DNA from: Nostoc cf. commune SO-36 | Lineage (GTDB): Bacteria > Cyanobacteriota > Cyanobacteriia > Cyanobacteriales > Nostocaceae | Assembly: GCF_023734775.1 (NCBI RefSeq) | Contig: NZ_AP025732.1 | Location: forward strand, 3,788,501 to 3,852,500 | Direction of reading: 5' to 3' | DNA: 64,000 nucleotides | In this document: piece by piece, positions 1 to 64,000 of the stretch | How the letters are laid out: every line of letters starts with the position of its first letter | Numbering within the stretch: position 1 is the first letter of the stretch | Made by a program: the position numbers and the translations under genes | Notes under the pieces: generated by a model | What the model saw: only the letters and a program-made list of their open reading frames with translations | Databases searched by the model: none | Told to the model about the DNA's origin: nothing

Positions 1-277
1 ACCCAAAATCTCTCTAATAAGGCTTTAATAATTTTACCGTCAAAGTAACAGAAAATATTGATTAAACCTTTATATGTAAAGAGTTTCAGGGCATAAAATA
101 GCAAACTAGTACAATAAAGCAGAAGGCACATCATTGATAATACACTCTTTTCAGATTTATCGAATGGTATGTTTTTTTGCGCCAAGCTGTACTAGCATAC
201 TATGTACTGAAGAACTCATTATTGTTCTCCTCTTTTATCTGCTGATTTTCGCAATAATTCTATTAGGCGAACGGAAT
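1..277. other. A+T-rich non-coding stretch at left edge
   Basis: No convincing reading frame, RNA gene or repeat is visible. It lies downstream of the Gly-rich gene transcribed leftward and probably holds its 3' untranslated region. Confidence 0.4.
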
Positions 278-1078
278 TTATCGACCACCAAATGATGGCA
301 TTCCTCCACCAAATGATGGCATTCCTTCATCACTATCACCACCTATTGATGGCATTCCTCCACTACCACCACCTATTGATGGCATTCCTCCACTACCACC
401 ACCTATTGATGGCATTCCTCCACCCATTGATGGCATTCCTCCACCACTACCCGGTTCATTGTCAAGCTTTGAGTCAACTAGCTTATCAATGGTCATCCTC
501 AAATCGAACCCGTTCGGTATTTCAGTTGTGCTAATACCATAGGTCTGGGTCTGGCTACCACCACCTGCGGATGGTCTACTACCACCAGTCAAAGGGTCGC
601 TGCCACTACCTTGGTCGCCACCGCCTGCGGATGAGCTACCACCACCTGCGGATGGTCTACTACCGCCTGCAAATGGGCTACCACCACCTGCGGATGGGCT
701 ACCACCACCAGTCAAAGGGTCGCTGCCACTACCTTGGTTGCCACCACCTGCGGATGGGTTTGATGGGTTTACACCGCCTGCGAAGATATTCCAGAAGTTG
801 TCGCCAGCGAAAGGATTGCCACCATAGGGTAAATCAGGCTGACTGCCACCGCCACCAGCACCACCAGCACCGGCACCACCGACACCACCAGCACCGCCAG
901 CGCCACCAAATGGGCTACTGCCACCGGCACCACCAGCACCACCAACACCACTAAATATATTGGTGAGGCCTTCTTTACCGAGTACTACTTCCAAGCGACC
1001 GAAGGGTGATTGGCTAATCGAATTGTTCCCATTAGGAGAGGAATTACTGCTACCACTATTACTTGAATTTTCCGCCAT
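278..1078 (-). CDS. Gly/Ser/Pro-rich low-complexity repeat protein, function unknown
   Basis: This encodes about 266 residues. I place the start at the ATG at 1078 because a GAGGA box lies about 9 nt upstream; an in-frame start at 1138 would add a Cys/Ile-rich leader without a better ribosome site. The N-terminal ~45 residues are Asn/Ser-rich and end in a more ordinary segment (FGRLEVVLGKEGLTN). The rest is GGAGGAGG runs, PSAGGGS units and GMPSIGGGSG units, with a short non-repetitive island near the middle (ISTTEIPNGFDLRMTIDKLV). No signal peptide, membrane helix or known domain is seen. Composition suggests a flexible, possibly surface or structural protein, but that is inference. It is monocistronic in A+T-rich surroundings. 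I do not recognise a family. Confidence 0.6.
   Translation of the reverse strand: MAENSSNSGSSNSSPNGNNSISQSPFGRLEVVLGKEGLTNIFSGVGGAGGAGGSSPFGGAGGAGGVGGAGAGGAGGGGSQPDLPYGGNPFAGDNFWNIFAGGVNPSNPSAGGGNQGSGSDPLTGGGSPSAGGGSPFAGGSRPSAGGGSSSAGGGDQGSGSDPLTGGSRPSAGGGSQTQTYGISTTEIPNGFDLRMTIDKLVDSKLDNEPGSGGGMPSMGGGMPSIGGGSGGMPSIGGGSGGMPSIGGDSDEGMPSFGGGMPSFGGR
331..420. repeat. 30-bp in-frame tandem repeat in the Gly-rich gene
   Basis: Three near-identical 30-bp units encode the GMPSIGGGSG repeats. The period is a multiple of three, so copy-number change alters length without changing frame. Confidence 0.8.
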
Positions 1079-1722
1079 TAGATTAATCCTCATTATTTGG
1101 ATAAAAATATTGCTAGCATTGCAACATAAAATAGACAAAACTCAAGTCTATTTAATGAATTTATCGTTAGCAAAACTAGTCAGTAGCTATTAGATTATTT
1201 GGTTATCTCTATTAAGTTTAGATAACAAAATTTTTAATCAATGCTACTTCCATCTATAATTTATACGATTTAGTTTTGAAGGACAATGAAAAATATTTTG
1301 ATATATTTATCAAACTTGTAGATATTATTAGATATCACTTAAACAGTTAACTGAAAGGTTTGTATAAAAAAATTAATTTGGGTTAAATATTATATTGCAA
1401 TGAATAATCTTTTGATAAACCTGCCTATTTTTTAGATATTTAATTAATCTTGATTTAGCCGGGGTTATATCACTTTTATCCGACGTTATACCACGAGACT
1501 TATAATAGTAAATAGCACAGTTACTGGCACCCTGCAATACTTCCATTATATTAAGTAAGCCGACGATAAAAATCAACCTATGCAACAAAGTGTAAGGTCA
1601 GGAAAGAGACTATAAGTGAATCGTTCCAAGGTTTTTATAAAAATTAACATACCTTAGTTTTATCGTGCCGACTTACTTAGCACCACTACGGAGTACGGTG
1701 AAAAAAGCTTCAGGTGCAGGAA
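1079..1722. other. A+T-rich intergenic region
   Basis: Promoter region of the Gly-rich gene followed by DNA downstream of the pentapeptide-repeat gene. A 71-codon frame on the minus strand (1373-1588) is open but has no recognisable domain and no good ribosome site; I do not call it a gene. Confidence 0.4.
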
Positions 1723-3975
1723 TTACTTCAGATAAATCAGCAAATTTAATCCTGGAATTGTGCGAGAAAGTGTCCACAAAACTAGCGTGATGTAAATTAC
1801 ACCCAAACTCCATTGATACCAAGCAAGTGCAGAGATGATCCCAGGTAGGTGTTCGTCTCGCAGGCGAATGTCGTTAAATCCTAATTTGACTAGATTGTTG
1901 AGGCTAAAATCATAGTAGTTGAGCCAGTTCCAACGGCGATCGCACAAAAGAGGCATATATCGTTCCCGAAATGTCTGATTCCTTGGTATCACTGGCAAAC
2001 GTCCAATCAACAATCGTAACTGGCGAAATGTGCCGTCTTCTGTGAAGTAAGAAACATCCATTAAATCGTGATAACGACCTTGTTGGTAAAGTCGGATTAA
2101 TAAAGCCGTTGGAACGGGGACAATAATTGTGAAAAGACACCCCAATGTCAACCAAGGTTGTTCAGTATTGCGAAAAATAGCTAGTAAACTGAAGAATTCT
2201 AAAACGCTAAAACTGACTAATATCGAAATGGTTTCGTAGGATGTGGGAATAATGGGTACGGGATGCAGCCGCCGACAGCGATCTACTAGCCAAAATAATA
2301 AGCCGAAATAAGCGATCGCTAATCCTCCTACACCAAACACTAACCAAAAATTTGTACCATAACCACTCAACAACAGCAGTATACTTAATGCCAACCAACT
2401 CCAAGCTTGTAGTAACCATCCACCGATAGAAAGGGTTTCGCCAACAATTAAGCGATCGCTCAGTTGGGTATATTTTTCTAAATCGATGTCTGCTATGGTG
2501 AGTAAATCACTGTTGTTACGAAATAATTTTATTAAACGACGCTGGGCGATCGCTTGAGCTTGAGTTGGAGAAAAACCCAGGTTAATCAAGCTGGCTACGG
2601 AAGCACTATTAATATTTGTAGCCGTCAGACGATGGCCGAACTCTATTAATCGTAGTCGTTGTTTTGTATATTCCAATTCATTCGCATCCGCAATTTGCTG
2701 TTGCTGACGGAAGTTTTGTCCCAAATTCCGTAAGATGTTTTGATTGCCTTGCAATGTAGGGATGCAAAACATCTTACCAATCTGACCGGGATTGCCTAAA
2801 ATTTTTGCTTGGTTGGAGTTAAAAGTTAAACCAGGTACGCTTAAACAAGCCTCTGTAGAAAACCTCGCATCACTAAAATCGGCTTGATTAAGTATGTTCG
2901 CACCTTGCAGATTTACCAATTGGTTAAACTCTGCTTCTCGGAAGCTCACAGCTTGCTCAAAGGTCGCTTCTGTTAACAGGAGCGACTGATTAAAATTTGC
3001 TTTAGTAAACTGCACTTGATTGGCAAAACGCACATCAGAAAAATCAGCATTTTCTTGCCATTTTACGTTACTAAATTTAGCCAATTGTTTAAAAATTGCT
3101 TGGTTAAAGTTGGCAGCCTTTTCAAAAATACTACCTTGAAAATCAGTCAATTCCTGAAATTTAGTTTTTTTAAAGTTAGCTTTTTCAAAAAATATACTAC
3201 CTTGAAAATCGCTTGGTTGCTGGAAGTTAGCACTGGTGAAACTAACGGGACGAGCAAATCTAGTTTCAGTCCAGTTTGTGGGTTGGAGAAAAGTTGCACC
3301 TTGGGCATTGACAGACTGAAGAAAAAATGTATTATAAAATTTAACTTCGCCATTAAAGCGAGTTTTTACTAGTGTCAAGACACCACGAAAGACGGCGATT
3401 TCACTGGATGGGGTTGACTCTGTTCCTAAAAGCGATCGGCAATCTTTCGACTTGGGTAAAGCATAGGCAGAGCTAGTTGCAGATATCGGCAGTGAATCCA
3501 AACAAACTAAGCGCAAACGTTCTAGTTCTTCTTGTTCAGTAGTGGTGAAAATAGGAGCGATTGCTTGGGCGTACAATGGTGTTCTTAAACCCAAATCGCT
3601 GCCCACAAAATCCCCCAAAATTAAGGCATAGCTGAGGTCTAAACCGAGAGGTTTTGCTCCTAGTTCTTTTCGCAGCAGTTGGTAAAAAGTATCACTAAAG
3701 CTGGTGTTATCTGGGCGCAAATCAATCACCATTTTCTGCAAATCTACTGTTAAATTGCCTTCGCGGAGTGTGGGTGTGCGTAGTCGTTCTTGTAATAATT
3801 CTAGGGTTAAGGGTGTGCGTTCTGGCTGTGTTTGTGCTGCCCAGGCTGGTAGGGGGAGGAGGAGTAAAACGCAAAGGAACGCTAAGGGAAGCGCAGAGGT
3901 TGGCAGAGAGAGTTTTTTGGGTATCTTTGCGTTTAACCTCTGGGTGTATTTGTGTTTAAGAGATAAGTTATGCAA
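1723..3975 (-). CDS. Secreted/membrane pentapeptide-repeat protein with HhH motif and C-terminal TM segments
   Basis: A 750-residue product with a signal-like hydrophobic segment at about residues 29-46 ending in AWA. A long run of pentapeptide-type repeats (ANF, ADF, ATF motifs) follows at about 190-380 and should form a right-handed quadrilateral beta-helix. A helix-hairpin-helix-like stretch (INSASVASLINLGFSPTQ) lies near 465-490, then four or so membrane helices at about 520-670 and a final one near the C-terminus. The frame opens with TTG at 3975, 9 nt downstream of the MDR gene stop, so the two probably share a transcript. No ATG precedes the signal segment. The DNA coding the signal peptide (about 3860-3960) resembles a dispersed genomic repeat. 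Family function is unknown; a membrane-anchored periplasmic or lumenal structural role is inferred. Confidence 0.75.
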   Translation of the reverse strand: MHNLSLKHKYTQRLNAKIPKKLSLPTSALPLAFLCVLLLLPLPAWAAQTQPERTPLTLELLQERLRTPTLREGNLTVDLQKMVIDLRPDNTSFSDTFYQLLRKELGAKPLGLDLSYALILGDFVGSDLGLRTPLYAQAIAPIFTTTEQEELERLRLVCLDSLPISATSSAYALPKSKDCRSLLGTESTPSSEIAVFRGVLTLVKTRFNGEVKFYNTFFLQSVNAQGATFLQPTNWTETRFARPVSFTSANFQQPSDFQGSIFFEKANFKKTKFQELTDFQGSIFEKAANFNQAIFKQLAKFSNVKWQENADFSDVRFANQVQFTKANFNQSLLLTEATFEQAVSFREAEFNQLVNLQGANILNQADFSDARFSTEACLSVPGLTFNSNQAKILGNPGQIGKMFCIPTLQGNQNILRNLGQNFRQQQQIADANELEYTKQRLRLIEFGHRLTATNINSASVASLINLGFSPTQAQAIAQRRLIKLFRNNSDLLTIADIDLEKYTQLSDRLIVGETLSIGGWLLQAWSWLALSILLLLSGYGTNFWLVFGVGGLAIAYFGLLFWLVDRCRRLHPVPIIPTSYETISILVSFSVLEFFSLLAIFRNTEQPWLTLGCLFTIIVPVPTALLIRLYQQGRYHDLMDVSYFTEDGTFRQLRLLIGRLPVIPRNQTFRERYMPLLCDRRWNWLNYYDFSLNNLVKLGFNDIRLRDEHLPGIISALAWYQWSLGVIYITLVLWTLSRTIPGLNLLIYLK

Positions 3976-3984
3976 GTTGTTGGA

Positions 3985-4989
3985 TCATTCGTCGCTAATC
4001 AGCAGAACAATTTTAGCCGTCACAGAACCGCTTTCAATTAGTTGGTGGGCTTTAGCTGCTTCTTGCAAAGGAAATTTGTGACTAACATGGATTTTTAATT
4101 TGCCTTGGTCGATCCAGGTGGCAGATTGTTCGAGAATTTCTGCGTGGTGCTGGAGGCTTTCTTCTAATTTTAGCAAGGCTGGTGTTAGCATTAATTCTAA
4201 ACTAATGCGGAGGTTGCGTTGTCTGGCAGTTTTCCAAACAGTGTTGGCATCTGGTTCGAGAATCGTCACAATATCGCCATACACTCGCACTGCGGGGAAG
4301 CTTTTGTGAAAGGTTTCGCCGCCTACGGTATCAAAAGCCAAGTCTACGCCTTCGCCACCAGTCCAATCTAATACTGCTTGCACAAAGTCTGTTTGTTTGT
4401 AAAAAATTACATGATCAGCACCTAGTTCTTTGACGAAATTAGCCTTTTCTTCAGAACCTACTGTGGTAGCAACAGTAGCACCTTTGAGTTTTGCCAATTG
4501 AATTGCTACATGACCAACACCACCAGCACCCGCATGGATCAAAACCCGTTCTCCTGGTTCTAATCGTCCCCGTTCATATAATGCTTCCCAAGCGGTGATT
4601 AAGACTAAAGGCGCTGCTGCTGCTTCGGCAAAGGAGATAGAGGCGGGTTTACGTGCCACAAACCGCTCATCCACAACGGTATATTCAGCATAATTTCCTT
4701 GGTGTGCGCCTAAACCACCATAGCAAAAATATACTTCATCACCTGGGCGAAAACGCTGAACGCTATCACCTACTGATTCTACGATTCCGGCACCATCGCA
4801 TCCTAAAATTGTCGGCAAGCGATCGGGGTAGAAAGTGCCTCGGCTACGAAGTTTCGTGTCAATGGGGTTAATGCCAGCTGCCACCAAACGCACTAAAAGT
4901 TCAGTATTCCCAGGAACAGCAGGGTTTGGGACTTCCTGTATTTGCAGAACTTCGGGATTGCCTGCTGCTGTCATCAAGACTGCTTTCAC
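3985..4989 (-). CDS. Zinc-less MDR family NAD(P)H:quinone oxidoreductase-like protein
   Basis: A 334-residue medium-chain dehydrogenase/reductase. The N-terminal GroES-like domain contains GxDGAGIVE, and the Rossmann domain has the nucleotide-binding AGAGGVGHVAIQLAKLKG motif at about 150-170. The usual structural-zinc cysteines of alcohol dehydrogenases are absent, which places it with the quinone-oxidoreductase/zeta-crystallin branch that reduces quinones or enoyl compounds with NADPH. The ATG start at 4989 gives a normal family length. It is the first gene of a likely two-gene unit with the pentapeptide-repeat protein 9 nt downstream; nothing in the sequence explains the pairing. The specific substrate cannot be told. 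Confidence 0.85.
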   Translation of the reverse strand: MKAVLMTAAGNPEVLQIQEVPNPAVPGNTELLVRLVAAGINPIDTKLRSRGTFYPDRLPTILGCDGAGIVESVGDSVQRFRPGDEVYFCYGGLGAHQGNYAEYTVVDERFVARKPASISFAEAAAAPLVLITAWEALYERGRLEPGERVLIHAGAGGVGHVAIQLAKLKGATVATTVGSEEKANFVKELGADHVIFYKQTDFVQAVLDWTGGEGVDLAFDTVGGETFHKSFPAVRVYGDIVTILEPDANTVWKTARQRNLRISLELMLTPALLKLEESLQHHAEILEQSATWIDQGKLKIHVSHKFPLQEAAKAHQLIESGSVTAKIVLLISDE

Positions 4990-5088
4990 AACTTTTATCC
5001 TCTTGGCTTTAGATGCACGTTTATTTGCAACTTTAGCGCAAGAAGGAAAACTGCGTAGGCGTAGCCCGTCGTAGACATCGCTCTATTT

Positions 5089-8000
5089 TTACCAAGGATT
5101 ACCAACCATTGTAAATCCAGCCCAATAATAAGGATGCATAAGTGATTGTTCGGTTTCATCAACACTGTCAGTAGGTAAAGGCAAGTTCCCCACTACTCCC
5201 AAACCTTCTACTTGTCCATTCTTGATGTAAATCTGCCCTTTCACCATAGCTATCTGAGCCTGTCTGAGAGCTTCTGCTTTAATCGGCGCTGTTCTCAAGT
5301 TCTCATAAAATTTTGTCATCAATGCTGCTGTGCCGGCATCATTAACTGACCAAAGACTAGCAACAGTAGTTTTCACTCCTGCTAGCACCGCTAAACCTGC
5401 AAATCCCAGTTCGGATTCTTCATCACCTAAAGCTGTTCTACAAGCACTCAACACCAGCATTTCAACTTCGGGTTCATTCAACCGCAACTGCCGTAATTGG
5501 TTTAAGCGTAACTTATCTTCCCACAGTTGAATATAGGAATTACTCAAAGCGCCAGTAGTAAAATCGGCATGGGTTGCCATGTGAATAATCCCAAAAGGTT
5601 GTTGACGGCGAATTGTTTTGAGATTTTCTAAGGTGGCTTGTTTGTCTAACAATAACTTGCCCTGCCACAGTTTAGACGTTAGTGTTGATAACTCAATGGG
5701 GACTGCTGGTAAAGGTTCTTGTCCTTGAGTACTTTGAGAAACCCCTAACGCTAAAATTTGAGATTTTTTAATGTCTTTGTAGAGGGTGTTAGTCAAGCTG
5801 AGACTGGGCATCAAGCCAATACTGTATTTTTCTACTAGAAATCCTTTACCATCGTGAAGGGCTGCCATTGGGGTTGAACGTAAGCCGACATCTGGTAAAA
5901 AAACCAGATTGTTGATTCCTCTAGTCTGTAAATCTGCTTCTAGTGGTGCAATAATCCAGCGATAAAGTTGTTGAGATGAACGCAAATAACCAGTGCGGCG
6001 GCGGTTTTGTGGGCTAACGATTTGGTCACGAAATTCCTTAGCTACTTCGAGAACTTTGGCTCTGGTCGTTTCTGGGATACGCTTGCGGATAGGATCGCCT
6101 TTTCCAGTTACTACCACTACTTCTAGTTGGTCGCTACCTTGTTCTGCTATGGTATTCAACTGTTTAGTAAATTTTTGATCTTTACCTAAATTTTCCTCTG
6201 GTAGAATCTCTACAGGGACAAAACTGGTGTAAATGAATGCAGGTTTCGCACCAGTAGCTTCTTCAATTTCGCGAGCAATTTCTTTGGCATCATCTAATGT
6301 TTTCGTTCTCGGAGTAGGGATGCCTAAATGGTCAGCAAAATCATCTGTGAAACTGCCTTCAGGAGTGCGATCGGGATTAATAACAGGGGGATCAGTTCTA
6401 GGATTAAGGTTAGGGGGGGGATTAGGTGGTGTAATTGTGATGCACTGGAATGTGCAGGCAGGAAGCTCAATAATTGGCGGCTCAATAACTGGCGGCTCAA
6501 TAACTGGCGGCTCAATAATTGGCGGCTCAATAACTGGCGGCTCAATAACTGGCGGGACAGTGACGTTGATTGCTACCTGTACAGGTGCAGAAGATGAAAC
6601 GACATCATTTGCACTAATAACAAAAGCATTTAGTGAGCCATTAGCATCAGTTGGAGGAGTATAAACTAAAGTTTCTGTTCCAGATAAGGTGGTAACGCCA
6701 GGTTCCACAAGAACACCATTCACAGTTAGAGTTCCGGTATTCACTGCATCAATCCGAATGGATGTGATATCTGTATCAGCATCGGTAACTTGTGCCGCTA
6801 AACTGGCAAAAGTAAAAGTTACCGACTGATTAGTTTGAGTATCAGGTAACTGAGAATTGGCAGTGAGTTGGGGGGGTATATTTACAGAATTGATTGTAAT
6901 TCCTGCTGGGGTATTTAGTGCTGTGCCACCAGTGGGAAGAACTGGAAAGCTACCCGTGGTAATGATAGAACTACCAGCATCGATCGCAGCCGTTGTGCCG
7001 TTCACGGTCAATTGACCCACTGTGAATGGATCATTGGTTCTTCCTCCGCCATGTTGAATTGCGATCGCACCGTTTTGGGTAGTTGTGCCATAACCACTAC
7101 CTACGGCAATAGTAGAAATGCTGGCTTCTCTATCTGCATTATTAATAAAACTGCCCGTTAAACTGACAGCACCAGAGCCAGAGGTACTGATTGTAACTTT
7201 ACCTCCTGTGCCTGTAGCATTGATGCCGTATCCAAAGCCATCTAAGATAATTCCCTCAGTTTTAATTGAAGTTAGTGAGATATTACTGGGTGTATTTGTA
7301 GTGTTGCTAGATGTATCGATTAGGACTGAACCAGCTGTAGCATTGCTGTTCCTGTCAGTGGAAGTAGCGCTAGTGTCAATATTTCCCAGGCTGATAGCGC
7401 CACTGCTACTTATAACACTAATATCGCCGCCTCTTGTTGTCTCATTATCTTCCCCTCTAGTGATAATATCACCACCAGTAATATTGTTTATTGCAGACAA
7501 GGTGACATTACCACCACTGCCATTAGTAGTAAATTCACCTCCCTCGTCGATAAAGAAGCTGCTAGTATTGATGATTCCCAAAGATAGGCTAGCTCCTGAA
7601 ATGCTTATATCTCTGCCATCAGTTGTGATGGTGTCAGATGTCCCCATCGTAAAAGCACCGAAACCATCACCATCTGCGTCTGCGGTAAAAGCGATCGCGC
7701 CGCCACCATCATTAACAAAATTCAAGGATACGCCATTAGCGATCGTAATATTATTAGTTGCTTCTAAAGTAACAGCAGCATTTTGACTTTCTAAAGCGTC
7801 TTTGGAAATCGTGAAAATAGCACCTGGGGAAGCATCTTGAAAAATTTCCGGCAGAAGGCTATCTTCGGGTGCGTTAGGAACATCAATGATGTTGATATCG
7901 GTCGGATCTAGCAGCAAGTTGCCAGTAATACCACTTTTGGCACTCAAGTCAGTATTGCCACGGTAAATCAGGTTTTCCTTACCCGACACTTCTACAAAAC

Positions 8001-9957
8001 CACCATTGCCGGAGTTAAGACCGCCACGAGCGGTAATATTGCCAAAAAATCCCGTTGTCTTATCACTCCAAACAATCACCCGCCCACCATTACCATTCAA
8101 ATTGCTATCGGCATTAATGACGGAGTTTGAGCCTATATAAGTCTGCTCGGCGTTGGGTAAAGTCCCCTTACCTTGGTAATCGCCGCCAATTAGCACTCTG
8201 CCGCCACCATTGTTTCCAGAGGCATTAATATTGGCATCAATCACCGCAACTCGTTTACCCAAAGCAGCTACTGTACCGCCTGTTTGACTCGATACATCCA
8301 CAATGCCCGAAACAATCGTTGTCCCTGGAGTTGCGGGAATCGTGACATTAGAGCCTGTTAGTTGCACAGTTCCATCAGGACTAGCAGTTAACCCAGTTTC
8401 AGTATTACCAACTGTGAGCAATTCTGGTAAAGATGCAATAGGGATTGTCCAGTTATTGGGTTGGTTGCTGCTAGAGGCGAGGGGCTGAATTTCTAAACTT
8501 AAAAGATTTCCTGGCTGACTGAGACGCACCCAATTTTCCCCTGGTACGGATGTGACTGTAATTTGCCCTCCCGGTGCTGAAAGTTGCCCGGTATTGACTA
8601 CATTACCGCCCAATAAATTCAACTTTTGCCCAGCACCTACTGTCAAATTTCCAGCATTGACGATCGCTCCTGGTTGGTTCGTACTAAAGGCAAATCCGTT
8701 GGGGTTTCCAACTAAGGCATTGTAGTCATTAACACCGATCGCATTGAACCAACTGCTGCCAAAACCGATGCCATTAGCTGTTGTCACCGTGAAAGCACTA
8801 GGCACATTTAAACTGGCGTTTGCTCCAAAAATAAATCCGGCTGGATTCATCAAGAAAAGGTTAGCATTGCCACCTGTCACCTGAATTAAGCCATTGATAA
8901 CCGAGGCATTCCCGCCTGTAATTCGACCAAGGATATTTTGTAACGCTGGGTTAGCTTGAAAGTTGGCGATTTGTTCTGGTGAAATTCCAAATTGTTGAAA
9001 GCTGTGGAAGAGGTTGACACCATCTCCAGAAGTTGTACCGCCAGTAATATCAAGCCGATTGCCGTTAGGTGTAACAATTGTGTTTGTTCCATCGACCGCA
9101 GGGACAATTTGTTGCGCTTGGGCTAATCCCGCACTCATGGCACTCACCAGAGGTACAATAGCTAACACTGAAGCGGCAATGCTAGACAGTAGAGGTTTTT
9201 TGCGCCGTAATAGGAAGCGACCTGCGGGTAATTCTACATCGATTTGTAACTTATTTGCTAATCCTCGCCGCCAAAGTGCTTGAGCGATCGCCTTCTGTGA
9301 GCAGAGTATTTGTTCTGTTCTTCTGGTGACAGATATGCTTTGAGAGTGAATCCGGTAGAGGTAGAGTGGCTCTTGCACTCGGCGCACTTGGGCTACTTCT
9401 GAAAGTCGCAGACATAGGTCATAATCATAGGCACAGCTAGAGAAAGATTCGTTAGCACCTCCCACCTGTTCGTAAACTGAACGGCGCATTAGGCGGAAGT
9501 GGAAAGTCATGAAGTCCACCAACAGACCTGCTTGAGAGTAAGGAATGTCACAACGATGACCGTAACTGAGAACTTTGCCTTCTTGATCAATATTTAAGTA
9601 GTCGGTGTAAACAAATCCTGCTTCTGGGTGGCGGTTGAGAACTGTAGCGGTTTGGGTAAGGGCGGTGGGGGCAAGGATATCATCGCTGTCTACTATACCG
9701 ATGTAAGTGCCACTAGTTTGGCTGATTGCTGTCTTACAACTCGCGGCAAGTCCTTGATGGTCTGCTTGGACTACTCGCACTCGTCTATCTTGTTGAGCAT
9801 AAGCGTTAGCGATCGCCACCGATCCATCTGTAGAGCCATCATCCCAAATTAATAACTCCAAGTCTTGCCATGTCTGCTTTAAGACGCTGGCGATCGCTTC
9901 TTGAAGGTAAGCCTCCCGGTTGTAATTGATGATGACAATGGAGATCAGTGGCGACAT
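5089..9957 (-). CDS. GT2 glycosyltransferase - TpsA haemagglutinin passenger - CHAT peptidase fusion
   Basis: A 1622-residue protein with four parts. Residues 1-225 are a GT2 (GT-A) glycosyltransferase, with SIVIINYNREAYLQEAI, a WDDGSTDG nucleotide-binding motif and the metal-binding DSDD at 90-93. Residues ~250-280 are a basic-then-hydrophobic signal-like segment ending AGLAQAQQ. Residues ~281-1050 are a haemagglutination-activity/TPS domain (SVINGLIQVTGG, LFLMNPAGFIFG) followed by Gly/Asn/Thr-rich beta-helix sequence. A cadherin-like segment (~1060-1160) and a PPVIE repeat linker come next. Residues ~1300-1622 are a CHAT caspase-like peptidase with catalytic His1463 (MATHAD) and Cys1506 (LSACRTALGD). 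TpsA-CHAT proteins are familiar in cyanobacteria; the in-frame GT2 is odd because it sits before the secretion signal. No ATG separates GT2 from the signal segment. The divergent neighbour is its probable TpsB transporter. Confidence 0.85.
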   Translation of the reverse strand: MSPLISIVIINYNREAYLQEAIASVLKQTWQDLELLIWDDGSTDGSVAIANAYAQQDRRVRVVQADHQGLAASCKTAISQTSGTYIGIVDSDDILAPTALTQTATVLNRHPEAGFVYTDYLNIDQEGKVLSYGHRCDIPYSQAGLLVDFMTFHFRLMRRSVYEQVGGANESFSSCAYDYDLCLRLSEVAQVRRVQEPLYLYRIHSQSISVTRRTEQILCSQKAIAQALWRRGLANKLQIDVELPAGRFLLRRKKPLLSSIAASVLAIVPLVSAMSAGLAQAQQIVPAVDGTNTIVTPNGNRLDITGGTTSGDGVNLFHSFQQFGISPEQIANFQANPALQNILGRITGGNASVINGLIQVTGGNANLFLMNPAGFIFGANASLNVPSAFTVTTANGIGFGSSWFNAIGVNDYNALVGNPNGFAFSTNQPGAIVNAGNLTVGAGQKLNLLGGNVVNTGQLSAPGGQITVTSVPGENWVRLSQPGNLLSLEIQPLASSSNQPNNWTIPIASLPELLTVGNTETGLTASPDGTVQLTGSNVTIPATPGTTIVSGIVDVSSQTGGTVAALGKRVAVIDANINASGNNGGGRVLIGGDYQGKGTLPNAEQTYIGSNSVINADSNLNGNGGRVIVWSDKTTGFFGNITARGGLNSGNGGFVEVSGKENLIYRGNTDLSAKSGITGNLLLDPTDINIIDVPNAPEDSLLPEIFQDASPGAIFTISKDALESQNAAVTLEATNNITIANGVSLNFVNDGGGAIAFTADADGDGFGAFTMGTSDTITTDGRDISISGASLSLGIINTSSFFIDEGGEFTTNGSGGNVTLSAINNITGGDIITRGEDNETTRGGDISVISSSGAISLGNIDTSATSTDRNSNATAGSVLIDTSSNTTNTPSNISLTSIKTEGIILDGFGYGINATGTGGKVTISTSGSGAVSLTGSFINNADREASISTIAVGSGYGTTTQNGAIAIQHGGGRTNDPFTVGQLTVNGTTAAIDAGSSIITTGSFPVLPTGGTALNTPAGITINSVNIPPQLTANSQLPDTQTNQSVTFTFASLAAQVTDADTDITSIRIDAVNTGTLTVNGVLVEPGVTTLSGTETLVYTPPTDANGSLNAFVISANDVVSSSAPVQVAINVTVPPVIEPPVIEPPIIEPPVIEPPVIEPPIIELPACTFQCITITPPNPPPNLNPRTDPPVINPDRTPEGSFTDDFADHLGIPTPRTKTLDDAKEIAREIEEATGAKPAFIYTSFVPVEILPEENLGKDQKFTKQLNTIAEQGSDQLEVVVVTGKGDPIRKRIPETTRAKVLEVAKEFRDQIVSPQNRRRTGYLRSSQQLYRWIIAPLEADLQTRGINNLVFLPDVGLRSTPMAALHDGKGFLVEKYSIGLMPSLSLTNTLYKDIKKSQILALGVSQSTQGQEPLPAVPIELSTLTSKLWQGKLLLDKQATLENLKTIRRQQPFGIIHMATHADFTTGALSNSYIQLWEDKLRLNQLRQLRLNEPEVEMLVLSACRTALGDEESELGFAGLAVLAGVKTTVASLWSVNDAGTAALMTKFYENLRTAPIKAEALRQAQIAMVKGQIYIKNGQVEGLGVVGNLPLPTDSVDETEQSLMHPYYWAGFTMVGNPW
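6470..6553. repeat. 15-bp tandem repeat coding a Pro-Val-Ile-Glu linker
   Basis: About six 15-bp units (CTCAATAACTGGCGG type) encode the PPVIE/PPIIE linker between the passenger and CHAT domain. The period keeps the frame. Confidence 0.85.
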
Positions 9958-10165
9958 CGAAGTATTCCCAAGTTCTTTACCTGCTTACCAGAGTACAATG
10001 CTAAGGGCTTTCACTTAGATAATCATTGCTGTTTATTATTTTTTTGTTACAAATTTTCTTAAATTTGAACGTCAAAAATATGATATTCAAATAATCATGC
10101 ACCCAGAGCATAACCAAAAATTAAAATCAGGTATGTCGTAAAATCAGACACCCCACCAAAAAGAA

Positions 10166-12013
10166 ATGACAAAAGGAACAGAAACTCGTGTTAAGTCTGA
10201 AGCAACGACTCAGCAAAGAATTGTCTATCTCTCTCATCAGTTAGACACTTGGCATCTAGCGAGTACTAAATGGAGTAAGCACAGTTTCAGTTTCAAGTGC
10301 AGCTTGCTAATTCTGCCTGCGGTGTGGATTGTAACTGCCAATGGACTTAGAGCGACAGCCGATATCTCTACAGCAAAATCGGCTCAAAATAGCAGTTCCC
10401 CTGAGTTACAAATAGTACAGGAAACAGAACCTTCCCCAGCAATTGACTCTAATCAACCAGAACCAAAGCCGGAATCATCCCCAGCACCACCAGAAACACC
10501 ACAACGCATTCGGGTTCGCAAAATCCAGGTTGTAGGTAGCACAGTTTTTAATGAAAATGATTTTAATCCAGTTATCAAACCGTTTGAAGAACGGGATTTA
10601 ACTTTAGAAGAAATCAGACAAGCCGCCGATGCTGTTACCCAGCTTTACCTAAATAAAGGTTATATAAATTCCAGAGCAGTTGCAGACATTCGACAATCTA
10701 ATACCGCCGATGGTGTTGTGGTAATTCAGGTGTTTGAAGGGCGTTTGACAGAGATTAACATCGAAGGGACGCGGCGATTAAACCCATCTTATATTCGTAG
10801 TCGCATCCAACTAGGTGCTGGTATCCCTTTGAATACTGGTAAACTCGAAGATCAACTGAAGCTGTTGCGACTCGATCCCTTATTTACAAATGTAGAAGCG
10901 CGTCTGCGTCCAACGGGTAAAGTTGGTCAAAGTATTCTCGTTGTTAGAGTTGAAGAGGCAAACCCTTTAACTGGTAGCTTGGGTGTAGATAATTATTCCC
11001 CTCCCAGCATTGGGGCAGAAAGATTGGGTATTGAACTGCGATCGCGCAATTTAACCGGTATGGGAGATGAGTTAGCAGGCTCCTATTATCACACACTCTC
11101 TGGTGGTTCCGATGCCTTTGATTTTAGCTATCAAGTTCCCGTGAACGCCATGAATGGCAAGGTGCAAATTCGAGCGGCATTGAATCGCAACGAAATCACT
11201 GAACCACCCTTTGATGCGCTTAATATTCGCGCAAACCAGGATCTTTATGAAATCAATTATCGTCAACCATTGATGCGATCGCCAAGAGAAGAATTTGCCC
11301 TATCTTTAGGATTTACCTATCAAGATGGTCAAACCTTCATTTTCAATAATCGCCCACAATTTTTTGGCATTGGGCCTGATGCCAATGGCGTTAGCCGCAC
11401 CAGTGTAATTAAATTTGCTCAAGATTATACCAAGCGCGAACCTCAAGGAGCTTGGTTTTTGCGATCGCAATTTAATTTTGGCGTTGATATCTTAGATGCA
11501 ACCATCAACAATGACCCCATACCCGATGGTCGCTTTTTCAGTTGGTTAGGACAAATACAGCGCGTGCAGCAACTCAATAACGATAACTTGTTGCTCATCC
11601 AAGCAGACTTGCAACTAACACCAGATAGCCTTTTACCTTCGCAGCAATTTGTCATTGGCGGTGGACAATCTATAAGGGGATATCGCCAAAATATCCGTTC
11701 TGGGGATAATGGATTTCGGGTAGCGATTGAAGATCGTTTCACAGTGCAACGCGATAAATCTGGAATATCTACAATTCAACTTGCACCATTTCTAGACATG
11801 GGAGCCGTCTGGAATCAGTCTAATAACCCCAATCAGCTACCCAATCAAAATTTTTTAGTAGGCGCAGGCTTAGGATTCCTGTGGAATCAGGCATTAGGAA
11901 TTGATAATCTCTTTTTGCGGCTCGATTATGGATTTCCATTTATCGATCTGAGCGATCGTGGTAATAACGCTCAAGATGATGGCTTTTACTTCAGCCTTCG
12001 CTATCAACCCTAA
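10166..12013 (+). CDS. TpsB family outer-membrane transporter (ShlB/FhaC/HecB type)
   Basis: A 615-residue protein. A hydrophobic export segment lies at about residues 40-65, behind a long N-terminal extension, followed by a Pro/Glu-rich linker. A POTRA_2 domain starts near residue 112 (IRVRKIQVVGS) and a second POTRA-like region (EINIEGTRRLNPSYIRSRIQ) follows. The C-terminal beta-barrel carries the family signature GGGQSIRGYRQ near residue 500 and ends in alternating-residue beta strands (FYFSLRYQP). TpsB proteins thread a cognate TpsA exoprotein across the outer membrane. It is divergently transcribed from the TpsA-CHAT fusion, with 208 bp between the starts, so the two form a two-partner-secretion pair with a shared promoter region. 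Confidence 0.92.
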   Translation: MTKGTETRVKSEATTQQRIVYLSHQLDTWHLASTKWSKHSFSFKCSLLILPAVWIVTANGLRATADISTAKSAQNSSSPELQIVQETEPSPAIDSNQPEPKPESSPAPPETPQRIRVRKIQVVGSTVFNENDFNPVIKPFEERDLTLEEIRQAADAVTQLYLNKGYINSRAVADIRQSNTADGVVVIQVFEGRLTEINIEGTRRLNPSYIRSRIQLGAGIPLNTGKLEDQLKLLRLDPLFTNVEARLRPTGKVGQSILVVRVEEANPLTGSLGVDNYSPPSIGAERLGIELRSRNLTGMGDELAGSYYHTLSGGSDAFDFSYQVPVNAMNGKVQIRAALNRNEITEPPFDALNIRANQDLYEINYRQPLMRSPREEFALSLGFTYQDGQTFIFNNRPQFFGIGPDANGVSRTSVIKFAQDYTKREPQGAWFLRSQFNFGVDILDATINNDPIPDGRFFSWLGQIQRVQQLNNDNLLLIQADLQLTPDSLLPSQQFVIGGGQSIRGYRQNIRSGDNGFRVAIEDRFTVQRDKSGISTIQLAPFLDMGAVWNQSNNPNQLPNQNFLVGAGLGFLWNQALGIDNLFLRLDYGFPFIDLSDRGNNAQDDGFYFSLRYQP

Positions 12014-12349
12014 AAAAAGGTGATGGTAATCATCACTAATCATGCGGATATGATCTGATCTTACTTTGAGCCGCATTTGCTCAAGTCAAGTACAATCAGT
12101 AAAATGCCATTTTACTTACTCATCTTGGTGTTTTCCACAAGTAGAATGGCGTTTGGCTTACTCCTTTTGGTAGATGACGCATTTATTTCAGTATTTTCCA
12201 CAGTTAATTAGCTGTATTTCTGCTTTATCCTAATATTGAATTAAAAGATTAACTTCTTTCTTCAGGAATTTGAATTTTATACCGTGTATGTACACAATGA
12301 GAGAAATGATAGTTTATAAATTTAAGAAAGATTTACAGAGAGAAAACTT
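12014..12349. other. Intergenic region between TpsB and the DUF7219 gene
   Basis: Contains a short palindrome around 12100-12116 (GTAAAATGCCATTTTAC) and otherwise no recognisable feature. A GAGAG box lies just before the next start. Confidence 0.35.
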
Positions 12350-12604
12350 ATGACACAACTTAACTCGCAAGACAAAAACAGCTTTCTTTACCCTCGTAGT
12401 CGGTATTATGGTAAATTTCAGCCAGAAAACTTAATGTTTAATGCCAACCTGCAAGAATTTTCCCAAAAAATTAGTTACATAACTTGTCTAGAAACAGGGG
12501 GTAAGTTGTCTCAGGAAGAGGCTTACCAGCAAATTAAGTCACTTTGGAAAGAGTTGAAACATAGCAAAAAGCAACTGGCTATTGGCGGAGATAGAGAAAT
12601 TTAA
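12350..12604 (+). CDS. Small conserved cyanobacterial protein, DUF7219-like
   Basis: An 84-residue soluble protein with the pattern FLYPRSRYYGKFQPENL near the start, NANLQEFSQKISYI in the middle and a Lys-rich C-terminus. I recognise this as the small cyanobacterial family annotated DUF7219, whose function is not known. A purine-rich GAGAGAAA ribosome site precedes the ATG. It appears monocistronic; a hairpin interrupted by a MITE follows it. Confidence 0.75.
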   Translation: MTQLNSQDKNSFLYPRSRYYGKFQPENLMFNANLQEFSQKISYITCLETGGKLSQEEAYQQIKSLWKELKHSKKQLAIGGDREI

Positions 12605-12662
12605 ACTACTTTAAACGAGGAAATGGAAATTTTTCTTAAATCTATTACAAAATACTTGAACA

Positions 12663-12865
12663 GCCAGAGACTTATACCAATTTAATGTGAAGTTGCACAT
12701 ATCTTGATCCCCCTAAAGCCCCCTGAAAAAGGGGGACTATGAATTCCCCCCTTTTTAAGGGGAGCCAGCGCGGTCTTGGGGGTTTCCCCCATGAGCGACT
12801 GGCGTGGGCTAGGGGGGATCGAATTCTATGCAGCTTCATAAAGAATTGGTATTAAGTCTCTGGCT
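12663..12865. repeat. Inverted repeat (hairpin) split by the MITE
   Basis: The arms AGCCAGAGACTTA (from 12663) and TAAGTCTCTGGCT (to 12865) pair perfectly and flank the MITE. Without the insertion they would form a tight hairpin just downstream of the DUF7219 gene, possibly its former terminator. Confidence 0.65.
12675..12851. mobile_element. MITE-like element, family A, copy 1
   Basis: A 177-bp element bounded by TACCAATT and AATTGGTA inverted ends, with an internal run of C/G palindromes. A 3-bp TTA target duplication flanks it. Homologous ends and interior occur inverted at 27384-27526, and related ends at 21560-21691. It carries no gene. Confidence 0.75.
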
Positions 12866-12890
12866 AGTAAGTAGGTAGGCATGATTAAAC

Positions 12891-12923
12891 CAATTCGCAA
12901 TTCGCAATTCGCAATTCGCAATT
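12891..12923. repeat. Heptanucleotide STRR (CAATTCG unit)
   Basis: Four to five head-to-tail copies of a 7-bp unit, the short tandemly repeated repetitive sequence class typical of heterocystous cyanobacteria. Confidence 0.85.
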
Positions 12924-13015
12924 ACGTTTTGTGACGGGGATTTAGACCCCGACACAAAACGCGCTGCCTATAGAGGCAGGGGACTTAAACCCCCAAAGTT
13001 CGTTAAATATAAGAT

Positions 13016-13080
13016 GTCATTGCGAGTGAAGCGAAGCAATCCCAGAGACTTTGCGATTGCTTCGCTTCACTCGCAATGAC
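13016..13080. repeat. Dispersed long palindrome, 'gcgaagcaatc' family
   Basis: Arms GTCATTGCGAGTGAAGCGAA and their reverse complement fold into a ~26-bp stem. Related copies lie at 27260-27322 and 39717-39806, all intergenic. It may also act as a transcript end. Confidence 0.85.
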
Positions 13081-13256
13081 GGAACATATTATATTTATTT
13101 ACGCCCATTTACTTAGGAAAATTCCGTTTAAAAAAAGAGACTAAAACTACTGTAATTAGATGGTTTGAAACGAATTGAGCTATTTACCCAAAAATTTATT
13201 TTTTGGCTATTTTTCAGTTTTTGCAAGAGGTCTATTTTTGTTCGTTAGATGTTTAG

Positions 13257-14288
13257 TTAATTAGCTTCTAGCAAAGTCCAGAAATAGCCATCAGGTGCAA
13301 TAAAAGAGAAACTCGTCTCGCCAAATTCATTACTAATGATATTTGTAACTTTTTGTGCAGTACTCGCCTTAATGCGATCGCCATACTCTTGTATTCCCTT
13401 AACCGATAGGTATATAAAGACATACCCAAGCTACCTGGTTGGGCTGCTTCAAAGCGCGATTCTAAATTAATAGATTCTGGAAATCGAATGACATAAAGTC
13501 TTACCACTACGTGTAGCCATCAAGTCAGACTTAGAAGAACGCGGATCATCAAAGGTAGTAACAATAAACTTTTCACCAGGGTTAAGGTCAAAAATATCTT
13601 TACCTGCTGGCGAAGATTCATAGCTAGTTTCCACATCATCACGCACACGCAGCAAACCCAAAACTTCTTCATAAAACTTCAGGGTTTCTTTGCTGTCATC
13701 TTGAACGATAATCCCACAATGGGTAAACTGACTAGTCTTGAGAGGCGCATTATGGTTAACTTGTCCGTAATGCGGTAGTGTATAGCCAAAGCGTTGAAAC
13801 AAAACCTGTCGAGCTAAGGGTTGCAGTAGCAACATTTCTCGCACACCAACTGCTGGCTCAATAAAAGGACGGCTTTTTCTCTCTTTGTTGTAGATGACTT
13901 CCCAATAAGGGATAGAGTATCTGATCGGGAAACCTGCTGCCTTTGCATCCTCTATATGATTTAAAATATTCAAGACATCCGTTGTTAAGCTTGTCGCCCA
14001 GCGATTTCCCTTAATTTTCATCGATGCTGTTCCCAAACCTTCATGGGTGTGATTTTGCCAAACCATCAGCCGAATCAAACCATGATCTGCATTTTGGTGG
14101 TAGAGACGGATTGAGCGTAAAGACGAATTTACTCCATATAATTGATGGGCTACATCTGCGGTTAATTCACCCACTTCACCAATGCGATAACCAAATTGCT
14201 CCCAATAATGAATTGCAGAAATTGGCTCCGGGATACCGATACAGACTTCATAGATACCTTCAATTGCCGTTTGTTGTACTTGAGTCAT
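13257..14288 (-). pseudogene. VOC/glyoxalase-like protein gene with two compensating frameshifts
   Basis: The frame starting at the ATG at 14288 (MTQVQQTAIEGIYEV) reads a two-module VOC (vicinal oxygen chelate) protein to about 13502. The homologous sequence then continues one frame over (LYVIRFPESINLESRF) and returns to the first frame near 13400 (GIQEYGDRIKAS), ending naturally at the stop at 13257 after FIAPDGYFWTLLEAN. Restored length is about 343 residues. The first shift behaves as a net +1 and the second as a net -1 base. Either the gene carries a real ~35-residue missense block, or the assembly has two indel errors. VOC proteins bind a metal and act on small molecules; the substrate here is unknown. 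Confidence 0.75.
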
Positions 14289-14631
14289 ATTAATTTTAGA
14301 TTTTAGATTTTCCTCGTTCCCATGCTCCGCGTGGGAATGCATTCATTGAGTCTCTGACTCAATATTAGGACTTACGCATAAGTTACGGAATAACGAACCG
14401 CAGAGGCACAGAGGGCACGGAGAAATCAGAGTTTGAGGATATTTTGCGTAAGTACTCAATATATTACTTGCAGAGCATGAGAAAGAGAGAAAAGAAAGTG
14501 TTTACAAGAATCCGAAAAGCAACAACTTTATTTTGTAGCTTATGATGTACCTACAAAAGTGAGATGTCTAAAATTTTTTTGATTGCACATCATCAACGAT
14601 CGCCATAAACTTTTTTAATAGGAGTTAAGCT

Positions 14632-15255
14632 ATGACGCAGCGACTGACTCAAGAGCAATTATCACAAATAGTCACAGAAGTAGAAAGTCTGCAAGTGCGT
14701 CGAGAAGCGGAACTAGACCAACAGCAGGTTAGAGAAATTTTACAGGAGTTAAATTTACCACCTGAGTTACTAGATGAAGCGCTGATTCAATTAAATCGCC
14801 GCCAAGCGCTGGAGGTACAGCAACGCCGGAATCGATGGATTAGTTATGGAGTCGTGGCAGTCTTAGTGATAGTGAGTGCATCGACAATATTTTTCATGCA
14901 GCAGCAAAATTCTGCCCTTTCCCGTGTTTCTGCTCAACAAGACCGCATCACCTTAATAGAAGATAATGGCGGCGACTTAAAGACAATTTCTCGCCAAACA
15001 AATGCAGAGGTGTTGTACCGTGTCACCTTAAAGGATGCACCCTTGGGTAAAAAGCTGGCTCTCTCTTGTAATTGGATTGACCCAAGTGGTCAAATTGTCA
15101 AGCAAAACAACTATCAAACCCGCGAGATTAATACCTCTGTCTGGGATACCCAGTGTCGCTACACTATTAACCCGGCTGCAACTGTTGGCAATTGGAAAGT
15201 GCAGATGTTCTTGGAAGGTCGGCAGATTAGTGATGAAACCTTTGAAGTTAAATAG
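14632..15255 (+). CDS. Single-pass membrane protein with C-terminal beta domain, unknown function
   Basis: A 207-residue protein. An N-terminal helical region (~1-65) is rich in Glu and Gln, one membrane helix lies at about 70-90 (ISYGVVAVLVIVSASTIFF), and a C-terminal domain follows with two Cys (LSCNWIDP, DTQCRYTIN) and Ig-like beta spacing. The topology suggests the C-terminal domain is outside the cytoplasm, where its two cysteines could pair. The start is backed by an AGGAG box at -12. Its stop lies 5 bp before the ATG of the asparagine-synthase-like gene, so it heads a three-gene operon with that gene and the LysA-like gene. Family not recognised with certainty. Confidence 0.7.
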   Translation: MTQRLTQEQLSQIVTEVESLQVRREAELDQQQVREILQELNLPPELLDEALIQLNRRQALEVQQRRNRWISYGVVAVLVIVSASTIFFMQQQNSALSRVSAQQDRITLIEDNGGDLKTISRQTNAEVLYRVTLKDAPLGKKLALSCNWIDPSGQIVKQNNYQTREINTSVWDTQCRYTINPAATVGNWKVQMFLEGRQISDETFEVK

Positions 15256-15260
15256 TTTAG

Positions 15261-17098
15261 ATGGGTAACATCCCGCATCACTTTCTTGGTTATTGGGGTT
15301 ACGGCGCTCAACACGAGTTGGAAGCGCTGTTAACTAATGTTGTGGAAAACCTCTCTCCAAACCTCTCCCTAGAAGGGGAGAGGTTTGGAATTTTTCCCCT
15401 TCCCTACCAGGGAAGGGGGTTAGGGGGTTAGGTCTGAAAAGTCAGTTTTCTGCACAGGAAAATTATTCTCCTCCCATCTGGAATGTTGTTTATATAGGAC
15501 TTAATGGAAATTCCCCACCGCAACAAAATCAAATTGCTGCCATCTCCGCATCAGGATTATTAACCTCACCCGATGCTTGGGTAAGTCTCCAGGAAAACAA
15601 CTGCCTAATTTTGGGAAGAGAACCTTTTGGTAAAGTGCCTTTGTATTGGACTGTGCAAGGACAAGTAATCTGGTTTGCATCCCAAATGCAACTACTCTTA
15701 CCGATTTTGCAACAATCAGAAGTTAGTATTCCTGGGTTATATGGTTATAGCTGTTTTTCTTATGTTCCCACACCTTTAACCCCAGTTAATGGAGTGTTTG
15801 CAGTGGCGGCGGGGACTGAATTAGTTTGGCAGAGCGATCGCCAATCTGGTAAGCTGCGATCGCCTGAATCTAAAAACATCCACTCGTGGCGGGAAGCGCC
15901 AGAACAGTTAACAGATGAAGCTACAGCAATTACCGAATTGCAAACTCTCCTCAAAGACTCCATTGAGCGACAGATTGCCGATTTAAAGGATGAGCCTGTT
16001 GGGGTGTTTCTCTCTGGTGGACTCGATTCTTCGGTAGTGGCGGCGCTGCTGGTGCAAGCAGGGGTGAAAGTCCGCGCCTATACTCTAGATTTCGGTGATG
16101 CAGGGATTCCAGAATATCCATACTCTGAACAAGTCGCCGAGTTTCTCAAGATTCCACTTGTTAAAGTTGCAGTAACTCCAAGTTCGATTGAGAATGCTTT
16201 AATTCCGACTGTACAAGCATTAGATTTGCCCTTTGGAGATGGCGTATGTGTGCCGTTGTATCTGCTGTCAGAGAGGGCGAGTCAGGATACTCAGGTAATT
16301 TTTAATGGCGAAGGTGGAGATCAATTATTTGCCGGTTGGACGAACAAACCTTTAATTGCCGCAGGTGTTTATCAAGCAGAAAATCCCGCCGGACAGGAAA
16401 CTTTTATCCAGCAATATCTTCGCACCTTTCACCGTCTTGGAGGATATGAATCTCAAGTTTATCAGCCAGAAATATATGCACAGATCCAAAATTTGCATCC
16501 TGAAGATTGGCTGTTAACATCTCTTGATCGCAATGAGTGTCCATCTTTGCTGCATCGCCTTCGCCGTGCCAGTTTGATGCTCAAAGGGGCGCAGAATATC
16601 CATCCCCGTGCAACTGCATTGGGGTTTGCTCATGGATTATGGGTGCGATCGCCTTTTTGTGATTTACCTTTAGCTGAGTGGACATTCCTTCTATCTGGAG
16701 AACTCTGTTTACAGGGAGCTTGTGAAAAATATATCCTCAAACGGGCTGTAGAAAATTGGCTTCCGCCCGAAATTGTCTGGCGACAAAAGCGGGGTATGGG
16801 GGTTCCCTTGACTTCTTGGTGTTTAAATGATTTTTGGCATCAACTCGGCATTTGGCTCAATCCTGGGATACTTCGCGCTAACAATCACTTTTATCCTCAC
16901 ATTGCGGCACAAATCGTTGAAGGCAAACTAGGAGCAGCTATTCAAGGACGGAGAATTGGTGAAACACTCTGGTTACTGATTATGTGGCAACTTTGGCGAT
17001 CGCATGTTTTAAATGAAGAACTAAGTAAACAGTCTTGGGATCATCCTTTTTGGTTACATCGTTGGCTATGGATAAATTACCAAAAAATTCGTAATTGA
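15261..17098 (+). pseudogene. Asparagine-synthase-like protein, 5' end broken by a dispersed repeat
   Basis: The ATG at 15261 reads MGNIPHHFLGYWGYG and about 30 residues before running into a dispersed repeat with stops. Beyond the repeat the protein resumes in another frame, open from 15338 to 17098, with no ATG or GTG near its head; 15611 offers only TTG. The retained part has the tail of a class-II glutamine amidotransferase-like domain and a full AsnB ATP-pyrophosphatase domain: SGGLDSS P-loop, GEGGDQLFAGW, and RSPFCDLPLAEW. The N-terminal catalytic Cys2 of true glutamine-dependent asparagine synthetases is not present in the visible start. Relatives form amides or beta-lactams by adenylating a carboxylate. 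Linked by 5 and 25 bp gaps to its neighbours. Probably inactive or N-terminally truncated. Confidence 0.7.
15349..15432. repeat. Dispersed palindromic repeat inside the asparagine-synthase-like gene
   Basis: About 84 bp with two back-to-back hairpins (CCTCTCCCTAGAAGGGGAGAGG and CCCCTTCCCTACCAGGG-type). A related copy lies in intergenic DNA near 45345-45425. The insertion shifts the reading frame and adds stop codons. Confidence 0.8.
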
Positions 17099-17123
17099 TA
17101 TAGGGAGCAACTAACTTAAAGTT

Positions 17124-18368
17124 ATGGAGAGCAAGAAGTTTTATGATTTGCAAAATTCTCTTAGTCCACCATTTTCTGAAGAACAGGCGCAGGAGTTACT
17201 GAGTACTTACGGTTCTCCGCTTTATGTTTATAATGGCGATCGCTTGGGCGAAACTATTGAGCGCATTACCAAAGCAGTCAGCTATCCGCACACACAATTT
17301 CGTTTTGCCAGTGTTACCAATGGCAACATTGCACTGTTAAAAATTTTCCGTTCATTTGGGTGGGGACTTCACGCTAATACTCCAGGAGATATTTACCTGG
17401 GATTGCAAGCTGGTTTCGAGCCTAGTGAGATTGTTTATAGCGGCAGTAATTTAAATCAGGCTGAGATGCTACAAGTGCTGAATTGGGGAATTACGACTCT
17501 CAATTTTGATAGCCTTGCTCAGTTACAATTGTGCTGCGAAGTTATCCCCAAAGGCATAGAAAAAAATATTCGGCTAGGTTTACGCCTGAATTTGCCAGAA
17601 ATTACCGGAGATAGCCGCATTGGGGTGCGTCCAGAGGAATTTGGTGATGCGATCGCTTTAACTCATCAGTTTGGACTAAAGCTGAGTGGTTTACACTTTT
17701 ATCGAGGAACTGGAACTAATGCCACAGCCGCTTTTACCCAGGTAATTGATACAGTAATCTCCACAGCACAACTGTTACCAGATTGGGAATATTTAGATTT
17801 TGGTGGTGGTTTTGGCTATCCATATCACCACAACAAAACAGCTTTTGACTGGGAAATCTTTGGAAGTGAGTTAAGCGAGAGAATTAGACGATTAGGGCGG
17901 GAAATTGATTTAGTGATTGAACCGGGACGAAGTGCGATCGCTGGATGTGCAACTTTGCTTGCTCAAGTTGTTTCTGTAAAATGGCAAGGAGAAAAACAGA
18001 TTGTCGGAGTTGATACCACCGTTGCCAATCTTTCAGTACCCTCAGTACACGGCGGCTACCGAGAAATCGTCACTTGGAAACAAGCAGACAATTCATTCAC
18101 AACTGATATTTGTGGGAACACCACCTATTCACGAGATTATCTGGGGAAAAATTGCCAACTCCCAGTTTTCAAAATTGGTGATATCGTTGCCATTTTAGAT
18201 GTCGGTGCTTATGGTTATGCAATGTCGTCTCACTTTTTACACCGTCCCAAACCTGCGGAAGTATTGCTAGAAAATGGCATACATCGCTTGATTCGCCAAC
18301 GAGAAGACTACAGTGTTTTGCTAACAAATCAGATGCTTGATAGTTCCCCCTTTTTTAAGGGGAGTTAG
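17124..18368 (+). CDS. Group IV PLP decarboxylase fold (LysA-like) lacking the PLP lysine
   Basis: A 414-residue alanine-racemase-like TIM barrel plus beta domain of the diaminopimelate/ornithine decarboxylase group. Barrel features include FRFASVTNGNIALLK near residue 55, LHFYRGTGTN and EYLDFGGGFGYP. The C-terminal half has VIEPGRSAIAG and DVGAYGYAMSSHF. In the family the first motif reads YAVKAN with the PLP Schiff-base lysine; here Val aligns with that Lys. The CExxD segment that supplies the second catalytic Cys reads GNTTYSRD, with Thr in place of Cys. Normal decarboxylation is therefore unlikely. The last residues (SSPFFKGS) come from a dispersed repeat that supplies the stop. Third gene of the operon, 25 bp after the AsnB-like gene; the partner chemistry is unknown. 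Confidence 0.8.
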   Translation: MESKKFYDLQNSLSPPFSEEQAQELLSTYGSPLYVYNGDRLGETIERITKAVSYPHTQFRFASVTNGNIALLKIFRSFGWGLHANTPGDIYLGLQAGFEPSEIVYSGSNLNQAEMLQVLNWGITTLNFDSLAQLQLCCEVIPKGIEKNIRLGLRLNLPEITGDSRIGVRPEEFGDAIALTHQFGLKLSGLHFYRGTGTNATAAFTQVIDTVISTAQLLPDWEYLDFGGGFGYPYHHNKTAFDWEIFGSELSERIRRLGREIDLVIEPGRSAIAGCATLLAQVVSVKWQGEKQIVGVDTTVANLSVPSVHGGYREIVTWKQADNSFTTDICGNTTYSRDYLGKNCQLPVFKIGDIVAILDVGAYGYAMSSHFLHRPKPAEVLLENGIHRLIRQREDYSVLLTNQMLDSSPFFKGS

Positions 18369-18432
18369 GGGGGATCAATCCCAATATCAACCGTATTGAC
18401 TAACAATTAATAACTAACATAAAACAACCATT

Positions 18433-19719
18433 ATGAAATGTATTAACTGCGGAACTGACAATAAGTTAAAAGACCGGAAAGCTAATCAAGGTCGGTGTCT
18501 GAAATGCAATCATCCCTTTACTTTTGAGCCTACCAGCATGAGTAATATTAAGATTACTGACTCTTTTTTTGCAAAGGCGATCGCTGATATTTCTGTAAAT
18601 AACACTTTATTTTTTACACCCAAACAACTGCTGTATTTTCTAGATAATCGTATCAGAAAAAAATCAAATTCAATTTCACAATTTGGCTGGTTGTTTATAT
18701 ATATACCTTTGACTTTTTTTGCAATTTCCTCAACTGTTGGTTTAATGATAGTAAATTTTATATTTGTTTGGACATTTGTTAATCAGAGTAATTCAAGTAA
18801 ACTCAACAATACAAGTCGCAGAGCAAATGCTAGAAATTTACAAATACTAGGAGGAATTATTCTTGTTGGAGGAATTTTAATAAGTATTAACTCAAATTCA
18901 TTTAGTTTCTTTGTCATTGTTGTAATTATGGGAATGCTGTCTATATATTTGGGAAGTCAACAGTTAGGGAGAATTGGATTCTTAAGACAAGAATTTTTAT
19001 TTTCACAATCTCAAGTTAAAGATTGGCTAGAGCGCTGGCAGCAAATGAATGGTTCAGTTTTAAAAATTCTTCCTTCTCCCAACCAGGAAAATAAACCAAC
19101 TTCAATTAATCCTGATGTAACAGCTTACAGTTTTGATAGATTAGTCGTTTGTGATAGTGCTAATATTGCCCAATTATTAATTGCTAATAATTTTCACTTT
19201 GAAAATAACTGTGCAATTCTCAGCATTACTGGATATCCTCAAAGCATTTTTGACACCACAATGCAAATGCTACGCCGCAATCCCGATTTAAAAGTTTATG
19301 CAGTGCATGATTGCAATTCACAAGGAATTGGTTTAGTTCATAATTTAAGAACCAACGCTAATTGGTTTCTCCATAGAGAAATTACGATTATTGATATCGG
19401 ACTAATGCCACGTCAAATTATCGCTACTAAGCGCGGAATGTTCATTCAATTCTCTCCACAGTCAGCGCGAGCAGCTAAACAATTACCTAAAGAAGTTCGT
19501 CAAAGTTTATCTGCTGAAGAATTAAGATGGTTAGAATCTGGAAACTTTGTAGAATTGGAATCTTTCAGCCCCCAAAAAATAATTAAAGTTTTGCAAAAGG
19601 GTATTGCTGGCAGTCGAGATTTAGAAAGTGATGACAGCAGTTTGCTTTTAGTAGGCGATACAGGAAATGATATGTACGTTTGTTCAAAGTTTTGGTTAGT
19701 ATTCTCATTTTGCCTGTAG
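18433..19719 (+). CDS. Zinc-ribbon membrane protein with Toprim-like C-terminal domain
   Basis: A 428-residue protein. It starts with a zinc ribbon (CINCG, then CLKCN, giving CxxC-x14-CxxC at 3-25), followed by two to four membrane helices at about 90-185. A soluble domain at ~235-330 opens with RLVVCDSANIAQLLIA and includes VYAVHDCNSQGIGLVHNL, resembling the Toprim/topoisomerase VI subunit A fold (acidic residue after a strand, later D..N..G). No enzymatic activity can be claimed. Upstream sequence from 18345 is a dispersed C/G repeat. The C-terminus is followed by a heptameric repeat remnant. Family unrecognised; the fold call is tentative. Confidence 0.6.
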   Translation: MKCINCGTDNKLKDRKANQGRCLKCNHPFTFEPTSMSNIKITDSFFAKAIADISVNNTLFFTPKQLLYFLDNRIRKKSNSISQFGWLFIYIPLTFFAISSTVGLMIVNFIFVWTFVNQSNSSKLNNTSRRANARNLQILGGIILVGGILISINSNSFSFFVIVVIMGMLSIYLGSQQLGRIGFLRQEFLFSQSQVKDWLERWQQMNGSVLKILPSPNQENKPTSINPDVTAYSFDRLVVCDSANIAQLLIANNFHFENNCAILSITGYPQSIFDTTMQMLRRNPDLKVYAVHDCNSQGIGLVHNLRTNANWFLHREITIIDIGLMPRQIIATKRGMFIQFSPQSARAAKQLPKEVRQSLSAEELRWLESGNFVELESFSPQKIIKVLQKGIAGSRDLESDDSSLLLVGDTGNDMYVCSKFWLVFSFCL

Positions 19720-19763
19720 GGACAATTCATGATTCGTCTTGATTCTGACTCCTGAATTCTTCT

Positions 19764-20653
19764 TCAATCAATTTGCTGGTTTAACCAAGCTTCTAAATCA
19801 GAATTAGCTGAAAAGTCCAATAAAGCCTCTCCTAACGCTTCCAATTGCTCAATAGATAAGCCTTGAACTCGCTCAATAGTAGATGAATCAATCTCACCCA
19901 AACGGCGATTGAGTAGGGACGTATAACTAAACGTTGTTCGCCTTGTTGTACAGCTTGTTCACGGTCTTGTTGATAAAGTGGTTTTAATCGCATAATTAAC
20001 TCCCGTATCGTCTTCTTCTGAATTTTGATTAACTTGCAAGTTTTGCCGGCAAGTTTATAAAGTAATTCTAACGTTGCTCTGCGAAATGGATGATTTGATG
20101 ATAGTGCTTCTAATTCATCTATTGCTTGTTTTTGTACTGTTCCTCGACCGAGAATTCTTAACCACAGAGTCTCTTGGGTGCGCGGTAACTGGTGAATTGC
20201 AACGATCGCAGTCCGCAAATACTCTGCGATAAAATGTACTCCAGGTAGCCAATTTACCTTTTGAGTAGCACCGAATCCTGACAGCAGTGTTGTAGATGCT
20301 GTTGGAGTCAGTATCCATAATTTGGGAAGTTCTAATTCTGAAATGGAAGTTTTATTTCGATTTGCTTGACGTTGTAATCCACCCCTTACTTCTAATAATT
20401 TTAACAGACAATCACAAATTTCTTCTTTTGATGCAGCGTTGCGAAAGGGTTCAAAAATGGCTGCTGTAGCTGCAAATCTTCCTAATAATCCTAGTGTTTC
20501 TAAATTAGTGCTTTGTTTTGTTAAAGGAGAAAATAAAACATCAATTTCTCGAACTTCTCCCGCCACACGGCTAGAACCTTGCACTTCTCCATAAGGTTTT
20601 AGTAATTCTTCCAAATAATCTTTTGCAAATTGGTCATGGATAAATCTAGTCAT
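19764..20653 (-). pseudogene. Rpn/DUF4351-type protein gene with one frameshift
   Basis: The frame from the ATG at 20653 reads MTRFIHDQFAKDYLEELLKPYG, typical of cyanobacterial proteins related to Rpn-family PD-(D/E)XK transposase-like proteins. It reaches a Glu/Gln-rich hinge near 19925. The expected C-terminal DUF4351 domain (LNRRLGEIDSSTIERVQGLS) continues in another frame to a stop at 19764. One indel near 19915 explains both halves; restored length is about 296 residues. The unshifted frame ends at 19832 with an unrelated tail. It may be an assembly error or a decayed gene; members of this family are often present as fragments. Confidence 0.75.
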
Positions 20654-20721
20654 TCAATCAAAAAATTTATTTAGCAAACGAATTGGCGATCGCCCCATTT
20701 ACCAGATGTATAATTTGTAAT

Positions 20722-21327
20722 TTATCTCATACCTCTTTCCATAAGCATTTGAGGTTCGACACTCTCAACATTAGCGATCGCTTCTAACTGAGAAATTCCA
20801 GCGATCGCATCAACAATCTTACCTGATCGGGCACGCAACCAAGCACTATGAGGCGCATAAGGAAGGCTTTGCGCGACTTCGTAACCCGCTTGATTAATCG
20901 CCTCGCGCTGCGACTCCACCTCAACACCTTCAGCAAAGCGAATAAAAATCTGTCCAGTTGGTACTGCTAGGGAGCCATTGGATTGTAGTGTATAAATTGG
21001 ACTCAATACACCCTGTTCTGATTGATTGGGTTCGCCTGAAAAAACTGCGTAGGCGTAGCCCGTCGTAGACATCGCACCTTCATTAAGTTGTAAAATTGCT
21101 CCTGATGCCACAGTGCCGGGTTGCTTGTAATGTATTGCATAGTACCCAAGCTTACGAGTGTAGGATACAGCAGCGCGTAGACGTAGCCCGGCGTTGGCAT
21201 CGCTACCAACGCGAATTTGTTCAGGATAATCAGAAAAATAGTCTTTTTGAAATCTCACTTCAGGAATCAGGGGTAGAGAATACACCTGTAGAAAATACTC
21301 AGCCGGAAAATAAAACATCTTTCTCAA
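20722..21327 (-). CDS. Stand-alone homologue of the PrcA protease prodomain
   Basis: About 201 residues. The C-terminal ~85 residues (GQIFIRFAEGVEVESQREAI through VESVEPQMLMERG) align well with residues ~110-190 of the neighbouring PrcA protease (ENIFVKFDSEEESRVCQEVL through ELCHPELARESRQR), i.e. its I9-like/fervidolysin-type prodomain. No catalytic domain is present. Two short dispersed repeats are inserted in frame, giving DANAGLRLRAA and MSTTGYAYAVFS. The gene is transcribed away from prcA, 448 bp apart. Isolated prodomains can inhibit or chaperone their protease; that role is inferred. The exact start (21327 or 21318) is uncertain. Confidence 0.65.
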   Translation of the reverse strand: MRKMFYFPAEYFLQVYSLPLIPEVRFQKDYFSDYPEQIRVGSDANAGLRLRAAVSYTRKLGYYAIHYKQPGTVASGAILQLNEGAMSTTGYAYAVFSGEPNQSEQGVLSPIYTLQSNGSLAVPTGQIFIRFAEGVEVESQREAINQAGYEVAQSLPYAPHSAWLRARSGKIVDAIAGISQLEAIANVESVEPQMLMERGMR

Positions 21328-21559
21328 GTTCTAATGATGTTATAGCGTTTTTTAGTGGTACGGAATACATTTTTTTCATCGTCATGCACAGTTCGCCTTT
21401 ACTGAGTAGATAGTGAAGATTATTAAAGCAACCTGATTTTGAATCCCCTCTTTTCTGGAAAGACGAATCGAAGGCTTGTATGAACTTAGATAAATTAAAT
21501 TATGTATCGTAATACACATATAGCACATGAAATAAAAAGCATCAATAAACTAAACCTAA

Positions 21560-21691
21560 TACCATTTCTTTGTGAGGCTGCGCCAAATTTTCTTTCTTCC
21601 TTTGTGTCCTTCTCTGACGAGACGCTGCGCGAATGCGTCCTTTGCGGTTCGTTTCTTATATAATTTGGCGCATCTTTATACAGAATTGGTA
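21560..21691. mobile_element. MITE-like element, family A, copy 2
   Basis: Bounded by TACCATTT and AATTGGTA with a TAA duplication on both sides. Longer subterminal inverted repeats (TGCGCCAAATT and AATTTGGCGCA) are visible, with an interior of 'tcctttgtgtcc' repeat sequence. It lies in the prcA upstream region. Confidence 0.7.
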
Positions 21692-21775
21692 TAAGCCCAT
21701 GATGTATAGAGAAAACTTTAAAAGTAAGGCATAATACGGTTTCCCCAATTCCCAAAACATTTAGGAGATTAAACA

Positions 21776-23764
21776 ATGGTTCAGGTTCGTTATGGTGGAC
21801 AGAATGGCCAACAGTATGAATTTGCTATCAGTAACGAACACGTTGTAGTGCGTACCGAAAGCCGCAACACTCTTGTTGGTGCAAGATCATTTGAAGTCGC
21901 ACCTGTGTCACCCACAGCTCGTAGCATCCTTAATCAATTTGACTTAAGAACACGGTTTCGGCAAGCGGGTGTAGAAATTCTGCAAGCTAAAGTTCCAAAT
22001 CAGGGTGTCGCTTTGCGCGATTATGCCCGTGAAATTCTCAACAGAGAGTCTGAAGTCCAATTTGCCGGACGTGTTCTGATCGATCCAGTATCCCAACAAC
22101 CTGTAATTTACACTGAAAACATTTTTGTTAAATTTGATAGCGAAGAAGAGTCAAGGGTCTGCCAAGAAGTTTTAAAACATTACAATTTAACAATTAAACG
22201 CCAACTTGAATATGCACGTAATGCTTATTTTGTCAGTGCTACTGCAAATACTGGTATAGCCATCTTTGACATTGCCGAGAGACTTCTAAATGAGGAATCA
22301 GTTGAACTGTGCCATCCTGAACTAGCGCGTGAATCACGCCAGCGTCAGGTTTTCCCACAGCAGTGGCACTTAAAACAAACAACAATTAATGGTAAAGTCA
22401 TTAACGCTCATGCCAACGTTGAAGCAGCTTGGAAGTTGAGCGATGGCACAGGAACGATTATTGCAATTATCGACGATGGTGTGGATATGGAGCATGAAGA
22501 GTTCCGTTCCTCTGGCAAGATTGTTGCCCCGCGTGATGTCACGCGTAAAACGGATAATCCCAGACCGGGAAACGAGAATAATCACGGAACATCCTGTGCA
22601 GGAGTAGCTTGTGCCAATGGCAAGTTTGGTGCATCTGGTGTAGCACCGGGTGCAAAGCTGATGCCGATTCGTCTAGCTTCGGCGCTAGGATCACAAGATG
22701 AAGCCGATGCTTTTGTTTGGGCGGCTCAAAATGGTGCTGATGTTATTTCTTGCAGTTGGGGCCCCGCAGACGGTACTTGGTTTGAGCCAAATGATCCTGT
22801 ACACAACCAAAAAGTACCTCTGCCTGATTCCACACGACTTGCTATAGACTTTGCAATCAATAAAGGACGCAATGGCAAAGGCTGTGTAGTTTTATTCGCA
22901 GCTGGCAATGGTAACGAAAGCGTTGATAACGACGGCTACGCTAGCTACCAAAAGGTGATTGCGGTGGCAGCTTGTAACGACTACGGCACAAGAAGCGCTT
23001 ACAGTGATTTTGGTAAGGCTGTCTGGTGTGCTTTTCCTAGCAACAATGGTGACAGTTCTCAAACTAGTGGAATTTGGACAACCGATCGCTCTGGTGTACT
23101 TGGTTATAATTCTGGTAATCGAAATTTGGGTGAGGCCGTAGGCAACTACACGAACGAATTCGGCGGAACTTCCAGTGCTTGTCCAGGTGCGGCTGGTGTA
23201 GCAGCCTTGATTGTTGCCAGAAACCCAAATCTGCGTTGGGATGAAGTGCGAGACATTATTAAACGCTCGTGCGATCGCATTGATGCCACTGGAGGTAAAT
23301 ATGATGCTAATGGTCGCAGCCCTTTTTACGGTTACGGTCGAATCAATGCTCTGAAAGCTGTAGAATTAGCCAAGCCTACTCAAACATCACCCATTAGTAT
23401 TTTTCAGGCAGTGCAAGATATCCCAATTAACGATTTGCAAACATCAACATTATCGTTGGCGATCGCTAATACCACCCTCCTAAAATCCATCAAAGTTAAT
23501 GTAGACATCGAGCATACTTATATTGGTGATCTTATCGTTACTCTCCTTCCCCCGGTGCAAATAGGCATACTTCCGATAGTTTTGCACGATCGCCAAGGCG
23601 GAGCTACTGATAATATCAAAACAACTTATGACGAGGTAAACACCCCAAAACTTGCTGCCTTTAAAGGTAAAAGTCCCCAAGGAACCTGGACTCTAGAAGT
23701 TGCAGATAAAGCTGACGCAGATACAGGAAAAATTCGCAGCTTGACCATTGAAATCGGGTTTTAA
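21776..23764 (+). CDS. prcA: Calcium-dependent subtilisin-like protease PrcA
   Basis: A 662-residue S8 peptidase of kexin/furin-like layout. An N-terminal prodomain (~1-190) contains ENIFVKFDSEEESR. The catalytic domain has Asp233 (AIIDDGVD), His270 (NNHGTSCAG) and Ser466 (GGTSSACPG), and a C-terminal P/proprotein-convertase domain (~545-660) contains SLAIANTTLLKSIKVNVDI and GTWTLEVADKA. Length and layout match the Anabaena PrcA protease, a Ca2+-dependent intracellular enzyme. No Sec signal is seen. An AGGAG box precedes the ATG. A 14-bp-stem palindrome follows the stop and could terminate transcription. The neighbouring prodomain homologue suggests trans regulation. Confidence 0.88.
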   Translation: MVQVRYGGQNGQQYEFAISNEHVVVRTESRNTLVGARSFEVAPVSPTARSILNQFDLRTRFRQAGVEILQAKVPNQGVALRDYAREILNRESEVQFAGRVLIDPVSQQPVIYTENIFVKFDSEEESRVCQEVLKHYNLTIKRQLEYARNAYFVSATANTGIAIFDIAERLLNEESVELCHPELARESRQRQVFPQQWHLKQTTINGKVINAHANVEAAWKLSDGTGTIIAIIDDGVDMEHEEFRSSGKIVAPRDVTRKTDNPRPGNENNHGTSCAGVACANGKFGASGVAPGAKLMPIRLASALGSQDEADAFVWAAQNGADVISCSWGPADGTWFEPNDPVHNQKVPLPDSTRLAIDFAINKGRNGKGCVVLFAAGNGNESVDNDGYASYQKVIAVAACNDYGTRSAYSDFGKAVWCAFPSNNGDSSQTSGIWTTDRSGVLGYNSGNRNLGEAVGNYTNEFGGTSSACPGAAGVAALIVARNPNLRWDEVRDIIKRSCDRIDATGGKYDANGRSPFYGYGRINALKAVELAKPTQTSPISIFQAVQDIPINDLQTSTLSLAIANTTLLKSIKVNVDIEHTYIGDLIVTLLPPVQIGILPIVLHDRQGGATDNIKTTYDEVNTPKLAAFKGKSPQGTWTLEVADKADADTGKIRSLTIEIGF

Positions 23765-23794
23765 GCCAATAGACATCCATCTCCAAAAAAGAAT

Positions 23795-23823
23795 GTAGAG
23801 ACGTAGCAGTGCTACGTCTCTAC
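23795..23823. repeat. Palindromic dispersed repeat, possible prcA terminator
   Basis: GTAGAGACGTAGCA pairs with TGCTACGTCTCTAC across a single base. Close relatives are at 37242-37270 and 43538-43566. It lies 30 bp after prcA but lacks a clear T-tract, so termination is only possible. Confidence 0.75.
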
Positions 23824-23968
23824 AAGGGTTCTGGATAACGCATATTTTATTTCTGGAGATGTCTAATATGTTTGAGTTAGGGAGTGGGGTATGAGGAGCA
23901 GGGAGCAAGGGAGAAGAGTTTTCACCCTGCCCCCCTTTCCATTCCCAATGCCCCATGCCCCATGTCAA

Positions 23969-25441
<1,473 letters not shown>

Positions 25442-25517
25442 TGATGTAGTGTACCACCTTCGTCATATCTGTTAAAAATTTATGCTGTTTTTTCGGAATC
25501 TGGCGTAAGCGCAGTTT

Positions 25518-26390
25518 TTAAGCACTAGGTATTATGGGGCGATCGCCTTTCTGAAACCTTATCCATGACTGTTGTAAAGCAGCAGGAGCGGGATTTTTAG
25601 CATCATAAACAACAATCACATTAGTTAATGGGCGTCCTGCGGGAACTAAAATTTTACCGTTAGCAGCAAAAGCTTTTGATGCACCACCATCTAAATTCAT
25701 CGCTTCGTAACAGCCAATTGCTTTCATTGCTTGCGCTTCTTGCTGTAAAGTTAGTCCACTATCGAAATTTATCAAAAATAGCTTTTTACCATCAGCAGGA
25801 AAGCCGATAGCAGTTCGTGCGCCAGTACCTAAAACACCAGGATCTTTAAATCCTTCAACATCCGGCTTCAGCCAAATTTGTCCCCGCCTTAACAGTCGAG
25901 GGCCGCAGGTGATAGACAACCAATGTTGATTCCATTCAGGTTTACCATCAACCCGTGCTGTCATCATTTCCGGTTTATTGCCAGCTCGTAACCCCAAAGT
26001 AGTGCCATAATTTTCCCATTGGCTGTATTTGATAAATCTGCCTGCTGCTACCATGTTACCCATCACTGTTTTCTGGGCATTCTTAGCAAAAAAAGTACCA
26101 TTAGCAACGACAGCCGCGCGATAACGAGCCACTAGATTGTTAAATTCTTCATCACCACTAGTTTTTTGATGAGTATTAGCCAAAGTTGCATTATTCGCTA
26201 AACCAATAGTAATGAAGGTATTGGGGTCAGTGAGGTCAATAATAGTTTGATAAAAAGAGAAACCATTTACCTTACCCCTCTTCACTTGTACAGTTTGAGC
26301 GGCTGCGGGGAGTGCCAATGTTAATCCTTGTGCCAAGACAGCACCTCCTAGAAACAAGAAAGACCGCCGGCAGATTTTGGAACTTGGCAT
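25518..26390 (-). CDS. Secreted phosphodiester glycosidase (NAGPA/DUF2233) family protein
   Basis: About 290 residues from ATG at 26390 (MPSSKICRRSFLFLGG); another ATG lies two codons upstream. A twin-arginine-like signal (CRRSFLFLGG followed by a hydrophobic stretch ending PAAAQT) suggests export at residue ~34. The mature domain carries VVANGTFF, RTAIGFPADGKKLFLINFD and AMNLDGGASKAF, typical of the NAGPA/DUF2233 superfamily, which cleaves phosphodiester-linked sugars in some members. Substrate unknown. It is 176 bp downstream of thiC's 5' region and convergent with nothing; likely monocistronic. Confidence 0.82.
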   Translation of the reverse strand: MPSSKICRRSFLFLGGAVLAQGLTLALPAAAQTVQVKRGKVNGFSFYQTIIDLTDPNTFITIGLANNATLANTHQKTSGDEEFNNLVARYRAAVVANGTFFAKNAQKTVMGNMVAAGRFIKYSQWENYGTTLGLRAGNKPEMMTARVDGKPEWNQHWLSITCGPRLLRRGQIWLKPDVEGFKDPGVLGTGARTAIGFPADGKKLFLINFDSGLTLQQEAQAMKAIGCYEAMNLDGGASKAFAANGKILVPAGRPLTNVIVVYDAKNPAPAALQQSWIRFQKGDRPIIPSA

Positions 26391-26547
26391 AATCAACTCT
26401 TCACTATATTGTTTTTATTAGGATGCCCAAATCTTTGGATAATGCTCAGTGTGATGGAGAGCAGGGGAGCAGGGGAAGCAGGGGAAGCAGGGGGAGCAAG
26501 GAGAAGTTGCAGTCAGTTTTCCTCCTCTGCACCACTTTTTCTTATAC

Positions 26548-26594
26548 CCAATGACCAATGACCAATGACAAATGACCAATGACCAATGACCAAT
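26548..26594. repeat. Heptanucleotide STRR (TGACCAA unit) overlapping a start codon
   Basis: Six copies of a 7-bp unit, one slightly diverged. Each contains ATG; the last two lie at or next to the start of the pseudouridine synthase gene. Confidence 0.85.
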
Positions 26595-27164
26595 CATTAC
26601 CGATATATTATTTTTTACAAACCCTATGGCGTTCTTAGTCAGTTTACAAAAGATGCCCCTACACATAGCACCTTAAAAGATTATATTGATGTGCCTGATG
26701 TGTATCCTGTGGGACGCTTAGATTGGGATAGTGAAGGATTGCTAATGTTGACAAACGATGGACAATTGCAACATCGTCTCGCCCATCCGCGTTTTGGTCA
26801 TAAACGCACTTACTGGGTGCAGGTAGAGCGAATTCCAGATGCAGATGCGATCAAAAAGTTACAAGTAGGTGTGGAAATTCAAGATTATCGCACTCAACCA
26901 GCAGAAGTTAAGCTCTTACCAGAAGAACCACAGTTACCTGAACGCACTCCGCCAATTAGATTTCGCAAAAATGTACCGACAGCTTGGCTGGAAATGACTT
27001 TGACAGAGGGGAAAAATCGCCAAGTACGGCGCATGACTGCGGCTGTAGGGTTTCCGACTTTGCGGCTGGTGAGGGTCAGTATAGCTCACCTACAATTAGA
27101 TGATTTACAGTTGGGTCAATGGCGCGATCTCACCGCATCTGAACTCCAATTTCTACATAAATAA
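26586..27164 (+). CDS. RluE-like large-subunit rRNA pseudouridine synthase
   Basis: A 192-residue RsuA/RluE-family enzyme with [12 protein letters not shown] at the start and [18 protein letters not shown] carrying the catalytic Asp near residue 46. KRTYWVQVE and [23 protein letters not shown] follow. No S4 domain is present, as in the short RluE type, which isomerises a uridine in 23S rRNA (E. coli U2457). The ATG at 26586 falls in a heptamer repeat and lacks a Shine-Dalgarno, so translation control or start choice could vary with repeat number. Monocistronic. Confidence 0.9.
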
Positions 27165-27259
27165 TTTTAATACACCAAATACCATCATTATTTTTGATTC
27201 ATGCAAGAAATATTATCTCATACCATTTAAGAGTACTTGAAGTAAAAAAATGCTCAATT

Positions 27260-27322
27260 GTCATTGCAAGCAAAGCGAAGCAATCACAAGGGCTGAGATT
27301 GCTTCGCTTTGCTCGCAATGAC
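27260..27322. repeat. Dispersed long palindrome, 'gcgaagcaatc' family
   Basis: Second copy of the palindrome at 13016-13080; arms of about 26 bp pair nearly perfectly. It follows the pseudouridine synthase gene. Confidence 0.85.
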
Positions 27323-27345
27323 GGGTTTTGGATCATTTATTTTTG

Positions 27346-27592
27346 GAAACACTCTAACTTAAATAATGATACAAATACGCTGATACCAATTCTTTATGGA
27401 GCTGCATAGAATTCGATCCCCCCTAGCCCCCCTTAAAAAGGGTTAAAAAGGGGGGAATTCAAAGTCCCCCTTTTTAAGGGGGATTTAGGGGGATCAAGAT
27501 ATGTGCAACTTCACATTAAATTGGTATGAGGGCATGGCAATGCCATGCCCCTACGATAAATCTATATGTATCAAGATTTTCGTGAATTGGTA
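27346..27592. mobile_element. MITE-like element, family B, interrupted by a family A copy
   Basis: The outer parts (27346-27383 and 27527-27592) together match, in inverse orientation, the intact element at 37099-37200: AATAATGATACAAATA, then GGGCATGGCAATGCCATGCC, then the end AATTGGTA at 27592. The family A element sits in the middle. Confidence 0.7.
27384..27526. mobile_element. MITE-like element, family A, copy 3, nested
   Basis: 143 bp, TACCAATT and AATTGGTA ends, TGA duplicated on both sides, and the interior inverted relative to copy 1. Nested insertion dates it as younger than the family B element. Confidence 0.75.
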
Positions 27593-27678
27593 TCAGGCAA
27601 AAAGCAAAAGCGATGTCTACGACGGGCTACGCCTACGCTTCTACGCTTGAGGCTGTAAAAACTTAAACCTTTGCTGCT

Positions 27679-27895
27679 AATGTTCTTCCATATATAAGAA
27701 AGGCTTAAGTTTTTCTTGCAAATGTATAAGTCGTTGCTGCAAAGGCTTAATACTTTGCAACAAATGTTCTTCCATGTATAAGAAAGGCTTAAGTTTTTCT
27801 TACAAATGTATAAGTCGTTGCTGCAATTGTTTCATGCTTTGCAGCTAATGTTCTTCCATGTATAAGAAAGGCTTAAATCATTGCAGCAATTGTTG
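27679..27895. repeat. 84-bp direct tandem repeat, about 2.6 copies
   Basis: Units beginning AATGTTCTTCCATRTATAAG recur at 27679, 27763 and 27847, exactly 84 bp apart, with inner TGCARC/GYTGCA motifs. No reading frame runs through all units. Upstream (27600-27660) is another copy of the 'gatgtctacgacgggctacg' dispersed repeat. Confidence 0.85.
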
Positions 27896-28060
27896 TAATG
27901 AACTTATAAATCTATTTTTTACCTAAAACAAAGTACAGTCTAAGTAAAATTAACTAAACTTTGAAAAATGTAATTGCAACCGATTTGCTATATTTCCCTA
28001 TGACAATCAGAAGTATTTTGGTATAAAACAGTACTAATAACCTAGTGGCAGAGATGCATT

Positions 28061-28501
28061 ATGGCACGTCGTAAAAGAAATTCCAGCGTTTTAGAACGAG
28101 CTGATCGCCGGATTGAAAGTTTACAATCTATCAGCGTACAACTTGACTTTGGCCAAGGATTGACTATACAAGCTTACACCGTGACAATTAACGATCTCCG
28201 GTCTAAGCTTGCTGCCTACAACACTGCATTATCTACCATTGACAAACTTACAGATGATGTGAATAACGCCGAAAAGGCTGTAATAGCGATGTCAGAAAAA
28301 ATGTTACTAGGAGTTGGCAGCCGTTACGGTAAAACCAGCCCAGAATACGAGATGGCGGGTGGTGCTAGACGAGGTAATACTAAGAAGAAGCGAAGCGTAG
28401 TAGACAATTCCAAAGTCACCAATTCTTTAGCAGCTGATTCTGTGAAGCTTTCTTCTACAAATGGATCTATGAATGGGGTGTCGGGTGCGATCGTAAGTTG
28501 A
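28061..28501 (+). CDS. Hypothetical protein, basic N-terminus and helical core
   Basis: 146 residues with a strongly basic start (MARRKRNSSVLERADRRIE). A central helical region (LRSKLAAYNTALSTIDKLTDDVNNAEKAV) is followed by a flexible Ser/Asn/Lys-rich tail. No known domain or membrane segment; the basic ends could bind nucleic acid, but this is conjecture. It is isolated, with repeat-rich DNA on both sides. Coding reality is supported by a HIP1-like site and ordinary codon use rather than by recognised homology. Confidence 0.6.
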   Translation: MARRKRNSSVLERADRRIESLQSISVQLDFGQGLTIQAYTVTINDLRSKLAAYNTALSTIDKLTDDVNNAEKAVIAMSEKMLLGVGSRYGKTSPEYEMAGGARRGNTKKKRSVVDNSKVTNSLAADSVKLSSTNGSMNGVSGAIVS

Positions 28502-28841
28502 GTAAAATCTAATAGGTTTTAATGTCAAGTTAAGCTCAAAGACTCAATTTATCCTGGTTTGAGATCCCCCAACCTCCTTAAAAAGGGGGCACTAGTTCCC
28601 CCCTTTTTAAGGCTACGGTGTGTATAGAACCCATTTGATATCTATTCCAGAAACTAAAAGCCTTGCAGCTAGCTGGTTTTATCCCTGTTCTTGCAAAAAA
28701 CAGTCGAGTTTAAGCAGGCTCTATCATTGATCGCAAAGTAACGGCTTACTTCAAAGCCAAGCACCCCAGCAAAAAATGTCTTATGGGTTCTATACAAGAG
28801 GGCAATCGAATTTGGCTGAACTACGAGCTAAGTTAAAAATT
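28502..28841. other. Repeat-rich intergenic region
   Basis: Contains the C/G palindrome family at about 28562-28612 and the 176-bp element described separately. Confidence 0.5.
28621..28796. mobile_element. 176-bp MITE-like element with 14-bp terminal inverted repeats
   Basis: Ends TGTATAGAACCCAT and ATGGGTTCTATACA are perfect inverted repeats. The inside holds no gene. The TATA within the ends would fit TA-targeting IS630/Tc1-type transposition, but a clear duplication outside the ends is not seen. Confidence 0.6.
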
Positions 28842-29186
28842 TTATAGATTGATCGTCAGGATTTTTTTCTTGCTTTTTTTGTCGCTCAACACGACTGTAT
28901 TGTAGGGTAATGTATCCGTTCCTAGCGGAATTGGCAGCTTAAAACTGGGGCTTTTATGATCGAGTTCGCCTAAATCAATGCTTTTCGTTATATCGCCATC
29001 TGTTGCAAGATTTGCGGTAAGTTCGCCTTTATAATCTTCAATTAAAAAGTCTCTAAAGGAAACGACTGCCCCACCCTCAGGATCTATACCAAGGATGACC
29101 GTACCGCTGAAAGTTGTGCCTTTTCGTTCTTCATTAACCGTTGCCACTGTGATTTCCGAGGGGTCTTGACCGGACTTATCTGCCAT
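28842..29186 (-). CDS. Small hypothetical beta-rich protein
   Basis: About 114 residues from ATG at 29186 (MADKSGQDPSEITVATVNEE); the open frame extends ten codons further upstream to 29216, where the leader is only basic residues. Alternating hydrophobic stretches (TTFSGTVILGIDPEGGAVVSF) suggest a beta sandwich. There is no signal peptide. The C-terminus is Lys-rich (SDKKSKKKILTINL). Not recognised. It converges with nothing nearby. Confidence 0.55.
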   Translation of the reverse strand: MADKSGQDPSEITVATVNEERKGTTFSGTVILGIDPEGGAVVSFRDFLIEDYKGELTANLATDGDITKSIDLGELDHKSPSFKLPIPLGTDTLPYNTVVLSDKKSKKKILTINL

Positions 29187-29397
29187 AAACTTTTTTCTCT
29201 TGCGAATTCTCAACAATTGAAAATGATTTTACCTTACGCTATGGGCGATCGCAAAACTCTCAAGACGTATTTCTGCATCGGTCTAAATGTATAGCCAAGA
29301 ATCTATCCCACTAATAATATTTTGTTAATCCAAATGTGGACAGTAGCAAGGTCAATGAATGCGTCAAAATAAACTTTTTGACGTTCCCATCTGACAA

Positions 29398-29613
29398 TTG
29401 GTGCTGGATTTAATTCGGGACTTTTTGACTCGCTATCAGTTAAACCTAAACAGGATAGAGATTGAAAGTCTACTGTTTACAGGGCGATTTTTGTTACTTG
29501 TAGACGGTTTGAATGAATTACCCAACGATGAAGCTAGACGAGATTTAGACGGATTTCGGCACAAATACCGCCAAGTCACGCCGATGATTTTTACTACGCG
29601 GTATCTTTTTTAA
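29398..29613 (+). pseudogene. Fragment of a NACHT-type NTPase
   Basis: About 71 codons, opened only by GTG, carrying the NACHT Walker-B block (FLLLVDGLNELPNDEARRDL) and the following strand (TPMIFTTRY). The Walker A and the C-terminal sensor/repeats are missing. It ends in a dispersed C/G repeat that supplies the stop. NACHT STAND NTPases are common signalling and defence proteins in Nostocales; this is a remnant. Confidence 0.65.
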
Positions 29614-29662
29614 GGGGGGTTAGGGGGGATCAGTTAAGTGCAAAGATACAGCCAACCACTTT

Positions 29663-30358
29663 TCAAACAATCTTCTGTTTCTTCAACTGCTGCACAAACG
29701 CATCATGTTCCAGTGACTTCAACCCCGCTTGCACTACCTCCAACACCTGCACCATCTGATTGTTTAACAGCGCTTCCACCGCTAACCACAAACCCGGAAA
29801 CACCCCAGAGCGAATAATTCCATCTGCACTGGGAGATAGCAATCGATAGTCACCATCAATTAGGCAAAACCATTCAATTTTATTCTCGTAAGATTGCCAG
29901 ATTACGTACTCCAACACCCCATTACGGCGATAAACCTGCTTTTTGCTCCCTGTATTGATCGCAACGCTACTCGCGGCAATTTCAACAATCAATTCGGGAG
30001 ATCCTTCAATGTAACCATCGCTGCTTAAACGGGTTTGTCCCCCTGCGTCTGGTTCAATAAACAGCACTACATCTGGCTGAGGTTCATTGTCTAAATCTAG
30101 TCTGACGGTTGGGGCATCACTCAAATCAACGCCGGGAGTCAGTGATTGGTAGACTCCTAACCAAGTTATTACCCGACTGTGGGGTTTGCCATGTTGTTCG
30201 TGTCTTAAGGGAGATGCCACGTAAACAATTCCTTCTATCAGTTCTGCTTTCTTGATATGGGGTGCAGCCGCATAACGCCGTTCAAATTCAGGGCGAGTTA
30301 AGCGATCGCCACTTTCAAGCGGAGGCAGATGTCTCTGGGCTGAGTACTCTCTAACCAT
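29663..30358 (-). CDS. Uma2 family (DUF820) PD-(D/E)XK endonuclease-like protein
   Basis: About 231 residues from ATG at 30358 (MVREYSAQRHLPPLESG); the in-frame TTG at 30400 is less likely. Motifs include AELIEGIVYVASPLRHEQHG, then PQPDVVLFI with the conserved Asp, and GSPELIVEIAASSVA with the conserved Glu. GSKKQVYRRNGVLEYVIW then follows. This family is expanded in cyanobacteria and has a predicted nuclease fold with no settled function. The C-terminal extension of ~40 residues is variable. Flanked by the NACHT fragment. Confidence 0.88.
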   Translation of the reverse strand: MVREYSAQRHLPPLESGDRLTRPEFERRYAAAPHIKKAELIEGIVYVASPLRHEQHGKPHSRVITWLGVYQSLTPGVDLSDAPTVRLDLDNEPQPDVVLFIEPDAGGQTRLSSDGYIEGSPELIVEIAASSVAINTGSKKQVYRRNGVLEYVIWQSYENKIEWFCLIDGDYRLLSPSADGIIRSGVFPGLWLAVEALLNNQMVQVLEVVQAGLKSLEHDAFVQQLKKQKIV

Positions 30359-30539
30359 TTGCCAATCCTTGGAGTTGCCGGATATTTCTGACTTTAGCAA
30401 ACCTCAGTTATCAGTTAGGATTTATTGATTTGCTGCTTTCCTCAAATTCCAAAAATCATAAAGCCCTCAACGAGGGCATAATGTAGAAATTACTCACGGA
30501 GTCAACCAGACTTAAATATGATTCAGATGAGTAAACACC

Positions 30540-31025
30540 ATGAGCAAACAATATAAAATATATCTTGATGCTTGTTGTTTGAATCGTCCGTTTGATGACC
30601 AGACGCAATCTCGTATTTATTTAGAAGCACAGGCAGTTATGACAATTCTAAATCAATGTCAATCAGTGGCTTGGAAACTGATCAACAGCAGTGCTTTAAT
30701 CGCCGAATTAAACCAAACACCTGATTTAGAAAGACTACAAAACGTCAAAAAATTACTCGACATTGCTAAAATTAAAGTTATTAATAGCACCTTCATTGAA
30801 GACAGAGCCGCTCAACTTCAAAAATTAGGATTCTCCAGCTATGATGCCACCCACATCGCCAGCGCCGAAAGAAGTCAGGCTGATGTATTTCTCACAACAG
30901 ATGACAGACTCTTCAAAAAAGCTCAAAAAAACTCTCAATTAATTAACGTATTGATTAATAATCCCGTTCAATGGCTGGCTGAAGTAATACAAGTGGAGGA
31001 AAGTAATGATGAAAACCCAAAATGA
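30540..31025 (+). CDS. PIN-domain ribonuclease, probable toxin
   Basis: 161 residues. The first PIN acid is in IYLDACCLNRPFDD (Asp10), a second Glu/Asp occurs mid-domain (SALIAELNQ), and C-terminal acids lie in SSYDATHIASAER and DVFLTTDDRLFKKA. PIN proteins of this type are usually VapC-like RNases. The 3' end overlaps the next small gene by 20 nt (31006-31025), so the pair is co-transcribed. In classic vapBC loci the antitoxin comes first, so this gene order is reversed. Confidence 0.85.
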   Translation: MSKQYKIYLDACCLNRPFDDQTQSRIYLEAQAVMTILNQCQSVAWKLINSSALIAELNQTPDLERLQNVKKLLDIAKIKVINSTFIEDRAAQLQKLGFSSYDATHIASAERSQADVFLTTDDRLFKKAQKNSQLINVLINNPVQWLAEVIQVEESNDENPK

Positions 31026-31233
31026 AATTATTAAACAGGGCTACAATGCCTTGATCAATTCTCTGGGAGTTCCCGATACTATTCGGTTTATTCAATATTT
31101 TAGTCCGGGTAAAGGAGACTACACTAAAGAACGTCATCAATGGCTAGATGAAAAAACTTTGGCGGATGTATTGGTGGAGATTAAAGAATTACCCGAAGAC
31201 GACACCAATCAATATGATGAAATTATTGAGTAG
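31006..31233 (+). CDS. Small protein overlapping the PIN gene, candidate antitoxin
   Basis: 75 residues, acidic (C-terminus EIKELPEDDTNQYDEIIE), with a helical start (QNEIIKQGYNALINSLGVPDTIRFI). It overlaps the PIN gene by 20 nt, and an AGGAAAG box lies just before the ATG pair at 31006/31009. Neutralising the PIN protein is inferred only from position and size; an orphan conserved small protein is the alternative. Confidence 0.7.
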   Translation: MMKTQNEIIKQGYNALINSLGVPDTIRFIQYFSPGKGDYTKERHQWLDEKTLADVLVEIKELPEDDTNQYDEIIE

Positions 31234-31593
31234 CGAGTTAGAGAATATTTGAATTAATCGCGCTATGCCTTTGACAGCTTGGGGCGCAGCACTACGTCCA
31301 AATTGAGGCATTTCCTAACCAAGCCCTCTTGCCTTGCCCGTTGAGAAATTTTAATTTCCCCCGTTATCATTAGAATGAGTACGTCTTACTAGTGCAAGCC
31401 TCAGTATCAGTCACTACCAGGGACATTCGACAGTTAAATAACTACATACTCCAAGCTAATCAAATTCCCAAAGATTTGTTGCTATGGGGAGTAGCAGAAA
31501 ACTTAAAAATACTAATGAGAGTTAAAATCAACTTTCTGCTTTGAAAAGTCTTTTTAAACACGTAAAACTAGTAAATTCTTTAGACAAAAGGCT
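31234..31593. other. Intergenic region with a possible 50-codon relic
   Basis: A GTG-initiated frame at 31392-31544 (VQASVSVTTRDIRQLNNYIL) is open for 50 codons but has no recognised domain; it may be a gene remnant. Promoter elements for the kinase gene probably lie here but none is clear. Confidence 0.35.
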
Positions 31594-34500
31594 ATGGCAA
31601 CCGAACAGTTAACTAGAGACAGCGACAATCTCGATTTAAATCAGCTACTAAGAACGCTGAATGCTGTTAAACAAGGTGACTTCTCGGCTCGGATGCCCAT
31701 AGATCATACTGCTGTGGCGGGGAAAATAGCTGATACGCTTAATGATATTATTGATCAAAATGAGCGGATGGCGGCGGAGCTACAGCGAATTGGTAACGTT
31801 GTCGGCAAAGAAGGCAAAATTGCTGATCGCGCCTCTCTTGGAGATGTTCGCGGTTCTTGGTCAGATTGTGTTACTTCTGTCAATACTCTCATTACAGATT
31901 TAGTTCAACCAACAGCTGAAACTACTCGGGTAATTCGGTCAGTTGCCAATGGTGATTTATCCCAAACGATCGCTACAGAAATTGAAGGCAGACCCCTGCA
32001 AGGTGAGTTTCTGCAAACTGCTAATATTGTTAACACGATGGTAGATCGGCTTGGTTCTTTTGCAAGTGAAGTAACGCGGGTGGCGCGTGAGGTGGGAACC
32101 GAAGGGAAGTTGGGCGTTCAAGCCGAAGTGCAAGGTGTGGCTGGCACTTGGAAAGATTTGACGGATAACGTTAACTTGATGGCGGGTAATCTCACCGGAC
32201 AAGTTCGCAATATTGCCGAAGTTGCCACTGCGATCGCAAATGGTGACTTATCGAAAAAAATCACCGTTAATGTGAAAGGCGAAATTCTGGAGTTGAAAAA
32301 TACCATTAATACAATGGTGGATCAACTCAGTTCCTTTGCAAGTGAAGTAACGCGAGTTGCGCGTGAGGTGGGAACTGAAGGGAAATTGGGTGTACAAGCG
32401 GAAGTAAAAGACGTTGCTGGTACTTGGAAAGATTTAACCGACAGCGTGAACTTTATGGCGGGAAGCTTGACGGCACAGGTGCGGAACATTGCCGAAGTTA
32501 CAACTGCGATCGCCAATGGTGATTTATCCAAAAAAATTACTGTCGACGTGAAGGGCGAGATCCTCGAGCTTAAGAACACCATCAACGTCATGGTCGATCA
32601 GCTGAACGGCTTTGCGAGCGAAGTGACGCGCGTCGCGCGCGAAGTGGGCACCGAGGGCAAGCTGGGCGGCCAGGCGCAGGTGCGGGGCGTCGCCGGCACC
32701 TGGAAGGACCTGACCGACAATGTGAACCTGATGGCCGCGAACCTGACCGGCCAGGTCCGCAACATCGCCGAGGTGACGACCGCGGTGGCGCGCGGCGACC
32801 TGTCGAAGAAGATCACCGTCGACGTGAAGGGCGAGATCCTCGAGCTCAAGAACACCATCAACACGATGGTCGACCAGCTGAACGCGTTCGCGTCCGAAGT
32901 GACGCGCGTCGCGCGCGAAGTCGGTACCGAAGGCAAGCTGGGCGGCCAGGCGCAGGTGCCGGGCGTCGCCGGCACGTGGAAGGATCTGACCGACAACGTC
33001 AACCTGATGGCCGACAACCTGACCGGCCAGGTCCGCAACATCGCCGAGGTGACGACCGCGGTCGCGCGCGGCGACTTGTCCAAGAAGATCACCGTCGACG
33101 TGAAGGGCGAGATCCTCGAGCTCAAGAACACCATCAACGTCATGGTCGACCAGCTGAATTCTTTTGCATCAGAAGTTACCAGAGTTGCCCGTGAGGTGGG
33201 AACGGAAGGGAAATTAGGCGTACAAGCTTACGTCAGAGGAGTAGCTGGGACTTGGAAAGATTTGACGGACACCGTTAACTCGATGGCGGGGAACCTCACC
33301 GGACAAGTTCGCAACATCGCGGAAGTTACCAAAGCGGTAGCAAATGGCGACTTATCGAAGAAAATTACCGTCGATGCCAAAGGCGAAATTTTAGACTTGA
33401 AGAATACTACCAACACGATGGTAGATCAACTCAGTTCCTTTGCATCAGAAGTAACGCGGGTAGCGCGGGAAGTGGGAACTGAAGGGAAGTTGGGCGGACA
33501 AGCGCAAGTCCAAGGTGTTGCGGGTACTTGGAAAGATTTAACAGACAACGTTAACTCGATGGCGGGTAATTTAACGGCACAAGTGCGCGGTATCGCCAGA
33601 GTTGTAACCGCAGTTGCTAACGGTGACTTGAAACGGAAACTGATGTTAGATGCTAAGGGAGAAATTGAAACTTTGGCAGAGACAATCAACGAGATGATTG
33701 ATACCCTAGCGACATTTGCCAATCAAGTAACTACAGTAGCGCGGGAAGTGGGAATTGAAGGGAAGTTGGGCGGACAAGCGAGAGTCCCTGGCGCGGCTGG
33801 AACTTGGAAAGATTTGACGGATAATGTAAATGAACTTGCTGCTACACTGACAACTCAGTTGCGAGCGATCGCAGAAGTTGCTACAGCTGTAACTAAAGGT
33901 GATCTAACTCGTTCAATTGCCGTCGAAGCACAGGGCGAAGTAGCGATACTCAAAGACAACATCAACCAGATGATTGCCAATTTGCGGGAGACAACGCAGA
34001 AAAATACTGAGCAAGATTGGTTGAAAACTAACCTAGCCAAGTTTACCCGAATGCTGCAAGGGCAGCGAGACTTAGAAACCGTATCTAAACTAATTCTCTC
34101 AGAACTAGCACCCTTAGTAGGAGCGCAACACGGCGTATTCTTCCTGATGGAGTCTGCTGAACATATACCGTTTTTGAAATTAATTAGTAGCTACGCTTAC
34201 CGCGAACGCAGACATTTGGCTAACCGCTTCTATTTGGGTGAAGGTTTAGTGGGACAATGCGCTTTAGAAAAAGAGCGAATTCTGCTGACGGATGTACCAA
34301 GTGATTATGTCAGAATTGCCTCTGGTTTAGGAGAAGCGTCTCCACTTAATGCTGTGGTGTTACCTGTACTCTTTGAAGGACAGGTGACAGCAGTCATAGA
34401 ATTAGCATCCTTTCGCCGCTTTAGCGAAATTCATCTGACATTCTTCGACCAGCTTACCGAAAGTATAGCGATCGTTCTCAACACGATCGCAGCATCGATG

Positions 34501-36852
34501 CGAACTGAAGAATTACTCAAACAATCGCAATCTTTGGCTGAAGAACTCCAAACCCAGCAAAGCGAACTCCGCGAAACCAACCAGCGTCTAGAACAACAAG
34601 CCCAATCACTCAAAACCTCTGAAGATTTACTCAAAGGACAGCAAGAGGAACTGCAACAAACCAACGCCGAATTAGAAGAAAAGGCAGAGTTGATGGCGAT
34701 GCAGAAGAAAGAAGTCGAGCGCAAAAATCGGGAAATTGAACAAGCAAGACTGTCTTTAGAAGACAAAGCCGAACAACTCGCCCTCTCTTCAAAATACAAA
34801 TCAGAATTTCTCGCCAACATGTCCCATGAACTGCGGACACCGCTAAACAGCTTGTTGATTTTGGCGAAATTGTTGACAGATAATATCGAGCAAAATCTCA
34901 GCGCCAAGCAAGTCGAATACAGCCAGACAATTTACTCAGCCGGTACTGACTTGTTGATGTTAATTAATGACATTCTGGATCTCGCTAAAATTGAATCGGG
35001 AACGATGTCCATTGACATGACCCAAATGCCATTGGCAGAGTTGGGCGAACAAATTGAGCGTAACTTCCGGCAAATCGCTCAGAGTAAAGGACTTGACTTT
35101 AGAATTGAACTTACTCCGGAATTGCCAGTCAGCATCTATACAGATGTCAAACGTATACAACAGGTGTTAAAAAATATCCTCTCCAACGCTTTTAAATTTA
35201 CAGAGCGAGGAGAGGTACGCTTACAGATTGCGGTGGCCAAGCAGGGATGGAACAACGACCACCAAACCTTGAATAGCGCCCAGCTTGTGATTGCTTTCTC
35301 AGTCAGCGATACAGGCATTGGTATTGCCCCCGAAAAACAGAAAGTGATTTTTGAAGCATTCCAGCAAGCCGATGGCTCTACTAGCCGGAGATATGGCGGC
35401 ACTGGATTGGGCTTATCAATTAGCCGCGAAATTGCCCGTCTCTTTGGCGGTGAAATTAAACTAATTAGTCAACCCGGTCAAGGTAGCACCTTTACCTTTT
35501 ATCTACCACAATTGAGTCCTGTTAGCGATAGCGGGGCGTTTAGCCCGTCACGATCGCTGAGTTTTGATTCTGCGTCAACACTACTCACTCCCTATTCCCT
35601 ACTCAGTACAGAGGCGATTAATCGCGTCTCTATCCCCTCTCCACTCCTAAATGACGATCGCACTACTATAGAAAGAGGCGATCGCGTTTTACTAATTGTC
35701 GAAGATGACATTAATTTTGCGCGTATCCTTCTAGATATGGCGCAACAGCAAGGATTTAAGGTGATAGCTGCCCACACAGGTAGTACAGGTTTGATGCTAG
35801 CGCAGCAATTTCTACCTTCAGCTATTTTGCTAGATATCCGGTTGCCAGAAATGGATGGTTGGACAGTATTGGATCGTCTCAAACATGACCCAAATACCCG
35901 CCACATTCCCGTACATATCATGACAATTGAGGAAGGTAGACAGCGCGGTTTGCAACTAGGTGCGATCGCATATCTGCAAAAGCCCTTAACCAGCGAGACA
36001 ATATCCGAAGCGTTGACCAAAATTAAAGGTTTTGTTGAGCGCCAAGTGAAAAATTTATTGGTAGTCGAAGACGACGACACTCAACGGCTGAGTATTGTTG
36101 AGTTGATTGGCAACAGCGATGTTTCAACTACTGCTGTGGCTGACGGTGTAACTGCTCTAGAAGCTATTCGCACCCAGCATTTTGATTGCCTTGTCCTCGA
36201 TTTAGGGCTACCCGACATGACCGGATTTGAACTGATCGAGCAGATCAAGCTTTTACCCCACGGCAAAACTTTACCAATCATTGTCTACACAGGTAGAGAA
36301 ATTAGCAAAGCTCAAGAAACGGAACTCAGACGAATTGCCGAAACAATCATCATTAAAGATGTGCGATCGCCCGAACGTCTCCTTGATGAAACAGCATTAT
36401 TTTTACACCGAGTCCAAGCAAATTTACCAGCACCAAAACGAGAAATACTTGAACAACTGCATTCCATAGACCACTTACTCGCTGGCAAAAAAGCGCTAAT
36501 TGTAGACGACGATATGCGTAATATCTTCGCCCTTACCAGTATGTTGGAGCGTTATCAAATCCAGGTTTTATATGCTGAAAACGGCAGAGAGGGAATCGCT
36601 TTGTTGGAAACTACACCAGATATTGATGTGGTTTTGATGGATGTAATGATGCCCGAAATGGATGGTTACGAAACAACACGCTTAATCCGCCAAAACGAGC
36701 AATTTAAATCTTTGCCGATTATTGCACTGACCGCTAAAGCCATGCAAGGCGATCGCGAAAAGTGTATTGAAGCCGGTGCATCAGACTACATCACCAAACC
36801 CGTAGATACCGAACAATTGCTGTCACTCTTGCGTGTTTGGCTATACCGTTAA
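31594..36852 (+). CDS. Hybrid histidine kinase: HAMP repeats - GAF - HisKA - HATPase - three receiver domains
   Basis: 1752 residues, no membrane segment. Residues ~20-810 are about eight HAMP-type repeats of 92 residues ([41 protein letters not shown]). A GAF domain lies at ~835-975. A coiled coil (~980-1065) leads to the HisKA box with His1078 ([11 protein letters not shown]), then an HATPase_c domain ([41 protein letters not shown]). Three REC domains follow, with acceptor Asp in [22 protein letters not shown] and [11 protein letters not shown]. Soluble HAMP-array kinases sense osmotic or other stress in bacteria and fungi; the signal is unknown here. Residues ~317-522 are encoded by GC-rich DNA unlike the rest. 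Monocistronic. Confidence 0.93.
32543..33158 (+). other. GC-rich mosaic block inside the histidine kinase gene
   Basis: About 615 bp with G/C in nearly all third codon positions and codons such as GTCGACGTGAAGGGCGAG, while flanking repeats encode the same residues with A/T-ending codons. The junctions are abrupt at both sides and the frame is intact. It covers slightly more than two 276-bp HAMP units. Confidence 0.9.
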
Positions 36853-37305
36853 TGAAATGTATCGCATGGGTAGGGTATTAGAATTTGCAGTTTTCATGTA
36901 TTTGAACCATATATGTTGTAGTAGGAGCGCAAGTCCTTGCGCCCCTACCGCGTGGTCTATTTACCTGAAAATTGCCTCGTTCCCAGTCTCCGCCTGGGAA
37001 TGCCATCTTAGAGGCTCCGCCTCTCTGATTTGCGGCAGAGCCGCTATGATGAGCATTTCCAGCCAGAGGCTGGAAACGAGATTTGAAAATTGCTGTAATA
37101 CCAATTCACGAAAATCCTGATACATATAGATTTATTGTAGGGGCATGGCATTGCCATGCCCTTACCAGCATATTTGTATCATTATTAAAGTGAAATGGTA
37201 TAACCGATCAAGTATTGGGTACGATAGGAGTGAAAATGATTGTAGAAACGTAGCACAGCTACGTCTCTATAAGGTTTTCAGGCAATGATTAATTAATTTC
37301 TAGCA
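36853..37305. other. Repeat-rich intergenic region
   Basis: Holds the 'cgttcccagtctccgcctgggaatg' type palindromes at about 36971-37080 (relatives at 39583-39666 and 41528-41640), a family B MITE, and the 'gtagaaacgtagca' palindrome at 37242-37270. No gene is seen. Confidence 0.6.
37099..37200. mobile_element. MITE-like element, family B, intact copy
   Basis: 102 bp, ends TACCAATT and AAATGGTA, TAA on both sides, and central palindrome GGGCATGGCATTGCCATGCC. An inverted, interrupted copy is at 27346-27592. A degenerate relative of its left end lies near 39366. Confidence 0.75.
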
Positions 37306-37575
37306 TCAAGCTGCTTCCCGCAGTTGTGGTTGTGACGGCACACTCACCTCTGGAAATGAAAGCGAAAGTTGTTCGGCTTGAGGGACTGCGGCTTGCTGCA
37401 AAACTTGAACTTCGATATTCACGCTCACTAAATAACTGCCTGTATCTGCACCAACCGCTTCAGCAATTAATTTGGCAATGTCTGGGCGTTTAGCAGTCAA
37501 CGGATCGCGTAAAATACACCGATCCCATTCATGCTTGGCAGTCGGATTGAGGTTGAGAATGTAATGCTTCATCAT
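37306..37575 (-). CDS. Small hypothetical protein
   Basis: About 89 residues if started at the double ATG at 37575/37572 (MMKHYILNLNPTAKHEWDRC); the frame is open to 37629. The N-terminal half is ordered-looking (PTAKRPDIAKLIAEAVGADTGSYLVSVNIEVQ), the C-terminal third is Gln/Pro-rich. Not recognised. A perfect inverted repeat about 85 bp upstream could be an operator. Confidence 0.55.
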   Translation of the reverse strand: MMKHYILNLNPTAKHEWDRCILRDPLTAKRPDIAKLIAEAVGADTGSYLVSVNIEVQVLQQAAVPQAEQLSLSFPEVSVPSQPQLREAA

Positions 37576-37658
37576 CGAACTAACCCTTGAATCCATCTTC
37601 CAGAAGGTTTTCACACAGCCGTTATACATTTGGCTAGGCTTTGTGGAGGCTATTTATA

Positions 37659-37680
37659 TTATAGTACAAAAATACTATAA
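37659..37680. promoter_or_regulatory. Operator-like inverted repeat
   Basis: TTATAGTA and TACTATAA arms separated by six bases, upstream of the small gene on the minus strand. Size and symmetry fit a dimeric repressor site. No regulator gene is adjacent. Confidence 0.35.
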
Positions 37681-38346
37681 ATGGTTAAAAAGGCGATGTC
37701 CAAGAGAAAAAGGCAGTCGTCATGAACAGCTAAATCCTATAGGAATCGTATTTGATTTTTGAAATTATCTCCGTAGGCGGGGAGTGGGGAGTAGGGAGTA
37801 GGAAATTAGGCTTTTCAGTCTCAGTATGTTTTCAGAAATCAAATCGCAGTCCTATTTGAAGAAGAATTCAGAAGTCAGAATTCAGGAGTCAGAATCAATT
37901 AGTCGGGGATTCCGACCCGCGACTGATTGAAGACCACCAAATCTACGATTTGGTGGGGGTCTTAAACCCAGTTATTCAGACGCGACGCTCGAGTACTCGC
38001 TAACGCTACGCTATCGCGGACTCGCTCTAAGCGAAGCCATGCCGCAGGCTTTACGCTGCGCTATCCGCCAGTCGCACAGAATTCATTCTGAATTCTGACT
38101 CCTGACTCCTGACTCCTGAATTCTGTTTGATAAACGGGATATTACTTCATATTGCGGTCGAAGTTGACACCAATTCACAACTGGGCACAAAGGTATTATT
38201 GCTCACAATAAATATGCTTTTTCCTAATTGTTAGACTGTGTAGATTATTGGGAATCATATAAATTAAATAACTTAATTCTGCAATTAGTTTTACGTTATT
38301 TTCCTAAATTTCTCAGTTAACGAATTTGTAAAAAAGACATATACAA
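37681..38346. other. Repeat-rich intergenic region before the GT2 gene
   Basis: Contains 'gaattcagaagtcagaattcagg' repeats near 37865, a 'cgctatcgcggactcgctctaagcg' palindromic block at 37985-38080, and a CTGACTC heptanucleotide repeat at 38091-38125. No gene is seen. Confidence 0.55.
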
Positions 38347-39294
38347 ATGGAAAAGCCTCTTGTCTCCATTGTGATCTGCACCTATGGCAGAGCCTCAAGT
38401 TTACGCAGCTATAGTTTTCCCGCACTGGCAAACCTTACCTATCCGAACTATGAAGTAATCGTTGTCAATGACGGTTCAAAAGATGATACACAAAGCTTTC
38501 TTAAGACTTGTGAGGAAAACATGGCTAACCTTTTGGTTCTCAATAACGATAAAAACCGAGGGTCATGTTACTCAAGAAATCGTGGAGTTGCTTATGCAAA
38601 GGGTGAATTCATTGTGTTTACTGATGATGATGTTAGTCTATTTCCAGATTGCCTTGATGAGTTAGTTAAAGTCTACCAAGAAGATTCAGAAGTCACAGCT
38701 ATCTGGGGATGTGTTTACCAATATGGGGGTTCTTGGGTAAAAGGAACGGAAACCTATGGAACGGGTAGCCTTATGTCATTTAGGCGATTCATTTTTAATC
38801 GCTTTCGCTTTGATACAAATCTAAGGTATTTTAACAGCTATGCTTGCGAAGAGCATGAGTTAATGCGACGAATTCAGAGACAAGATTTCAAAATTATCAA
38901 GGTGAAACAAGCAAAAGCAGATCATTTTCATGCTCCTGCGGAAAATAGAGCTTTAAGAGGAATAGGCGGCGATCTAAATTACCTGTATGAAAATTTAAAG
39001 TTTGGATCTATATTTGAATATTATTGCTGTTTTATTATGGGGCTTGTATTATCACTAAAACGCCTAATTAGCAAAAGCAAATTTGAGGATGATTCACGTA
39101 AACATCCTTATCAGCAAGTAATCGAAACACCAATTCGTTTAGTTGCATTTATTAAAAACCGCCAGTTTAGTATAGCGATAAAATGGATATTCTATGTTTT
39201 AGTAGATATTCCATTTCGTGCTAAAACTAAGAATATCGTTGAGCTATTTGCTAAAGACGATACGACTCTTCTAAAGAATACATTATTTAAATAA
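38347..39294 (+). CDS. GT2 family glycosyltransferase
   Basis: 315 residues with a GT-A domain: VSIVICTYGRASSLRSY at the start, VIVVNDGSKDDT, the metal-binding FTDDDVSLFPD near residue 97, and acceptor-side CEEHELMRRIQRQDFKI. The C-terminal ~110 residues contain an amphipathic or weak membrane region (FEYYCCFIMGLVLSLKRLI). It should transfer a nucleotide-sugar to a glycan or lipid acceptor; specificity cannot be told. It stands alone among repeats rather than in a polysaccharide cluster. Confidence 0.88.
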   Translation: MEKPLVSIVICTYGRASSLRSYSFPALANLTYPNYEVIVVNDGSKDDTQSFLKTCEENMANLLVLNNDKNRGSCYSRNRGVAYAKGEFIVFTDDDVSLFPDCLDELVKVYQEDSEVTAIWGCVYQYGGSWVKGTETYGTGSLMSFRRFIFNRFRFDTNLRYFNSYACEEHELMRRIQRQDFKIIKVKQAKADHFHAPAENRALRGIGGDLNYLYENLKFGSIFEYYCCFIMGLVLSLKRLISKSKFEDDSRKHPYQQVIETPIRLVAFIKNRQFSIAIKWIFYVLVDIPFRAKTKNIVELFAKDDTTLLKNTLFK

Positions 39295-39998
39295 ACCCAA
39301 TAGACTTATTGCATAAATCAAAAATTAAGAACCCTACCCCGTATTTACTAACGTAAACGCCTCGCTAATTCCATTTCACGAAATACCTGATACAGATACA
39401 GCGCTTCCCGCTATTATGCAATACAGTTTTTCTTATTGCCTCTCTCCTAACATAGCTTTTAGCTTTGAGGATGTACCTCATAGCTGCCGGAAGTGCTGTA
39501 TAGCGTTTCTCGCTTATGTAAGGTACACCCGTAAGGGGCACGGCATAACCATTAGTGTCAACTTAAGGTAAAAATCCTTTCAAATCTCGTTTCCAGCCTC
39601 TGGCTGGAAATGCTCATCATAGCGGCTCTGCTGCAGCAAGTAAGCTGGAGCCTCTAGGATGGCATTTCTAGTTGGAGGGGAGCATCCCAATTTTGCAAAT
39701 TTACCAATTAGAACTAGTCATTGCGAATGGAGCGAAGCGGAATGAAGCAATCGCAAAGTCTAGCGGCTGCGATTGCTTCGCTTCATTTCATTACGCTCGC
39801 AATGACAAAATATGTTTTTACACATTTGGGATGCTCCCAGTTGGAGACTCTATTCTCTTCTTCTCTAATTTGGTGGCGAGTCTAAATCCCTAATTCCTAA
39901 TCTCCAATTCAAAAAAATCAGCCCATAGGTAATTTCTAACATCAAGCTATTACCATTAAACTTACAAAGTAACGCCTAATTTTTATGTAAATCGCTAT
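39295..39998. other. Repeat-rich intergenic region
   Basis: A degenerate MITE-like end near 39366, paired inverted sequences around 39400 and 39490, a 'cctctggctggaaatg' palindrome at 39583-39666, and the third 'gcgaagcaatc' palindrome at 39717-39806. No gene is supported. Confidence 0.55.
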
Positions 39999-41297
39999 AT
40001 GGTAGATATCTATATTATTGACCTATTTGTGATTGGTCTACTTCTGTTGATGGTAACTTTAGGGTCAGGTTGGATTTCTCACTTACCTCTTTCTTTTGCC
40101 CTTATCTATTTAGTAGTTGGTATTTTGCTAGGCCCTTACGCCTTTGGACTGATTCAATTACGTCGAGATGAAGTTTTTAATGCCGAACTGCTGGAAAAAA
40201 TAACAGAACTTGTCGTAATTATTTCTGTGTTTAGCTGCGGCTTAAAAATTGTTCGCCCTCTAAGATTAGGAACTTGGGGTATTACGACGCGATTGATTGT
40301 ATTTCTGATGCCAATTTCAATTTTGGCTCTGGCTGTTGTGGGTAAATTGTTTTTAGGGATGAATTGGGGAGAAGCGATTTTATTAGGAGCAATTCTCGCA
40401 CCAACTGATCCAGTATTAGCATCAGAAGTACAACTGACCGACATCAACGACGAAGATGAGTTGAGATTTGGTTTAACTTCTGAAGGTGGGTTAAATGATG
40501 CTTTAGCTTTTCCCTTCGTTTATTTTGGTCTTCATGCAATAAAAGATGATAACTGGGGGAACTGGTTTAAACAGTGGATTGCGATTGATTTAATTTGGGC
40601 GATCGCAGCTGGCATTTTTATGGGATTTGTTGTCGCAAAATCTATAGTTTGGATTGAAAAAAGAATTCAAAAACGCCGTCCTGCCGATGAGTTAATGGAA
40701 GATTTTATTGCTATCAGCACAATCCTAATAACTTATTCCTTAACAGAAATGGCGAATGGCTATGGATTTTTGGCAGTATTTGTTGCTGGGTTAGTTGTCC
40801 AACGCAGTTACAGAAATCCTGAAAAACCGCTAGCACAGTTGGAATTTGTTGAGCAAGTTGAAAAACTGATGGAAGTTGGAACAATTTTACTATTGGGATC
40901 AATATTATTATTCCAGCCAATGCTCAACTATGCTATGCAATCTTTATTAGTGATAATTTTATTATTCTTTATAATCCGACCTGTAGGCGTTTGGATTAGC
41001 ACAATAGGTAAACGTCCTGTAGAATCACACCGCCGAACCTTTCATCCAGGAACTAAGTGGTTGATGGGATGGTTTGGTATTCGCGGTGTCGGCTCTTTAT
41101 ATTATCTCGCCTATGCTTTTGGTAATGGCTTAAAAGGTGAAGCTGCTGAACAAATTGCTTGGATAACTTACACTACCATTGTCGCTTCTGTAATTATACA
41201 TGGCATCAGTTCAACTCCATTAATGAAGTGGTATGAGCGCAATATTGCTAATAAGATAAAGTCTAATCCTCCCACCACAATAGATGAATTTGAGTAA
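39999..41297 (+). CDS. CPA1-type cation:proton antiporter
   Basis: 432 residues with about 11-12 membrane helices. The conserved NhaP-type ion-binding segment ILAPTDPVLASEVQ lies near residue 135 and EGGLNDALAFPFV near residue 163, and the C-terminal half has a Gly/Arg-rich IRGVGSLYYLAYAFG segment. The family exchanges Na+ or K+ for H+ across the cytoplasmic membrane. A short hydrophilic C-terminus means no TrkA-type regulatory domain. Monocistronic. Confidence 0.9.
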   Translation: MVDIYIIDLFVIGLLLLMVTLGSGWISHLPLSFALIYLVVGILLGPYAFGLIQLRRDEVFNAELLEKITELVVIISVFSCGLKIVRPLRLGTWGITTRLIVFLMPISILALAVVGKLFLGMNWGEAILLGAILAPTDPVLASEVQLTDINDEDELRFGLTSEGGLNDALAFPFVYFGLHAIKDDNWGNWFKQWIAIDLIWAIAAGIFMGFVVAKSIVWIEKRIQKRRPADELMEDFIAISTILITYSLTEMANGYGFLAVFVAGLVVQRSYRNPEKPLAQLEFVEQVEKLMEVGTILLLGSILLFQPMLNYAMQSLLVIILLFFIIRPVGVWISTIGKRPVESHRRTFHPGTKWLMGWFGIRGVGSLYYLAYAFGNGLKGEAAEQIAWITYTTIVASVIIHGISSTPLMKWYERNIANKIKSNPPTTIDEFE

Positions 41298-41678
41298 AAG
41301 CAATTTTTGTTTTTGTAGGGTGTGTTATGCCAAGGGCTAACCCCGAATTTCTCACCACGCCTCTTAAAGCCTGCGCTTGTGTAGGGGAGAAGTAATAAGT
41401 AATGAGTAATGAGTAAAAACTTATGGCTCATTACTCCTCCTCTGCTCCATCAAATGCCTTAAGCTTGTGGGAAATGCGGGTAACGCACGAATGGCACTAA
41501 GATAAGCCCAAAGTCTTTGTGTTACCTCGTTCCCAGCCTGGAGGCTGGGAATGAATTCTAAAATTAAGAGGCTCTGCCTCTCATCAAGTCACTTGAGGCG
41601 GAGCCTCCCAAAAGCGGTTCCAAGCCTCCAGGCTTGGAACCAGTTAGGGTAAAAACTGTGTTTTTAGGTCTATATTCG
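41298..41678. other. Intergenic palindromic repeats
   Basis: Contains CGTTCCCAGCCTGGAGGCTG at 41528-41553 and a second hairpin near 41610-41640, typical dispersed repeats. No gene is seen. Confidence 0.55.
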
Positions 41679-42068
41679 CTATTTACCTGTCACCTTTTCA
41701 ATAACTTCTTTTGCTTTTTCACCAAAAGTTTCCGGGGGATTTTGTTCTTGTTCAGCCTTCAAATTTCTTTCGTAAGTCTTCTCTATAGTAGTAAGGTTTT
41801 TTGAATCTTTTATTGCTTGCTCATAAGCTTCTTGTCGTTCTTCTTCTTGAATGCCAACACCTGGGTCAAATTCGTTTGCACGATTAATTTTTTCTTCAGA
41901 ATTTGGTTTATAATCTGAGGGTATTAGCTTTAATTCTTCAAGAGTAGTTGCATAACTAGCTTGCTGAACAAAAATAAAAGAACCTGACAAGCTAATGAAA
42001 GTCATTAAACCAATAACCAAAAAGCTTGAACGTAATGCTTGTTTTAAAGTTAATAGAATTTTTGGCAT
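41679..42068 (-). CDS. Small exported hypothetical protein
   Basis: 129 residues with an N-terminal signal or anchor (~14-40: SSFLVIGLMTFISLSGSFIFVQQASYA). A hydrophilic Glu/Lys/Asn-rich mature part is predicted mostly helical (EEERQEAYEQAIKD through KAKEVIEKVTGK). AGGGGTTTTT lies just before the ATG. Likely lumenal or periplasmic. The family is not recognised. Confidence 0.6.
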   Translation of the reverse strand: MPKILLTLKQALRSSFLVIGLMTFISLSGSFIFVQQASYATTLEELKLIPSDYKPNSEEKINRANEFDPGVGIQEEERQEAYEQAIKDSKNLTTIEKTYERNLKAEQEQNPPETFGEKAKEVIEKVTGK

Positions 42069-42296
42069 GAAAAACCCCTCTTGTTGTTATTTTCTAAGCC
42101 TTCGTCAGGTATAAATATATTCAATATTTCAGGCTCACAGGCATCCTAAATGTTTAGGTACAGTTTTTACTTCTACCGCAAGGTATATTAATTTTTACCT
42201 ACAGTAGGGGCGTACATTTGTACGCCCCTACCTCTGTATCTGAATATTTCGTCGGATAAAATTATTACTTAGTGTGCTTAACCCAAGCGTATTAGC

Positions 42297-43403
42297 CTAT
42301 AACCAACTGTGATTAATTTTAATTCCTCGGCTTTGCATTACTTCTTCAAATAAATCTGTTGGTAGTGCTTCTTCCACAGCAAAAACACCTGGTTTCTTAA
42401 GTTTACCTTCTAGCAATAACTGGGCAATACTACCTGTACCGCAACCAGAAGCTACAGCCGTATTTTCATGCACTACAGTTGAACAATAAACGGCGGTTTT
42501 ACCATCTTTTTGCCCTGTAACTTCTGAACGAACTGCTACACCAATTCCACTAAAATTATTAGTGACATCTGTCATTGAATGGCTGACATGAGACAGAAAT
42601 TCAATCATGTAACGGCGCTGCATTAACCACTTGGGAAAAATATGTGCTGCAATCCAAGTTAGATGATTGTAAAAATCGGGTACAGAGCCAAACTTAGTAA
42701 TTACAGTTTTTACTGATGGGAAAGCTTTGGGCAGTGTAAAGGTTTCTGGCATATCAAACCAGTAAACTCCGGTGCGTCCATAGGGAGGTGGAAAATCAAC
42801 TAATTCTCTTTCACTATAAGGCTTAATTATCTGCCATTTTCCATCTATCCAAGTCTCAAAAGGATACTGCAACCCAAGAAAAGTTGTCCGCATCACTGTA
42901 ATGCCAGCACCGCCAGAACCGGAAACTAAATAACTTAAATGGATCTTTTCTGGTTTATCAAATTGTTCAACACCTTGACGTACCATGCTGTTAGAAATAC
43001 CAGGAAAAATACCAGTATTAATAATTGCTGTCACACCAGCAGCAGCAGCTTGTTCACTAAAATTGAGAGCTTTGCTGGTATAAGAACGATGGTCGCTGAC
43101 ATCTAGATAATTAACGCCTTGAGCAATACAGGTTTCGAGAACATTAGTATCTCGATAGTGAAATGGGCCAGCACAATGGATGACTAAGTTAGAGTTTGCG
43201 ATCGCATCTTGCAACTTGTCAACTTCTGCCAAGTCCAACACCAAAAACTGCACTTGTCCTCCTGAAGACAAGCTAACAGCCTTGCCAAACTCCGCAGAAC
43301 GTCCAGTAATCGTAATTTGAGCCTGCGTATGGGTAGCGAGATCCTGAGCAACACTGCTACCAATCCGCCCCCGTCCACCAAGAATTAAAACGCTGTCTGT
43401 CAT
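42297..43403 (-). CDS. Saccharopine dehydrogenase-like NAD(P)-binding oxidoreductase
   Basis: 368 residues. The Rossmann fold starts at VLILGGRGRIGSSVAQDLA, with downstream AIANSNLVIHCAGPFHY and the C-terminal alpha/beta domain YLVSGSGGAGITVMRTTF. This fits the saccharopine dehydrogenase/SDR-related superfamily of short trans-acyl reductase-like enzymes. The true substrate is unknown; lysine metabolism should not be assumed. It is transcribed in the same direction as the carotenoid desaturase-like gene upstream, 221 bp away, so they are likely separate units. Confidence 0.8.
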   Translation of the reverse strand: MTDSVLILGGRGRIGSSVAQDLATHTQAQITITGRSAEFGKAVSLSSGGQVQFLVLDLAEVDKLQDAIANSNLVIHCAGPFHYRDTNVLETCIAQGVNYLDVSDHRSYTSKALNFSEQAAAAGVTAIINTGIFPGISNSMVRQGVEQFDKPEKIHLSYLVSGSGGAGITVMRTTFLGLQYPFETWIDGKWQIIKPYSERELVDFPPPYGRTGVYWFDMPETFTLPKAFPSVKTVITKFGSVPDFYNHLTWIAAHIFPKWLMQRRYMIEFLSHVSHSMTDVTNNFSGIGVAVRSEVTGQKDGKTAVYCSTVVHENTAVASGCGTGSIAQLLLEGKLKKPGVFAVEEALPTDLFEEVMQSRGIKINHSWL

Positions 43404-43537
43404 TACTCCAGATTCGCAACACTAACCTTATTTCATCAGTTTTGTGTCCTGTTTGCCATCGGTTATAAGTATGACTTGCTTGCTAAGGAATGAAGACTTT
43501 TTAATTGGCGTTGCTGAATTGAAGTATGAATCTAGAT

Positions 43538-43566
43538 GTAGAGACGTAGCACTGCTACGTCTCTAC
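43538..43566. repeat. Palindromic dispersed repeat
   Basis: Third copy of the GTAGAGACGTAGCA palindrome, between two minus-strand genes. Confidence 0.8.
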
Positions 43567-43624
43567 AAGGATTTTGGTATTATGCAAAATCATTTTCATA
43601 CATGGAATCAGCAACGCCTTTCAA

Positions 43625-45151
43625 TTATTGGTAGTTAATAAGTTTTTGCGCCTGAATTTGCCTGACTACCGTCAGCGCCGAATAACTCACCCCAGCAGTA
43701 CCTTCGCCGGGATGGGTGGAATCACCAACTAACCATAAATGCTGGATTGGTGTACGATTGGCAAACCCAAAGGGGCCAAAGGTAGGAATCCTTTGACCTA
43801 TGCCACCTACTATACCGCGATCGCGGGCTGTGAAATGGGCAAAGGTGCGCGGTGTTGCGGCTTCTTGATGAATAATCGTTTCTGGTTTGAGATAGAAGTA
43901 TTGAGCAAGACGAGCGATCGCTTGCAGGGTAAACTTTTCTTTTAGTCCTTCATAATCTTCAGTCTCCCACCACTGTGCAGGATCGACAAATGAAGAAGCA
44001 ATAATTGTCGCTTTCCCTTCCGGTGCGCGGCCGTCTCCAGGATGACTCACAGAAACAAATAGGGAATTATTCTCGCCAATGGGGCCATTGATATCATACA
44101 AAAATTGCAGGTGGGGAGGGCATTCAGGCGGAATCGCGCTGGCATCTACACCCAAATACACCACAAACGCGCCCGATGCTTGGGGTAGTTTTTCCACCCG
44201 ATTTTTATATCCAGATGGCGCTTGTCCCAATAACTGCACCAAGTTTTGCACGGTAACATTGCTAACTATGTGGTCGGCAGCTTCTGTCCAGACTTCGCCA
44301 GTTTTCTGATTTCTAATAACTACAGCAGTAGCTTTGCCGTTTTCTACTTTGATTTCTTCTACAGTGTGACGCATCAACAATTTGCCGCCATCTCTTTCTA
44401 AGGATTGTACCAAGCGATCGCTCAACACTTGCATACTTCCCTGGAGGTGAAACAATCCTTGGGGGAGTTGGGATACACTCAACGCCGTTGCTGCATAAAG
44501 TAATGCTGTCTGTTCTGCATCCACCTGGGAGTATAGCTTCAGTTGCAAATCTAAAAAAGTTCTCAATCGTTGGTCATTTCCCAGTCCACATAACCGTAAA
44601 GCATCTCCTACCGTAAACAAAGTGAAGGGTACAGTAATTAATGTACTCGGACGCACCGCTTGCGCTAGCTGCCACAAATCCCATAAATTACGCGGCGGTA
44701 GTACCGGGTCGCGTCCTTGAAATTCCCAACTGGCATCAAACAAAGTTGCCATCAATTGCCAAAATGCTTCGCTACCAGGAAACTGTTTTTGTCGTTCCGC
44801 TTGCCATTTCTCTTTGTCACGCCAAACATTAATCGGTGTACTTTCCCCAGGTAAATACACTGCACAAGCAGGGTCACAAGGCGTTGCTTCCGGTAAATCT
44901 ATGTCCAATTCTGAGAAAATGCGGTGGTGAATTCCCCCTGGTTCCAACCCCGCCACCTGAGTTGCTCCCACATCAAAGGTAAATCCCTGGCGTTTAAACG
45001 TCGAAGCACAGCCACCTGGTACAAGTGCTTGATCCAAAATTAAGACACTGTAACCTCTATGAGCTAATAATGCTCCAGCAGTCAGTCCACCTATTCCTGC
45101 ACCAATAACCACTACACGAGATTTACTTTTGTCAACAGAAATGCTGGACAT
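43625..45151 (-). CDS. crtD: CrtD-like carotenoid C-3',4' desaturase
   Basis: 508 residues of the phytoene desaturase/carotenoid isomerase flavoprotein family. The dinucleotide-binding site VVVIGAGIGGLTAGALLAHR and PGGCASTFKRQGFTFDVGAT open the protein, and the C-terminal FAD-contact block LWLVGDSTHPGEGTAGVSYS closes it. Length and sequence style match the cyanobacterial slr1293/all5123-type enzyme that introduces the C-3',4' double bond in myxol glycoside synthesis. CrtH (isomerase) is the main alternative, so the symbol is tentative. Confidence 0.75.
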   Translation of the reverse strand: MSSISVDKSKSRVVVIGAGIGGLTAGALLAHRGYSVLILDQALVPGGCASTFKRQGFTFDVGATQVAGLEPGGIHHRIFSELDIDLPEATPCDPACAVYLPGESTPINVWRDKEKWQAERQKQFPGSEAFWQLMATLFDASWEFQGRDPVLPPRNLWDLWQLAQAVRPSTLITVPFTLFTVGDALRLCGLGNDQRLRTFLDLQLKLYSQVDAEQTALLYAATALSVSQLPQGLFHLQGSMQVLSDRLVQSLERDGGKLLMRHTVEEIKVENGKATAVVIRNQKTGEVWTEAADHIVSNVTVQNLVQLLGQAPSGYKNRVEKLPQASGAFVVYLGVDASAIPPECPPHLQFLYDINGPIGENNSLFVSVSHPGDGRAPEGKATIIASSFVDPAQWWETEDYEGLKEKFTLQAIARLAQYFYLKPETIIHQEAATPRTFAHFTARDRGIVGGIGQRIPTFGPFGFANRTPIQHLWLVGDSTHPGEGTAGVSYSALTVVRQIQAQKLINYQ

Positions 45152-45344
45152 TGATATTTATCTTTATAATTCTTAATATTGCTATTCATAATTTTACAGC
45201 CTTATCCAGATTAATAGCTTCATCACTACTACTCGACCAAGCAAAATTTCTTGATGAAAGTCTTTGTCTCTGTGTTCTCTGTGCCTCTGCGGTTCGTTAT
45301 TTAACCCCTGACTTTTCACGTATGTGGAAAAGTCCACCAAAAAC

Positions 45345-45425
45345 CTAACCCCCAACTCGTCGCGGGAAGGGGGAAAATTCAAAGTCTCTCTCCTTCTAGG
45401 AGAGAGATTTAGAGAGAGGTTTTCC
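45345..45425. repeat. Dispersed palindromic repeat
   Basis: Two adjoining hairpins (CTTCTAGGAGAGAG-type and CGGGAAGGGG-type) related to the insertion in the asparagine-synthase-like gene at 15349. Here it is harmlessly intergenic, next to a 'gtgcctctgcggttcg' repeat. Confidence 0.7.
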
Positions 45426-45551
45426 AGATGCCGTGAAAAGTCAGATTTAACCCAAAGTCTTCTTTGCGTCACTTCGTGGTGCGATCGCAGTGCTTATTTT
45501 AAGCGGCAGATAAGATAAAGGAGTAATATCGCTCCTCAGACACAAGTAGCA

Positions 45552-46832
45552 ATGACCTCAACCCTGCGGAAACTTACTAGTCTCAATGCTCCGACACTGC
45601 ACCAGTTGCCCAATGGTTTGACAATCATTGCCGAGCAAATGCCAGTTGAAGCCGTAAACCTCAACTTATGGATAAAAGTTGGCTCTGCTGTAGAATCTGA
45701 TGCCATTAACGGTATGGCTCACTTTTTAGAACACATGATTTTTAAAGGAACAGAACAACTGGCTAGTGGCGAATTTGAACGTCGAATTGAAGAGCGGGGT
45801 GCTGTTACCAATGCCGCTACAAGCCAAGACTATACTCATTACTATATAACTACTGCACCCAAAGATTTTGCCGAGCTTGCGCCATTACAAATAGATGTAG
45901 TATCAAATGCGAGTATTCCTGATGATGCCTTTGAACGTGAGCGATTAGTAGTTTTAGAAGAAATTAGGCGTTCAGAAGATAATCCCCAACGACGTACATA
46001 TCGGCGGGCGATGGAGACAGCCTTTGATCAGCTACCCTATCGCCGTGCGGTATTGGGGCCAGAATCGGTGATAGCCGGACTTAAACCCCAGCAGATGCGA
46101 GATTTTCATGCTAATTGGTATCAACCCCAGTCAATTACTGCTGTAGCTGTGGGCAATTTACCCGTAGAAGAATTAATTGCAACTGTTGCGGAAGGATTTG
46201 CAAAAGCCATTAAAACTCAGCACTCCCCACTTCCCATTCCTCACTCTCCACTAAATGCTGAATCACCATTTACAGAAATTGTTCGTCGAGAATTTATCGA
46301 TGAAAGTCTGCAACAAGCAAGGCTAGTGATGGTTTGGCGAGTTCCAGGAATGACGCAGTTAGATCGCACCTATGGATTGGATGTCTTAGCCGGAATTTTG
46401 GGACACGGACGGACATCAAGATTAGTGAGAGATTTACGAGAAGAACGGGGATTAGTTTCTTCAATTTCTGTGAGCAACATGAGCAATGAGCTGCAAGGAA
46501 TATTTTATATTTCAGCTAAATGTGCAGTGGAAAATTTAGCAGTTGTAGAGGATGCGATCGCTCAACACATTGGTAAACTACAAACAGAGTTGGTAACAGA
46601 ATCAGAAATTGCCCGTATCCGGCAGCGAGTAGCTAACAGATTTATATTTGGTAACGAAACACCAAGCGATCGCTCTGGGTTGTATGGTTATTATCAGTCT
46701 TTGGTGGGAGATTTGGAACCCGCCTTTAACTACCCTGGAATCATTCAGAGCCAAGATGCAACAGACTTGATGCAAGCAGCCAAAGAATATCTATCTCCTA
46801 GCGCTTATGGTGTAGTTTTTGTCAAGCCGTAA
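45552..46832 (+). CDS. M16 family zinc metallopeptidase
   Basis: 426 residues. The inverted zincin motif HFLEH is at about residue 58, followed by a distal Glu in VLEEIRRSEDNPQRRTYR. The C-terminal M16C half contains GLDVLAGILGHGRTSRLVRDLREE. In cyanobacteria these often occur as two adjacent genes (active and partner subunit); no second M16 gene lies within this window next to it, and the C-terminal region makes it a single-subunit-length protein. It cleaves peptides, perhaps transit or signal fragments. Monocistronic; a HIP1-like GATCGCT lies in the gene. Confidence 0.9.
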   Translation: MTSTLRKLTSLNAPTLHQLPNGLTIIAEQMPVEAVNLNLWIKVGSAVESDAINGMAHFLEHMIFKGTEQLASGEFERRIEERGAVTNAATSQDYTHYYITTAPKDFAELAPLQIDVVSNASIPDDAFERERLVVLEEIRRSEDNPQRRTYRRAMETAFDQLPYRRAVLGPESVIAGLKPQQMRDFHANWYQPQSITAVAVGNLPVEELIATVAEGFAKAIKTQHSPLPIPHSPLNAESPFTEIVRREFIDESLQQARLVMVWRVPGMTQLDRTYGLDVLAGILGHGRTSRLVRDLREERGLVSSISVSNMSNELQGIFYISAKCAVENLAVVEDAIAQHIGKLQTELVTESEIARIRQRVANRFIFGNETPSDRSGLYGYYQSLVGDLEPAFNYPGIIQSQDATDLMQAAKEYLSPSAYGVVFVKP

Positions 46833-46909
46833 ATTAAAAATTGGGAATAGGGCATGGGGCATTGGGCATTGGTAATTAATCAATAATTAATTATTCCTCC
46901 CCTGCCTCC

Positions 46910-46955
46910 CCTGCTCCCCCTGCTCCCTCATCCCTCATCCCTCATCCCCCACTCC
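46910..46955. repeat. Heptanucleotide STRR (TCATCCC unit)
   Basis: Three to four head-to-tail copies just upstream of the fructosamine kinase start. Confidence 0.75.
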
Positions 46956-46966
46956 CCAATTTAATC

Positions 46967-47830
46967 ATGTGGACTCAAATCGATGCCCATATTAGCCAGG
47001 TGACTGGCGAAAAATTCCAGAGTCAGCAACGGCGATCGGTTGGTGGCGGGTGCATCAACCAAGGTTATGCTGTCTCTAATGGTGAGATAACCTACTTCGT
47101 CAAACAAAATCTTGCATCCCAAGTTGCAATGTTTGAAGCTGAGGCGTTGGGTTTAGAGCAAATGATCGCAACAGCTAGTATTCGCGTTCCCAAACCAATT
47201 TGCTGGGGTACTGCTGATAATTCTAGCTACATCGTCCTGGAATGGTTGGAACTTGGTAGCGGTAACAGCAATTCGTGGTTAGAAATGGGACGCAAGTTAG
47301 CGGCAATTCATAAAGCTAGCAGCAGTCAAGGTTTTGGTTGGAAAATTAACAATACCATTGGTTCCACGCCGCAAATCAATACTTGGACAGCAGACTGGAC
47401 AGAATTTTATATTAAACATCGCCTGGGTTATCAATTTCAGTTGGCAAGGCGACGGGGAGGTAATTTTCCCAAACAAGATAAGTTACTGGCAGCTATCCCG
47501 GAACTATTGGCAAATCATCAGGTACAACCTTCCTTAGTACACGGCGATTTATGGGGTGGAAATGCTGGGTGTACTGCATCGGGAGAACCAGTGATATTTG
47601 ATCCAGCAACTTATTTTGCAGATAGAGAAGTTGATATCGCCATGACCGAATTATTTGGTGGTTTCCCCGCAGCATTTTATACGGGTTACAACGAGGTGTT
47701 TCCGTTAGATGCAGGCTATGAGCAAAGAAAAACGCTCTATAATCTGTATCACATTTTGAATCACTTCAATTTATTTGGGGGTAGTTACGATTCGCAAGCC
47801 AATAGGATGATTGACCAGATTTTACGATAA
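46967..47830 (+). CDS. Fructosamine/ketosamine kinase family protein
   Basis: 287 residues with an aminoglycoside phosphotransferase-like fold: SVGGGCINQGYAV near the start, YFVKQNL with the ATP-binding Lys, and the catalytic SLVHGDLWGGNAG. The metal-binding VIFDPATYFADREVDIAMTELFGGF follows. Members phosphorylate protein-bound fructosamines or ketosamines to trigger deglycation. The upstream 40 bp is a TCATCCC heptamer repeat. No Shine-Dalgarno is obvious. It is followed by the histidine phosphatase 127 bp later on the same strand. Confidence 0.9.
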   Translation: MWTQIDAHISQVTGEKFQSQQRRSVGGGCINQGYAVSNGEITYFVKQNLASQVAMFEAEALGLEQMIATASIRVPKPICWGTADNSSYIVLEWLELGSGNSNSWLEMGRKLAAIHKASSSQGFGWKINNTIGSTPQINTWTADWTEFYIKHRLGYQFQLARRRGGNFPKQDKLLAAIPELLANHQVQPSLVHGDLWGGNAGCTASGEPVIFDPATYFADREVDIAMTELFGGFPAAFYTGYNEVFPLDAGYEQRKTLYNLYHILNHFNLFGGSYDSQANRMIDQILR

Positions 47831-47956
47831 GGGATGCGGATTGTGGTTGATTGACTTTTTTGGTAGATTACTTTGTCCTGGTGTCACAGACTCGATTTCG
47901 AGATTAATGGTACTTTATGTTTGCACAAACTCTTTTATCCTAATCGCATACAAGCT

Positions 47957-48595
47957 ATGACACTTAATTTATATTTACTGCGACATGGAGAAACTACCTT
48001 TAGTCAAAGTGGTAATTTCTGCGGTGAAACTGATGCGGAGTTGACTTCTGAAGGGATGGAGATGGCATCCGCTTTTGCCGATGCTTATCAACAATTGAAG
48101 TGGGAGGGTGTTTATGTTAGCCCTATGAAGCGCGCAATTGCAACTGCCAAGCCATTTTGTGATGCTATCGGTATGGATATGCAGTTGCGTGACGGACTTA
48201 GAGAAGGTAGTTACGGCGAATGGGAAACTAAGAGTAAATCCTTTGCCCAAGAGAATTACGCAGAAAACTATCTAAAATGGGTGACAGAACCCGCTTGGAA
48301 TGCACCCAAAGGTGGAGAAACTGCGGTAGATATTGCTAACCGTTCTATGCCTGTAATTGCTGAAATTCAAGAAAAACATCCCCAAGGTAATGTTTTAGTA
48401 GTTTCTCATAAAGCCACGATTCGGATTATGCTTTGCAGTTTACTAGGAATTGATTTGGGACGCTATCGCTATCGGGTGAATATTTTGGTCGCGTCGGTAA
48501 GTATGGTTAAATTTGACGTTAATGGCCCTTTGTTAGAAATATTAGGCGATCGCCATCATATACCCGATCGTATTCGCTCTCGTCCGGGAACATAA
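47957..48595 (+). CDS. Histidine phosphatase family protein (phosphoglycerate mutase-like)
   Basis: About 212 residues from ATG at 47957 (MTLNLYLLRHGETTFSQ). The open frame reaches back to 47873 but the leader is unlike the family. The RHGE phosphohistidine motif is at residues 9-12, the second His in VVSHKATIRIML, and the Glu in REGSYGEWE. The histidine phosphatase superfamily includes mutases, sugar phosphatases and CobC; the exact substrate is not evident. Confidence 0.9.
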   Translation: MTLNLYLLRHGETTFSQSGNFCGETDAELTSEGMEMASAFADAYQQLKWEGVYVSPMKRAIATAKPFCDAIGMDMQLRDGLREGSYGEWETKSKSFAQENYAENYLKWVTEPAWNAPKGGETAVDIANRSMPVIAEIQEKHPQGNVLVVSHKATIRIMLCSLLGIDLGRYRYRVNILVASVSMVKFDVNGPLLEILGDRHHIPDRIRSRPGT

Positions 48596-48946
48596 TATAG
48601 CGGTTCTCGTTTGGGTGCAATACAGTGTGACCTCACTTCCATTCCTCTCTCCTAATGGGCTACGGTGTACACACAAGTTATCGAATTACCCCACCCTAAC
48701 CCTCCCCTTTCCAAGGCTACGGTGTACACACAAGTACTATCTGAAAGGGTTTCAGGCGTTATAGTCCCCTTAAATTGTCATTACGAGCGCAGTGATAACG
48801 GAGCGATCACACAATCCTACTGCTAGAGGACGAAACCAAGTGTCAGGTGGAATTTCACGACTTGTGTGTACACCGTAGCCTAATGGGAGAGAGGCTTTGA
48901 ATTTTACTCCCCTTCAGTTTTTCCGCTTCCCTCTCCTCGTCAAGAC
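48596..48946. other. Intergenic region with a threefold short repeat
   Basis: GGCTACGGTGTACACACAAG occurs near 48658 and 48716 and inverted near 48860; a partial copy is at 28613. It separates convergent genes, so it likely contains terminators, but none has a clean stem plus T-tract. Confidence 0.55.
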
Positions 48947-49816
48947 TTAACTCCTGGTTTCGATATCGTATAACTGGCATAGAGTGAGGAGTTTTTGTTT
49001 GAGGCGATCGCGCACATTCTCAGGTGATACAATCACGCAATCTTCCCAATACCGCGATACTTCTCGAATCAACCAAAAATCATTAACTACTCTCCGCACG
49101 ACTTGGCGCACATCTCCAATAACTTCATCTTTAATGTCATCTTCTTTAGGTTGATAGGCTTTAACTAAGCCTTGGCGAAAATGCAAGTACACTTCTAGAT
49201 AACCTAGTTCTCCACGCCAATTTCCACTGGCGGGTATAGTTGCCATTGATTCGATGCGGTCTAGACGCAAGCACCGATTGTGCCATAGTTCTGGTAAATC
49301 AGGAATATCGTTTTCTACGTCTTGAGTTTCTTCACACCAAATCATTAAGTAAAAACGTCTCTCAAAGAAACGAACTTCAGCATAGCGAACTGTATATGCT
49401 AGTTCATCACCTTGAGAGTTTTGATAAACAAGGTAGAAAGGCTGTTGTCTCTTGATTAACTCTTCAATTTGAATTCGCCATGCAGGAGCAGGTTGACTCA
49501 GTTGTTTCATCAGCGATTGACGCAAGGGAGCTTCAAGATTACTACGCTCTAACAAAAGTGTAAGTACAGTTTGAGCTTCCCCTATCTGACCTGCATCACT
49601 CAGGGCTTTGATAGCTTTGTGTAAAGCGTTAACTTGGTTTGAGTCAAGGGTGAAAGGCTTTCCGACCTCTACAGATTGTTGTGCGATCGCTACTATTAAC
49701 CCCGAAATACTGGGTTCTTTGCCCCAAGTTATATTGAGTTGGCGAGCGATCGCTTCTAGTTGTTCCTTGGTTCCTGGCGGAATTGACAGTGTAATCGTTT
49801 CTTTTTTTCTCGGCAT
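48947..49816 (-). CDS. Ribbon-helix-helix plus WYL-domain transcription regulator
   Basis: 289 residues. The N-terminus (MPRKKETITLSIPPGTKEQL through GLIVAIAQQ) fits a CopG-type ribbon-helix-helix DNA-binding motif. The C-terminal half is a WYL domain (PFYLVYQNSQGDELAYTVRY, FYLMIWCEETQDVE, CLRLDRIESMATI) followed by a WCX-like extension with DVRQVVRRVVNDFWLIREVSRYW. A WYL protein (Sll7009) represses the type I-D CRISPR locus of Synechocystis 6803, and this gene sits upstream of a type I-D locus, transcribed away from it. Control of cas or of the nearby mini-array is therefore a reasonable inference. Confidence 0.85.
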   Translation of the reverse strand: MPRKKETITLSIPPGTKEQLEAIARQLNITWGKEPSISGLIVAIAQQSVEVGKPFTLDSNQVNALHKAIKALSDAGQIGEAQTVLTLLLERSNLEAPLRQSLMKQLSQPAPAWRIQIEELIKRQQPFYLVYQNSQGDELAYTVRYAEVRFFERRFYLMIWCEETQDVENDIPDLPELWHNRCLRLDRIESMATIPASGNWRGELGYLEVYLHFRQGLVKAYQPKEDDIKDEVIGDVRQVVRRVVNDFWLIREVSRYWEDCVIVSPENVRDRLKQKLLTLCQLYDIETRS

Positions 49817-49986
49817 TTATAAAATGTACTTGCACTTTTGATTTACTTGTGCCATACTTCTATTTGTAATTGTAAATCAGGATATTAACTTCAAGTGCAT
49901 GGACAGATGCAAATAATTACGTTCATTAAGGGAAAGTGTAACCACATTGCTTTGATGCTCTAGCAATGCGGTTGTCAGCGAGACAT

Positions 49987-50013
49987 TAAAAAAGCCAGAG
50001 AGTAACTCTGGCT
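49987..50013 (-). terminator. Intrinsic terminator of the mini-array transcript
   Basis: On the minus strand AGCCAGAG-TTACT-CTCTGGCT forms a perfect 8-bp stem followed by TTTTTT. It begins exactly where the second degenerate repeat ends and precedes the WYL gene. Confidence 0.85.
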
Positions 50014-50111
50014 GACCAACCCTGATAGGGATTTGTTTGCAAAAAAAACTGACCCCTATGTATATATGTCACTATTTTCAATCCCTGATAGGGATTGTGA
50101 AGATATTTGAG
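50012..50111 (-). CRISPR. Degenerate two-repeat mini-CRISPR, candidate Cas-guiding regulatory RNA
   Basis: Read on the minus strand, the first pseudo-repeat occupies 50111-50075 and matches the 37-nt I-D repeat at about 27 of 37 positions, including the stem CCCTATCAGGG and the 5' handle ATTGAAAA. The second pseudo-repeat (50048-50012) keeps only AAATCCCTATCAGGG. The gap is a 26-nt pseudo-spacer (50074-50049), shorter than the 34-39 nt spacers of the array. An intrinsic terminator begins at its end. Position (upstream of cas genes), degeneracy and short spacer are the marks of CreA/CreR guides that steer Cascade to repress rather than cut. Function inferred. Confidence 0.7.
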
Positions 50112-50262
50112 GTCACAAATAAATATAACCCAATATGACCCCAAACTAGAGGTTCGGGAAAATAAAATCAATGTTTATATGCCACTAGACAAACAATATG
50201 CCTATACTAGGAGCAGGTAGATTTCGTTCAACCTGCAAGAGGTCATAGGTCATGACTACTCA

Positions 50263-50421
50263 GTGGAATATATCGCTCACAAGATTGCTGAATGTCTGGT
50301 TCTGATTGACAAGTATCAATGCGAAATCCTTCGATTGAGGAGGGTAATTGCAGATATGAAATGTCAACCCGTAACTAATGACGAAGGCGAAATCATAAGT
50401 TATAACGACTTTGAGAACTAA
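50263..50421 (+). CDS. Possible 52-residue protein, GTG start
   Basis: Open frame VEYIAHKIAECLVLIDKYQC through SYNDFEN, with no ATG and no clear ribosome site. The in-frame stop upstream lies near 50219. It could be a small conserved cyanobacterial protein or a relic. The amphipathic helix suggests it may be real, but support is weak. Confidence 0.3.
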   Translation: MEYIAHKIAECLVLIDKYQCEILRLRRVIADMKCQPVTNDEGEIISYNDFEN

Positions 50422-50470
50422 ATCTAGGTAGCATTTAGCATTATATGATTAAGCACAATAAGCTTCGACC

Positions 50471-50596
50471 ATGACCGATGATCGTTTGCTGTCCAGAATT
50501 TCCCTTGACTCCAATATTTGTTTCGGTAAACCTTGTATTAGAGGTCATAGTATAAACCATGAACGAACAAACATTACTAGAAAGAATCACATTTAA
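50471..50596 (+). pseudogene. Truncated DUF433 antitoxin remnant
   Basis: MTDDRLLSRISLDSNICFGK followed by PCIRGHSI is the start of a DUF433 protein, cut off at residue ~28 by junction with the intact DUF433 gene that begins at 50559. It looks like an incomplete tandem duplication. Confidence 0.7.
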
Positions 50597-50810
50597 CCCT
50601 CAAATATTTGGTGGTAAACCGATAATTCGAGGTCGTCGCCTAGCTGTTGAACATATTTTAGGAATGTTAGCAGCAGGAGATACTATTGAAACTTTGCTAG
50701 AAGCTTATCCCTGGTTAGAACGGGAAGATGTACAAGCCTGTTTAATCTATGCACGAAGGTTAGTTGGTCATGAACGAATTGAACCTTTATTGATAGAATC
50801 CCCACGGTGA
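50559..50810 (+). CDS. DUF433 family antitoxin
   Basis: 83 residues with the family signature (ITFNPQIFGGKPIIRGRRLAVEHI) and a winged-helix-like C-terminus (YPWLEREDVQACLIYARR). DUF433 proteins are paired with DUF5615 PIN-like toxins. The stop codon overlaps the GTG start of the toxin by 4 nt, so the two are translationally coupled. It stands between the mini-array and the cas operon on the same strand as cas. Confidence 0.93.
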   Translation: MNEQTLLERITFNPQIFGGKPIIRGRRLAVEHILGMLAAGDTIETLLEAYPWLEREDVQACLIYARRLVGHERIEPLLIESPR

Positions 50811-51166
50811 AAATACTACTAGATACTTGCATTAATGCTAGGGTGCGTACCGATTTACAAACGGCCGGGTATGATGTAGTTTGGTCTGGAGATTGGCCAA
50901 AAGATCCAGGTGACGAGGAAATTTTAGCAACCGCCTATCGTGAAGGTAGGATTTTAGTCACCCTTGATAAAGATTTTGGAGAGTTAGCAATTCTGCGGGG
51001 AAATCCTCACTGTGGTATCTTGCGCTTAGTTAATCTCTCAACCAAAGAACAATCAATAGTTTGTTTGCGGGTACTTCAGCTTTACGGAGACGAATTATTC
51101 TCTGGTGCAATTGTAACTGCTGAATTAGATAGAGTCAGAATTCGCCCACCTGAAAATAGGGCTTGA
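50807..51166 (+). CDS. DUF5615 PIN-like toxin
   Basis: 119 residues. The PIN-like acids are in KILLDTCINARVRTDL (Asp6), the mid-domain DPGDEEILATAYREGRILVTLDKDFG block, and ILRLVNLS. GTG start overlapping the antitoxin stop. These proteins are predicted RNases of the DUF433/DUF5615 toxin-antitoxin type. It precedes cas10d by 111 bp; whether both are read from one promoter is not clear. Confidence 0.92.
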   Translation: MKILLDTCINARVRTDLQTAGYDVVWSGDWPKDPGDEEILATAYREGRILVTLDKDFGELAILRGNPHCGILRLVNLSTKEQSIVCLRVLQLYGDELFSGAIVTAELDRVRIRPPENRA

Positions 51167-51277
51167 AAATTCATTCAGTAAAAACTCGTACTAGTGACGC
51201 AATAAATTAAGACAGACTATGGTGTTTGTTGACCACTTTGTGAGACTGAGTTTGGTATTAAATCTATATCTTTGAAT

Positions 51278-54020
51278 ATGATTAAGCGCAGTCGGCTTTT
51301 AAATGCTCCTCCTAAAACCTTGGAGGAGATTTATTTCACTGAAATTCGCCCCCAGCTTTACGAAAACCATGCACATCGTCATCAAACTGGCGTGAGAACG
51401 GGTACAACCCTTGCAGAACATCTCGATTCGGCGTGTCAGTTCATTTTGACAGTCAGCCGAATAGCAGAAGTCCCAGAAAATAAAAGACCTTTGCTACTAG
51501 CCGCAACTGCTGTACATGACCTGAATAAATTAGATCCCCAAGAACGAAAAGTCAAAACCTTAGCTAGAAACCAGGAATTTTTACGAGAACAACTTGAAAA
51601 AGCTTGTGTACTTACCTTTGTCGTCTCAGAAGATGATTTGGAGTTAGTCAGAAAGCTAATTGAGCGCCATTCAGGTCATAACGTCAGCGATGGTTCAAGG
51701 TTTTTACCAGAAGACCCAAATATTGAACGATGGGCGGCGATGCTTACAGCTGCGGATTTTATTTGATTTAGGAATTCCAGATGTACAACGTTTTCGCAAA
51801 CTGGAAAAAGAATTAACCGTTGCTATTGGACGAAGCTGTAACCTTTTTAGAATACGCATATCTGAGGATAAAGGCTATATTACAGCCCTATTGCTGGGTG
51901 CTTGCGAAGAAGTTTTACAAAAGTATGGGTTAAATCCTTTAGCAATTTTCCCTGATGGCGAACTTTTTGAAGGGGAAGCCTTACCAAATGTTGATTTGAC
52001 AAAAGAAATAGCTGTTGTTTGGCAAATTAAAATTGACCAAGTTTTTGGAAATAATATCGAAAGACTTGTCAGAGCTACGAAGGATGGTATTAAAGTTACT
52101 CATCAAGCCATCCAACAAAATATTGAGGAAGTATTGATAAATGTTGAGGCTCTTTTAGAAAGGAAAAAAGCTGGTTATAAATCAGAAAAGATTGCTAAAG
52201 ATGTAACTAAGTGGGGGGAAGGGGCTGGTGCAGACGCACTAATAAAGGCGGCTGAACTTCAGTTATTACCTGTAAGTAATGCAGAAGAATTTGCTATATC
52301 TGAGGGTTTAAAGGCAGCTTACCTCAGTTATAGAGAAGCCGGATTAAGCCCTAAAGAAGTTTGGGATAAAATCGCTCATCATACGGGTATATCTGAACTT
52401 CAGCGTACTGCAATTGAGCCGTTTAATGGTCAATATGGGCGACCTTTATTTGCTGCTAAGGCTGCTGTTAAAGGACTTGAGGGTATTAAAGAAGCTCTAA
52501 AAGAATCTTTTCAACTAAGGAAGGAAAGTACACAGATATCTGAAGAAACAGAAGTATCTGAAGAAATGATTGCAGCCGTTAGCAGAATGGTAAATTTACC
52601 TTTTGCTATTCGCTTAAATGGAGCGAATGATTTAAATGCTTATGTAGAAGCAAATCCCAGACAAAGATGCTCTTTAGGTTCTACTTCCACTGATATAGAT
52701 GAGCTAATTTCAGATAATATGCCTCCTGGTACAAAAGTACAAGCTTTTTCTAACCGCTTACCGGGTGGTATCAGTGCTGAACCTAAAAGACAAGCAGATT
52801 CAATTGCAGCTTTAGCCTACCAATTAATGGCAGTTGGGGCAAACTTTCCTGCTGTTAAAAAACAAGACCCGCTTTATTTGCACTTAGCATTACCTAAAGG
52901 TTCGGCTCCAGAACTGTTGAGAATTTGGCGTGAACTTTTAAAACAACTTGCAGCGACAAATGCTGAAGGTGGTACTGTCACAGTTGATGAATTGAAATTA
53001 TATAAAGATAACCAGCTTGAATTTAAAGCTAATAAAGTAGTCGGTTTAGCATTACCAAAGCGTCCTGATTTTGTTCATACATCTGTCATTGTTCCTTTAC
53101 TTTGGGGAGATGTTAATAATTCTTTAGCTTTGCTAAAATCACTAAGACTTGCTTTAGAGATTTCCTTGTCTTTAGATATTGGCTTTCCTTTTACTCTCAG
53201 TGGAAACTTAGAGGTAGAAATATCAACTAATAAAGTTGACGATAGGATTTTTGGAAGAGTAGAAGGAATTCCATCTGCACTTATACGTCTACTTGGAAGT
53301 GGTCAGTATAAACGTTTTAAGAAAGAAGAAATTAAGGAAGATAGAGAGACTCTAAGTGCAGAAAGAATTCTTGAGCGGCTACGTTGCATTGGCAAACTAG
53401 CAACATCTGTTGCAAGTATTCAGAAAGCTGATGATTGTTTGTATGATTTGGCTCGTGCTTGTGTCAGACCAATTGAACTTTATTATGTCTTGCTACGTTG
53501 GACTCTGCGAGAACAAGACGAACCGAATTTGAGTGTTATTTGGAGTCGTATTTGTGAACCGTTAAATATTTTGTTGGAGAACCTTATGCCGGATGATAAC
53601 TCGTTATTAACTAAGTATCTCAAAGAAGCTGCTCAACTTGCGGCAGAAGGCAAAATTTGGGGAAGTTCTTTTAAACGAACTGCTCAAGCCGAACCGTTTA
53701 CAGCTTTTATTGCTGCCATTCGTTCTCAAAAGTCTTATTTGGGTTTGGATGTAATTTTTGCCGCTTTAACACAGCAATATCATACTCGTTTAGACCGTAT
53801 CCGGGAGCATCGCGTAGGTGCGACAAAGTTGGAACAAGTTAAACGTTATTACGAGGTATTACGAAAGCTATATGAGGAGGTTTATTCAGCACGTCCTGAA
53901 AAGTTTTTGTCTGACCAAAAAACTTTAGAAGCTGCTTATTTATTTTTCCTTGAAGAAGCACGTAAACAGCTTAAAGTCCAATCTGAAGATGAATCTGTCG
54001 AAACAACTGCAACTGTTTAA
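51278..54020 (+). CDS. cas10d: Type I-D Cas10d (Csc3) with apparent one-base frameshift
   Basis: ATG at 51278 (MIKRSRLLNAPPKTLEE); an in-frame TTG lies two codons upstream. The first 163 codons carry the HD nuclease: His48 (LAEHLDSAC) and His80-Asp81 (TAVHDLNKLD). They end at a stop after ADFI. The protein clearly continues in the +1 frame (DLFDLGIPDVQRFRKLEKEL) to 54020. A run of TTTT at 51757-51760 would give an intact gene if it were TTT. The remainder (~750 residues) is the I-D large subunit with degenerate palm region. Total restored length ~913 residues fits Cas10d. In type I-D the HD domain resides here rather than in Cas3. Real decay, ribosomal slippage at the T run or a read error all remain possible. 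Confidence 0.85.
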
Positions 54021-54037
54021 ATAATTAGGAGTTTATC

Positions 54038-55072
54038 ATGTCCATTTCAAAACTTTCCTCTGTACTAGCAACAACTTATGAGAACTTCCCTAAAGGACGT
54101 TTTATCACTTTAGTTGTTTTACGCACAACTCATTCTGAAACTATCTTTCGTACAGAGGGTTCAGGTGAGCCAATGTGTAGCGAATTTGTTCAAGCTGGTT
54201 TAGAGGGTGAAAATCAAAAAGCTATAATTCAACGCTTGGTAATGACTAAACGTAAACAAGTAGCACCAGAAAGACGCTATGGACGAGAACATTTAAGAGC
54301 GCATGAGCTTTTATACACTAACCCTAAAGATGGCGCTCTTTGTTCTTTAAATACTAATGCACCTTGTGAAATGTGTGCAGATTGTTTCCTTTACGGCTTC
54401 GCGGCTGGTGGTGGTGGCGCTCAAAAAAGTCGCATTTGGACTGAAGATGCTTTTAGTATTTTACCTGCTAGTGATGTTGTAGGCGATCGCACCATAAATG
54501 CCATCTACGAAAATGGCACAATGCGCGATGAAAAAGGTAATGCCTCAACAGCCTTGAATACCAGTGAATACATCAAACCAGGAGTGCATTTTCTGGATGT
54601 CGTCACCCTAAAAGATGTAACTGCTGATGAACTGCGCTATATCGTTGGTAACATTCTTTTCACAAGTCGTTACGGTGCAGTTTCCAGTCGTGTTGGACGC
54701 ATGGAAAACGAGATATTAGGTGTATTTGGCAGTATTACCGAACTTCCTAGTTCTCTGGAACTTGTACAAGCTACTTATGATGTCTTAGGTAAGCCTTTAG
54801 AACACCCTTTGAATATTAATCAATTAATTACAGCCAGCAAACAAGTAATTGCTAACTGGAAAAATAAGAGAGGGGTTTCTGTGCAGCTATCTGAAGAAGA
54901 ATTAGCAAATTTACTGACTGATGTAGAAACTAATTGGTCAGAAGTTGAACGTGATAATTTTCTCAAGCGTTTAACCCAATCTTATGAACCCTTCCGTCAG
55001 GTTGCAACTGAAAAAAACAAAGGCAAAGGTAAGGGTAAAGGAAAAAATACACCAGTTGAAGTAGAGAGTTAA
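54038..55072 (+). CDS. csc2: Type I-D Csc2 (Cas7d), crRNA backbone subunit
   Basis: 344 residues. Diagnostic features are FITLVVLRTTHSETIFRTEG, a Cys cluster at 102, 110, 113 and 116 (CSLNTNAPC, CADC) that fits the Csc2 zinc site, and IVGNILFTSRYGAVSSRVGRM. The C-terminus is a Lys/Gly tail (GKGKGKGK). Cas7d subunits coat the crRNA in the effector. A GGAG box is 8 nt before the ATG; the gene starts 17 bp after cas10d and ends 2 bp before csc1, so the genes form one operon. Confidence 0.96.
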   Translation: MSISKLSSVLATTYENFPKGRFITLVVLRTTHSETIFRTEGSGEPMCSEFVQAGLEGENQKAIIQRLVMTKRKQVAPERRYGREHLRAHELLYTNPKDGALCSLNTNAPCEMCADCFLYGFAAGGGGAQKSRIWTEDAFSILPASDVVGDRTINAIYENGTMRDEKGNASTALNTSEYIKPGVHFLDVVTLKDVTADELRYIVGNILFTSRYGAVSSRVGRMENEILGVFGSITELPSSLELVQATYDVLGKPLEHPLNINQLITASKQVIANWKNKRGVSVQLSEEELANLLTDVETNWSEVERDNFLKRLTQSYEPFRQVATEKNKGKGKGKGKNTPVEVES

Positions 55073-55074
55073 AT

Positions 55075-55833
55075 ATGTCAACAATTCCTTTTCAGCAGGC
55101 AAAACTTGTTGAATTATACTGTCTTGAACCAGTTTTTTTTGCCTCTAGGGAGTTGTCTGATACCTATTACACTGAGGGGGTAATTGGGAATTATGCTCTT
55201 ACCTATGCTTTAGGTAAGGTAAATTCCCCCTATCGCCTTCAAGGTCAGGCTACAGGACGACCAACCTACAAAGAAGATTTGCAACCAATAGCGCACGATT
55301 TTTATATCTTACCAGCTTCACCAGTAGGTAGAGTAACATTCAGATTTGAACGTTTCAATGCTCTTTGTGATGCTTACTGGTATGCAATGACTAATAACCG
55401 TGTTGCTACGGCGCGGGAAGATTTACCATTACAACGCCAAGGTAAAAAACCAAGTTCATTTAGACCGAGTAATTTTCCACAAACTGGAAGACTGCGGATG
55501 ATTGAACGCAGAAACAAATTTCAAACTTTGGTATTTGGAAATCACCAATTACCAAATTATATTCGCCTTGGTAAGTTCATGAGTAAAGTCAAGGTGAATG
55601 TGCTGAATGAATTTCCTGTAACTTTACTACCCGAAGGTGAATATCAAAGCCAACATTATCTAAATGCTGCTGATTTACCACAGCAAATAGAGGCTTTAGC
55701 ATTCGATTTAATTTCTATCCCTCCTGCACCCATCATTAAAAACCTTCGTTTTCGGGGTGCTGCTTGGCAAGTTGGAGAAATGATTGTACCAGCAGGATTA
55801 CATTTTTGTGGTAGAGAAAGTAGCAATGAGTAA
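55075..55833 (+). CDS. csc1: Type I-D Csc1 (Cas5d)
   Basis: 252 residues of the Cas5-like RAMP family, with the characteristic start LVELYCLEPVFFASRELSDT and mid-domain RVTFRFERFNAL. FMSKVKVNVLNEF and the C-terminal LRFRGAAWQVGEMIVPAGL follow. It binds the 5' handle of crRNA and helps with PAM recognition in I-D. It starts 2 bp after csc2 and its last 8 nt overlap cas3. Confidence 0.95.
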   Translation: MSTIPFQQAKLVELYCLEPVFFASRELSDTYYTEGVIGNYALTYALGKVNSPYRLQGQATGRPTYKEDLQPIAHDFYILPASPVGRVTFRFERFNALCDAYWYAMTNNRVATAREDLPLQRQGKKPSSFRPSNFPQTGRLRMIERRNKFQTLVFGNHQLPNYIRLGKFMSKVKVNVLNEFPVTLLPEGEYQSQHYLNAADLPQQIEALAFDLISIPPAPIIKNLRFRGAAWQVGEMIVPAGLHFCGRESSNE

Positions 55834-58108
55834 TCAAAAAATAGTTATCAGATTAGAACCCCGCAGTATTTCAGCTTGTGCTTCACCAGATAAAATATCT
55901 TTCATAAAGAATGCACTTCAACACCAACTAGATGTATTTGAACAATCACAAGATGCAGACATTATCCTTGATTTAGCACCAACTGGCACAGGTAAAACTA
56001 AAGCAGGATTAGCAGTATTAAAACATCAGCCGAATAACAGTGCTGTTTACATTGCTCCAACTAATGCTTTAATTGAACAGCAAACAGAAGCAGCAAAACA
56101 GTTCGTTCGTGATGCTAATTTACCTCATATTGTGAAATCAGCCTCAGCTAAAGATATTAAAAGCTGGCCTGACGATAAAGTTGGTCGTCGTTCAGGAGAA
56201 AAGCTATATAATGTTTTGCGAAATCCCGCTACAGTTTTCGATGATGTTGGGGCAAATATACCAATTCTTTTGGTAACAAATCCTGATATTTTTTACTATG
56301 CAACTTTCTTTGCATATAACAATCTCGATAGAGGCAATATTGCTGCTGGTTTTTACACCAAATTTTCGACAGTCATTTTTGATGAATTTCACCTTTACGA
56401 TGCTAAACAGCTAGTAGGAATGCTGTTTTATCTTGCTTATTCTCAGGTTTTTCGCTTTTTTCAGGACGGACGCAAGATAGTTTTGCTGACAGCTACACCA
56501 GAACCAGCTTGTGAATTAGCATTGCAGAATTTAAAACAAGCTGGTGTGAAAATAGCAAGGATTGATGGAGAAGCAGGTAATACTAATCTTTTACCGTCAC
56601 AAACAGCAGTTAATCTGGAATTAAGACCAAAACCAGATAGTAAAGAAGAGTGGTTAGCAGAGTTAGCAGCAGAAGTTGTCCAACGTTTTCGAGAAAGACC
56701 TGATGAAAATGGTGCTGTAATTCTTGACTCTCTTGATAATATTAATTGTCTATCAACTTTGTTAAGACAGCAAGGAATTGGTGATGACATTGGACGTATT
56801 ACAGGCCCTGCACCTAAAAAAGATAGACAAAGGGCTATGCAATGTAAAATCATTTTGGCTACTAGCACAGTAGATGTAGGATTTAACTTTGAAAGATATC
56901 CTGAACCGAAACGACAAAATTTAGATTGGTTGATTTTTTCAGCACGCGATCGCGCCGCATTTTGGCAGAGAATTGGTAGAGTAGGGCGTGTCTTAGGTAA
57001 ATCTGAAACTAATATTGATTCAGAGGCTATTGCTTATTTACCTGCTAACGCTTGGGAAGAAGGTTTAAGCTCTCTAGATACGACTGGGGGACGTACAGCG
57101 TTAAAAGACTTACTTGAAACACTTCCCTGTTTAGATAAGCCTTTTTTAAAAGCTTACTGGCGTTCAGAAGCATTTCTAGAAATTGCCCGTCCCTTGTTGG
57201 AATTGGAAGAAATGCTTGAAGGTTTAGCTGAGGAAAAATTGATTTTGGATTTGTTCAATACTCTAAAATCTATTTTTGACGGAAACAGAACTTGGGATGA
57301 TTATCGCTACAGAATGAAACTTTTACGAGGTGCTGAAGCTATTGCGAAAAAAACTCCCAAAGAAATCAAAAAACATTGGAAGTATATCAAAGGTGGTCAA
57401 GCCTTTGTTAAAACTTTTATCAAAGCAAATTTTAGTGAAGATTGGGCAGATTTACAAGCGGGACGAGCCACTATAGAAGAATATGTAAACTCATTGCTTA
57501 AACAAGATGATGATGTAATAGCTGAATTAAAAGAATTTGCTGAAGTTTTTAGTACAAGCTATGCACCTTTATTTAGTTTTCGTTCTAATCTGTTTGAAAG
57601 TCTTTCCATTCGTGACCCTCATGGTTTTATTCTAGATGAATCAGAGGAAACAAAACTAGATCCTTTTCATCTATTACGTTATTACGAATTTATCCAAAAT
57701 GGTGATTATATTGAAGTCACCAGTCGCGCTACTGAAACTTATGAATTGAGTTTTCGATTGCGTTATAATGATAATTGGCAAGAATTTATCAGTACAGAAC
57801 TGAATAAACTTACAGCTTTTAAAAATTGCCAAATTATCCGCAGTACTGGAGGGGCAATACGACCAACACCCCTAATACAAGCTTTAAATAAACATCTGTT
57901 ACCAGGAGTAATTATTTGCCCCAGAACAAATGCTGCTGTTATTTTCCAATTAAACAAGCAAGGAATTACTTCTTATCCAATAACCATTGTTTGTAATGAT
58001 ATGGAGAAAGAATATAGATTCTTTACAGGCTTGTCAGGAATTTTAACAATGGCAATGAAGTTTAAACAATTACGTCTTCCAGATGATGAGGTTTTTATTG
58101 CGGGATAA
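55826..58108 (+). CDS. cas3: Type I-D Cas3' helicase (no HD domain)
   Basis: 760 residues from ATG at 55826, overlapping csc1 by 8 nt (ATGAGTAA). The in-frame TTG at 55784 is not needed. Helicase motifs: Walker A LAPTGTGKTKAG (~50-61), Walker B VIFDEFHLYDA, motif III LLTATPE, and motif VI WQRIGRVGRV. No HD nuclease is present; in I-D that activity is in Cas10d. It unwinds target DNA after Cascade binding. Its position after csc1 differs from the Synechocystis 6803 I-D order, where cas3 is first. Confidence 0.96.
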   Translation: MSNQKIVIRLEPRSISACASPDKISFIKNALQHQLDVFEQSQDADIILDLAPTGTGKTKAGLAVLKHQPNNSAVYIAPTNALIEQQTEAAKQFVRDANLPHIVKSASAKDIKSWPDDKVGRRSGEKLYNVLRNPATVFDDVGANIPILLVTNPDIFYYATFFAYNNLDRGNIAAGFYTKFSTVIFDEFHLYDAKQLVGMLFYLAYSQVFRFFQDGRKIVLLTATPEPACELALQNLKQAGVKIARIDGEAGNTNLLPSQTAVNLELRPKPDSKEEWLAELAAEVVQRFRERPDENGAVILDSLDNINCLSTLLRQQGIGDDIGRITGPAPKKDRQRAMQCKIILATSTVDVGFNFERYPEPKRQNLDWLIFSARDRAAFWQRIGRVGRVLGKSETNIDSEAIAYLPANAWEEGLSSLDTTGGRTALKDLLETLPCLDKPFLKAYWRSEAFLEIARPLLELEEMLEGLAEEKLILDLFNTLKSIFDGNRTWDDYRYRMKLLRGAEAIAKKTPKEIKKHWKYIKGGQAFVKTFIKANFSEDWADLQAGRATIEEYVNSLLKQDDDVIAELKEFAEVFSTSYAPLFSFRSNLFESLSIRDPHGFILDESEETKLDPFHLLRYYEFIQNGDYIEVTSRATETYELSFRLRYNDNWQEFISTELNKLTAFKNCQIIRSTGGAIRPTPLIQALNKHLLPGVIICPRTNAAVIFQLNKQGITSYPITIVCNDMEKEYRFFTGLSGILTMAMKFKQLRLPDDEVFIAG

Positions 58109-58184
58109 GTAATTAAATTCTCGCACCATTAGTGCGAGAATTGATTCAACATCAATTTATAAGTAGATTTCTCTCACATCCACC

Positions 58185-58805
58185 GTGAAACACTATCAAC
58201 AACAAACCAACGCCTTCCCCAGCGATTACCTAAACAACTTGTGGGGAGAAATCCAAGCTTGTCCTTACTTTGCTATCAACAACCTCAACCGCGATTTTGT
58301 CGCCACCAAAGGATTTTCTGTAGTATTTCAACGTTCTGGATTACCAAAAGTAGAACAGCAGTTTCCCTACTTCAAGCCTTACCTCGATTTAGCTCTCCAG
58401 CCTAGTTGTAATGCTTTTTACCTCAATCCTTTACAGCTAAAGGAAGGCTCCCGCGTCGATCCGCATATCGATCGCTCCTTGCGTTCCTACTCCAAAACTA
58501 TTGAACCACCTGCGGTTGTCAGTGTGCTTTATGTACGAGTACCAGCAGATATGGAAGGGGGAGAACTGGTATTGCGATCGCACAAACGCCAACTTGGGCA
58601 AATTAAGCCCCAATTCAATACTTTAGTTTATTTTCAAGGTGATTTAACCCATTCGGTTAACGCTGTCAAAACCCCAGGAAATCGCCTAAGTCTCGTTTGT
58701 GAACAGTATAGTTTGAGTGAAACTGAACTCCAGGAAATCCCTGAGTTCACTGTAGAGTCAAGAATCACTCAGTCTACAACCAAAAAGAGAAAGTATGCCT
58801 CATAG
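58185..58805 (+). CDS. 2OG-Fe(II) oxygenase embedded in the cas operon
   Basis: 206 residues starting at GTG (58185). The double-stranded beta-helix residues are visible: His94 and Asp96 (VDPHIDRSL), distal His156 (DLTHSVNAV) and Arg167 (GNRLSLV) for 2-oxoglutarate, the full iron facial triad. SVLYVRVPADMEGGELVLRS is the central strand pair of P4H-like members. It lies 76 bp after cas3 and its last 11 nt overlap the start of cas6 in another frame, so it is co-transcribed. I know of no Cas role for this family. It could hydroxylate a protein or a base, or be a passenger gene. Confidence 0.88.
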   Translation: MKHYQQQTNAFPSDYLNNLWGEIQACPYFAINNLNRDFVATKGFSVVFQRSGLPKVEQQFPYFKPYLDLALQPSCNAFYLNPLQLKEGSRVDPHIDRSLRSYSKTIEPPAVVSVLYVRVPADMEGGELVLRSHKRQLGQIKPQFNTLVYFQGDLTHSVNAVKTPGNRLSLVCEQYSLSETELQEIPEFTVESRITQSTTKKRKYAS

Positions 58806-59631
58806 TTTAGTGTTGAATTTGCTACCTCAATCGCCTATTCCACCACAGTATCTCACAGGTAGACATCTCCACGCCTTATTTTTAACCCTCGTTAGTTCTG
58901 TAGATAGCACATTAGGCGATCGCTTGCACGATTCCACCGCAGATAAAGCTTTCACCCTTTCTCCCCTCCAAACTAACTCCCCCCTTTTGAAGGGGGGTAG
59001 GGGGGGATCTAAATTGCAATACTCACATCAACAACCCATTCCCGCCGGAACTCCTTGTTGGTGGCGCATCTCTTTATTAGATGACACTCTATTTGGCAAA
59101 CTTACCCAACTCTGGCTAAATCTTAATCCCAATCGCCCTTGGCATCTTGGCCCGGCTGACTTGTATATTACCAGCATTCAAGGCACACCCCAATCTATTC
59201 AACCTTGGGCGAATGCCAATACTTATGCTCAATTATACGAAGAAGCTAGCGATCGCAATTCTTCCATTAACCTTAGCTTTTCCACACCTACCGCCTTCCG
59301 TCAAGGACAGTATGATACTACTCTTCCTACCAGAGAATCTGTTTTCAATTCCCTACTTTCGCGGTGGAATAAATACAGTGGCATAGAATTTACTCAGATT
59401 GCAATTGAATCAATCTTTCCCTCATTTGTCAATATTCACACAGAAATATTAGCTGATTCTCGCAGCAAATTTATTGGCATCCTTGGCGAAGTTACCTATA
59501 AGATTTTAGGAGCAATTGAACCAATCCAAATTAAGCAAATTAACGCTTTAGCTGACTTTGCTTTATATACTGGTGTCGGAAGAAAAACAACGATGGGTAT
59601 GGGGATGATGCGACGGCTGTATTCTCCATAA
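58795..59631 (+). CDS. cas6: Cas6 crRNA endonuclease
   Basis: 278 residues. The N-terminal RAMP domain opens LVLNLLPQSPIPPQYLTGRHLHALFL, with candidate catalytic His at about 24 and 26. The C-terminal Gly-rich loop GVGRKTTMGMGMMRRL is typical of Cas6. It cleaves the pre-crRNA repeats. Residues ~62-72 (SPLLKGGRGGSK) come from an in-frame dispersed repeat absent from related proteins as far as I can judge. It starts within the last 11 nt of the oxygenase gene. Confidence 0.92.
   Translation: MPHSLVLNLLPQSPIPPQYLTGRHLHALFLTLVSSVDSTLGDRLHDSTADKAFTLSPLQTNSPLLKGGRGGSKLQYSHQQPIPAGTPCWWRISLLDDTLFGKLTQLWLNLNPNRPWHLGPADLYITSIQGTPQSIQPWANANTYAQLYEEASDRNSSINLSFSTPTAFRQGQYDTTLPTRESVFNSLLSRWNKYSGIEFTQIAIESIFPSFVNIHTEILADSRSKFIGILGEVTYKILGAIEPIQIKQINALADFALYTGVGRKTTMGMGMMRRLYSP
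58979..59011. repeat. C/G palindromic repeat inside cas6
   Basis: CCCCCTTTTGAAGGGGGGTA is a member of the family also seen at about 18346, 28562 and 29608. Here it is a multiple of three long and adds residues to Cas6 instead of breaking it. Confidence 0.8.
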
Positions 59632-59662
59632 TTTCAAACATCATTTAAAAACCACTTAAGTT

Positions 59663-60256
59663 ATGAACCAAACCGAATATATTTCAATTGCGGCATTGAA
59701 TCAATATGCCTATTGTGCGCATCGCTGTTGGCGGATGTTTTGTGCAGGGGAGTTTACCGATAATCAATACACAATTGAAGGTACAACTTTACACGATCGC
59801 GTCCACACTACAGGCGATGTACAGCGCGGAGAAACTTGGCAAATTAGAGCAATTTGGCTGAAGTCTGAGCAATACAAACTCATCGGTAAATCTGATTTAA
59901 TTGAAGCAGAATCAGGTGAAATTTACCCAGTGGAATATAAACGGGGACGTAAGGGCGAATGGGATAACGATGAGTTGCAAGTTTGCGCCAAAGCTTTATG
60001 TTTAGAAGAGATGACAGGACAACCTGTTAACACTGGATATATTTATTATGCCCACTCCCATCAACGGCAATTGGTAGAGATTAATGCAGAGTTACGCCAA
60101 AGTGCGATCGCAACTATTGAATCTGTCACAAATCTCCTAGAAACAGGAGCCATGCCAAAACCAGTTTACAGCAAACGCTGCCAAGGATGTAGTCTTTATT
60201 CGCAATGTTTGCCCAAAGCCACTAATAAAGTCAAAACTTATCAAGAAGTAAGTTAA
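59663..60256 (+). CDS. cas4: Cas4 exonuclease
   Basis: 197 residues. Fe-S ligands are Cys18 (or Cys22) and Cys173, Cys176, Cys182 (CQGCSLYSQC). RecB-type nuclease residues are Asp78 (GKSDLIE), Glu91 and Lys93 (PVEYKRG). It trims and selects prespacers by PAM. It lies 31 bp after cas6 and 59 bp before cas1, as expected of the I-D adaptation module. Confidence 0.96.
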   Translation: MNQTEYISIAALNQYAYCAHRCWRMFCAGEFTDNQYTIEGTTLHDRVHTTGDVQRGETWQIRAIWLKSEQYKLIGKSDLIEAESGEIYPVEYKRGRKGEWDNDELQVCAKALCLEEMTGQPVNTGYIYYAHSHQRQLVEINAELRQSAIATIESVTNLLETGAMPKPVYSKRCQGCSLYSQCLPKATNKVKTYQEVS

Positions 60257-60315
60257 ATCATACCCTGACAAATAGAATTCGCCCAAACACCAATTATTTT
60301 TAGGAAAAATCAAAA

Positions 60316-61320
60316 ATGGGAACACTTTACGTAACACAAGCCGATGCTTTTATCGGCAAAGTTGATGAACGTCTCACCGTCAAAGCTGAACAAAAAACTA
60401 TCATGGATATCCCTTTAATTAAACTAGAAGGGATTGTAGTACTAGGACGGGCTACTATTTCTCCCGCCGTCGTCAGTGAACTTTTAGATCGTCACATCTG
60501 TTTAACATTTCTCACACAAAGCGGACGATATTTAGGACGTTTAGAACCAGAAGTTACCAAAAATATTTTTGTTCGGAAAGCCCAATGGCAAGCTATAGGA
60601 GAATCAGAACCAGCAATACATTTAGTTAGAGGATTTGTGCGGGGTAAATTGAAAAATTACCGCCATAGCTTACTTCGCACTCAGCGAGAACATCCTGATA
60701 CTGACCTGAATAATAACATCACTCGATTAGAAAACGCGATCGCACCAATCGAAAAAACTAGCAGTATTGATTCTCTCAGAGGCTTAGAAGGTGCTGGTAG
60801 TGCAGCCTATTTTGGTTGCTTTCAACAGCTAATCAAAACCTCAGAATTTCGATTTGAAGCCAGACGCCGCCGCCCACCAACCGATCCGGTTAATGCCCTA
60901 CTGAGTTTTGGGTATTCATTGCTGCGCCATGATGTGCAAAGTGCTTTAAATATTGTTGGCTTCGATCCTTATCTAGGATACTTACACGTTGAACGTTATG
61001 GTAGACCTTCCCTAGCCTTAGACTTGATGGAAGAATTTCGTCCTTTGATAGTGGATGCTGTTGTGTTGTCGCTGATTAACAAGCGATCGCTAACCCTAAC
61101 TGATTTTACCACCGAACCGCTCAGTGGTGCTGTGTCTTTAACTAAAGAAGGACTGCATACATTTCTCCGCGCCTACGAACAAAAGAAACAATCAGAGTTC
61201 AAACATCCAGTTATGGGAACCAAATGCACCTATCAAAAATCCTTTGAAATTCAGGCGAGGTTATTAAGTAAATACCTAATGAACGAAATCGATAAATATC
61301 CCCCTTTAGTTCTCAAATAA
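60316..61320 (+). CDS. cas1: Cas1 integrase
   Basis: 334 residues with the metal-binding Glu158 (RGLEGAGSAAYF), His224 (YLHVERYGRPSL) and Asp236/Glu239 (LDLMEEFRP). The N-terminal beta domain (MGTLYVTQADAFIGKVDERL) is of the type I/III class. It inserts spacers with Cas2. GGAAAAAT precedes the ATG. A normal full-length gene. Confidence 0.98.
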   Translation: MGTLYVTQADAFIGKVDERLTVKAEQKTIMDIPLIKLEGIVVLGRATISPAVVSELLDRHICLTFLTQSGRYLGRLEPEVTKNIFVRKAQWQAIGESEPAIHLVRGFVRGKLKNYRHSLLRTQREHPDTDLNNNITRLENAIAPIEKTSSIDSLRGLEGAGSAAYFGCFQQLIKTSEFRFEARRRRPPTDPVNALLSFGYSLLRHDVQSALNIVGFDPYLGYLHVERYGRPSLALDLMEEFRPLIVDAVVLSLINKRSLTLTDFTTEPLSGAVSLTKEGLHTFLRAYEQKKQSEFKHPVMGTKCTYQKSFEIQARLLSKYLMNEIDKYPPLVLK

Positions 61321-61352
61321 CTTATAATTTTTCACCATTCCCCATTCCCTCC

Positions 61353-61640
61353 ATGTATATTGTTGTCAGCTACGACATTCCAGAAGATAAGCGTCGAACT
61401 AAAATCCATTCCATTCTCAAGTCTTACGGACAATGGATGCAACTGAGTGTGTTTGAGTGCGATATCACTCCCACTCAGTATGCTAAACTGCGATCGCGTT
61501 TAGCTAAATTAATAAAACCCGACACAGACAGCGTTCGCTTTTATTTTCTCTGTGGCTGTTGTCAGCGAAAAGTCGAACGTATTGGCGGAGAACAGCCACG
61601 AGACGAAACAATTTTCTTTGCTGAGTCTCCTTCTGGCTAG
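61353..61640 (+). CDS. cas2: Cas2
   Basis: 95 residues with the ferredoxin-fold start MYIVVSYDIPEDKRRTKIH (Asp8), LQLSVFECDIT-like strand and the C-terminal VRFYFLCGCCQRKVERIGGE segment. It is the structural partner of Cas1 in the integrase. It is followed directly by the leader and array. Confidence 0.98.
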   Translation: MYIVVSYDIPEDKRRTKIHSILKSYGQWMQLSVFECDITPTQYAKLRSRLAKLIKPDTDSVRFYFLCGCCQRKVERIGGEQPRDETIFFAESPSG

Positions 61641-61908
61641 GTTTCTGCATTTCAAATGCGCGGAAGGGTAGGTGTACAAATTCCCCAGCCCTAAAAAAAT
61701 ACTTCTATCCCAAATCCAGCAAGGCTTTCAACCTATTAGTCGCCTAATCCTCATCCGCGCAATCTCTGAAATGTTTATCAAAATTCGATTTCAGCCTTTA
61801 AATTTTCCTGGCGCTCTTTTCAAACAGATTCTCTAATGCTATGATTGCCCTTGAATCGCGCAACCGCACCTTGAAAACTAAATATAGCTTGGGTTTCAGG
61901 CTCCCGCT
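61641..61908 (+). promoter_or_regulatory. CRISPR leader
   Basis: 268 bp between cas2 and the first repeat, A/T-rich near the array, with no reading frame. The array ends with a degenerate repeat on the far side, so the leader is on this side. The motif CAACCGCACCTTGAAAACTA just before the array is of a type seen before cyanobacterial arrays. It should hold the array promoter and the Cas1-Cas2 anchor. Confidence 0.8.
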
Positions 61909-62666
61909 ATTACAATTTATCAAAATCCCTATTAGGGATTGAAAGATTGTAGTGTATGCTTAAAAACTTGTGTTGACAATAATTACAATTTATCAAAATC
62001 CCTATTAGGGATTGAAAGTGTTATTTCGTCGTAAATGAAACTGCAATCATCAGATTACAATTTATCAAAATCCCTATTAGGGATTGAAAGTTATTCGTAT
62101 TTCTGTTCCGAAAGTTCCTATTTCATTACAATTTATCAAAATCCCTATTAGGGATTGAAAGTTATCGCTCCATCTTACACCGAGTTTTTCTAAGATTATT
62201 ACAATTTATCAAAATCCCTATTAGGGATTGAAAGGGATTATTTGCTAGCTAACAAGTGGACTAGTCCTTATTACAATTTATCAAAATCCCTATTAGGGAT
62301 TGAAAGAAGTAACCAAATATATGAACTTGGCAACTAGTTAATTACAATTTATCAAAATCCCTATTAGGGATTGAAAGTAATTTTCCAGTCGCTCCGACAC
62401 GATTGCCAAGGATAATATTACAATTTATCAAAATCCCTATTAGGGATTGAAAGGCTTCAGGAGAAGGCTAGCTACTGGAGTATGTCCCTTATTACAATTT
62501 ATCAAAATCCCTATTAGGGATTGAAAGTTACATTAAGTGGGAACTCAATAGAATTCTCGGTAAAATTACAATTTATCAAAATCCCTATTAGGGATTGAAA
62601 CGCAGCTTGACCAAAAGTATCTGCGATCGCTTGTTTATTACAATTTATCAAAACCCCTATTAGGGT
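61909..62666 (+). CRISPR. Type I-D CRISPR array, 11 repeats, 10 spacers
   Basis: Repeats of 37 nt (begins ATTACAATTTATCAAAATCC, ends ATTAGGGATTGAAAG) start at 61909, 61982, 62054, 62125, 62198, 62270, 62341, 62417, 62491, 62565 and 62637. Nine end in G and the tenth in C. The eleventh is truncated with AAAACCCC and TAGGGTC changes. Spacers are 34-39 nt. The stem is CCCTATTAGGG, and the crRNA 5' handle is ATTGAAAG. Orientation is +, same as the cas genes. Spacer 10 contains a HIP1 octamer. Confidence 0.98.
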
Positions 62667-62683
62667 CGGCGATGTCTAATGAT

Positions 62684-62810
62684 TAGAGACTTCCAAATAA
62701 AAAAATATCCCAAAACTGACGCAAAAATTCTTTCTATTTCTTCTCTCTCTGTGTTCTCTGCGTCTCTGTGGTTCGTTTATTTGGATAATTTATTTCTTGG
62801 AAATCTCTTA
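62684..62810. repeat. Dispersed element at the distal end of the CRISPR array
   Basis: Imperfect inverted ends AGAGACTTCCAAATAAA and TTTATTTCTTGGAAATCTCT flank 'ctctgtgttctctgcgtctctgtggttcg' repeat sequence found elsewhere near 45260 and 21600. It begins about 18 bp after the truncated last repeat. Confidence 0.6.
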
Positions 62811-62894
62811 TCCCCTGCTATAGAAAGGCAGGAAGCAGGAGCCACTGAACTCTGTTCAGTGGAGGTCTTAAACCTTTACTCTAAGTGCTATAAG

Positions 62895-64000
62895 TTATTT
62901 TTTTAAGCTTCCTAATACTTCCATCACCTCTGCTTCCGGTTTTATCCTAGCTTCTGCTTCTAGAAAATCAGCCACTTGAGCTTCAATTTCATCCCGGACA
63001 ATTTGGCGATACTCCAAGAAATGCTCAATTTGGGCACAAACAGCTAAGTAGCTACTCACCCCACCCGGATTATGCTGATACATACTCCACAAGTTAGGCC
63101 AGAATTGCCAGCGCGTCTGACGAAGTACACCCTGCCGCCAACAAATAATCAGAAACGCTCGGAGTACTTTCCAATTCAATGGTTTCTTGGCAGCTTTGCC
63201 TTTTTTCGGATAGGTTGCTTCGCCCAAAAGCCGGAAGTGTCTGTAGGTACGCTCCAAAAACCGCTCTGGCTCATACAAATCACAGAACGCCTGCACATAT
63301 TCACGAGCAATATCTTCTAATGGTCGAGTTGGGACAAAGTTCATCAACGTGGTTTGGTTGATGTTGGCAGATTTATTACGGAGTCGTCCTTCTTTTTCTA
63401 ATCTATGCCAGAGGGCTGTATCTGGAAGCGCTTGCAGCATACTAAATAAGGCCGTGGGAATTGCTGTTTGCTCGACAAACTTGACAATTCGTGCCCCGGC
63501 TCCTACTTTCTCGCCATCAAACCCAATGATAAACCCTGCCATGACTCGCAACCCTGAGCGGGTAATTCTATTCACCGCGTCACTGAGTGAATCTCTGGTA
63601 TTCTGGTACTTCTGTGTGAAAGTGAGACTTTCTTCGTCGGGGGTTTCGATTCCCAGAAAAACGGCTCCAAAATTACACGCCACCATCAAATCCATCAGTT
63701 CTTGATCTTGGGCTAAATCAACTGAAGCCTCTGTAGCAAAAGAAAAGGGATAGTTATGTTCCACCATCCAAGGTAGAAGGGACTTCAAAAATAATTTGAC
63801 ATTCCGCTTGTTGCCGATGAAGTTGTCATCCACCATAAAAATACTGCGTCGCCAACCCAGTTTATACAGATAATCTAGTTCTGCTAATAATTGTTCTGGG
63901 TTTTTGGTGCGGGGTTTACGACCGTATAGCACAATAATGTCGCAAAATTCACACTGAAAGGGGCATCCACGGGAAAATTGCACCGACATCTCCGCATAAG
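62895..64000 (-). CDS. B12-binding radical SAM protein (partial, runs off the right edge)
   Basis: The window contains about 368 C-terminal residues. The radical SAM cluster [12 protein letters not shown] (CxxxCxxC) lies at the edge, followed by [20 protein letters not shown] and [32 protein letters not shown] precedes a DUF4070-type C-terminal domain. The expected N-terminal B12-binding domain would be beyond 64000; the frame is open through the edge (YAEM before SVQFSRG). These enzymes do methylations or rearrangements; the substrate is unknown. It is convergent with the CRISPR locus. Confidence 0.92.

Follow-up and report, generated by a model that had tools for sequence, protein, structure and literature searches.

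What does a two-repeat mini-CRISPR do when it lies beside the cas genes of its own type I-D locus? The question is raised by Nostoc cf. commune SO-36, in which such an element belongs to a locus with a WYL regulator gene on one side and the CRISPR array on the other. An earlier note, made from the sequence alone, had read the element as a candidate CreA/CreR-like guide RNA, and a target, a PAM, and a set of related loci now lend support to that reading. We propose that it is probably a type I-D CreR-like autorepressor through which Cascade acts on its own genes; we rank this first as the best explanation, with a CreTA-like module as the main rival. Type I-D systems are type I/III hybrids that have been studied in Synechocystis and have provided an editor from Microcystis, and the accessible portions of a review (PMC10212523) contain no match for mini-CRISPR, autoregulation, or crRNA-guided. 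Within the partial texts covered by our literature search no such RNA is recognized in type I-D; I-D predictions in the CreR paper (Liu et al. 2023) are possible.

The type I-D locus

The window (the whole 64-kb stretch of DNA analyzed) carries a locus that is type I-D by PADLOC models, with Cas10d, Csc2, Csc1, Cas3d, Cas6d, and Cas4d. The WYL-domain regulator gene (48947..49816) is on the minus strand. On the plus strand are a DUF433 and DUF5615 gene pair (50559..51166), which lies between the promoter described below and cas10d, followed by cas10d (51278..54020), the csc2 (cas7d), csc1 (cas5d), and cas3d genes (54038..58108), cas6 (58795..59631), and the CRISPR array (61909..62665; 11 copies, 10 Rfam matches), which is the source of the reference repeat. 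The cas10d gene is not intact and occupies two reading frames, with a split near 51763 that is either a real change or an assembly error. It is the only broken cas10d among the 22 loci with a mini-CRISPR described below, being intact in the 21 others; cas10d is also broken in L070 and L083, both without a mini-CRISPR. The window also contains an ordinary TPP riboswitch (RF00059; 25350-25446, minus strand).

Anatomy of the mini-CRISPR

The mini-CRISPR lies on the minus strand, and its copies were scored against the array repeat of the locus in a 37-nt register. Copy 1 (50075..50111) matches the array repeat at 27/37 positions, with 20/21 in the core AATCCCTATCAGGGATTGAAA, and has both the stem and the handle ATTGAAAA (50082-50075). 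Copy 2 (50012..50048) matches at 22/37 positions, with 16/21 in the core, and retains the stem, the handle being gone. Between them is a guide, or pseudo-spacer, of 26 nt (50049..50074), with the sequence TAGTGaCATATAtACAT, and adjoining copy 2 is a terminator-like hairpin with an 8-pair stem and a T run (49988..50013). The coordinates and anatomy given in the earlier note, with two degenerate repeat copies opposite to cas and 26 nt apart, a terminator next to them, and a handle in the first copy alone, thus hold. Apart from the array region (61800-62800), there is no other repeat match of at least 24/37 in the 64 kb. The stretch 49800-51300 contains two terminator-like sites, where shuffled sequences have 0.6 on average, and the RNA from 49984-50115 folds better than 200/200 shuffles (z, -4.35). 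Guide start and second stem are 44 nt apart, as against 52 to 57 nt in the array. Two known kinds of element share these properties: a mini-CRISPR adjoining its own cas genes is a feature of CreR, and a crRNA-like gene with two degenerate repeats is a feature of CreTA. Just upstream of the mini-CRISPR, on the same strand, is an inverted repeat (TTTGGGGTCA/TGACCTCAAA; 50104-50147) that is possibly an operator of the mini-CRISPR's own promoter.

A target at a promoter facing the cas genes

The I-D review (PMC10212523) gives GTN or GTH for the I-D PAM and takes the first 8 to 10 nt minus position 6 as the type I seed. About 100 bp from the mini-CRISPR, the guide matches the sequence TAGTGgCATATAaACAT (50171..50187, minus strand) at 15/17 positions, including 10/10 seed positions, with mismatches at positions 6 and 13 and with the PAM GTC (50188..50190, minus strand) directly before it. 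A -10-like box that faces cas, TATACT (50203..50208, plus strand), follows shortly downstream of this target; the PAM-adjacent seed match at a promoter that the earlier note had asked for is present. In 20,000 trials with letter-shuffled guides, a 10/10 seed match with GTN arose 13 times within the 1460-bp intergenic region; over the whole 64 kb, 8 of 500 trials gave one. The pattern GTNTAGTGNCATATA has one zero-mismatch match in the 7.4-Mb genome, which is the target, and one more place at one mismatch; the reversed-pattern control has six places at up to one mismatch.

The promoter-like match (50179-50208) is one of four found, as against 5.6 in shuffled sequences, and the promoter scan alone is therefore no evidence; it is the position of the promoter relative to the target that counts, not the promoter score. 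The guide match, PAM, and -10 geometry are as in a CreR, whose guide partly matches the promoter of the cas operon; in the window, the promoter concerned may be that of cas. As in CreTA, the target belongs to the promoter of a small gene that is divergent from the guide. The earlier note had pointed to a TAGTGAC match at 51192-51198, which we set aside as a guide target, since it extends over 7 nt behind TAC and the 15/17 match behind GTC is far better. A 9-nt match that had been placed in an unrelated gene at 42297 is in fact a run at 42560, with TAT in the PAM position.

Distribution among related loci

The search for Csc2 covered 79 relatives, 388 genomes of the order, and the named genome contigs (78 loci). 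Loci in which a cas10d N-terminus is present yielded 89 distinct upstream regions, and a WYL gene bounds 84 of these. A mini-CRISPR with a GT-flanked matching site is present in 22/89 regions, 17 of which have 10/10 matches at positions 1 to 5 and 7 to 11; the other five (L033, L038, and L049, and also L131 and L149) have 9/10 seed matches. Markov-simulated regions reach the 10/10 level in 8/890 cases, compared with 17/89 for the real ones. The conservation of repeat-like sequence and terminator in related loci, which had been left to be looked for, is found: the distance from guide start to second stem is 39 to 45 nt in 20/22 loci (61 nt in L065, and L092 has no clear second repeat copy), the full second handle is retained in just 2/22, and a T run follows in 20/22. 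Intact modules are carried by, for example, Nostoc paludosum FACHB-159, Cylindrospermum sp. NIES-4074, Baaleninema simplex PCC 7105, and Microcystis viridis FACHB-1342. The remaining 67/89 regions have no mini-target pair, many being just 70 to 280 bp long and some more than 1 kb.

Because the fixed repeat pattern overlooks divergent mini-CRISPRs, it was supplemented by target-based and hairpin-based detectors. Both kinds presuppose seed and GT, and only the repeat-defined test of 26 minis described below is blind to the two. Hits in L057, L072 (of which L125 is a duplicate), L125, L158, L161, and L204 were judged to be chance and left uncounted, as were places in L213, L214, L217, L222, and L224. 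L219 had two more such places, but a further one, which lies between cas3 and cas10d, was retained in the 38-row profile.

Pairing between guide and target

The deciding test was blind to target and PAM, so as to be free of circularity. Twenty-six mini-CRISPRs were defined from repeat sequence alone (L037 and L098 being represented by second copies only), and for each the highest-scoring 16-nt match in the surrounding 500 bp was selected with no PAM condition. GT precedes this match in 23/26 minis, including a weak 11/16 match behind GTT in L035, versus 2/26 for reversed spacers, and at least 12/16 positions match in 22/26, versus 5/26 in the control, none of which exceeds 12.

Among the 22 minis with targets, which are not independent because spacers are common to related loci, positions 1 to 5, 7, 8, and 11 match in all 22, position 9 in 21, position 10 in 18, position 13 in 14, positions 14 and 15 in 20 each, and position 16 in 18, with position 6 matching in 5, position 12 in 9, position 17 in 8, and position 18 in 3. 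In type I R-loops, each sixth base is flipped out, and the dips at 6, 12, and 18 fit this arrangement. The same dips are evident when 38 loci are weighted by 10 spacer clusters, with match rates of 0.13 at position 6, 0.23 at 12, and 0.14 at 18, and rates of 0.26 to 0.37 from position 19 onward. Forty loci were entered in this profile and two (L076 and L091) were dropped by a stricter hairpin rule; seed and GT are conditioned in it, and positions 6 and 12 to 24 and the third PAM base are free. The third PAM base is C in 19 and T in 19 of the 38 rows.

The sequence of guide and target differs among at least 10 clusters, and seed variants of homologous spacers agree with their own targets in 84/87 cells, compared with a mean of 58.4 and a maximum of 76 in 2000 permutations. 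Both the co-variation and the 38-row profile used targets picked for 9 to 10 seed matches, a selection that favors agreement, and we therefore treat the co-variation as supporting evidence only. The first 23 guide nucleotides are identical in the window, L039, L096, and L156, and target position 6 in these four is nonetheless G, T, T, and T, respectively.

The geometry relative to the promoter is also regular. A -10-like hexamer (at least 4/6) starts 13 to 17 nt past the target at 18/19 minus-strand sites of the window's subfamily, versus 14.3% of 1206 control GT sites, and at the level of at least 5/6 the figures are 13/19 and 3.9%. Cascade bound at the target would sit over the -35 region.

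Small genes downstream of the target promoter

Downstream of the target promoter there is usually a small gene of family A or B. Family A proteins are about 54 to 63 aa, with an AlphaFold2 model (mean pLDDT, 90) of a helix at 5-38 and a short hairpin, and family B proteins are about 62 to 76 aa, with a model (pLDDT, 88) of three helices and two strands in winged-helix order. Pfam and NCBIfam give no convincing family for either. The B model looks like a DNA-binding winged helix; a Foldseek search returned 542 matches at E <= 10, with top rows that are mostly winged-helix proteins and none at E <= 0.001, and we therefore claim only a fold class. In the window, the family A gene (50263..50421, plus strand) has GTG at 50263 as its first in-frame start, an ATG at 50252-50254 being out of frame. 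An unrelated 98-aa open reading frame takes the place of the small gene in L065, and neither A nor B is present in L033 and L092.

The small gene is followed either directly by cas10d or by a gene pair (DUF433-DUF5615 or nucleotidyltransferase-DUF86) and then cas10d. Such pairs, which we take to resemble toxin-antitoxin pairs, recur between the small gene and cas10d in the window (50559-51166), L043, L052-L054, L091, and L174. We note that the cas10d start of the window (51276-51298) is echoed at 19/23 positions upstream of the DUF433-DUF5615 pair (50443-50465), as though an insertion or recombination had brought the pair in and separated the family A gene from cas10d. Only 8 to 25 bp separate the end of the small gene from cas10d in L148, L039, L096, L156, and L177 (with starts set by homology in all but L177), and repression of the promoter is therefore most simply repression of the Cascade genes. 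In loci of this arrangement, the target promoter is likely the main cas promoter judging from the gene spacing; there may be a second promoter directly before cas10d, notably where 0.6 to 1.5 kb of other genes intervene.

Family B was found in 40 of 388 genomes of the class. An accepted pair lies within about 3 kb in 14 of 30 B loci, some of which (e.g., L180 and L188) were already in the earlier set, and the other 16 have none. Of 20 B loci examined for context, 17 have cas10d or csc2, and the other three have a WYL gene and a Cas3-like match only. Family A is present in 9/388 genomes.

Comparison with known systems

The published systems are compared here from excerpts of the cited papers. 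CreR is a mini-CRISPR RNA with a limited match to a cas promoter, for which repression of cas through the effector of the cell itself is proposed, and is generally uncoupled from toxin genes (PMC12737573, PMC13131331); it has been named for types I-B, I-E, and V-A (PMC13131331). The present element resembles it in guide and cas-promoter match, but it is in type I-D and its controlled unit usually opens with a small protein gene. With CreA/CreTA of type I-B Haloarcula (PMC10989794) and type I-F Acinetobacter (PMC10097628) it shares two degenerate repeats, a short guide with an 11- to 17-nt match and a PAM, and a divergent small gene downstream of the target, and with the I-F system also the position in a cas intergenic region (PMC10097628). 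In contrast, CreT elements are toxic RNAs or mini-ORFs, with a 33-bp ORF in I-F (PMC10097628), whereas here the genes code for conserved proteins of about 54 to 76 aa in the same direction as cas10d. In Haloarcula, spacers no longer than 24 bp bring about repression and no cutting (PMC10989794), and in I-F CreA pairs 10, 12, 19, and 20 are dispensable and pairs 2 to 5, 7 to 9, and 13 to 17 are needed (PMC10097628), which by analogy appears close to the present I-D profile. The tracr-L RNA of Streptococcus pyogenes II-A similarly guides an effector to its own cas promoter through an 11-nt match, but belongs to Class 2, with Cas9 and an extended tracrRNA and no repeat pair (PMC8616872). Racrs (RNA anti-CRISPRs) are likewise isolated repeats handled by Cas machinery, but they are phage-borne and inhibitory, whereas the present element is in a cas locus together with a target (PMC10651486).

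Proposed function and alternatives

Taking together the anatomy, target, PAM, register, promoter position, co-variation, and spread, all of which are read from the DNA, we infer a mechanism of transcription, Cas6 cutting, binding, and repression, and with it the downstream gene that matters. The mini-CRISPR would give a short crRNA-like RNA, with a Cas6 cut at copy 1 presumably leaving an 8-nt handle and with copy 2 and the terminator presumably closing the 3' end. Within I-D Cascade, this RNA would recognize GTY and some 16 bases that span the promoter's -35 region, with pairing at positions 1 to 5, 7 to 11, and 13 to 16 that, by analogy with CreA/CreR, may be sufficient for binding and too little for cutting. 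Transcription would be lowered of a unit that starts with a small protein (A or B), and because this unit runs into cas10d, Cascade would feed back on its own genes. If this is correct, RNA-guided self-control of CRISPR-Cas extends to type I-D and adds a layer of control to that of the WYL repressor. The pairing tolerance of I-D Cascade at a promoter can be read from the natural guide-target pairs, with flipped bases 6, 12, and 18 visible, and two uncharacterized small protein families are tied to I-D loci.

Autorepression is favored by the gene order, with the small gene and then cas10d, and by the mini-CRISPRs without a good target, which are those that have lost the promoter/target region (L035 and L036) or copy 1 (L037 and L098). 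Against it stand the 67 regions without a pair, as well as L036, in which both repeats are present and the target is absent. The window itself also fits poorly, as its cas10d is in two frames and its A gene has no in-frame ATG; because of these two lesions, the device in the window is possibly in decay, unless they stem from assembly errors. A broader version, which is possible but doubtful, is that the guide steers the Cascade genes plus a protein dedicated to the module, either the winged-helix B or the helical A, which is freed when Cascade is lost or busy and is a toxin or regulator, such that CreR and CreTA are fused in one protein-coding operon and the module is widespread in cyanobacterial I-D loci.

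The main rival, which we consider unlikely, is a CreTA-like addiction module in which the guide RNA serves as antitoxin against a toxin, freed on Cascade failure, that is encoded by the first gene (A, B, or C) behind the target promoter, with cas10d being incidental. The layout is that of I-F CreTA, in which the target of creA is followed by a mini-ORF divergent to creA (PMC10097628). Differing small-gene families occupy one place, and 7/9 family A loci have a mini-target pair. The joint damage to cas10d and the A start codon in the window counts for an addiction module, as does L045, which lacks a mini-CRISPR and has B in two frames; the former is, however, one case, for which chance or an assembly error is possible. 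Full-length B without a pair in L055, L058, L061, and L068 argues against addiction and for autorepression, and the same is true of the mini-CRISPR and target being kept where the small gene is absent (L033 and L092) or, as in the window, damaged. The 16/30 B loci without an accepted pair and the DNA-binding appearance of B also speak against a toxin.

It is very improbable that the match is instead a repeated binding site for a protein, such as the WYL protein or B, with no RNA pairing. Both proteins are likely DNA binding and some loci have two tandem or inverted sites (see below), but the match begins exactly after the repeat handle and behind GT, dips at 6, 12, and 18, and differs in sequence among at least 10 clusters. 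Least probable is a decaying array or Racr-like solitary repeat with no role, for although the repeats are degenerate, the spacer is shortened, and some copies (L035, L037, and L098) are clearly decayed, the guide, terminator, target, and PAM are conserved across many genera and the target-blind test contradicts it.

Variant loci

Two target sites for one guide, in tandem or inverted, are present in L054 (region positions 311 and 510), L198 (2408/2415), L199 (1841/1872), and L201 (1357/1385). No mini-target pair was found in pSYSA of Synechocystis 6803 (L175) or in the plasmid stretch of Nostoc sp. UHCC 0302 (L176), and a second, pSYSA-like I-D subfamily holds further pairs; in this subfamily, cas3' and cas10d can flank the module, and plus-strand targets are frequent. 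In the WYL-cas10d region of Microseira wollei (L058), a terminator-like piece, AAAAAAGCCAGAG, is fused to the B leader, and the mini-CRISPR and promoter seem, from this junction, to have been deleted together. L210 has two B genes (8001 and 11855) in one I-D locus, with a pair only at the B gene that follows cas3.
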